A DNA stretch of 38,094 nt from Pseudomonadota bacterium. GTDB taxonomy: Bacteria; Pseudomonadota; Alphaproteobacteria; CADEGL01. The position numbers were made by a program, and so were the translations under genes. The DNA lies in contig JAQCGR010000003.1 in assembly GCA_027619995.1 (NCBI GenBank), positions 1 to 38,094 on the forward strand, read 5' to 3'. Of this stretch, positions 1 through 38,094 are shown one piece after another; the first letter of the stretch is position 1; each line of letters begins with the position of its first letter. Below the pieces are notes generated by a model. It had not been told where the DNA came from. It did no database searches and saw only the letters and a list, made by a program, of their open reading frames with translations.

Positions 1-247
1 CCACTGAATTATATGTAAGAAATAGACGAAAGCCGCATCAAATGGTTCGGTTACATGGGAAATGCGGGTGAAGATCGTTTTCATCGCACTCGGCCCGAGC
101 GAAACCCCGGACACGGACGAGCGCTGGATCCGCCTGACCGCTTCGCTCGCCGAATAGCCGCCCCCGCGCTTCCAGAGCGAATACCCGAACGAGAAACGGG
201 CGGAGCCTCGCGGCCCCGCCCGTCGTCTTTAACCAAAGTCGGGTTGG

Positions 248-1591
248 TTAGGCCGCTTCCTTGATCGCTTCCGTCAGGGTGTCGACGATCTGGTCGATTT
301 GGCCCTTGGAGATGATCAGCGGCGGGCTCATGGCCAGGATATCGGCCGTGTAGCGGACCAGGACGCCCTTGTCGTAGCACTTGTTGAAGATGTCGTAGCC
401 GCGCGTGCCCGGCGCATCCTTGCGCGGCTCGAACTGCACGGCGCCCATGATGCCGAAGTCGCGCACATCCACCACGGGGCCGAGATCGGCCATCGAATGC
501 ATGGCGTCCTGCCAATAGGACTCCAACTCGGCCGCGCGCTCGAACAATCCCTCGCTCTGATAGACGTCCAGGGTGGCGAGGCCGGCCGCCGCGGCCAGCG
601 GATGGGCCGAATAGGTGTAACCGTGGGTCAGCTCGACCGCATAGGGATTGTCGCCCTGCATGAAGGCGTCATGGATGAACTTGCGGCAGAACACGGCGCC
701 CATCGGCACCGTCGCGTTGCTCAAGCCCTTGGCCGTGGTCATCAGGTCGGGCACGACGCCGAAGCGGTCGCCCGCGAAGGGCCTGCCCAGACGGCCGAAG
801 CCGGTGATGACCTCGTCGAAGATCAGCAGCAAACCATGCTTGTCGCAAATCGCGCGCAGGCGTTCGAGATAGCCCTTGGGCGGCACCAGCACGCCGGCCG
901 AACCGGCCACCGGCTCGACGATCACCGCGGCGATGGTCGAGGCGTCGTGCAGGGCCACGATCTCCTCCAGCTCGTCGGCCAGATGGGCGCCCCATTCGGG
1001 TTGGCCGCGGCTGAACGCCATCTTGTCGATATTGTAGGTATGGGGCAGATGATCGACCCCGCCCAGCAACCCGCCATAGAGCTTGCGGTTGGGCGACATG
1101 CCGCCGACCGAGATGCCGCCGAAGCCGACCCCGTGATAGCCGCGCGCGCGGCCGATCAGGCGGGTGCGCTGCCCGTCGCCCTTCATCCGGTGATAGGCCA
1201 GCGCGATCTTGAGCGCGGTGTCGACCGATTCGGAGCCCGAATTGGTGAAGAAGACATGGTCGAGATCGCCGGGCGCGATGCGCGCCAGACGGGCGGCCAG
1301 CTCGAAGGGCGCGGGATGGCCCATCTGGAAGGACGGCGCGTATTCCATGCGCGCCACCTGTTCCTGCACCGCGCGCACGATCGGCTCGCGGCAATGGCCG
1401 GCATTGACGCACCAGAGGCCCGCCGTGCCGTCCAGCACCTTGCGACCGTCCTGGGTGGTGTAGTGCATGTCCTTGGCCTCGACCAGAAGCCGGGGCGCCG
1501 CCTTGAATTGGCGGTTTGCCGTGAACGGCATCCAAAAGGCCGACAGGTCGTTGGGCATACGGTCGTAAACGGAGTCAGATGCGCTCGCCAT
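248..1591 (-). CDS. class III (PLP) aminotransferase, omega-amino acid/beta-alanine--pyruvate transaminase-like
   Basis: 447 aa ORF; motifs FFTNSGSESVDTALKIA, RARGYHGVGFGGISVGGM, IVEPVAGSAGVLVPPKGYLERLR, LIFDEVITGFGRLG, TTAKGLSNATVPMGAV are typical of class III aminotransferases. Confidence 0.93.
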   Translation of the reverse strand: MASASDSVYDRMPNDLSAFWMPFTANRQFKAAPRLLVEAKDMHYTTQDGRKVLDGTAGLWCVNAGHCREPIVRAVQEQVARMEYAPSFQMGHPAPFELAARLARIAPGDLDHVFFTNSGSESVDTALKIALAYHRMKGDGQRTRLIGRARGYHGVGFGGISVGGMSPNRKLYGGLLGGVDHLPHTYNIDKMAFSRGQPEWGAHLADELEEIVALHDASTIAAVIVEPVAGSAGVLVPPKGYLERLRAICDKHGLLLIFDEVITGFGRLGRPFAGDRFGVVPDLMTTAKGLSNATVPMGAVFCRKFIHDAFMQGDNPYAVELTHGYTYSAHPLAAAAGLATLDVYQSEGLFERAAELESYWQDAMHSMADLGPVVDVRDFGIMGAVQFEPRKDAPGTRGYDIFNKCYDKGVLVRYTADILAMSPPLIISKGQIDQIVDTLTEAIKEAA

Positions 1592-1864
1592 GGCAATTCT
1601 CCCTCGAATTTGGGCCGGAAACGCGGAACTTGAGCCAGTTTATCACCTGTCGGGGGAGGGGCAAATGCGCTCGCGCCCCAGCGGATAGGGGCGGCGGAGC
1701 GCGTGGGCGGGATAGTCTTGGTAAATAAACATGGTTAATTTTAACAGCATTTTGTCAGTTCAAATGCCTGGCATGATTTATGCTTACTTCGACAGATAGA
1801 GAAATTCCTGTGGAAAGATAAAATTGTAGAAACCTTTTATTGAGTATGCGTAGGATAGATTGCC

Positions 1865-2236
1865 ATGACGAGCATATCCGCAATCCGGCTTCCCGGAACC
1901 CACGCCCCTCGGGCCGCGCATCCTGCCGCCCCCGTCGAGGCCGTCGCCCCCGCGGGATCCAACGATAGCTTCCCACCGCAGCGGGAGTCCGGTGCCGCAA
2001 GAACCGAACGGCGCAACCTGCCGGCCGTCATCCGGGCGCCGCGGACGGAGGCGGCTGCGCCGCGCCCGGCCGGCGTTTCGCTACCCTATCTGGCGCAGCA
2101 TATCGCCCAGGAAATCCTGGGCCCGTCGCGCATGGCCCTCGATCTGCGCTTTCACCACCATCCCGGCCTCGACGCCTATGCCGCCATGCAGATGGCGGAG
2201 CCGGAGCTGCCCGCCCAACGTCGCGCCTGGGCCTGA
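1865..2236 (+). CDS. small hypothetical protein with C-terminal 'PYLAQHIAQEILG' segment
   Basis: 123 aa ORF starting just downstream of an AT-rich intergenic stretch; Pro/Ala-rich N-terminus then a better-looking C-terminal segment. Confidence 0.6.
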   Translation: MTSISAIRLPGTHAPRAAHPAAPVEAVAPAGSNDSFPPQRESGAARTERRNLPAVIRAPRTEAAAPRPAGVSLPYLAQHIAQEILGPSRMALDLRFHHHPGLDAYAAMQMAEPELPAQRRAWA

Positions 2237-2307
2237 AGTCGATGCCCCGATAGCCGCGGCCTGATAGACTGGCCGTCCTATTGGAGGCTGGCGGCGAGGG
2301 CGCGGAC

Positions 2308-3294
2308 ATGACCGAAGACAACAAGAGGGGCAAGCCGCCCGCCACCGATCAGCGGGCCATGAACCAGCCGCGCTACACCGGCATTCCGACCTTCATGCGC
2401 GCGCCCTATTGCCCGAACCCGGCCGAGCTGGATATCGCCATCGTCGGCGTGCCCTATGACGGTGGCGTGACCAACCGGAGCGGCGCGCGCCACGGGCCAC
2501 GCGAAATCCGCAACAGCTCCAGCCTCATGCGCGCGATCCACCATGTCAGCCGGATCAATCCCTTCGACATCTGCCGGGTTGGCGATCTGGGCGATATCGA
2601 GCTGCCGCATCTGTTCGATATCGCCGCGACGGTGGACGACATCGCCGCCTTCTACGCCGATCTGCACGCAGCCGGCGCCGCGCCGTTGAGCGCAGGGGGC
2701 GATCACGCCATCACCTATCCGATCTTCAAGGGAATCGCCGCGCATCGGCCCGTCGGCATGGTCCATATCGACGCCCATACCGATACCTGGGACGAATTCC
2801 TGGGCTGCAAATTCATGCATGGCACGCCCTTCCGCCGGGCCGTGGAGGATGGCCTGCTCGACCCCAAACGCACCATCCAGATCGGTATCAGAGGCGCCCA
2901 GAATACCGAGGAGGGTTGGCGCTTCTCCCTCGAAAGCGGCATGCGTGTGGTCTGGATGGAGGAATTCACCGAGATGGGGGTCGAGGCGGTGATCGCCGAG
3001 GCCCGCCGGGTGGTCGGCGACGGCCCGACCTATGTGTCCTTCGATGTCGACGGGCTCGACCCGGTCTTCGCGCCCGGCACGGGCGCCCCCGAAGTCGGCG
3101 GATTGACGACGATCGAAGCCCAACGCCTGATCCGCGGATTGCGCGGCCTGGATATCGTGGGCGGCGATGTGGTCGAGGTCTCGCCGCCCTTCGATCCCAG
3201 CGGCAACACGGCCTTGGTCGGCGCCACGATGCTTTACGAAATCCTCTGCATCCTGGCCGAAGCGACTGCCAAGAGGCGCACCCGCGCGACCTAG
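2308..3294 (+). CDS. speB: agmatinase-family ureohydrolase
   Basis: ORF track 2281-3294; likely start at ATG 2308 (MTEDNKRGK). Ureohydrolase metal motifs GGDHAITYP, HIDAHTDT, SFDVDGLDPVFAPGTGAPE. Substrate (agmatine vs other guanidino compound) not resolvable. Confidence 0.9.
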   Translation: MTEDNKRGKPPATDQRAMNQPRYTGIPTFMRAPYCPNPAELDIAIVGVPYDGGVTNRSGARHGPREIRNSSSLMRAIHHVSRINPFDICRVGDLGDIELPHLFDIAATVDDIAAFYADLHAAGAAPLSAGGDHAITYPIFKGIAAHRPVGMVHIDAHTDTWDEFLGCKFMHGTPFRRAVEDGLLDPKRTIQIGIRGAQNTEEGWRFSLESGMRVVWMEEFTEMGVEAVIAEARRVVGDGPTYVSFDVDGLDPVFAPGTGAPEVGGLTTIEAQRLIRGLRGLDIVGGDVVEVSPPFDPSGNTALVGATMLYEILCILAEATAKRRTRAT

Positions 3295-3410
3295 TTAAGC
3301 GGCCGAGTGAAGCGACCTAGTGATGCCGGGGCCGAGTTGCTATCGTCCCGGGCCTTCCGAATTCGCGAACCGAAACGCGAATCGCCACCGAAAAAAACGG
3401 ACGATCCACC

Positions 3411-4925
3411 ATGGCCGACACCGTCAAATCCCTTCTTCGCGCGCCCGCCGATGCCCCGGCGATCCTGGCCCCGGACAGCCCGGCGCTGAGCCACGGGGCC
3501 CTGCGCGCCCATGTCGAGCGCACCGTCGCGCGGCTCAACGAGTTGGGGATCGGACGCAACGACCGGGTTGCCATCGTGCTGCCCAACGGCCCGGAGATGG
3601 CCAGCGCCTTTGTCGCCATCGCCGCCGGGGCAACCACCGCGCCGCTCAACCCCGCCTATCGGGACGAGGAATTCGAATTCTATCTCTCCGATCTGGGCGC
3701 CAAGGCCCTGGTGCTGGAGGCCGGCGCCGACTCCCCCGCCATCGCGGTGGCCGAACGCCTCGGCGTTCCGATCTTGCGCCTGGAAGCGCGGCGCGATGAA
3801 GGCGCGGGGCTGTTCGATCTTCTGGGCGATGCCGGCGGCGCACCGGAATCGGGCGGCATGGCGGAGCCGGACGATATCGCCCTGGTACTGCACACCTCGG
3901 GCACGACATCCCGGCCCAAGATCGTGCCCCTGGCCCAGACCAATATCTGCGCAACGGCGCGGCATATCGGTGAAACTCTCGCGCTGAAACCGGCCGACCG
4001 CTGCCTCAACATCATGCCGCTGTTCCATATTCACGGCCTGATGTCGGCCGTGCTCTCCAGCCTGGCGGCGGGCGCCAGCGTCTATTGCTCGCCGGGCTTC
4101 AACGCCCTCAAATTCTTCTCCTGGATGGAGGAGGCCGGACCGAGCTGGTACACGGCCGTGCCGACCATGCATCAGGCTATCCTCAGCCGGGCCGCGCGCA
4201 ACCAGGCGACCGTCGACAAGGCGAAGCTGCGGTTCATCCGCTCCTCCTCCTCCTCCCTCGCGCCCCAGGTCATGGCCGAGCTGGAGCAGGTCTTCGGCGC
4301 CCCGGTCATCGAATCCTACGGCATGACCGAAGCGGCGCATCAGATGACCTCGAATCCCCTGCCGCCGCGCGAGCGCAAGCCGGGTTCGGTCGGCGTCGCC
4401 GCCGGGCCGGAGGTTGCGATCATGGGGAAGGATGGCGCCCTGCTGCCCGCAGAGACCGAGGGCGAGGTCGTGATCCGCGGCCCCAATGTCACCGGGGGCT
4501 ATGAGAACAACCCCGAAGCCAATGCCGGCGCCTTCACCGACGGCTGGTTCCACACCGGCGACAACGGCGTGATGGACGACGCCGGCTATCTGCGCATCAC
4601 CGGGCGGATCAAGGAGATCATCAACCGCGGCGGCGAGAAAATCTCGCCCCGCGAGGTCGACGAGATCCTGATGGATCATCCCGCGGTCGCCCAGGCCGTC
4701 ACCTTCGCCATGCCCCATGACAAGCTGGGCGAAGAGGTCGCCTGCGCCATCGTCCTGCGCGAAGGCGCCACGGCCGAGGAGCGCGAGATCAGGGATTTCG
4801 CTGCCACCCGCCTCGCCGATTTCAAGGTGCCGCGCAAGGTTCTGTTCCTCGAGGAAATCCCCAAGGGGGCGACCGGCAAGCTGCAACGCATTGGCCTGGC
4901 CAAGCAATTGGGCCTGGCCCCGTGA
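3411..4925 (+). CDS. AMP-dependent acyl-CoA synthetase/ligase (oxalate--CoA ligase-like)
   Basis: 504 aa; ANL motifs LVLHTSGTTSRPKIVPL, ESYGMTEAAHQM, DGWFHTGDNG, GRIKEIINRGGEKISPREVDE, PKGATGKLQR. Confidence 0.9.
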   Translation: MADTVKSLLRAPADAPAILAPDSPALSHGALRAHVERTVARLNELGIGRNDRVAIVLPNGPEMASAFVAIAAGATTAPLNPAYRDEEFEFYLSDLGAKALVLEAGADSPAIAVAERLGVPILRLEARRDEGAGLFDLLGDAGGAPESGGMAEPDDIALVLHTSGTTSRPKIVPLAQTNICATARHIGETLALKPADRCLNIMPLFHIHGLMSAVLSSLAAGASVYCSPGFNALKFFSWMEEAGPSWYTAVPTMHQAILSRAARNQATVDKAKLRFIRSSSSSLAPQVMAELEQVFGAPVIESYGMTEAAHQMTSNPLPPRERKPGSVGVAAGPEVAIMGKDGALLPAETEGEVVIRGPNVTGGYENNPEANAGAFTDGWFHTGDNGVMDDAGYLRITGRIKEIINRGGEKISPREVDEILMDHPAVAQAVTFAMPHDKLGEEVACAIVLREGATAEEREIRDFAATRLADFKVPRKVLFLEEIPKGATGKLQRIGLAKQLGLAP

Positions 4926-5902
4926 AGATCTGCGTCTTCGGCGCGGGCGCGATCGGCGGCTATCTGGGCGTCCAGCTTGCCCTGGCCGGGCAAGAGGTCA
5001 GCCTGATCGCGCGCGGCCCGCATCTGGCCGCGATGAAGGAAAACGGCCTGGCTCTGCGCATCGACGGCGAGGAGCGGGTGGCCCGCCCGCTCTGCACGGA
5101 CGATCCGGCCGAAGCCGGGGTGCAGGATTTCGTCATCATCGGCCTCAAGGCCCATTCCGTGCCGGGGGTGGTCGAGGCTATGCAGCCCCTGCTCGGCCCC
5201 GACACCGCCATCGTCTCGGCCGTCAACGGCGTGCCCTGGTGGTATTTCCACGAACTGGGCGGCCCCCATGACGACGCGCGACTCGAAGCGGTCGATCCCG
5301 GCGACGTGCAATGGAACGGGCTCGGGCCGGAACGCATGATCGGCTGTGTCGTCTATCCCGCCTGCGAGGTGGTCGAGCCGGGCGTGATCGAGCATATCGA
5401 CGGCGACCGTTTCACACTGGGCGAGCCTTCGGGCGAGAAGACCGAACGGATCGCGCGCATTTCCGGCGCCATAATTGAGGCTGGCCTGAAGGCCCCGGTG
5501 CGGCCCAATATCCGCGACGAAATCTGGGTCAAGCTTTGGGGCAACCTGGCCTTCAATCCGCTGAGCGCCCTGACCCATGGGACCCTGGACGTGATCGCCA
5601 CCGATCCCGGTACCCGCGTCGTGGCCAAGGCCATGATGCTGGAAGCGAAGGCCGTGGGCGAGGCGCTGGGCGTGCGCTTTCGCATCGATATCGAGAAGCG
5701 GATCGACGGGGCGGGCGCGGTCGGCGCGCATAAGACCAGCATGTTGCAGGATCTCGAACGCGGGCGGCCGATGGAAATCGACGCCATCGTGACGGCGGTC
5801 CAGGAGATGGGCCATCTCGTCGGGATTGAAACGCCGACGATCGACACGATCCTCGCCCTGGTGCGACAACGGGCGCGCATCGCCGGCTGCTACGCCAGCT
5901 GA
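4922..5902 (+). CDS. panE: 2-dehydropantoate 2-reductase family protein
   Basis: N-terminal Rossmann MKICVFGAGAIGGYLGVQLALAG; KAHSVPGVVEAMQPLL, NGVPWWYF; GTG start overlaps the stop of the upstream ligase (GTGA). Confidence 0.88.
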   Translation: MKICVFGAGAIGGYLGVQLALAGQEVSLIARGPHLAAMKENGLALRIDGEERVARPLCTDDPAEAGVQDFVIIGLKAHSVPGVVEAMQPLLGPDTAIVSAVNGVPWWYFHELGGPHDDARLEAVDPGDVQWNGLGPERMIGCVVYPACEVVEPGVIEHIDGDRFTLGEPSGEKTERIARISGAIIEAGLKAPVRPNIRDEIWVKLWGNLAFNPLSALTHGTLDVIATDPGTRVVAKAMMLEAKAVGEALGVRFRIDIEKRIDGAGAVGAHKTSMLQDLERGRPMEIDAIVTAVQEMGHLVGIETPTIDTILALVRQRARIAGCYAS

Positions 5903-5945
5903 CCCGGTAACGCCCGGTAACGCCAACTAACGAAGGAGGACGACC

Positions 5946-7328
5946 ATGGAATTCGACGCCGTCCTCCTTTCTCGCATCCAGTTCGGCTTCACCCTCGCCT
6001 TCCATATCCTGTTTCCGACCCTGACCATCGGGCTCGGCCTTCTCCTGGTCTTCGTCGAGGCCCAATGGCTGCGCACGCGGGACGAAGCCTGGCGGACCCT
6101 CTGGCGCTTCTGGATCAGGATCTTCGCCCTGGCCTTCGGCATGGGCGTGGTCAGCGGCGTCGTGCTGTCCTTCGAATTCGGCATGAACTTCTCGCGCTTT
6201 TCCGCCGCGACGGGCGAAGTGCTGGGCCCCCTGCTCGGCTACGAGGTGATGACCGCTTTCTTCCTCGAGGCCGGCTTCCTGGGAATCATGCTGTTCGGCT
6301 GGAAGCTGGTCGGCGACCGCCTCCATTTCATGGCGACCTGCATGGTCGCCGTCGGCACCTCGATCTCGGCCTTCTGGATTCTCGCGGCCAATTCCTGGAT
6401 GCACACCCCCGCCGGCTTCGAACTGGTCGACGGCGTGTTCAAGCCGGTCGATTGGGTGGCGGTGATCTTCAACCCCTCCTTCCCCTACCGCTTTCTGCAT
6501 ATGACCCTGGCCTCCTGGATGACGGCCTCCTTCGTCATGGCCGGGGTCTGCGCCCTGCTGATCCTGCGCGGCCGGACGGACGAAAGCCTGCGCGAGGGCT
6601 TCCGCCTCGCCCTGCTGACGGCGGCCATCGTCTCGCCCGCACAGATCTTCGTCGGCGATATGAGCGGTCTGGCCGTGCGCGAGTACCAGCCGATCAAACT
6701 GGCCGCGATCGAAGCCGTCTGGGAGACCGAGGGTGCCGTCCCCTTTCATATCTTCACCTGGCCGGACATGGAGGCCGAGGAGAACCGCTTCTCGATCTCG
6801 ATCCCCTACGGCGCCAGCCTGATCACGACCCATGACCCGGAGGGCGTGATCCAGGGCCTCAAATCCGTCCCCCCCGAGGACCGGCCCTATGTGCCGCTGG
6901 TCTTCTTTTCCTTCCGCATCATGGTCGGGATCGGCTTTGCCCTGCTCGGCCTCGCGATGTGGGGGGTATGGCTGCGACGCAAGGGCCGGCTGTTCGAGGC
7001 GAAACTATTCCAGCGGGCCTGTGTCGCGGCGATGCCGCTGGGCTTCGTCGCCACCATCATGGGTTGGATCACGGCGGAGGCCGGGCGCCAGCCCTGGGTC
7101 GTCCAGGGCCTGATGCGCACGAAGGACGCGGCCAGCGATCTCGCGCCGGAATCGGTCGCCACCTCTCTCCTGCTGTTCTTCGTCGTCTACAATCTCTTGC
7201 TGGGCACCTTCCTGTATTTCCTTTGGCATCTGATCCGGCGCGGACCTGACACCGAGCCCGAGCCGAACCGGGCGCCGGAGGACGAGCAGCCGCGCCTGGC
7301 GAGCTGGCACGGCGCGGACGGGAGCTGA
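5946..7328 (+). CDS. cydA: cytochrome ubiquinol oxidase subunit I (bd-type, short Q-loop/CIO-like)
   Basis: 460 aa; RIQFGFTLAFHILFPTLTIG, EFGMNFSRFSAATGEVLGPLLGYEVMTAFFLEAGFLGIMLFGW, GWITAEAGRQPWVVQGLMRT. Length and compact Q-loop suggest the CIO subtype. Confidence 0.95.
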   Translation: MEFDAVLLSRIQFGFTLAFHILFPTLTIGLGLLLVFVEAQWLRTRDEAWRTLWRFWIRIFALAFGMGVVSGVVLSFEFGMNFSRFSAATGEVLGPLLGYEVMTAFFLEAGFLGIMLFGWKLVGDRLHFMATCMVAVGTSISAFWILAANSWMHTPAGFELVDGVFKPVDWVAVIFNPSFPYRFLHMTLASWMTASFVMAGVCALLILRGRTDESLREGFRLALLTAAIVSPAQIFVGDMSGLAVREYQPIKLAAIEAVWETEGAVPFHIFTWPDMEAEENRFSISIPYGASLITTHDPEGVIQGLKSVPPEDRPYVPLVFFSFRIMVGIGFALLGLAMWGVWLRRKGRLFEAKLFQRACVAAMPLGFVATIMGWITAEAGRQPWVVQGLMRTKDAASDLAPESVATSLLLFFVVYNLLLGTFLYFLWHLIRRGPDTEPEPNRAPEDEQPRLASWHGADGS

Positions 7329-7330
7329 CG

Positions 7331-8347
7331 ATGGATTTCTCCTTCGACCTGCCTCATCTCCTGCCCTTGATCTGGGCCCTGGTCATCGCCTTCGGCGTCG
7401 CGATGTATGTCGTGCTGGACGGCTTCGACCTCGGTATCGGCATTCTCTTTCCCTTCGTGCCGAACGACCGCGACCGGGACCGCATGATGGCCAGCGTGGC
7501 ACCGGTCTGGGACGGCAACGAGACCTGGCTGGTGCTGGGCGGCGCCTCCCTGTTCGGCGCCTTCCCCCAGGCCTATGCCCAGCTTCTGCCCGCCTTCTAT
7601 CTTCCGCTCGCCCTGTTCCTCTTCGCCCTGATCTTCCGGGGCATTTCCTTCGAGTTCCGCGCCCGGTCCGAGCGGTCGCCACCGCTGTGGAACGCCGCCT
7701 TCGCCTGCGGCTCCACCATCGCGGCCTTTTCCCAGGGCCTGGTCCTGGGCGCCTTCGTCGAAGGCGCGGGCGCCAGCACGGAGGCCTCGACCCCGTTTTC
7801 CTGGCTGTCGCCCTTCTCGGTCATGGTCGGGCTGGGCCTGGTCTGCGGCTATGCCCTGCTGGGCGCGACCTGGTTGATCCTCAAGACCGAGGGGTTGCTG
7901 CAGGCCTGGTGCGACCGCGCGGCGAAGCGGCTGCTGATCGGTGTGCTGGTCTTCATCGGAATCGTCAGCCTGTGGACGCCCTTTGCCGAGCCAGAGATCG
8001 CCGCGCGCTGGTTCTCCTGGCCCCGGATCGCCTATCTCTCGCCCGTGCCGATCCTGACCGGGGTGCTGGCCCTGGCCCTCTGGCGGGCGTTGGCGGCGGG
8101 CCGCGAAAGGGCGCCGTTCCTCTACTCCATCGCCCTGATCCTGCTGGCCTATATCGGGTTGGGGGTCAGCCTATGGCCCTATGCCGTGCCGCGCGAAATG
8201 ACCATCTGGCAGGCGGCGGCCGGCCCCATGACCCAGGGATTCCTACTGATCGGGGTGGCCGTGATGATCCCGCTGATCCTGATCTACACGGCATACACCT
8301 ACCGGGTTTTCCGGGGTAAGGTGCGCGAAGAAGACACCTATCACTGA
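7331..8347 (+). CDS. cydB: cytochrome d ubiquinol oxidase subunit II
   Basis: 338 aa hydrophobic; YVVLDGFDLGIGILFPFV, PVWDGNETWLVLGGASLFGAFPQAYA, FRGISFEFR; 2 nt downstream of subunit I. Confidence 0.95.
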   Translation: MDFSFDLPHLLPLIWALVIAFGVAMYVVLDGFDLGIGILFPFVPNDRDRDRMMASVAPVWDGNETWLVLGGASLFGAFPQAYAQLLPAFYLPLALFLFALIFRGISFEFRARSERSPPLWNAAFACGSTIAAFSQGLVLGAFVEGAGASTEASTPFSWLSPFSVMVGLGLVCGYALLGATWLILKTEGLLQAWCDRAAKRLLIGVLVFIGIVSLWTPFAEPEIAARWFSWPRIAYLSPVPILTGVLALALWRALAAGRERAPFLYSIALILLAYIGLGVSLWPYAVPREMTIWQAAAGPMTQGFLLIGVAVMIPLILIYTAYTYRVFRGKVREEDTYH

Positions 8348-8357
8348 CGGATCGAAT

Positions 8358-8615
8358 ATGATCGACGGCCCTTATGGAATGGCCGGCCTGCCTCGCGCAC
8401 GCCGCCAGAATCGACGCAGACCTCGCCCCCAGCGGGTGCCCGGCACGGTGAAATCGCCCTGCACCGGCGTCTGCACCCTGGACGAGAGCACCGGCTTCTG
8501 CCGCGGCTGTCACCGCAGCCTGGTGGAAATCCGCGACTGGATGATCCTGGACGACGACGACCGCCGCGCGATCATGGCCAAGGTCGTCGTGCGCCGGGGC
8601 GTGGTGCCGGAATAA
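8358..8615 (+). CDS. DUF1289 domain-containing small protein
   Basis: 85 aa; Cys motif SPCTGVCTLDESTGFCRGCHRSLVEIRDW matches the DUF1289 pattern; 10 nt downstream of cydB. Confidence 0.85.
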   Translation: MIDGPYGMAGLPRARRQNRRRPRPQRVPGTVKSPCTGVCTLDESTGFCRGCHRSLVEIRDWMILDDDDRRAIMAKVVVRRGVVPE

Positions 8616-8728
8616 GACCCCGGCTCCCAAACTCTTCTCGGTCGACGATCAGTATTCCGCTGGTGTGACGTCCGGTCGGAGGCAGTAGGCTTCCGGCAGA
8701 AAAATCCGAACAGCTACAGGAGAGGGAT

Positions 8729-9487
8729 ATGAGCGATCAGCGCGTCGCCATCGTCACCGCCGCCGGCAAGGGGATCGGCGCGGCCTGCGCCAAGGGCCTG
8801 GACGACTCCGGGCACAAAGTCGTTCTCATGTCGATTTCGGGCGGCGCTATCGGCCTGGCCGAGGAACTCGGCGGGGTCGGCATGAAGGGCTCCGTCCTCG
8901 AAACCAAGGATCTGGAAGCCCTGGTCAAACTGGCCATGGATACCTATGGCCGCATCGACAGCGTGGTCGTGAACACCGGCCATGGTGAGGGCACCACGGA
9001 ATACACTTACGGATCGGGCTATCACGCCGACGATACGGTCGAGCGCAAGCTGCTCGATATCGATGACGAGGCTTGGCATGGCGGCCTCGACCTCTATGTC
9101 ATGGCCACGATTCGCATGGCCCGTCTGGTGACGCCGATCATGCAGAAGCAGGGCGGCGGCGTGTTCCTCAACATCTCGTCCTTCGGCGCGACCGAGGCGC
9201 GGGCCGCCTCGCCCATGAGCATCCTGCGCGGCGGGTTGCACGGCTTCGCCAAGCTCTATGCCGACCAATACGCCCGCGACAATATCCGCATGAACAACCT
9301 GCTGCCCGGCTTCATGATGAATGTCGAGTTGAGCGAGAAGGCCGCCAACGGCATTCCCCTGGGCCGCAGCGCCACCGAGCGCGAATTGTGCGGCACGGTC
9401 GCCTATCTCTGCTCGCCCGAGGCCGGCTACGTCACGGGCCAGAACATCCTGATGGACGGCGGCGGCAACCGCGCCATTCCGCACTGA
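8729..9487 (+). CDS. SDR family oxidoreductase
   Basis: 252 aa; AIVTAAGKGIGAACAKGL N-terminal cofactor motif, NISSFGA, C-terminal TGQNILMDGGGNRAIPH. The canonical YxxxK is atypical (LHGFAKLYADQYARDN). Confidence 0.85.
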   Translation: MSDQRVAIVTAAGKGIGAACAKGLDDSGHKVVLMSISGGAIGLAEELGGVGMKGSVLETKDLEALVKLAMDTYGRIDSVVVNTGHGEGTTEYTYGSGYHADDTVERKLLDIDDEAWHGGLDLYVMATIRMARLVTPIMQKQGGGVFLNISSFGATEARAASPMSILRGGLHGFAKLYADQYARDNIRMNNLLPGFMMNVELSEKAANGIPLGRSATERELCGTVAYLCSPEAGYVTGQNILMDGGGNRAIPH

Positions 9488-9505
9488 TCTGCTACGAGCC
9501 TGTTT

Positions 9506-9588
9506 CCCCTCACCTTCCCACCGCTTCCTCTCCCCGAGGAGAGGGGTTCTTGCTCCCTCTCCCATCGGGAGAGATCTGGGGTGAGGGG
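9506..9588. repeat. intergenic multi-hairpin palindromic repeat (REP/BIME-like)
   Basis: Outer inverted repeat CCCCTCACC...GGTGAGGGG; inner CCTCTCCCCGAGGAGAGG and CTCTCCCATCGGGAGAG; lies between the convergent SDR and FAD oxidoreductase genes. Confidence 0.7.
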
Positions 9589-9605
9589 AGAAAAAGCCTT
9601 TTCGG

Positions 9606-10997
9606 CTATCCCGCCTTGGCGCGGAAGGCCGGCGCGGCGAGGGCACCGAGGGTCACCGGCTTGAAGGGCGGGCGCGGGCGATATGCCGGCACTTCGGCAT
9701 CGTCCAGCCCCCGAGTCTCGGCAATCAGGGCCGAAACGGTGGGGGCGCACAGCCGCCCCTGGCATGGCCCCATCCCGCAGCGAGTATAGGCCTTGGCCTG
9801 GGTCAGGCCGAGCGCGCCCATGCGTGCCGCCTGGCGCACCTGGCCCGCCGTCACCTCTTCGCAGCGGCAGACGATGGTGTCGTCCGCGGCAGGCACCCGC
9901 TGGCTCCGGGCGGGCCGGTAGAGACGATCGAGAAAAGCCCGCGCGCCCGCGACAGATTTCAAGGCGCCGCGCGCCTCGGCGACGCCGGCCTGATCCAACC
10001 CGTCCTTGCCCAGAGCCATCGCCGCCCCATGGGCGGCCAGCAGGCCCAGATGTTCCGCCGCCTCCGCGCCCCAGATGCCCGCACCGTCGCCGGCGACCGA
10101 GAAGCCCGGCTTGTCGGCCCGGCCCCAATCGTCGAGCCGCGGCTGCCACCATTGCTGGATGTCGTTCCAGCCATGCTCCAGCCCCAGGGCGAGGGAGATA
10201 TGGGTGTTCGGAATGACCCCTTCATGCAACAGGACGAGGGGCGTCTGGATGGTCTGGCGCCGTCCGCCTTTTTGGAAGGTCACGGCCTCGGCTGCGCCTT
10301 CGCCTTCGATGCGCACATCGGTCACGCCGCGAATGCGCCGCACCCGGGCGGATCGCAGATCGCGCAGCCAGCGCCGGCCCTTGGCCAGGAGACGGCCCTG
10401 GCTCAGCATGCCCGACGCATGGGGCAGCGCAGACCAGAGATTCGACCGCGGCACGGTTTCCAGAATCGCGCCGATCTGCGCCCCGGCCTTCAGATACTGC
10501 CAGGCGACGAGATAGAGCAGCGGGCCGCCGCCGACGAGCACCGCCGGCTGGTCGGGCACATAGCCGCCGGTCTTGAGCAGAATCTGCGCCGCGCCCACGG
10601 TCATCACCCCGGGCAGGGTCCAGCCGGGCACCGGAACGGGCCGCTCGATCGCGCCCGTGGCGAGCAGGACATGGCGCGCCTGCACCTCGGCGGAACGTCC
10701 GTCGCGCAGAAAGGCGATCTCGCCCCCTGCCATCACGTCCCAGACCGTCGCGCCCGGGCGATAGTCGATATCGGCGGCGCGGAATTTTTCGATCAGCTCC
10801 ATGCCATGGGCGTAATCCTCGCCCAGAGCCTCCAGCACCTCCGGAGTCGGCTGGGCCGGGTTGCGGTAGATCTGGCCGCCGGGCCGGGGCTGTTCGTCGA
10901 GCAGGCCGACCTTGAGTCCGAGACGCGTGGCGGCCATGGCCGCCGACATGCCGGCCGGGCCCGCGCCGATCACCGCCAGATCCCAATTGGCGCTCAT
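9606..10997 (-). CDS. FAD/NAD(P)-dependent oxidoreductase with BFD-like [2Fe-2S] C-terminus (HcnB / opine oxidase subunit A-like)
   Basis: Starts at internal Met of the 506 aa ORF: MSANWDLAVIGAGPAGMSAAMAATRLG; second nucleotide-binding motif ALLATGAIERPVPVPGWTLPGVMTVGAAQ; C-terminal VCRCEEVTAGQVRQAARMGALGLTQAKAYTRCGMGPCQGRLC. ATGA overlap with upstream gene. Confidence 0.9.
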   Translation of the reverse strand: MSANWDLAVIGAGPAGMSAAMAATRLGLKVGLLDEQPRPGGQIYRNPAQPTPEVLEALGEDYAHGMELIEKFRAADIDYRPGATVWDVMAGGEIAFLRDGRSAEVQARHVLLATGAIERPVPVPGWTLPGVMTVGAAQILLKTGGYVPDQPAVLVGGGPLLYLVAWQYLKAGAQIGAILETVPRSNLWSALPHASGMLSQGRLLAKGRRWLRDLRSARVRRIRGVTDVRIEGEGAAEAVTFQKGGRRQTIQTPLVLLHEGVIPNTHISLALGLEHGWNDIQQWWQPRLDDWGRADKPGFSVAGDGAGIWGAEAAEHLGLLAAHGAAMALGKDGLDQAGVAEARGALKSVAGARAFLDRLYRPARSQRVPAADDTIVCRCEEVTAGQVRQAARMGALGLTQAKAYTRCGMGPCQGRLCAPTVSALIAETRGLDDAEVPAYRPRPPFKPVTLGALAAPAFRAKAG

Positions 10998-11293
10998 CCG
11001 CCGATCCTCCGTGCGCCGACCTGGCGTTCGATCCGCATGCCGTCGCGAATCTCCGTCATGCAGGCCTGCCGGTTGGGCGCGCCGTCGATCATGACCAGGC
11101 AATCGAAGCAGACGCCCATCATGCAATAGGGGCCGCGCGGCGCACCGGTTATCGGCGTTGTCCGTCCCGTGGCTTCGCCGGCCGCGACCAGAGCCGCCGC
11201 CGCCGTTTCGCCCCGGGGCAGAGTCACGGGCTTGCCGCCGACGGTCACCGTGACCGTCTCGACCGGGCTGGCAGTCTCGAGCCTACGAAACAT
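10994..11293 (-). CDS. (2Fe-2S)-binding protein (HcnA-like small subunit)
   Basis: 99 aa; plant-type ferredoxin-like fold region with Cys cluster GPYCMMGVCFDCLVMIDGAPNRQACMTEIRDGM. Confidence 0.88.
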   Translation of the reverse strand: MFRRLETASPVETVTVTVGGKPVTLPRGETAAAALVAAGEATGRTTPITGAPRGPYCMMGVCFDCLVMIDGAPNRQACMTEIRDGMRIERQVGARRIGG

Positions 11294-12404
11294 GGAACCG
11301 CTCCGGCCCCAGCTTGGCGATCGCCTCAGGCCTGTCGGCGCCCATCAGCCAGCCGCCCAGCTCGTTGGCATGGGCCGCAGCCAGGGTCACGCCGCTATGG
11401 CAGATCGTGGCGAAGGCGCCGGGACATTCCTCGGAGGCGGCATAGATCGGCAGGCCGTCCGGCGACAGCACCCGCAGGGCCGCCCAGGCGCGCACCACCG
11501 GCACATCGCGCAGGATCGGAAAGGCCGTGACGGCGCGGGCTGCGATATCGGAGATCACGCTGGTATCCGTGGAAGTGTCGAACCCGACATCTTCCTTGGA
11601 ATCACCCATGATGATCGAGCCTTCGACGGTCTGGCGCATGTTCTGGGTCGGCAGGCGCATGAAGGGGGCGACCCTTTCGGTCACCAGGATCTCGCCGCGC
11701 TGGGGATTGAGGGGAATTTCCATCCCGACCTGACGCGCGAGGCCCGGCGTCATATTGCCCGCCGCGATGACGACGCGCGGCGCCTCATAGGTGCCGTGGC
11801 GGGTCTCCACCCGGAAGATGCCGTCCCTATGCGCGATCGAGGCGACGGCATGATCCGGGCGGTAGACACCGCCCAGCTTGTCGAAACCTTGATGCACCGC
11901 GCGCAGCGTGAAAAGCGGATTGGCAGTGCCATCATAGGGCGTGAAGGACGCGCCATAGACCGAATCGCCGGCTTCGGGCACCAGTTCGCGCAATTCCTGC
12001 AGGCGCAGCATCTTGTATTCGAAGCCGCGATTGCCGGCGTCGCGCCGATGGCGCTCCATCAGGGACCGGCGATCGAGGAATTCCGACTCGCTCAGGCACA
12101 GAGTCAGGCCGCCGTTGTTTTCGTGATGGGTGTCGACGCCCGTCCGGGCCTTCAACTCCGCCGCGAAATCGGCCCAACGCTCCTGGCTGTTGCGGGTCCA
12201 ATGGGTGTAATGGGGCGCCCCGTCGCCCTTGCTCTGCACCCAGACCAGGCCGAAATTGCCGCGCGTCGCGCGGAACGCGCGGTCGCCTTCGTCCAGCAGC
12301 ATGACCCGCGAGGCATGGCGGGTCAGCCCATAGGCAATGGCCGAGCCGACGAGCCCGCCGCCGACCACGATGATGTCTGCCTGTCTGTCGCGTATGTCTG
12401 TCAT
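11283..12404 (-). CDS. FAD-dependent amino acid/amine oxidase (DAO family; HcnC / SoxB-like subunit)
   Basis: Start chosen at internal MTDIRDRQADIIVVGGGLVGSAIAYGLTRHASRVMLLDEGDRA (ORF track extends to 12449); DAO family layout; 11 nt overlap with the ferredoxin-like gene. Confidence 0.88.
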   Translation of the reverse strand: MTDIRDRQADIIVVGGGLVGSAIAYGLTRHASRVMLLDEGDRAFRATRGNFGLVWVQSKGDGAPHYTHWTRNSQERWADFAAELKARTGVDTHHENNGGLTLCLSESEFLDRRSLMERHRRDAGNRGFEYKMLRLQELRELVPEAGDSVYGASFTPYDGTANPLFTLRAVHQGFDKLGGVYRPDHAVASIAHRDGIFRVETRHGTYEAPRVVIAAGNMTPGLARQVGMEIPLNPQRGEILVTERVAPFMRLPTQNMRQTVEGSIIMGDSKEDVGFDTSTDTSVISDIAARAVTAFPILRDVPVVRAWAALRVLSPDGLPIYAASEECPGAFATICHSGVTLAAAHANELGGWLMGADRPEAIAKLGPERFHVS

Positions 12405-12451
12405 GCGTGGTGGCGGAGAGTAGGCGAGAGCGCAGCCGTTGAACAGCATCC

Positions 12452-12463
12452 AGACACATGTCT
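12452..12463. promoter_or_regulatory. candidate operator palindrome AGACA-CA-TGTCT in the divergent intergenic region
   Basis: Perfect 5+5 bp inverted repeat with 2 nt spacer between the divergent starts at 12404(-) and 12509(+). Confidence 0.3.
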
Positions 12464-12508
12464 AACTTGGCGCATGTTTTTCAGGCCGGTGAGAGAGGGA
12501 ACGCCGCC

Positions 12509-13663
12509 ATGACTCTGCCCCAGGATCTGCTAGATCCCAAACATTACGCTGCCGCCCGACGCCCGGTGGAGGAAGCCTCCACCCTGCCGCCCTGGGCCTA
12601 TTATTCGCCCCGTTTCTATGAGGCGGAGCGCGAGCGCATCTTCTTGCGCGCCTGGAATTTCGTCGGCCATTGGGATCGCATTCCCAATCCGGGCGATTAC
12701 GCCGCCTTCGATCTGGCCGGCATTCCCCTGATCCTGGTACGCGGGCGCGACGGCAAGCCGCGCGCCTTCGCCAATTCCTGCCGCCATCGCGGGGCCGAAC
12801 TGGTCCAGGGCGAGGGCAAGTGCAACGGTTTCGCCTGCCCCTATCACGGCTGGGCCTACGGCCTGGACGGCGCCCTGCGCGGCGCGCCCGGGATGGAGCG
12901 CACGGCCGGTTTCGACAAGGCCGATTGGGGGCTCAAGCCGATCCGGCTGGAGACCATGGGCGCCTATATGTTCATCAATTTCGATGCCGATGCCGCGCCC
13001 CTCTCGGATTGGTTCGGCGATCTGCCGGAGCTGTTGGGCCCCTATGCCCTGGAGGACACGGTGCTGGCCCGGCGCACGGAATACGACGTGGCCTGCAACT
13101 GGAAGGTCTATGTCGAAAATTTCATGGACTACTACCACACGCCGACGGTCCATAAGACGTCACTCGCCGCCACCGACCTCTCGGCCTATCACCAGAATCC
13201 GCCGGACACCTGGGTCGGCAAGGGCGAGTACCTGACCCTCTATGCCGTGCACAAGGGCAGCGCGGCTTTGCTCAAGGGCGCGAAGGGCTTTCCCGACAGG
13301 ACGACCCTGACCGGCCCCTCGGCCATCGGCTCGACCTATGTCTGCGGCTTTCCCAACGCCCTGATGGCGAATACCAAGGATTGCTCCTGGTATGTCGAGA
13401 TCCACCCGACCGGCCCTACCACGATGCGCCTGGCCCTGGGCGCGGTCTTCCCGAAGGAGACTGCGGAGCGGCCGGATTTCGACGAGGTGGTGCAACAGTA
13501 TTTCAAGCGGCTGGACGTAGGGGTCGCCGAGGACAACGCGATCAACGAAGTGCAGCAGCGCGGCGTCTCCTCTCCCCTGGCCGAAGCCGGCCGGGTCTCG
13601 ATCATGGAGACGGCCAGCCATCTCCACCGCAACTGGGTGCTCGACCGGGTGATCGGGAACTAG
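12509..13663 (+). CDS. Rieske non-heme iron oxygenase alpha subunit (aromatic-ring/quaternary-amine hydroxylating family)
   Basis: Rieske motif SCRHRGAELVQGEGKCNGFACPYHGWAYGLDG; catalytic iron site NWKVYVENFMDYYHTPTVH. Start at internal Met MTLPQDLLDPKHY. Confidence 0.92.
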   Translation: MTLPQDLLDPKHYAAARRPVEEASTLPPWAYYSPRFYEAERERIFLRAWNFVGHWDRIPNPGDYAAFDLAGIPLILVRGRDGKPRAFANSCRHRGAELVQGEGKCNGFACPYHGWAYGLDGALRGAPGMERTAGFDKADWGLKPIRLETMGAYMFINFDADAAPLSDWFGDLPELLGPYALEDTVLARRTEYDVACNWKVYVENFMDYYHTPTVHKTSLAATDLSAYHQNPPDTWVGKGEYLTLYAVHKGSAALLKGAKGFPDRTTLTGPSAIGSTYVCGFPNALMANTKDCSWYVEIHPTGPTTMRLALGAVFPKETAERPDFDEVVQQYFKRLDVGVAEDNAINEVQQRGVSSPLAEAGRVSIMETASHLHRNWVLDRVIGN

Positions 13664-13707
13664 GGCCGCATTCACACCCAAGCAAAGCATAACAAGGAGG
13701 CACCATC

Positions 13708-14175
13708 GTGGCCGGCCGCATCGAAGCGCGCTTGAAGGAATTGGGCATCACCCTGCCGCCGCCGGCCCGGGCGCTCGGCAGCTATGTCCCCTATGTCCGA
13801 ACCGGCAACCAAGTCTGGATTACCCAGGGCCCCATCCTGGGCGAAGAGCTGCATTTCGAAGGCAAGCTGGGCCGGGAATTCGGCGTCGAGGAAGGTCAGG
13901 CCTGCGCGCGAATGGTGATGCTCAACATCATCACCTGCCTCCGGCAGGCCTGCGGCGGCGATCTCGACCGGGTCGTGCGCGCCATCCGCTGCGTCGGCGT
14001 GATGAATGCGACGGAAGATTTCACCCAGCATAGCCAGGTGATGAACGGCGCCTCCGACCTGCTGGTCGAGATTTTCGGCGAAAAGGGCCGCCACGCCCGC
14101 CTGGCCTATGGCTGTTCCTCGCTGCCAGCCGATCTCGCCGTCGATATCGAGGCGATTTTCGAGGTCGAAACATAG
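13708..14175 (+). CDS. RidA family protein (YjgF/YER057c/UK114)
   Basis: 155 aa; RIEARLKELGITLPPPARALGSYVPYVRTGNQVWITQGPI and C-terminal YGCSSLPADLAVDIEAIFEV are typical of the RidA subgroup. Confidence 0.88.
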   Translation: MAGRIEARLKELGITLPPPARALGSYVPYVRTGNQVWITQGPILGEELHFEGKLGREFGVEEGQACARMVMLNIITCLRQACGGDLDRVVRAIRCVGVMNATEDFTQHSQVMNGASDLLVEIFGEKGRHARLAYGCSSLPADLAVDIEAIFEVET

Positions 14176-14266
14176 GCCTGTTGCGGCGCCGACCGTTGAC
14201 CGGCGCGCCCGACAGGTTTAGCCATTAGGGGACGTTTCCGCTTCTGGTTGCCGAGGGAGAAAAACC

Positions 14267-15052
14267 ATGGGCTCCGTGACTGCCATGACCATCGACCGTT
14301 CGATGAAGGGTCGCGTCAGCGACGCCGAATGGGAAACACGCGTGAATCTGGCCGCCTGCTATCGGCTGCTGGCCCATCACGAGATGACCGACAACACGGC
14401 CACCCATATCTCGGCGCGGGTCCCGGACGAGCAGGACACCTTCCTGCTCAATCCATATGGTCTTCTATTCGACGAGATCACGGCCTCGTCCCTGGTCAAG
14501 ATCAACCACAAGGGCGAAATCGTCGACGGCTCGACCTTCCCCTATAACGAAGCCGGCTTCTGCATCCATTCCGGCGTACTCTCGGGCCGACCCGAGATCA
14601 ACAGCGTGCTGCACACCCATTCCAACGCGGGCATGGCGGTGGCGGCGCAGAAATGCGGATTGCTGCCGCTCTCCCAGACGGCACTGCGCTTCTACAACAA
14701 CACCGCCTATCACGATTACGAGGGCATCGCCGACGATCTCGACGAGCAGCGTCGCCTGCAGCGGGATCTGGGCGACAACTACGTCATGATCCTCAAGCAT
14801 CACGGCCTGCTGACAGTCGGTCGCAGCGTGGCCGAGGCATTCCTGATGGTCTGGGACCTGGAAAAAGCCTGCCAGTCGCAGATCTGGGCCATGGCCGGCG
14901 GCATGGAAAATGTCGATATCCCGCCCGAAGAGGTCTGCCAGCGCACGGCCGACCAGTACAAGCGCTACTACGGCAACAAGCCGGCGGGCGAGGCGGCATG
15001 GCCCGCGCATCTCCGCATGCTCGACCGGATGGACCCCAGCTACCGAGATTGA
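14267..15052 (+). CDS. class II aldolase/adducin family protein
   Basis: 261 aa; NTATHISARVPD, VLHTHSNAGMAVAA, ILKHHGLLTVGRSVAEAF. Confidence 0.92.
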   Translation: MGSVTAMTIDRSMKGRVSDAEWETRVNLAACYRLLAHHEMTDNTATHISARVPDEQDTFLLNPYGLLFDEITASSLVKINHKGEIVDGSTFPYNEAGFCIHSGVLSGRPEINSVLHTHSNAGMAVAAQKCGLLPLSQTALRFYNNTAYHDYEGIADDLDEQRRLQRDLGDNYVMILKHHGLLTVGRSVAEAFLMVWDLEKACQSQIWAMAGGMENVDIPPEEVCQRTADQYKRYYGNKPAGEAAWPAHLRMLDRMDPSYRD

Positions 15053-15057
15053 TCAAA

Positions 15058-15083
15058 GGACGGCCGCCACACGGCGGCCGTCC
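15058..15083 (+). terminator. strong GC hairpin after the aldolase gene (possible terminator)
   Basis: Perfect 11 bp stem GGACGGCCGCC-ACAC-GGCGGCCGTCC; no clear downstream T-tract. Confidence 0.45.
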
Positions 15084-15118
15084 GGTTTCGGGAAGCGCCC
15101 GGCTTCAAGGAGCGAGTT

Positions 15119-16129
15119 ATGGAATACCGACGGCTCGGCAATAGCGGCCTTCGGGTCTCGCCCATTTGCCTTGGCACCATGATGTTCGGCCTGCGCACGA
15201 CGCCGGCGGTGGCCGGGCGCATCATGGACAAGGCCCGGTCCGCGGGGATCAATTTCCTCGACACCGCCGATGTCTATTCCAAGGGCAAATCGGAAGAGAT
15301 TCTCGGCCGACTGATCGCCAAGGACCGTGACGACTGGGTCCTCGCGACCAAGGTCGCCGCCAATTGGTCCGCCCGGCCGAATGAATCCGGCTCCGGCCGA
15401 AAATGGGTCGAGCGCGCGCTGGAAGCCAGCCTCAAACGACTCAAGACCGACTACATCGACCTCTACTATCTGCACAAGGACGATTCTGGCACGCCGATGG
15501 AGGAGACGGTGGCGGTCATGGCCGATGCCATCCGGGCCGGCAAGATCCGCTATTGGGGCCTCAGCAATTTTGCGAGCTGGCGCGTGGCGCAGGCCTGCGA
15601 GACGGCGGACCGGCTGGGCGCGCCCCGGCCGATCGCGAGCCAACCCTATTACAACGCCATGAACCGCATGCCCGAGGCCGAGCATCTGCCGGCCTGCGCC
15701 TCCTACGGTTTGGGGGTCGTGCCGTATAGCCCGGTGGCGCGCGGCGTATTGACCGGCAAGTACCCGGTCGATGGCCCGCCGCCCAAGGGCACCCGCGCCG
15801 GCCATGCCGACAAGCGCATGATGGAGGCGGAATACCGCCGCGAATCCCTGGAAATCGCGCAGATCGTCGTCGCCCATGCCGAGCGGCGCGGCATGACCCC
15901 GGTCCAATACGCGACCCTCTGGGTGCTCAACAACCGCCTCATAACCTCGGTGATCGCCGGGCCACGCACCACGGCGCAATGGACCGAATATCTACGCGCC
16001 CTGGACCAGGAATTCACCGCCGAGGACGAGGCGCTGATCGATTCCCTGGTCCCGTCGGGCCACCCGTCGACCCCCGGCTATACCGATCCAAACAATCCGG
16101 TCATCGGGCGCGCGGTAAGGACGGGTTAG
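15119..16129 (+). CDS. aldo/keto reductase
   Basis: 336 aa; MEYRRLGNSGLRVSPICLGTMMFG, FLDTADVYSKGKSEEILGRLI, DYIDLYYLHKDD, RYWGLSNF. Confidence 0.93.
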   Translation: MEYRRLGNSGLRVSPICLGTMMFGLRTTPAVAGRIMDKARSAGINFLDTADVYSKGKSEEILGRLIAKDRDDWVLATKVAANWSARPNESGSGRKWVERALEASLKRLKTDYIDLYYLHKDDSGTPMEETVAVMADAIRAGKIRYWGLSNFASWRVAQACETADRLGAPRPIASQPYYNAMNRMPEAEHLPACASYGLGVVPYSPVARGVLTGKYPVDGPPPKGTRAGHADKRMMEAEYRRESLEIAQIVVAHAERRGMTPVQYATLWVLNNRLITSVIAGPRTTAQWTEYLRALDQEFTAEDEALIDSLVPSGHPSTPGYTDPNNPVIGRAVRTG

Positions 16130-16135
16130 TCCCCC

Positions 16136-17701
16136 TCAGCCGCTCACCCCGTGCCGATGCGCGATGATGGCGAGGTAGTCGTTCACCTCCTTGTCGATCC
16201 GCGCTTCGTCCCAACCCAGGATATCCGAAACCGAATCGGCCGCGACCCGCGCGCCCTCGCGCGCCATGGTCTCGGTCCAGCCCGCGCCGACCCGGCGGAA
16301 CAGCAGGTCTTCCAGGGTCACCGGCTGTTCGTGTTCGGCCGCATGGCGCAGATCGGCGATGCGCACACCATCCCAATGGTTCAGCAGGGTCGGCGAATCG
16401 AGCGCTTCGGGATAGGGCTTGGCGTCGTAGGAAATCTGCTGCGCCGTGCCCGAGGGCCGGATCTTGCCCTTGACCGCCTCCGAGAGCTGCTTGCCGGCCA
16501 GCCGGTGGGATTGGATCGGCGATGAGGTCATGTTGAAGACATTGGGCATGCCCTCGGCCGTGAGATCGTGGATGCGGTGGCCGCGCAGGCCCATCGGCTC
16601 GTCCGCCGAATAGGTCAGCGGCCGCACCCCGGCCCAGCTGAAGCAGACATCCTCGCGCTTGACCCCCGCGCCCGGGATCAGGTCGTTGACCTCGTTGACC
16701 AGGAAGCGGATTTCGTCCTCCTCGGCGCGGATATCGTCGATATCCCCCTCATAGGCCACGTCGGTCGGCCCGGCGTAATGCATGCCGCGCCAGGGAATGA
16801 CGTAGAAGGGCTCGCGCGTCGTCGTATGGGTGCAGATCGCCAAGCCGTCGCATTCGGGCGGCAGGCGAAACATGATGTGAATGCCCTTGGTGCCCATGAT
16901 GCGCCGGCCCACGGTTTCCGATCCCAACTTGTTGACCCGATCGGTCCAGATGCCGGTGGTGTTGAGCACGGATTTGGCCACGACCTTGGCGGTGCCGCCG
17001 CCGAAGCCGTCCTCCAGCCCGATGCGCCAGAGATCGCCGTCGTGCTTCAACTCGGTCACGACCGTGTGGTTGCGCGCGATGGCGCCCATGCGCTGGGCGT
17101 CGAGGATCGTGTCCATGACGATCCGCTCGGGCCATTCGTAGCGGAATTCCTTCCAGCTATGGACCGAGAGCAGATCCTCGGGCCGGCGCAGCCATTTGAG
17201 CAGGGGCTGGCGCAGAGCCTCGGCTCCCGACAAGCGGTCGATCTCCATCGGGATACCGCCCTTGGGGCCGACCGCCTCGACCAGGCGCATGCCGGCCGAG
17301 ACCTGCCAGGGCTTGTAGAAATCGCCTTTCCAGACCGGGAAATGGAAGCGGAAGCCGAACAGCCGTTGGGCCATGGTCGTGCCGATCTGGGTGCGCACGT
17401 TCATCGCGTCGCGCGCACGGCCCAGATTCTTGAGGAAGGTGCCGGGCTTGAGCAGCGGTTCCCAGACCGAGGGCTGGCGATAGCCCAACCCCTCGCCGGG
17501 CTCGATGAAGCGCAACCCGCAATGGAGCAAGCGGCTGGAGCGGCTGGAAGAACCGGTGGCGAAATCGTTCTTGTCGACGATCAGGACCGAATAGCCCTCC
17601 GCCGCCAGATGATGGGCGCCACTGGTGCCGTTGACCCCTGCGCCGACGACGACCACGTCAAATTCGCGGCCGTCGAGTTCCGAAAGCGGTTGGCGCGCCA
17701 T
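16136..17701 (-). CDS. glpD: glycerol-3-phosphate dehydrogenase/oxidase (FAD)
   Basis: Start at internal MARQPLSELDGREFDVVVVGAGVNGTSGAHHLAAEGYSVLIVDKNDFATGSSSRSSRLLHCGLRF; GIHIMFRLP, FSWAGVRPLTYS. Confidence 0.88.
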   Translation of the reverse strand: MARQPLSELDGREFDVVVVGAGVNGTSGAHHLAAEGYSVLIVDKNDFATGSSSRSSRLLHCGLRFIEPGEGLGYRQPSVWEPLLKPGTFLKNLGRARDAMNVRTQIGTTMAQRLFGFRFHFPVWKGDFYKPWQVSAGMRLVEAVGPKGGIPMEIDRLSGAEALRQPLLKWLRRPEDLLSVHSWKEFRYEWPERIVMDTILDAQRMGAIARNHTVVTELKHDGDLWRIGLEDGFGGGTAKVVAKSVLNTTGIWTDRVNKLGSETVGRRIMGTKGIHIMFRLPPECDGLAICTHTTTREPFYVIPWRGMHYAGPTDVAYEGDIDDIRAEEDEIRFLVNEVNDLIPGAGVKREDVCFSWAGVRPLTYSADEPMGLRGHRIHDLTAEGMPNVFNMTSSPIQSHRLAGKQLSEAVKGKIRPSGTAQQISYDAKPYPEALDSPTLLNHWDGVRIADLRHAAEHEQPVTLEDLLFRRVGAGWTETMAREGARVAADSVSDILGWDEARIDKEVNDYLAIIAHRHGVSG

Positions 17702-17702
17702 G

Positions 17703-19296
17703 TCAGTTTCCCTCCCCAAGGACGGCGCGGCGACCATCGTAAAGGCCACCCTCGCCCACGCGATGTTGCTGCATCAAGTAGTCGTGATAACGCTTCACTT
17801 CCTGGTCGATCCGGGCCTGGTCCCAGCCCAATTCCTTGGCCGCCTCTTCCGCCGCCTTGCGCGCGGCCGTATGGGCCATGGTGGCCGTCCAACCGGTGTT
17901 GACGCGGCGATGCAGCAGATCGATCAGGCCGGTCACATGCTCATGCGCCGCGGCGTGGCGCAGATCGGCCAGCTTGATCTCCTTGTAGTCGTCACTCAGC
18001 GGCGGCGAGTTCTGGTTCTCCGGGAAGCTGCGCGCGTCATAGGAGATGGCCTGCGCCGAGCCCGAGGGTTTGATGCGCGCGGCCACGGCATCGGTCAGTT
18101 CCCGGCCGGCCGAGCGATGGGTCATGATCGGGCCGGCCGTCATCGCCAGCACGCCGGGCATTCCGTCCTTGGCGAGATCGTGAATCTCGCGCCGCCGCGC
18201 GCCCTTGGGCAGGGCCGGATCGTAGGTCAGTGGCCGCACCCCGGCCCAGGCGAACAGCACATCGCCGCGGCGGAAACCGAGACCCGGCATCAGGTGATTG
18301 ACCTCCCCGATCAGCCAGTCGATGTCCTCGTCCAGCGGGCGGATGCCGTCGATATCGCCTTCGTAGAGGGTTTCCGTCGGGCCGAAATAATGCAGATCGT
18401 TCCAGGGCAGGCAGTAGAGATGCTCGTTCTCGCGGTTGGTGCCCATGACGGCGCGACCGCGGCATTCCTCGGGCAGACGCACCATGAGATGGACGCCCTT
18501 GGTGCCGGTGATCTTGCGACCCGCGCCGGCCCCGGCCATGGCATTCACTTTGTCGATCCAGATACCCGCCATGTTCAACACCGTGCGGGCGCGCACCACC
18601 GCCTCACCGGCCTCGCCCAAGGCATCCGACAGGGTCAAGGGCCCAGCGACCGTCGCCCTCGCGCGCCATGCCCGTGACCGGGGTGTAGTTGCGCACGACC
18701 GCGCCCATGCGCTCGGCGTCCAGCACCGCGTCGATGCCGACCCGCTCGGGCCATTGGAACTGGTACTCGCGGAACAGGGCGGCGGCGGTCAGGTCTTCGG
18801 GATTGCGCAGCCATTTTACCAGCGGCAGCTTAGTCGCCGTCGTGCCCGGCACCATTTCGAAATCCAGCGGAATATCGCCCGGCCCCAGCATTTCGAGCAG
18901 CTTGAAGGCCAGGCGCACCTGCCAGGGCTTGAAGGCATCGGTCTTGTAGATCGGAAAGCAGAAGGTCAGTTTCCGCGCCCGCTCGGGCGTCGTGTTGACG
19001 AACTGACTGCGCGTCGTCATCGCCTGTTTGGCCATCGACAGGGCCGTCGCCAATTGACTGGGATGGCGCGCGAATTCCCACATGGAATCGCCCGGGGCGG
19101 GATAGCGGATACCGCCGCTCAATATGCGAGTCGACCGGCTGCTGGAGCCCGAGGCGTAATCGCCCTTGTCGACCAGCAACACGGTATAGCCGGCCGCCGC
19201 CAGATGCTGCGCGGCACTGGCCCCGTTCAGCCCCGCCCCGATCACGGCGACATCGAACGCCTGCCCGTCCAGGTTTTCGAGTTTGGATCGCGGCAT
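17703..19296 (-). pseudogene. second glycerol-3-phosphate dehydrogenase/oxidase paralog, interrupted by a 1-nt frameshift
   Basis: ORFs 18604-19296 (MPRSKLENLDGQAFDVAVIGAGLNGASAAQHLAAAGY...GDGRWALDP) and 17703-18638 (TLSDALGEAGEAVVRARTVLNMAGIW...) are N- and C-halves of one GlpD-like protein. Total length is 1594 nt (3n+1); removing one A at 18637/18638 restores GDGRWALTLSDALGEA. Confidence 0.85.
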
Positions 19297-19432
19297 ATTC
19301 TCTCCCCCAAGTTGCCGATTCCGGAAGAGCCTAGCCTCTTGTCGTGGGCCTTACCATTGCCCCGATACCCCTGCTTGGGCAAGTTAGGCGAAGGGCTGAA
19401 CCCGGCTGAAAGCGAGACTTCAAATTCGAGAC

Positions 19433-19864
19433 ATGAAGAACAAGGCAATGGACGAGGAACATGCGGTTCTTTTCGCCAACGAGGCCTTCTACCAAGCCTT
19501 CACCGAAGGCGATGTCGCGGGCATGGACGAGATCTGGGCGCGCGATGCCGAGATATTCTGCATTCATCCCGGCTGGGCACCGCTTTCCGGGCGGGACGAG
19601 GTCATGCAAAGCTGGCGCGCGATCCTCGAAAATCCGAATGCGCCCAGCGTCGAGTTTTCCGACGCCAGGGTTTCGGTCGAGGGCATTTTGGCCTTTGTCG
19701 TCGGGTATGAATCCGTCGGCGAAGGGCACCTGGCGGCGACCAATATCTTCACCCGCGAGAACGGTTTGTGGAAAATGGTCCACCACAATACCGGCCCGAC
19801 CAGCGGGGTGCCGAAGGGCGCCGAGCGGCCCAAGGCCGTCCGCCGGCCCCAGACGATGCATTAG
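19433..19864 (+). CDS. SnoaL/NTF2-like domain protein
   Basis: 143 aa; LFANEAFYQAFTEGDVAGMDEIWARDAEIFCIHPGWAPLSGRDEVMQSWRAI, typical of SnoaL_3-type proteins. Confidence 0.82.
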   Translation: MKNKAMDEEHAVLFANEAFYQAFTEGDVAGMDEIWARDAEIFCIHPGWAPLSGRDEVMQSWRAILENPNAPSVEFSDARVSVEGILAFVVGYESVGEGHLAATNIFTRENGLWKMVHHNTGPTSGVPKGAERPKAVRRPQTMH

Positions 19865-19886
19865 CCGACGGGCGAGAGGACAGTCG

Positions 19887-20849
19887 ATGACCAGACCAGC
19901 GTGGGATTCGGTGTCGAACGCAGCAATCGTGGGCACCGGCACGATCGGCGCGAGTTGGTCCGCCTATTTTCTCGCGCGCGGCATGACCGTCACCGCCTTC
20001 GATCCGATGGCGGGCGCGGAAGCCCGCACCCGAGCCTTCGTCGCCCGCGCCTGGCCGGACCTCGAAGCCCTCGGCCTGGTGCGGACCGGGGCGAGGCAGG
20101 ACGCGCTGCGCTTCGCCCCCACCCTGGAAGACGCGGTCGCGGAAGCCGAATTCATCCAGGAGAACGGCCCGGAAGACCAGGCCAAGAAGGGCGCCCTGTT
20201 CGCGGCGATCGATGCGGCCTGTCCGCCGGAGACGATCATCGCCTCCTCGACTTCGGCCCTGGTCATGACGCCGATCCAGGCCCACTGCGCGCGGCCCGGG
20301 CGCTGCGTCAACGCCCATCCATTCAATCCCCCCCATTTGATGCCCCTGGTCGAAGTCTCGGGCGGCGACCGGACGGAGGAGGAGGCGATCGCCTGGGCGA
20401 TGGACTTCTATGCCGCGATCGGCCGGACGCCCGTCCGCCTCAACCGCGAGGTTTACGGCCATATCGCCAACCGCCTGCAATACGCGCTCTACAACGAGGC
20501 GGTGCGTATCGTCCTCGATGGCATCGCCAATGTGGCGGATGTAGATGCGGCGGTGCGCAACGGGCCGGGCCTGCGTTGGGGCATCCAGGGGCCCTTCCTG
20601 AATTATCACCTCGCCGGCGGCGAAGGCGGGCTCAAGCGTTTCTATGAGATTTTCGAAGGGCGCGATCGCGGCAACACCGACCGTATCGCCCGCCAGACCC
20701 TGACCGAAGAGCAGAAGCAGCTGCTGTCGGACGGCATCGCCGAGATGCTGGACGGCGACGACGAGTTCGCCGAGCTCACCGCCCGGCGCGACCGCCGCCT
20801 CGTCGAACTGCTGCGCCTGCGCGCAAGGATGGACGCCGGCGAGCTCTAG
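19887..20849 (+). CDS. 3-hydroxyacyl-CoA dehydrogenase NAD-binding family protein (carnitine 3-dehydrogenase / L-gulonate dehydrogenase-like)
   Basis: MTRPAWDSVSNAAIVGTGTIGASWSAYFLARGMTVTAFDP; IASSTSALVMTPIQ; HPFNPPHLMPLVEVSGGDRT; frame checked, 321 codons. The ORF-track start at 19461 is upstream read-through. Confidence 0.88.
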   Translation: MTRPAWDSVSNAAIVGTGTIGASWSAYFLARGMTVTAFDPMAGAEARTRAFVARAWPDLEALGLVRTGARQDALRFAPTLEDAVAEAEFIQENGPEDQAKKGALFAAIDAACPPETIIASSTSALVMTPIQAHCARPGRCVNAHPFNPPHLMPLVEVSGGDRTEEEAIAWAMDFYAAIGRTPVRLNREVYGHIANRLQYALYNEAVRIVLDGIANVADVDAAVRNGPGLRWGIQGPFLNYHLAGGEGGLKRFYEIFEGRDRGNTDRIARQTLTEEQKQLLSDGIAEMLDGDDEFAELTARRDRRLVELLRLRARMDAGEL

Positions 20850-20935
20850 ACCCGGGCTTCACAAGGCCGATACGCCGTTTCGGCACCTCGAAACAGGACT
20901 TCCTGGGTGCGCAGCGGCGGAGTAGCTTGCCCGCC

Positions 20936-22747
20936 ATGACCTACGAACAGATCGTCGTTTTCGCCCTCCTCCCCACCATCTTCGCCCTCTTCGTCTGGGG
21001 GCGGTGGCGCCATGATGTCGTGGCCTTCGTCACCCTGATCGCGGCCGTGGTCCTGGGGGTGGTGCCGGGCGAAGCGGCTTTCTCCGGCTTCGGCCATCCG
21101 GCGACGATCACCGTCGCCGCCGTCCTCATCATCAGCCGCGGGTTGTCGAACGCGGGGGCGGTCGACTATTTCGCCCGGCTCGTCCGCCCCGCGACCGGTT
21201 CGACCGTCGGCCATATCGCCGTCCTGTCGGGCGCGGCGGCGATCCTCAGCGGCTTCATCAACAATGTCGGCGCGGTGGCCCTGTTCATGCCCGTCGCCAT
21301 GGCGACCGCGGCCAAGGCCAAGCGGGCCGCGGCCGTCCTGCTGATGCCCCTGTCCTTCGGCTCGATCCTCGGCGGGATGGTAACTCTGATCGGCACGCCG
21401 CCGAACATTATCGTCGCGGCCTATCGCGGCGAGGCCCTGGGGAAGCCCTTTGGACTGTTCGATTTCACGCCGGTAGGCCTGCCTCTGGCGATCGCGGGCG
21501 TGGCCTTCGTCGCACTGATCGGATGGCGCCTGTTGCCGGCCTCGCGCCGCGCCGCGCGCTCGCCCGCCGAAATGATCGATATCGAGAACTACGTCGCCGA
21601 AACGCGGGTGCCGGAGGAGTCGAAAATTGTCGGCAAGTCGGTGGCGGAACTCGACGAAGTGACGCGCGAAAATGATGCCCTGATCGTCGGCGTGATCCGG
21701 GGCGAGAAACGTATCCTGGCGGTCTGGCGCGAACGCATCCGGGCCAACGACATGCTGCTGATCGAAGCCTCGCCCGAAGCGCTCGGTACCCTGGTCAAGG
21801 AATTGGGCCTGAAGCTGGTCGAGGATGCGGTGGAGGCTACGGAAGAGGACGGCGGCAAACCGAAGCCCAGCCGGGTCAGCATCGGATCGGACGACGTTTC
21901 GGTGGTCGAGGCGGTGGTCACGCCCGGTTCGCGCCTCGTCAACCGTCCGGCCGGCGCGGTGCATTTCCGCAGCCGCTACGGCATCAACCTTCTTGCGGTG
22001 GCGCGTTCGGGCCGACCCTTTCGCGATAGCCTGGCTTCGTTCGAGTTTCAGACCGGCGACGTGCTGCTGCTCCAGGGCGACCGCGACAGGTTGCCCGAGA
22101 TTGTCGCCCAGCTCGGCTGCCTGCCCCTGGCCGAACGCGCCCTGCCGATCGGGCGCCGCAATGCCACCGTCTTCGCCTTGAGCGTCTTCCTCGGCGCCAT
22201 CCTGCTCGCTGCCTTCGGCATCTTGGACTTCCCTATCGCCCTGGCCGGCGCGGCCGCCCTGATGGTGGTCGCCAATGTCGTGCCGCCGCGCGAACTCTAC
22301 GAAAGCATCGACTGGCCCGTGATCGTCCTGTTGGGCGCAATGATCCCGATCGGCGGCGCTCTGGAGACCAGCGGGGTGACGGAACTGCTGGCCGGCTGGA
22401 TTACCGGTCTGGCCGCCGGCACCTCGATCATCTTTGTCCTGGGCCTGCTATTCGTCGTCACGATGACCCTGTCGGATGTCATGAACAACGCGGCGACGGC
22501 GGTGATTGCGGCGCCCCTCGCGGTCGCCATCGCCAATGGGCTGGGAGTCAGCCCGGATCCCTTCCTGATGGCCGTCGCGGTCGGTGCGTCCTGCGCCTTT
22601 CTGACCCCGATCGGGCACCAGAACAACACCCTGGTCATGGGCCCCGGCGGCTACCGGTTCGGCGATTACTGGCGCATGGGTCTGCCTCTGGAGGTGATGA
22701 TCGTCGCCCTCGGCCTGCCTCTGATACTCTGGGCCTGGCCGCTCTAG
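20936..22747 (+). CDS. SLC13 family permease with central TrkA-C (RCK_C) domains
   Basis: About 600 aa; N- and C-terminal transmembrane blocks (GGMVTLIGTPPNIIVAAYRG; GASCAFLTPIGHQNNTLVMGPGGY) flank a soluble region ESKIVGKSVAELDEVTRENDALIVGVIRG... SRLVNRPAGAVHFRSRYGINLLAVAR. Start may be 20927 or 20936. Confidence 0.9.
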   Translation: MTYEQIVVFALLPTIFALFVWGRWRHDVVAFVTLIAAVVLGVVPGEAAFSGFGHPATITVAAVLIISRGLSNAGAVDYFARLVRPATGSTVGHIAVLSGAAAILSGFINNVGAVALFMPVAMATAAKAKRAAAVLLMPLSFGSILGGMVTLIGTPPNIIVAAYRGEALGKPFGLFDFTPVGLPLAIAGVAFVALIGWRLLPASRRAARSPAEMIDIENYVAETRVPEESKIVGKSVAELDEVTRENDALIVGVIRGEKRILAVWRERIRANDMLLIEASPEALGTLVKELGLKLVEDAVEATEEDGGKPKPSRVSIGSDDVSVVEAVVTPGSRLVNRPAGAVHFRSRYGINLLAVARSGRPFRDSLASFEFQTGDVLLLQGDRDRLPEIVAQLGCLPLAERALPIGRRNATVFALSVFLGAILLAAFGILDFPIALAGAAALMVVANVVPPRELYESIDWPVIVLLGAMIPIGGALETSGVTELLAGWITGLAAGTSIIFVLGLLFVVTMTLSDVMNNAATAVIAAPLAVAIANGLGVSPDPFLMAVAVGASCAFLTPIGHQNNTLVMGPGGYRFGDYWRMGLPLEVMIVALGLPLILWAWPL

Positions 22748-22792
22748 GCCTGGGGTTCACGACGAAGCGGGACGGATCGGAAGGAACGCGCG

Positions 22793-23524
22793 ATGACAGG
22801 CGAGACGATCGGCAGAATCCTGGAAATCCGGCGCTATCCGGTGAAATCGCTGGGCGGGGAATCGATGGCCGCGGCTTCCCTGCTGCCGGGCGACGGTATC
22901 GCCGGCGACCGCGCCTTCGTCCTTCATGCCCCTGAAACCGGCGCCATCGTGCAGGCCTCGCGCCCCAGGGACTGGCCGGGGGCGATGGATGTCTCGGCGG
23001 CCTATATCGCCGGCGATGCCGGGGCCATCCGCTACACCCTGCCCGACGGCACAGAGGTCGCCAGCACCGATCCGGCGGCGGCGGATCTGCTGGCGAAGGC
23101 CTTGGGACGGCCTGTGACCCTCGTCGAATCGGCGGAGGTCGGCCGGATCAAGGATGGCGACGTGCATCTTCTGACCACGGCCAGCCTGGCCGCGATGGCG
23201 GCGCTTCACCCGGAGGGCCGATTCGAGACGCGCCGTTTTCGCCCGAGCCTGGTGATCGAATCGCCCGCGGGCGCGCAAGGCTTCGTCGAGAACGATTGGG
23301 TCGGCCGCCGGCTGCGCATCGGCGACGCCATCATGCGGGTCTCCGACCGGACCGTGCGCTGCGTGCTGCCGACCCTGGCCCAGGGCGATCTGCCCAAGGA
23401 TCCGGACATTCTGCGCACGGTGGTCAAGAATAACGGCGGCGATGCCGGCATCTACGCCATGATCGAAACGCCGGGCCGGATTCGGGTGGGCGACGATCTG
23501 CTGTTGGAAGACGCCGCTGGCTAG
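22793..23524 (+). CDS. MOSC domain-containing protein
   Basis: 243 aa; ILEIRRYPVKSLGGESM N-terminal beta-barrel and GDGIAGDRAFVL, RFRPSLVIE, C-terminal VGDDLLL. Confidence 0.85.
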   Translation: MTGETIGRILEIRRYPVKSLGGESMAAASLLPGDGIAGDRAFVLHAPETGAIVQASRPRDWPGAMDVSAAYIAGDAGAIRYTLPDGTEVASTDPAAADLLAKALGRPVTLVESAEVGRIKDGDVHLLTTASLAAMAALHPEGRFETRRFRPSLVIESPAGAQGFVENDWVGRRLRIGDAIMRVSDRTVRCVLPTLAQGDLPKDPDILRTVVKNNGGDAGIYAMIETPGRIRVGDDLLLEDAAG

Positions 23525-23778
23525 TCGCCCGTCGCGCCCAGGGCGACCTTGTCGCCCGCGATCATGAACACGACCGTGCCGTCGGACGCCTTGTAGGTCC
23601 ATTTCTCGATCGGCCCCAGCTTGTCGATGCTGTCGGGGTCGCCGAGCTTGTCGCGCAGCGCGGCGCTGGTCTCGACCCCGCGCGCCTTTTCGACGATCTC
23701 GGTCTTGTCGGGATCGCCGCAAGCGACCAGCAAGGTGGCCGCGAAGAGAAGCGCGAGAATGGTGCGCAGGGCCGTCAT
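23521..23778 (-). CDS. small putative lipoprotein
   Basis: 85 aa MTALRTILALLFAATLLVACGDPDKTEIVEKARG: lipobox LLVAC followed by a short soluble domain; start at 23778 within the longer ORF 23521-24195. Confidence 0.7.
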   Translation of the reverse strand: MTALRTILALLFAATLLVACGDPDKTEIVEKARGVETSAALRDKLGDPDSIDKLGPIEKWTYKASDGTVVFMIAGDKVALGATGD

Positions 23779-23804
23779 GGGCGGGTTCCTTCCCGTATCT
23801 CGAT

Positions 23805-24947
23805 CTATTCCAGGGTTTCGAACAGGCGCAGCAGCAGCCGCGCGCGCGGTTCGAGCGAAGAATACAGCATGTGTTCGTAATCCGTATGGGCGCCGTGGCC
23901 GTCCACACCGAGGCCGTCCAAGGTCGGGATGCCCAAAGCGGCGGTGAAATTCGCGTCGCTGCACCCGCCCGTCATGGGCACATCCTCCAATTCGAAGCCA
24001 AGTTCCGCCGCCAGACCCTTGGCATGATCGAACAGCGCGGCGATGCCGTCGTCCTTGAGATAGGCCTGGCGCGAGACGCCGCCTTCGACGGTCACCTTCA
24101 CATCCGGATCGACCGGTGTCAGCCCATGCACCCGCGCCACCATCTCGTCCATGGTGGCGGGGTCGGGGCAGCGCATATCGACCAGAACCTCGCAATGCTG
24201 GGGCACCACGTTGCGCCCCGTGCCGCCCTTGATGGTGCCGACGCTCAGGGTCACGCCGCGCGCGTAGTCGGTCATGCCCTCGACGGCCAGAATCTGGTGC
24301 GCCATTTCCTTGATCGCATTGCGACCGTCCTGATGGCGCAGCCCGGCATGGGCCGGCCGGCCCTCGGTCCGGATGGTGAATTCGGCATTGCCCTTGCGCG
24401 AGGTGACGATCTTGCCGCCGTCACGGGCGGGCTCGGTCACCAGCACGTATTTGTTCTTCTTGGCCTCGGCCTCGATCGTGGCGCGCGAAGTCGGGCTGCC
24501 CACCTCCTCCTCCGGCACGAAGAGGAAGGTGATCGGCAGCTTGGTCGTCTTGCCCTCGCGGATGAGATGGCGGAAGGCGTAATAGGCGAGATAGGCCCCG
24601 CCCTTCATGTCGTAGATGCCCGGGCCGTAGACCTCATCGCCCTTGCGTTCGAAGGGCAGGGTTTCGAGCGTGCCGATCGGATGCACGGTGTCGAGATGGC
24701 TGAGGACCATGATCCCCGGCCCGTCACCGCCCCAGGGGCTGCGCGCGATCAGGATATCGCCGAAGCCGTCGCGCCCCGGCATCCGCTTGATTCCCGCACC
24801 AATATCCCGCATCTCGCCCTCGGTCTGATCGACCATGCGGTTGACGGCCGCACCGTCATTCGACGGGCTTTCGATTTCGATCCAGCGGCGAATGCCTTCC
24901 AGGATTTCGGCGGCGTCGATGCGCGGCGCGTTGCGGCCTTCGGTCAT
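23805..24947 (-). CDS. M20 family metallopeptidase (carboxypeptidase G2-like)
   Basis: MTEGRNAPRIDAAEILEGIRRWIEIESPS; LSHLDTVHPIGT, YGPGIYDMKGGAYLAYYAF, LFVPEEEVGS, GGCSDANFTAALGIPTLDGLGVDGHGAHTDYE. Start at 24947 overlaps the upstream stop (ATGA). Confidence 0.92.
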   Translation of the reverse strand: MTEGRNAPRIDAAEILEGIRRWIEIESPSNDGAAVNRMVDQTEGEMRDIGAGIKRMPGRDGFGDILIARSPWGGDGPGIMVLSHLDTVHPIGTLETLPFERKGDEVYGPGIYDMKGGAYLAYYAFRHLIREGKTTKLPITFLFVPEEEVGSPTSRATIEAEAKKNKYVLVTEPARDGGKIVTSRKGNAEFTIRTEGRPAHAGLRHQDGRNAIKEMAHQILAVEGMTDYARGVTLSVGTIKGGTGRNVVPQHCEVLVDMRCPDPATMDEMVARVHGLTPVDPDVKVTVEGGVSRQAYLKDDGIAALFDHAKGLAAELGFELEDVPMTGGCSDANFTAALGIPTLDGLGVDGHGAHTDYEHMLYSSLEPRARLLLRLFETLE

Positions 24948-25930
24948 GCGGTCCTCTCTCGGGTTGGTGGGCGGGGCCGAGCCCTCATGGCCAGAAATAT
25001 TCCGCCCAGGACCAGCAGGGCGCCGGCCCCATGGTACCAGGCGACGGTCTCGCCCAGGAATAGCACGGCCATCGTGCTGCCGAACAAGGGGAGGAGCGGG
25101 AAACACAGGGCCGCCCGATTCGCGCCCACCAGTTCGACCCCGCGGTTGAAACACAGGAAAGCGAGGACCGAGGGGAAGATCGCGACATAGAGAACAGCGG
25201 CGGCCGCATTGAGGGTGAGCGGCACGGCGAAACCGGCCGAATGCTCGATCATATAGGCCGGCAGCAGCATGACCGCGCCCAGAAGAAAGGAAATCGCAAC
25301 GAAACCGAGGGGCGTCATCACTGGTTTGCGCCGCAGCAAGACAGCATAGACGCCATAGGTGACAAGCCCGACGAATATCCAGATATCGCCGGTATTGGGC
25401 TGGAAGGCGAGCAGCACGTCGAGATCGCCATGGGCCACCACCAGCATCGCACCCGAAAAGGATACGATCAGGCCCAGAGCCTGAACCGCCCGGATCCGCT
25501 CGCGAAAAAACAGGAAGGAGAGAAGAATCACGACAACCGGCATCAGTGGCTGGATCAGCTAGGCATTGACCGCCGTCGTCTTGGTCAGTCCGATATAGAG
25601 CAGGGTGTTGAACAGGCTGACGCCGCAGAACGCCATGACGATGACGAGACCGGGGGCGGTCAGAAATATCCTCAAGTCCTGGCCCAACGAGCGCCAGACG
25701 AAAGGCAGAAGGATCAGGAATCCCAGAACCCAACGCCAGAAAGCCAGGGCGATCGGCGGCACGTCGCCCGCCACGGCTCGGCCCACCACGATATTGCCGG
25801 CCCAGAACAGGAAGGTCAGACAGAGCAGCAGATAGGGCCGATCAAACAGCCCAAATAGCCCGCCGGTCCTGCGGCCGCCAACGGAACCCGGACCGGCGCC
25901 CTCGTCAGGCGCTTCCGTCGCAGCCCGCAA
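24944..25930 (-). pseudogene. EamA/DMT family transporter interrupted by an in-frame amber stop
   Basis: ORFs 25559-25930 and 24944-25543 are in the same frame, separated by TAG at 25561-25559 plus five codons (LIQPL). Joined product ...TKTTAVNA*LIQPLMPVVVILLSFLFFRERIR reads through as a normal EamA protein. Start appears to be TTG at 25930, directly after the upstream TGA. Confidence 0.82.
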
Positions 25931-27058
25931 TCAGGCCTCGAGACCTGCGACGAAAGCGAGGATGTGGCGGTTCACCTCGCCCGCCGCTTCCATCTGCACC
26001 ATATGCCCGACCCCTTCGATCAGGGCGATCTCGCCCCGGCCCTCGACCGCCTTGGCATGGGCGGCCGGGATGATCCGGTCCTCGACGCCCCAGAGGGCCA
26101 GGATCGGCGCCTTGATCTCGCCCAACCGTCCGGCCAGGGCATGAGCCTGCCGGCCGCCCGGGAACCAGGCCTCGCGGATTGCCTCCAGGGCCTCGGCCGC
26201 ACCTTCCAGACGCCGGTTGCGCAGGGCGCCCTCGACGACATTGCGGTTGACCAGGGCAGGATCGGCAAACAGCGATTGCAGCGCCGCCTTCATCTCCTTG
26301 CGCCGGTCGGCCGAGCCGAAGGCCTCCAGGAAAGCGCCGTCGATCTCCTCGCCCAGGCCCGCCCCGGCGACCAGCACCACGCCCGCCGCAAGACCCGGCC
26401 GGGCGAGCGCAAGATCGAGCGCCAGGGCGCCGCCCATGGATTGTCCGATCAGGACGACCCGTTCCAGGCCCAGCGCATCGATCGCCGCCGAAACCGCCGC
26501 TCCCAAAGCGTCCGGCCCGCCGTCGCCGACGGATTTGGAGGACTGGCCATGGCCCGGCAATTCGATCGCATGCACCTGACGGTCGGCCGCCAGGGCCTCT
26601 TGGTTGAAAAGCCAGGCATCCAGATCGCCGCCGAAACCGTGGATCAGGACGATGGGCGTGGCCTCGCCCTCGCCCAGGCTGCGCACCCGCAGGCTATGGC
26701 CACCCGCCTCGATCACCGTGACATCGCCGGCGCCCTCGCCGCCGCCCGATTTCGATTCGGGCGCTTCGAAGGCATCGACGAAGGCGTCGATCTCGGCCTG
26801 AGGCACATCCTCGCCCGCCATGACCGCGAGAAGCCCGCCGATCGGCACTACGTCGCCCGGCTTGGCGACCAGGCGACGGACGGTACCGCCTTCCGGCGCC
26901 TCGATCGCGCCGGTGATCTTGGTCGTCTCCATCTCGACGACTTCGTCCATCGCCGAAACCGATTCCCCTTCCTTGACCAGCCATGCGACCAGCTTGCCGT
27001 CCGATTCGGTCATGCCCCATTTGGGCATGGTGATCGCCGTGATGCGCTCCCCCGTCAT
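25931..27058 (-). CDS. acoC: acetoin dehydrogenase E2-like: lipoyl domain fused to alpha/beta hydrolase
   Basis: MTGERITAITMPKWGMTESDGKLVAWLVKEGESVSAMDEVVEMETTKITGAIEAP lipoyl domain, then IVLIHGFGGDLDAW...LIGQSMGGALAL hydrolase. Confidence 0.88.
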   Translation of the reverse strand: MTGERITAITMPKWGMTESDGKLVAWLVKEGESVSAMDEVVEMETTKITGAIEAPEGGTVRRLVAKPGDVVPIGGLLAVMAGEDVPQAEIDAFVDAFEAPESKSGGGEGAGDVTVIEAGGHSLRVRSLGEGEATPIVLIHGFGGDLDAWLFNQEALAADRQVHAIELPGHGQSSKSVGDGGPDALGAAVSAAIDALGLERVVLIGQSMGGALALDLALARPGLAAGVVLVAGAGLGEEIDGAFLEAFGSADRRKEMKAALQSLFADPALVNRNVVEGALRNRRLEGAAEALEAIREAWFPGGRQAHALAGRLGEIKAPILALWGVEDRIIPAAHAKAVEGRGEIALIEGVGHMVQMEAAGEVNRHILAFVAGLEA

Positions 27059-27069
27059 GCCGGACCGCC

Positions 27070-28089
27070 CTAGGAACCGTGGCGCGCGACGGCGCGCACG
27101 GCATCGGCGATGCGCGCGGCATCCGGCAGATAGGCGGCTTCGAGCGGCGGCGAGAAGGGCACCGGGGTATGGGGCGGCGCGACCTTGCGGATCGGTGCTT
27201 TCAGGGAATCGAATGCCTTTTCGGCAACCATCGAGGAAATATCCGCCCCCATGCTGCAGCGCGGATAGGATTCGTCGACCACGACCAGACGGCCCGTGTT
27301 CTCGACGCTCTCCAGGATCGTGTCCTCGTCCATGGGCGAGGTCGTGCGCGGATCGATGACCTCGCACTCGATACCTTCCGCGGCCAGGGTCTCGGCCGCC
27401 TCCATCGCCATATGGGCCATGCGGGCGAGAGCGACGATGGTGACGTCCCCGCCTTCGCGCAGGATGCCGGCCTCACCGAAGGGCAGGGTATAGGACTCCT
27501 CCGGCACCTCGGTCTCGGCATCGTAGAGCTTCTTATGCTCGAAGAAGATGACCGGCGAATTGTCGCGGATCGCTTCGATCAGCAACCCCTTGGCGTCATA
27601 GGCATTGGAGGGGATGACGCATTTCAGGCCGGGGATATGGGTGAAGATCGGATAGAGGCACTGGGAGTGCTGGGCCGCGGCCGAGAAGCCGCCGCCGATC
27701 TGGGTGCGGACGACGACCGGGCATTCCGCCTTGCCGCCGAACATGTAGCGGAACTTGGCCGCCTGATTGAAAATCTGGTCGAAGCAGACGCCGAGAAAAT
27801 CGACATACATCAATTCGACGATGGCGCGCATGCCCGTCGTCGAGGCACCGATCGCCGCGCCGATAAAGGCGGATTCGCTGATCGGCGTGTCGATCACCCG
27901 ATCGCGCCCGAAGCGCGGGCCCAGCCCCTTGGTCGTGCCCTGGGTGCCGCCCCAGGCATCGCCCTCGAGCCAATCGACACCAAGGCCGCCCATGATGTCC
28001 TCGCCCATGACGATCACCGATTCGTCACGCTCCATCTCTTGATGCATCGCCTCGTTGATCGCCTGGCGCATGCTGAGTTTTCTGGCCAT
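27070..28089 (-). CDS. acoB: 2-oxoacid/acetoin dehydrogenase E1 component, beta subunit
   Basis: 339 aa; VIVMGEDIMGGLG, RVIDTPISESAFIGAAIGASTTGMRAIVELMYVDF, VIDPRTTSPMDEDTI. Confidence 0.92.
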   Translation of the reverse strand: MARKLSMRQAINEAMHQEMERDESVIVMGEDIMGGLGVDWLEGDAWGGTQGTTKGLGPRFGRDRVIDTPISESAFIGAAIGASTTGMRAIVELMYVDFLGVCFDQIFNQAAKFRYMFGGKAECPVVVRTQIGGGFSAAAQHSQCLYPIFTHIPGLKCVIPSNAYDAKGLLIEAIRDNSPVIFFEHKKLYDAETEVPEESYTLPFGEAGILREGGDVTIVALARMAHMAMEAAETLAAEGIECEVIDPRTTSPMDEDTILESVENTGRLVVVDESYPRCSMGADISSMVAEKAFDSLKAPIRKVAPPHTPVPFSPPLEAAYLPDAARIADAVRAVARHGS

Positions 28090-28113
28090 CGCTCGCCCCT
28101 CCCCCGAACTGAA

Positions 28114-29082
28114 CTAGTAAGTCACGTAAACGTCGGTCAGCACCTCGGCCGCATCCGGCCAGGGCGCCGCGCGAGCGGCTGCGGTTGCCACATCCATCTG
28201 ATCGAGAATTTCCCGGTCGATGGCGTCGAGTTCGGCCGCATCCAGCAGCGAAGCCTCGGTCACACGGCGCCGGAAGTTGACCAGAGGGCAACGTGACTCG
28301 CGCGCGTTCCGCACCTCGTCGGGCGTCCGGTAGGACTGGTTGTCGCCCTGGTGATGGCCGTAGAAGCGGGTCAGAGTGACCTCGATCAGGCTGGGCCCGC
28401 CGCCCTTTCGCGCACGATCGATCGCCTCGCCCGCCGCCTCGTGAACGGCGAAGAAATCGGTGCCGTCGACCTGCACCCCAGGCATCGCGAAAGCCTCGGC
28501 CCGGCGCACGATATCGCCGCCGGCGACCGACCAGTTGGCCGCGGTGCTTTCGGCGAAACCGTTGTTCTCGAACACGAAAATAACCGGAAGCTGCATCACC
28601 GACGCCAGGTTCATGCTCTCCAGGGTCGTGCCCTGGTTGGAGCCGCCATCGCCCGTAAAGGTGACGGCGACGCCGCCCGTCTTCTTGATCTTGGCGGTCA
28701 TCGCCGCGCCGCAGGCCAGCGGCGGGCCGCCGCCCACGATGGCATTCGCGCCCATCATGCCCTGGGACAGATCGGCGACATGCATGGAGCCGCCCTTGCC
28801 GCCGCAGAGCCCGCCTTTGCGCCCGAACAGCTCCAGCATCATCGGCCCGACCTCGCAGCCCTTGGCGATGCAATGGCCATGGCCTCGATGGGTGCTGATG
28901 ATCTGGTCGCTCTTCACCAGATGCGAACAGACGCCCACGGCGGAGGCCTCCTCGCCTGCATAGAGATGCACGAAGCCCGGCAGATCGCCCGTGGCGAATT
29001 CCTTGGCCACCCGCTCCTCGAACTCGCGGATCGTCTTCATGCTTCTGTATGCTTCCAGAAGCTTGTCGCGACTAACCTGCAT
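28114..29082 (-). CDS. acoA: TPP-dependent 2-oxoacid/acetoin dehydrogenase E1 component, alpha subunit
   Basis: 322 aa; YRSMKTIREFEERV, HRGHGHCIAKG, GGKGGSMHVAD, GDGGSNQGTTLESMNLASVMQLPVIFVFENN. Confidence 0.92.
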   Translation of the reverse strand: MQVSRDKLLEAYRSMKTIREFEERVAKEFATGDLPGFVHLYAGEEASAVGVCSHLVKSDQIISTHRGHGHCIAKGCEVGPMMLELFGRKGGLCGGKGGSMHVADLSQGMMGANAIVGGGPPLACGAAMTAKIKKTGGVAVTFTGDGGSNQGTTLESMNLASVMQLPVIFVFENNGFAESTAANWSVAGGDIVRRAEAFAMPGVQVDGTDFFAVHEAAGEAIDRARKGGGPSLIEVTLTRFYGHHQGDNQSYRTPDEVRNARESRCPLVNFRRRVTEASLLDAAELDAIDREILDQMDVATAAARAAPWPDAAEVLTDVYVTY

Positions 29083-29122
29083 GATTCTCCCCCTCGATAG
29101 CGCCGTCCTCGGGCGGCCCCGG

Positions 29123-29142
29123 TCAGCTTAACTCAGCTTAAC
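29123..29142. repeat. tandem 10-bp direct repeat TCAGCTTAAC x2 upstream of acoA
   Basis: Exact duplication, about 40 nt upstream of the acoA start on the minus strand. Confidence 0.8.
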
Positions 29143-29206
29143 AGCCTCAAGGCGCGAGCAGGAAGGCGCGGAAGGGAAAGTTTCGGGCGGGCCCGGATTT
29201 GCCCCG

Positions 29207-30031
29207 CTAGGTGCCGATCTTGAGCGGCGAGACCAGACCCTTGAGGGTGGCGATGGCGTTCAATGGAGTCAGTTTGCCCGTTGCCGGATTCTCAACACTG
29301 GGCACCCCGGCGATGGTCATTTCGAAACGGGTCTCGGCGCTTTCCACCCGGATCGTATGGGTGTTGCGGTCGAGGCCCGGATCCGCCCAGATCTCGTAGC
29401 GCGTCTCGTCCGGGCCGATTCCCGCCAGCGCCAGGGCGACGGAGACATTGACGTTGGCCGGAAATTTCTGCGCCGCGTCGCGCACAGAACCCTCATAGAG
29501 CTTCACCGGTCCAGTCAGAGCGTCGAGATCGATCCCCTGTTCCTTGACGAAAGGCGCCGAGCGCAGGCCGGCGGGCGGTTTGCGCGTGACCATGACGACC
29601 TCGTGCACCGTGCCCTCGGCGGCCGCGCGCACGGCGTCGAGTCCCAAGATCGCGCCGGTCGGCACGATGATCCGCCCCCCGGTCTCACGCGCCCGGTCGA
29701 CCAGTTCCATATTGACCAGAAGGGCCGTGACCGTGAGTGGAATGAGGATCTTTCCAGCCTCCACCACCGGCCGAGCGAGGTCCAGGAATCGCGCCGGCGG
29801 CAGACCCTCGACCAGCACATCCGACAACTCGACCAACTCGTCCAGCCCGACGACGGGCGGGGGCGTCCGGAAATCGGCGGTCCGGGCCTCGGCACGCGCC
29901 TTGTCGGAGGCGGAGACCCCGGCCAGAACCAGGCCCTCGATCCCCGCATCCAATGCCCTTGCGACCGGCATCCCGACCGCGCCCAACCCGGCCACGCCGA
30001 CCCGCAGCGGCGACTTGTCCATCCTGCCCAT
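29207..30031 (-). CDS. nadX: L-aspartate dehydrogenase family protein
   Basis: MGRMDKSPLRVGVAGLGAVGMPVARALDAG...; RIIVPTGAILGLDAVRAAAEG; FPANVNVSVALALAGIGPDETRYEIWADPGLDRNTHTI, characteristic of AspDH. Confidence 0.87.
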   Translation of the reverse strand: MGRMDKSPLRVGVAGLGAVGMPVARALDAGIEGLVLAGVSASDKARAEARTADFRTPPPVVGLDELVELSDVLVEGLPPARFLDLARPVVEAGKILIPLTVTALLVNMELVDRARETGGRIIVPTGAILGLDAVRAAAEGTVHEVVMVTRKPPAGLRSAPFVKEQGIDLDALTGPVKLYEGSVRDAAQKFPANVNVSVALALAGIGPDETRYEIWADPGLDRNTHTIRVESAETRFEMTIAGVPSVENPATGKLTPLNAIATLKGLVSPLKIGT

Positions 30032-30044
30032 TCCGCGTCCCTTT

Positions 30045-31070
30045 CTAAGCCGCCGCACGTTCCGATCCACCACCCGCAACCGCGGCCAGGGCCCGCTCCA
30101 CGACCTCGGGGCCGGCCCCGGTCGCATGAACCTCCGTGCTGAGGATACGCCGCCATTGCCGTGCGCCGGGTACGCCCTGAAACAGCGAAATCATATGCCG
30201 GGTGACGGTATGCAGGCGCAGGCCGGCGCCGAGTTGTCGCTCGATATAGGGCAGCATGGCAGCCACCACCTCGGCCCGGCTCGGCACCTCATCACCGGCA
30301 CCGAAGAAACGGCGGTCCGCGCCCGCCAGGAGATAGGGGTCGCGGTAGGCCGCGCGGCCGATCATCACCCCGTCGACCGGGCCGAGATGGCCTGCCGCCG
30401 CATCCAGATCGTCGATGCCGCCGTTGATCGAAACGTCGAGATCCGGCCGCTCGGCCTTGAGGCGATGCACCAGTTCGTGGCGCAGGGGCGGCACGCTGCG
30501 GTTCTGCTCCGGACTCAACCCTTCCAGCCAAGCTTTGCGGGCATGGACGATGAAACGCGTACAACCTGCGGCCGAGACGATCTCCACAAAATTCGACAGG
30601 GCGGGCCATTCCTCCTGCTCGTCGATGGCGATGCGCGATTTCACGCTGACCGGCAGGGGCGTGGCCGCGCGCATGGCCGAAACGCAGGCGGCCACCGTCT
30701 CCGGCTCCGCCATCAGGCAGGCGCCGAAGCGGCCCGATTGCACCCGGTCGCTGGGGCAGCCGACATTGAGGTTGATCTCGTCATAACCGAAATCCGCGGC
30801 AATCCGCGCGCATTCGGCCAAGGAGGCCGGGTCGGCGCCGCCGAGTTGCAGGGCGACGGGATGTTCGTCCGGGTCGAAGGCGAGATGGCGTACGCGGTCG
30901 CCGTGAATCACGGCATTGGCCGTGACCATCTCTGAATAGAGCAGGGTATGGCGCGTGATACGCCGGAACAGATAGCGGCAATGCCGATCGGTCCAGGCCA
31001 TCATCGGGGCGACGGCCAGGGGCATGGGATAGTTCAGGGGATACCGCAGTGATTCGCTCGGCATTGTCAT
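30045..31070 (-). CDS. dusA: tRNA dihydrouridine(20/20a) synthase
   Basis: VAPMMAWTDRHCRYLFRRI, EINLNVGCPSDRVQSGRFGACLM, RFIVHARKAWLEGLSPEQNRSVPPLR. Start at 31070 or 31064. Confidence 0.93.
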   Translation of the reverse strand: MTMPSESLRYPLNYPMPLAVAPMMAWTDRHCRYLFRRITRHTLLYSEMVTANAVIHGDRVRHLAFDPDEHPVALQLGGADPASLAECARIAADFGYDEINLNVGCPSDRVQSGRFGACLMAEPETVAACVSAMRAATPLPVSVKSRIAIDEQEEWPALSNFVEIVSAAGCTRFIVHARKAWLEGLSPEQNRSVPPLRHELVHRLKAERPDLDVSINGGIDDLDAAAGHLGPVDGVMIGRAAYRDPYLLAGADRRFFGAGDEVPSRAEVVAAMLPYIERQLGAGLRLHTVTRHMISLFQGVPGARQWRRILSTEVHATGAGPEVVERALAAVAGGGSERAAA

Positions 31071-31171
31071 GGCGCCATAGGAACGCCGCGCACCCGCAAA
31101 AGGCAAGGTCGGCTCATGGCTCTCGGCATCCGGAGGCGGTTTGGCGGACCATTTAGGGGAACGGGTCGCTA

Positions 31172-32056
31172 TCAAGCGTAGTAGATTGCCCCGGGAACGT
31201 AGGCCTCTGGAAGGTCGAGGCCCGGGGGCATATCCCTGTTCAGCTGAAAGCGCTCGGGAAGAAAGTGCGTGTTCGGCCCGTACGTCAAAGATGCGTTCGG
31301 CGGCGAGATCGGCGTTCGAATTTCGATTCGTCCCAGCCTTGTCTCAACGACCCGCGTCGCGTTTTCGTCACTCAATGTCGGACCCAGTTCCGGAAGAAAA
31401 GCAGGCAATTGCATGCCTTCGCGCGATCGAAGTTCGGCGGCACATCGCTCGCTTTGCGCGCGGACACAGAATCGAATGTTCGCCGAACCCAGCCCCAGGT
31501 CATAAAGCGGGCACTGCCTGTCGGCGCGTCGGATCGCTGCAGTATCCGGCCCACGCAAGGTCAGGCTGTCGACGGCCCGCAGAGCCCGCTTCGCCCTTGG
31601 CACGGCGAGGACGATTCTTTCCGTCCCGCTGAGACCTGATGCCCCAGTATCCACCCTCAAAGCTCGAACGCCCTGATCGCCAGTAAGACGCAAGGCGGCG
31701 CGCGGCGTCACGGCTTCGATCGTGGCATCCTTGCGGGTCACGACAACAACTTCGTCGCGGTCACGGATGAATTCGGCGACGGCACCGTATACGCCAAACA
31801 CCCATGTTCCCTCACCGGATCGCAGCGTCCGCTCGACGTATTCCAGGATGTCGATTTCGAGCCACGGCAAACGGCTCACGACGATTCCGAGTTCGGCGAA
31901 CCGGGCGAGGAGACCATCCCAAACGCGCTGGCGCTGGCTTTCGGCCATCGTGCGCCAGTTGGATAACTCCTCTGCCGTCCTGCCGCAGCCCAGGCAGTAA
32001 TCACTCGATCCGCCGAATCGGCAGATGCCGACGCAAGGACTCGCGATAGCTGTCAT
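31172..32056 (-). CDS. DUF1289-domain protein fused to a long C-terminal region of unknown function
   Basis: 294 aa; N-terminal MTAIASPCVGICRFGGSSDYCLGCGRTAEELSNWRTM is DUF1289-like; the remaining ~240 aa were not recognised. 24 nt downstream of cbtA, same strand. Confidence 0.82.
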   Translation of the reverse strand: MTAIASPCVGICRFGGSSDYCLGCGRTAEELSNWRTMAESQRQRVWDGLLARFAELGIVVSRLPWLEIDILEYVERTLRSGEGTWVFGVYGAVAEFIRDRDEVVVVTRKDATIEAVTPRAALRLTGDQGVRALRVDTGASGLSGTERIVLAVPRAKRALRAVDSLTLRGPDTAAIRRADRQCPLYDLGLGSANIRFCVRAQSERCAAELRSREGMQLPAFLPELGPTLSDENATRVVETRLGRIEIRTPISPPNASLTYGPNTHFLPERFQLNRDMPPGLDLPEAYVPGAIYYA

Positions 32057-32079
32057 GGAATTGCGTGAACCGCCTGCAT

Positions 32080-32826
32080 TCAGCCAAGCCGGCGATAGAA
32101 TGCCGCCGAAAATCCGCCGATCAGCACCCAGGAAATGGCGCTGACGACAATGGATGCTGCGACAAAGTGCCCGGCGAGTTCCGGAGGCACGGCGCCGCCG
32201 ATTGCTTCCGGATTCGGCGCGCCCACCACGTGCGGGATAACCATGGCCAGGACGCCGGCGGCCTTCCAGTAAAGCTTGTCAGTAAAGACCAGCAGGCCCA
32301 GACCGAGCGCCGCGCCGACGGCCACAAAAACCCACCATTGCTGGCGCGCCCCGAGTTCGGCCGCCATGGTTCCGGGAAGTTCCGGCGGCAAGCCAAGACC
32401 TGGCGCAAGCGTGAAGACGACGAAACCGGCTGCGCCCCACAGGACGCCCGTTCCCACTGAAACAGGCTTTCCGCTAAGGACCATTCCGGCGACAACGAGA
32501 AGGGAGAATCCCGTTGCGACGAGGATGTTCGCCAATGTCGTGTATAGCGTCCGCTCCAATCCGTCCGCCGGAGCCCAGCCTTCCTCTTCCCCCATGACCG
32601 GCGCGCCATCCTCGACACGATGCACGAGTGTCGCGGCCGAGTTGTCGAAAACGGCCGGCTGGAAGCCGTTTGTTCCCGGCAACGTAGCGCTGTGCTGGTG
32701 TCCGCCGCCTTCATATTCCTCGGCATGCAGGATAATCGGCGTGGTGGTGACGCTCTGAATCCCGGAAATCAGGACACCCACAAGCAAGCCGGCGGCAATA
32801 GCCGCCAGCAAAACCCGTCGAATCAT
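32080..32826 (-). CDS. cbtA: CbtA family cobalt transporter subunit
   Basis: 248 aa membrane protein; MIRRVLLAAIAAGLLVGVLISGIQ..., FTLAPGLGLPPELPG, QQWWVFVAVGAALGLGLLVF, IPHVVGAPNPEAIGG; follows CbtB and a cobalamin riboswitch. Confidence 0.93.
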   Translation of the reverse strand: MIRRVLLAAIAAGLLVGVLISGIQSVTTTPIILHAEEYEGGGHQHSATLPGTNGFQPAVFDNSAATLVHRVEDGAPVMGEEEGWAPADGLERTLYTTLANILVATGFSLLVVAGMVLSGKPVSVGTGVLWGAAGFVVFTLAPGLGLPPELPGTMAAELGARQQWWVFVAVGAALGLGLLVFTDKLYWKAAGVLAMVIPHVVGAPNPEAIGGAVPPELAGHFVAASIVVSAISWVLIGGFSAAFYRRLG

Positions 32827-32839
32827 GTTTCGTGATCCG

Positions 32840-33037
32840 TCAGTGGCAGGGAAAAGCGAAGGCATGCCGTGCATCGTGCGCGGCGTTGTGCAGCACGTTC
32901 GGGCTGGCGAAGCCTGTACCTGCGATCAGAAACACGCCAAGCAGAATGGCGGCAACGGCAGCGTAGATTGCATTGACTCTTTCGCCAGTGACAACGGGAT
33001 GCGACTGCGCCGATGACGTCTTGGAGATTGGTTCCAT
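32840..33037 (-). CDS. cbtB: CbtB family cobalt transporter small subunit
   Basis: 65 aa; one transmembrane helix and His-containing C-terminus VLHNAAHDARHAFAFPCH; strong RBS AAAAGGGGAG upstream. Confidence 0.92.
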   Translation of the reverse strand: MEPISKTSSAQSHPVVTGERVNAIYAAVAAILLGVFLIAGTGFASPNVLHNAAHDARHAFAFPCH

Positions 33038-33121
33038 CTTGATCTCCCCTTTTGGCGCACCCTGCGTGCGCTATGGGCAAAAGTTAGCCGATGAGCGAAA
33101 AACGAGGCTCATCGACGATCT

Positions 33122-33290
33122 GACGAGGCAGGTCTTCTGGCTTCCGGATCCTCGCCCGATGCGTTCCGCCTTCCCAGCGCGACAGCGCCAGTGGCGTGAT
33201 ACGAACGCAGACTCCCCGGTCACAGCTGCGGGGCAGCGCCGGATTCGCACCGGCTTCCCTCTTGCCCGATTCACACCAGGCACCCCATCA
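33122..33290 (-). ncRNA. cobalamin (B12) riboswitch
   Basis: Minus strand contains GGTGCCTGGTGTGAATCGGGCAAGAGGGAAGCCGGTGCGAATCCGGCGCTGCCCCGCAGCTGTGACCGGGGAGTCTGCG...GCCACTGGCGCTG...GGGAAGGCGGA...GAAGCCAGAAGACCTGCCTCGTCA, the conserved B12-box elements in order, directly upstream of cbtB. Confidence 0.95.
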
Positions 33291-33501
33291 CAATTTTTAG
33301 CCTAGCTACCTTTAACAAGACGGGTCAACCTTACAAGACCCCTCGGGTCATTCATAAGCCCGCCAGATACTCCCAGAGCACCCTGTTCGACGGCGATCGT
33401 CTCGCGGGATAGAGCGGCATCATTTCGGGACGCGGCAATGAACTACGCGCCCTCGGACGTTGAACTGGTGTTTGATCCGGGCCCAGGCGAAAGGCGACCT
33501 C

Positions 33502-33942
33502 ATGGCCCATACCTATCTGTCTTCCTGCCATTGCGGAAATCTATCCGCGCGCTACGAGTGCACCAGCGCCACGGGAGCCTTGCCCCTGCGCGCCTGCGGC
33601 TGCGGGTTCTGCCGCAAACACAATGCGCGCACGACCTCGGATCCCAAGGGGCGCGCCGAGATCGTGGTGCGCGATCCCGCCGCGCTGACGCGCTATCGCT
33701 TCGGCCAGCGCACGGCCGATTTCCTGGTCTGCGGCAATTGCGGCGTCTATCTCGGCGCCCTGTTCACGGATGAGGACGGCGCCGCCTACGCCACCCTGAA
33801 TGCCAATACCTTCGCCAATGCCCAGGCCCTGCCCGACACGGTCGAGACGGTTCAGTACGAGCAGGAATCGGCGGCTGAGAAGAATGCCCGGCGCCGGATC
33901 CGCTGGACCCCTGCCAGCCTGCGCATCGCCGGCGTGGATTAG
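33502..33942 (+). CDS. GFA/CENP-V family zinc-binding protein
   Basis: MAHTYLSSCHCGNLSARYEC...LRACGCGFCRKHNARTTSDPKG...FLVCGNCGVYLGALF. Confidence 0.85.
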   Translation: MAHTYLSSCHCGNLSARYECTSATGALPLRACGCGFCRKHNARTTSDPKGRAEIVVRDPAALTRYRFGQRTADFLVCGNCGVYLGALFTDEDGAAYATLNANTFANAQALPDTVETVQYEQESAAEKNARRRIRWTPASLRIAGVD

Positions 33943-33975
33943 GTTTCCGAATGCGATCCTCGCCGGCGATCGCCG

Positions 33976-35511
33976 TCACATTTCCTCATCCGCCAGCCGC
34001 TTCCGCAGCACGGTCTTGAGAGTCTTGCCGTAGTTGTTTTTGGGCAGGGCATCCAGGATGCGATAGCCCTTGGGCCGTTTGAAGCGCGCGATCCGCTCCA
34101 GGCAAAGGCGATCCAGTTCCTCCGGGCTGGGTTCCGCCCCCGGCTTGGGCACGATGAAGGCGAAGACAGTCTCGCCCCAATCGGGATCGGGCCGGCCGAT
34201 CACCGAGACCTCCGCGACCCCGTCATGGGCCAGCAGCGCCTCCTCCACCTCGCGCGGATAGATGTTGGAACCGCCGCTGATGATCAGATCCTTGGACCGG
34301 TCCATCAGGGTCAGGAAGCCATCGCCATCCAGCCGCCCGATATCGCCGGTGTGCAGCCAGCCACCGCGCAGGGTTTGGGCCGTCGATTCGGGATCGCGCC
34401 AATAGCCGGCCATGACCGTCTCGCCCCGCACCAAGATCTCCCCCGCCTCGCCCACCGCCACCGGGCGGTCCTCCGGATCGGTCAGGCGCAGATCGACCAG
34501 AGTCTGGGCCGTCCCGACGGAGGACAGGCGCGCCTCGTGGCGCGGATCGTCGCGGTCGGCATGATCGGCCTTGGTCAAGGCGGTGATCGTCATGGGCGAT
34601 TCGCCTTGGCCGTAGATCTGCGCGAGCTTGTTGCCGAACGCGGCCAGCGCGCGCCGACAATCGCCGAGATACATGGGCGCGCCGCCATAGACGATGGTCT
34701 TCAGATTGGCGGTATCCGCCGAGGCGGCGAGAGGGCTTTCGGCGAGGCGATGGACCATGGTTGGCGCTGCGAAGATCGTGGCCTTCCGGTGGGCCGGCAG
34801 CAGGGCGAAAATCTCCGCCGGGTCGAAGCCGCCGCTCTCCGGCATCACCTGGGTCGCGGCCTTTGCCATATGGGGCAGGACGTAAAGGCCGGAGCCGTGG
34901 GACAGGGGTGCGGCATGAAGGATCGAATCGCCCGGCGCGATGGTATCCACATCCATGAAATAGCAGGCCGTCATGGCCATCAGGTTGCGATGGGTCAGCA
35001 TCGCGCCCTTGGGCCGGCCGGTCGTGCCGCTGGTGTAGAACAGCCAGGCCAGATCGTCGAGCGCGGCCTCGGCCGGATCGCCGCCCTCCGCCGCGCAGAA
35101 GCTTTCCCAATCCTTCGAGCCCGCGATCAGGATCGTCGGCGCCATCGCCGCATCGCGCGCGGCATCGGCCGCCGTCTCGGCGAGATCGCCGGTGACGAGG
35201 CAGGCCCCGGCTTCGCTATGGCCGAGGATGTAGCCGATTTCCCTGGCGTGCAGCTTGGCGTTGATCGGCACCGCGGCCAGCCCCGCCCACCAGCAGGCGA
35301 ACAGCGCCTCCAGATAGGCCGGATGGTTTCGCATCAGGATCGCCACCCGGTCGCCTCGGGCCAGACCCAATCGACCGCGCAGCCCAGCGGCCAGTCCCGC
35401 GGTTCGCCGCGCCAACGCGGCATGGTCCAGGACCGGCACGGCCCCCAGGGCGACGGCCGTGCGCGCCGGATGCAGGCGCGCCGCGCGGGCGAGCAATTGG
35501 GCGAGATTCAT
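33976..35511 (-). CDS. class I adenylate-forming acyl-CoA synthetase
   Basis: MNLAQLLARAARLHPARTAVALG...; LFYTSGTTGRPKGAMLTHRNL, IYGQGESPMTITAL, GGWLHTGDIGRLDGDGFLTLMDRSKDLIISGGSNIYPREVEE, PKNNYGKTLKTVLR. Upstream part of the 1005 aa ORF is spurious. Confidence 0.92.
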   Translation of the reverse strand: MNLAQLLARAARLHPARTAVALGAVPVLDHAALARRTAGLAAGLRGRLGLARGDRVAILMRNHPAYLEALFACWWAGLAAVPINAKLHAREIGYILGHSEAGACLVTGDLAETAADAARDAAMAPTILIAGSKDWESFCAAEGGDPAEAALDDLAWLFYTSGTTGRPKGAMLTHRNLMAMTACYFMDVDTIAPGDSILHAAPLSHGSGLYVLPHMAKAATQVMPESGGFDPAEIFALLPAHRKATIFAAPTMVHRLAESPLAASADTANLKTIVYGGAPMYLGDCRRALAAFGNKLAQIYGQGESPMTITALTKADHADRDDPRHEARLSSVGTAQTLVDLRLTDPEDRPVAVGEAGEILVRGETVMAGYWRDPESTAQTLRGGWLHTGDIGRLDGDGFLTLMDRSKDLIISGGSNIYPREVEEALLAHDGVAEVSVIGRPDPDWGETVFAFIVPKPGAEPSPEELDRLCLERIARFKRPKGYRILDALPKNNYGKTLKTVLRKRLADEEM

Positions 35512-35661
35512 CTGTTCGACCGGTTTCGTTGGCGCCGTCACCTTGGCCGGACCGGCCGCCTCGGCACAAGAGCGGGTCCGGCAATGCCCTTCGAACCCCG
35601 CCGCCATGACTTGCGCGGCGGACCGATTCGCGAAACCCTGTCCCGACGGGGGAGGAATGCG

Positions 35662-37179
35662 ATGGCCGAGACGATTCTGATCAAGGGCGGGCGGGTCTAC
35701 GATCACGACGCCGACACGGACCGCCCGGCCCGGGCGGATATTCTGATCGAGGGCGATCGGATCGCCGGGATCGCGCCGGAGATTTCGGCCGAGCGCGCGG
35801 GCCGGGTGATCGACGGGGCCGACCGGCTGATCCTGCCCGGCTTCGTCAACGCCCATTACCATTCCCACGACACGATGCTGAAGGGGATGCTCAATCCCCT
35901 GCCCTTCGACATGTGGCTGCTCAACTGCCTGCCGCCGGCCTATCCACCGCGCAGCGCGGCCGAGCTGCGCGCCCGCACCATGCTGGGCGCGGCCGAATGC
36001 CTGAAAAGCGGCATCACCACCTTGCAGGACATGGTCACCCTGCATCCGATCAGCGAGGAGAACGTCGATACCGTCCTCGCCGCCTATGAGGAGATCGGCA
36101 TCCGCACCGTGCTCTCCCTGCAGATCGGCGATCGTTTCGGCATCGAGTTGACGCCCTTCTGGCGCGACTGCGTGCCCGAACATCTGCATGGCAGCCTGGG
36201 CTCGGCCGTCGAGGAAGGCGCGGGCGCAGGACCGTTCGAGCAGGCCGTCGCGCAATACCGCCGCATCGGCCAGGACCAGCAGCGCCTGACCTGGGCGCTC
36301 GGCCCCTCGACCCCGCTGCTCTGCACCCCGGACCTGCTGCGCCGGGTCGCGGCCCTGGCGGAAAGCGACGGCTTGCCGGTCATCACCCATGTCAACGAGG
36401 CCCGCACCGAGGCGCTGAGCGCCAAGACGATCCTGGCCGAGCATGGCGGTTCGCAGGTCGGCTATCTGCGCGACATGGGCTTGCTCGGCCCCGGCACCGG
36501 CATGGCCCATACCGTCTGGCTGACCGAAGCCGAGATCGACATGGTCACGGAGGCCGGCGCGACCGTCATCCTGAACCCGGCCAGCAACATGAAGACCCTG
36601 AGCGGCGCGGCGCCCGTGCCTCTCTATCTCGCCGCCGGGACCAAGGTGGCGCTGGGCTGCGACAATTGCAGCTGCAGCGATATCCAGAACACCTTCCTGG
36701 CGATGCGCCTGGTCTGCTCCCTCGCCGGCCTGCACGACCCCCAGCGCAGCGCGATCCCGCCCGGCGCCCAGGTGATCCGCTGGGCCACCGAGGGCGGCGC
36801 GGGCGCGCTCGGCCTCGCGGGCGAAGTCGGCGCCCTGAAGCCAGGCATGAAGGCGGACATGACCCTGCTCGACCTGGGCCGGCCCAGCTATCTCCCCTTC
36901 AACAGCGCGGCGCGCCAGACCGTGTTCAGCGAGGCGGGCGCGGCGGTCCATACCGTGTTTGTCGATGGCCGGGTGGTGCTGGAGGACGGGCATCTGACCA
37001 TGACGGACGAAGACGCCCTGCGCAGTGCCGTGGAAGAGGCAGCCGTGGACCTGCGCCGGGATTTCGCCGCGGTGAATGCGCGCTTCGAGGAGGTCTACGA
37101 CTATCTTCAGGAAGCCTGGCTGCGGAGCTGGCAGGAGGATATCGGCATCGCCCGCACCATCGCCCCGCCGCGCTTCTAG
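35662..37179 (+). CDS. amidohydrolase family protein (chlorohydrolase/deaminase-like)
   Basis: MAETILIKGGRVYDHDADTDRPARADILIEGDRIAGI; LPGFVNAHYHSHDTMLKGM; VITHVNEARTEAL; GMAHTVWLTEAEIDMV; LGCDNCSCSDIQNTF; LKPGMKADMTLLDL. Confidence 0.9.
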   Translation: MAETILIKGGRVYDHDADTDRPARADILIEGDRIAGIAPEISAERAGRVIDGADRLILPGFVNAHYHSHDTMLKGMLNPLPFDMWLLNCLPPAYPPRSAAELRARTMLGAAECLKSGITTLQDMVTLHPISEENVDTVLAAYEEIGIRTVLSLQIGDRFGIELTPFWRDCVPEHLHGSLGSAVEEGAGAGPFEQAVAQYRRIGQDQQRLTWALGPSTPLLCTPDLLRRVAALAESDGLPVITHVNEARTEALSAKTILAEHGGSQVGYLRDMGLLGPGTGMAHTVWLTEAEIDMVTEAGATVILNPASNMKTLSGAAPVPLYLAAGTKVALGCDNCSCSDIQNTFLAMRLVCSLAGLHDPQRSAIPPGAQVIRWATEGGAGALGLAGEVGALKPGMKADMTLLDLGRPSYLPFNSAARQTVFSEAGAAVHTVFVDGRVVLEDGHLTMTDEDALRSAVEEAAVDLRRDFAAVNARFEEVYDYLQEAWLRSWQEDIGIARTIAPPRF

Positions 37180-37910
37180 GTCGTAGCGCCGGCGGCCCCC
37201 TCAGCCAGACCGCGAACCGCGCGCTCCGCGTCTTCCGTCACTTTGCGCCAGCCCTCGCGGTCGTTGCCGGTATCGGCGAAGACCAGCGGCTTGCCCAGGG
37301 TCAGCGAAATCGCACCCCTACGCGGCAAGTTTCGTCCCGGCGGCAGCACGCCATGCGCGCCCGCGATATGGCAGGGCAGGACCGGCACGGCCGTGCCCGC
37401 AACCAGACGGCCCAGGCCCGACTTGAACGGGCCGAGCGCGCCATTGCGGCTGCGCGTGCCTTCCGGAAACAGGATGAAGACGCTGTGCCGGTCGACCAGG
37501 CGGCGGCGCAGCAGTTCCATGTGTTCTGGCCGGGTCCGGCCGCGCCAGATCGGCAGGGCGTTCAACATACCGGTCGCCAGGGCGGCGGTCGCGCGGGACA
37601 TGAAGAAGGTATCGCCGGCGGCCAGGGCGAAGGTCCGGTCGCACCAGCCGAGCGGCAGGGCCGCCGCGAGGACCGGCGAATCGAGATGGCTGGCATGGTT
37701 GGAGATCATCACGAAAGGCGGCTGCAAAGGCAGGTTCTCGCCGCCCCGGACGGTCAGCGAGCAGCCCGCGCGCAGGATCCCGCGCGCGGCCGCCCACCAG
37801 AGAAACCGCCCGGCGGCGCCGACGAGCCCCGTCTCGCGCCGGATCGACCGGAGGCGCTCGCCCGCGCTGAGATCGAGGTCTTCGGCCGGCTGCAATCGCC
37901 AATCCTGCAT
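37176..37910 (-). CDS. plsC: lysophospholipid acyltransferase (PlsC family)
   Basis: PPFVMISNHASHLDSPVLAAAL (NHxxxxD motif), FILFPEGTRSRNGALGPFKSGLGRLV (FPEGTR motif). Start at 37910. Confidence 0.9.
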   Translation of the reverse strand: MQDWRLQPAEDLDLSAGERLRSIRRETGLVGAAGRFLWWAAARGILRAGCSLTVRGGENLPLQPPFVMISNHASHLDSPVLAAALPLGWCDRTFALAAGDTFFMSRATAALATGMLNALPIWRGRTRPEHMELLRRRLVDRHSVFILFPEGTRSRNGALGPFKSGLGRLVAGTAVPVLPCHIAGAHGVLPPGRNLPRRGAISLTLGKPLVFADTGNDREGWRKVTEDAERAVRGLAEGAAGATT

Positions 37911-37921
37911 CCTGCCCTCCC

Positions 37922-38026
37922 TCACAAGAACAGGCGCTTGGCCTGATCCAGGCCGAAGCCGTTGATATAGGCGACATAGTGGAAGACTGCCGGGGCCACG
38001 AGCAGCAGGCTGTTGCAGCGGTCGAG
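37922..38026 (-). pseudogene. 3'-terminal fragment of a phosphatidate cytidylyltransferase (CdsA-like), truncated at a probable insertion-sequence junction
   Basis: 35 codons in frame: LDRCNSLLLVAPAVFHYVAYINGFGLDQAKRLFL*; resembles the CdsA C-terminus (xDRxDSLxFAAPVFFHxxRY) and sits next to plsC; homology-like sequence ends abruptly at 38026. Confidence 0.55.
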
Positions 38027-38094
38027 TGTCCGTCATCAAAATATTTGGGACCACTGAGCCTGTTTCATAACGGAGGATCTGGCTCATCTTGGAT
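38027..38094. mobile_element. possible terminus of an insertion sequence at the right window edge
   Basis: Abrupt change to lower-GC sequence TGTCCGTCATCAAAATATTTGGGACCACTGAG... directly after a truncated coding frame; TG start resembles an IS terminus. Transposase not in window. Confidence 0.45.

Follow-up and report, generated by a model that had tools for sequence, protein, structure and literature searches.

Operons for the proposed cobalt transporter CbtAB are found under cobalamin riboswitches, a class through which adenosylcobalamin represses gene expression. A comparable arrangement is known from S. meliloti, where the Co(II) importer CbtJKL has a BtuF-like protein under a B12 riboswitch (PMC7689651). 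CobW (COG0523) is already known as a dedicated Co(II) chaperone (PMC7689651), and the btuBFCD cluster of Methylorubrum extorquens pCMU01 has been described as riboswitch-preceded (PMC3621897). The locus presented here is not a new kind of system: the cobalamin riboswitch and the CbtAB transporter are already known and both domains of its third gene product are catalogued. Little is known about how cobalt and imported corrinoids are handled on their way from the inner membrane to the late B12 enzymes, and a recurrent B12-linked family with invariant charged residues is a concrete candidate for this gap.

The window, which is the whole stretch of 38,094 nucleotides that was analysed, contains a cobalamin riboswitch, cbtB, cbtA and a third gene on the minus strand. 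The riboswitch aptamer (Rfam: RF00174; 33110..33302, minus strand) lies in the 5' leader of the operon and matches the full covariance model (positions 1-189) with 116.1 bits (E 1.2e-28) against a gathering threshold of 31.5 bits. The leader from the aptamer to cbtB (33038..33109, minus strand), with a T-rich hairpin stretch and a ribosome-binding site (AGGGGAGATCAAG), is the presumed expression platform, and cbtB starts 72 nt past the aptamer, downstream of a strong ribosome-binding site (AGGGGAGATCAAGATG). CbtB (32840..33037, minus strand; 65 aa) matches PF09489 (63.4 bits, E 2e-17) and TIGR02459 (70.5 bits, curated cut-off 64.4 bits). CbtA (32080..32826, minus strand; 248 aa) matches PF09490 (147.2 bits, E 1e-42) and TIGR02458 (228.6 bits, curated cut-off 182.9 bits); its longest open reading frame runs from 32874 to 32080, with the ATG at 32826 as the likely start. 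Both are proposed cobalt transporter subunits, 'proposed' being also the grade of these families in NCBIfam. The third gene (31172..32056, minus strand) encodes a protein of 294 aa in which the Pfam profiles find a fusion of DUF1289 and DUF6925. None of these four matches is due to chance, and the Rfam, Pfam and TIGR matches confirm the preliminary description of a riboswitch, cbtB, cbtA and a 294-aa reading frame on one strand with short gaps; the gap of 13 nt between cbtB and cbtA was given correctly, and the one between cbtA and the fusion gene is 23 nt and not 24 nt.

With other CbtAB operons the window shares the riboswitch-cbtB-cbtA order and CbtB and CbtA sequences that pass the curated thresholds; it differs from them by its third gene, a feature of about 2% of the class genomes with CbtA. 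The next gene on the same strand, dus (tRNA dihydrouridine synthase by Pfam; 30045..31070, minus strand, likely ATG at 31070), was considered as an operon member and set aside, as its likely start lies about 100 nt past the fusion gene and its GC3 is closer to the rest of the window; it is probably outside the B12 operon. Divergent from the operon, at 33460-33942 on the plus strand, lies a 160-aa reading frame with CxC/CxxC pairs that looks GFA-like by eye and has no Pfam match above the cut-off.

The GC3 of the three operon genes (31172-33037) is 0.64-0.70 compared with about 0.83 for most other genes of the window, and DUF6925, CbtA and CobH are all absent from the four closest among the genomes compared, all congeneric or confamilial with it (one close relative being only 87% complete). 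Together, composition and absence suggest that the operon was gained laterally. Although the assembly is a draft of 418 contigs, the embedding of the operon in a contig of host-like composition argues against mis-binning. The same genome encodes CobN and CobH, the latter split across two contig ends, and by reading of the open reading frames has a second riboswitch followed by cobinamide-kinase-like and CobW-like genes, which fits a B12 module that was gained laterally.

The N-terminal domain of the fusion protein is DUF1289 (Pfam: PF06945; COG3313) at residues 6-52 (E 1.4e-16, 60.5 bits with a cut-off of 27 bits), in agreement with the Cys motif noticed earlier at the start of the reading frame. 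Its cysteines C8, C12, C21 and C24 (window numbering) are unchanged in all 56 aligned fusions, which is compatible with metal or Fe-S binding, and the domain matches the COG3313 'predicted Fe-S protein' models of a viral fold library, which yielded nothing else. No phage homologue was found. A second, single-domain DUF1289 protein of 85 aa (SPCTGVCTLDESTGFCRGC) is encoded at 8358-8615 on the plus strand of the window.

The remaining part, about 230 aa which the preliminary description could not assign, matches DUF6925 (Pfam: PF21973) at residues 72-290 (E 7.6e-44, 150.7 bits with a cut-off of 27 bits). The match spans profile positions 4-223 of 300, and the helices at the C-terminus of the long unfused form are missing from the fused one. 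Six residues (G88, D171, D186, G188, R199 and R243) are unchanged in 76 of 76 aligned DUF6925 members, and H262 and H264 are nearly invariant. The first His of the GPHTH motif (262) is present in 52 of 56 fusions; the window copy differs from nearly all members by Asn at this position and reads GPNTH at 260-264. AlphaFold2 gave confident models for the window protein (pLDDT 93.5, pTM 0.91) and for an unfused full-length homologue (pLDDT 93.1, pTM 0.91), and Foldseek found no match at E <= 0.001 in the PDB for either. The C-terminal region thus matched a Pfam family, with no significant PDB fold match, and did not match a well-characterised unrelated enzyme. Sliding-clamp matches of the fusion and DUF6925 models had a probability below 0.15 and were taken as noise, 3na2_D was listed with a probability of 0.80 over 87 columns (the structure's own function is not named), and the sequence search of the PDB with the fusion protein returned a chance match only. 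We noticed neither a signal peptide nor a transmembrane segment in the fusion protein, which we infer to be cytosolic.

A scan of genome contigs with the single sequence returned zero relatives, and an alignment of five fusions as query found 381. We analysed the best 80 of 381; having been picked by similarity to the fusions, they do not sample the family at random. Among these 80 are about 58 full-length fusions that cover both domains (query positions ~1-6 to ~287-294); the DUF1289-DUF6925 fusion is widespread. The fused loci among the best 80 of 381 belong to Alphaproteobacteria, and unfused DUF6925 reaches Betaproteobacteria, Pseudonocardia and Actinomycetospora in the same set. One locus labelled Anaerolineae (L052) is nearly identical to an alphaproteobacterial one (L049) and probably mis-binned, and another labelled 'Klebsiella pneumoniae' (L120) looks mis-binned or mislabelled. 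In the sampled class genomes (Alphaproteobacteria), DUF6925 was found in 25 of 385.

For the genomic context we used 55 fusion loci from the best 80 of 381 relatives, calling riboswitches with an nhmmer model built from Rfam-called examples and neighbours by Pfam on representatives. Within 5 kb of the fusion there is a riboswitch in 37 of these 55 loci, and a riboswitch or a B12/cobalt gene in 50. With 3.8 riboswitches per genome on average, the chance for a random gene is 1.0%; after dereplication at 80% identity the proportion is 32 of 46 fusions (best 80 of 381; binomial ~3e-53). In 19 of the loci the riboswitch lies upstream, on the strand of the fusion and at most 5 kb away, and in 13 it is divergent within 1.5 kb (best 80 of 381); direct control is thus plausible for some of the fusions only. 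Directly upstream of the 55 fusions (best 80 of 381) are BtuF-like genes (15), CobO (9), CbtA (8), CobC (2) and CobW (2). ZnuA/ABC-3 genes occur at six and SBP_bac_5 ABC genes at four of these loci from the best 80 of 381, and further partners of the fusion are BtuF-like/FecCD, CobN and cobyrate synthases; in a Cereibacter record it is near cobyrate/cobyrinate synthases and CbiM. Judged by this gene neighbourhood, the fusion protein very probably belongs to a cobalt/corrinoid acquisition regulon, and very probably plays an overlooked part in cobalt or B12 acquisition by bacteria.

The link to cobalt or cobalamin that the preliminary description had drawn is borne out by these 50 of 55 loci (best 80 of 381); its narrower proposal, an accessory factor for CbtAB specifically, does not hold in general. 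Of the 55 fusions (best 80 of 381), 8 have CbtA as the gene immediately before them, and among the ~86 of 385 class genomes that have CbtA only two, the window genome and G169, carry DUF6925 beside it; an architecture unique to CbtAB operons was rejected on these counts. Since CbtA is only one of several fusion partners, the protein would belong to the B12 regulon and not to CbtAB specifically. The eight CbtA-linked loci among the best 80 of 381 are those of the Hyphomicrobium group, and no riboswitch was found in the six of them checked with Rfam. In the tree, the Hyphomicrobium clade is well supported and does not include the window fusion, whose own exact position is poorly supported; the fusions most similar to it (46-48% identity) are found in the context of ABC importers. 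The window CbtA shares 26% identity with Hyphomicrobium CbtA and 58% with the CbtA of G169, a genome in which DUF6925 is unfused. From this divergence, adjacency to CbtA arose at least twice and probably more often. Four genomes (G027, G124, G187 and G205) have CbtA and no detected CobN or CobH; de novo B12 synthesis may thus not be what CbtA serves in every case.

Besides the fusions, unfused DUF6925 ends operons at many loci in the order riboswitch, BtuB-like receptor, BtuF, BtuC, BtuD, DUF6925, and a riboswitch lies within 10 kb of DUF6925 in 13 of the 25 DUF6925 genomes of the class sample. In the annotated record of pCMU01 the DUF6925 gene likewise follows btuD; the riboswitch-preceded transporter operon (PMC3621897) is the likeness to the window, and the differences are an unfused DUF6925 and BtuBFCD in place of CbtAB as the transporter. 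Records of Paracoccus aminophilus and Azospirillum show related arrangements, a Phaeobacter record has the order TonB receptor-SBP-permease-ATPase-CbiZ (adenosylcobinamide amidohydrolase)-DUF6925-ExbB-ExbD, and a Novacetimonas record has DUF6925-cobyric acid synthase. Eight of the 25 DUF6925 genomes (one only 68% complete) lack both CobN and CobH, and in six of the eight DUF6925 has a riboswitch and a BtuB-like receptor as neighbours. Cobalt chelation cannot be what the domain serves in these genomes, so a corrinoid role is favoured there.

Our main reading, to which we give a probability of roughly 0.5, is that the fusion protein is a cytosolic accessory factor for corrinoid or cobalt handling, encoded in a B12-repressed and probably laterally acquired cobalt cassette. 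When adenosylcobalamin is scarce, the riboswitch would permit joint production of CbtB, CbtA and the DUF1289-DUF6925 protein. CbtAB is predicted to bring cobalt in, the DUF6925 part may bind a corrinoid that is being imported or has just been made, or Co2+, the Cys4 module of DUF1289 would be used for metal or Fe-S binding, and the protein would hand its cargo on to late B12 assembly. Both the expression response to B12 and the cobalt import are inferred here. As to the cargo, the evidence from salvage-only genomes and from CbiZ as a neighbour points to a corrinoid, and corrinoid handling by DUF6925 has in our view chances a little short of even; the neighbouring CbtA, ZnuA-like and CobW genes, and the fact that fusions are enriched in producers, point to cobalt. 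The many fusion operons with a BtuF-like binding protein share this protein and B12-riboswitch control with S. meliloti CbtJKL, and differ from it in that no S. meliloti plasmid is among the DUF6925 records listed (30 of 49). BtuF-like importers such as CbtJKL may carry Co(II), so a BtuF-like neighbour is no proof of a corrinoid cargo (PMC7689651).

A cobalt metallochaperone, the idea put forward in the preliminary description, which would take Co2+ from CbtAB, CbtJKL, ZnuABC-like or Nik-like importers by way of the DUF1289 cysteines, GPHTH or both and give it to CobW or CobNST, seems unlikely, though it survives best among the alternatives. It draws on CbtA directly upstream of 8 of 55 fusions as well as in the window, on ZnuA/ABC-3 genes in six, SBP_bac_5 ABC genes in four and CobW upstream in two (all best 80 of 381), and on CobN in the window genome. 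CobH, which marks predicted de novo B12 producers, is found in 41 of 45 fusion genomes, as expected for makers of the corrin ring, versus 13 of 21 genomes with the unfused form (Fisher P 0.013, not corrected for kinship), an enrichment that would also suit a fused form working on cobalt. However, the eight genomes without CobN or CobH have unfused DUF6925, mostly beside BtuB-type receptors, and the window protein has N262 in place of the first GPHTH His that 52 of 56 fusions possess. CobW moreover already fills the role of a Co(II) chaperone (PMC7689651); the fusion protein resembles it in its B12 link and proposed metal delivery, but has no match to a CobW or P-loop GTPase domain in the Pfam scan.

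Less probable again is a corrinoid-processing enzyme for cobalt reduction before adenosylation, axial-ligand removal or a side-chain step, with DUF1289 as Fe-S/redox module. The position of the fusion directly 3' of CobO at nine loci (best 80 of 381), of DUF6925 directly 3' of CbiZ in Phaeobacter and near cobyric acid synthases in Cereibacter and Novacetimonas would suit an enzyme, as would the many invariant charged residues (D171, D186, R199, R243) and the resemblance of the DUF1289 fold to COG3313. Searches of Pfam and the PDB, however, revealed no similarity to flavin, SAM or other cofactor families, and this explanation overlaps with that of an accessory factor. The least likely alternative is a general tetrapyrrole binder acting on corrinoids as the cytoplasmic carriers HemS/PhuS, whose genes end TonB-receptor/ABC heme-uptake operons, act on heme: the operon position of DUF6925 matches theirs, PhuS (4imh) is in the Foldseek list with a probability of 0.41 and exceptional fusion loci adjoin hemB/hemC and CtaA-like genes, but the PhuS match falls short of significance (E 0.5, TM 0.24) and does not figure among the 50 best for the second model, Pfam gives no PF05171 match and the HemS profile comparison is negative (hhalign probability ~0.1%).

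Beyond the accessory-factor reading for the window protein, we tentatively suggest that DUF6925 as a whole might be an undescribed class of cytosolic cobalt-corrin handlers, either a B12 counterpart of HemS or a corrinoid reductase/ligand-removing factor. It would have a fold unmatched in the PDB and serve importers and the late B12 pathway in Alpha- and Betaproteobacteria and Actinomycetes, with the DUF1289 fusion as the producers' preferred form; on balance, this generalisation is somewhat doubtful. In the literature searched there is no mention of DUF6925 and no function for DUF1289, DUF6925 or CbtF/CbtG, so DUF6925 appears to be undescribed there as a B12-regulon family. The family occurs in the tractable species Hyphomicrobium facile, Phaeobacter inhibens, Methylorubrum extorquens CM4, Paracoccus aminophilus and Cereibacter azotoformans.

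Five of the 55 fusion loci (best 80 of 381) have no B12 neighbour, which speaks against the main reading. By reading, one of them (L068, the same locus as L031) has the order hemC-like gene, hemB, fusion, SOUL-like heme-binding gene, hinting at a wider tetrapyrrole link; in another (L097) a CtaA-like (heme A synthase) gene directly follows the fusion, and two of the five fusions face a TrhO-like gene. A family of about 100 aa is encoded directly 5' of the BtuF-like gene and the fusion at three loci (L054 8895-9197, L057 1661-1963, L059 8618-9139), the L054 member having no Pfam match. At three others (L056 10472-11014, L071 10864-11400, L104 8224-8796) a hydrophobic protein of about 180-190 aa adjoins the fusion; it is probably a membrane protein and possibly an unrecognised transporter component, and its L104 member has no Pfam match. 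Another example of recurring neighbours is the homocysteine S-methyltransferase together with Rieske oxygenase/reductase genes (betaine-demethylase-like by reading) near riboswitches at L051 (11273-12367), L056, L061 and L073, which suggests a B12-sparing methionine route.
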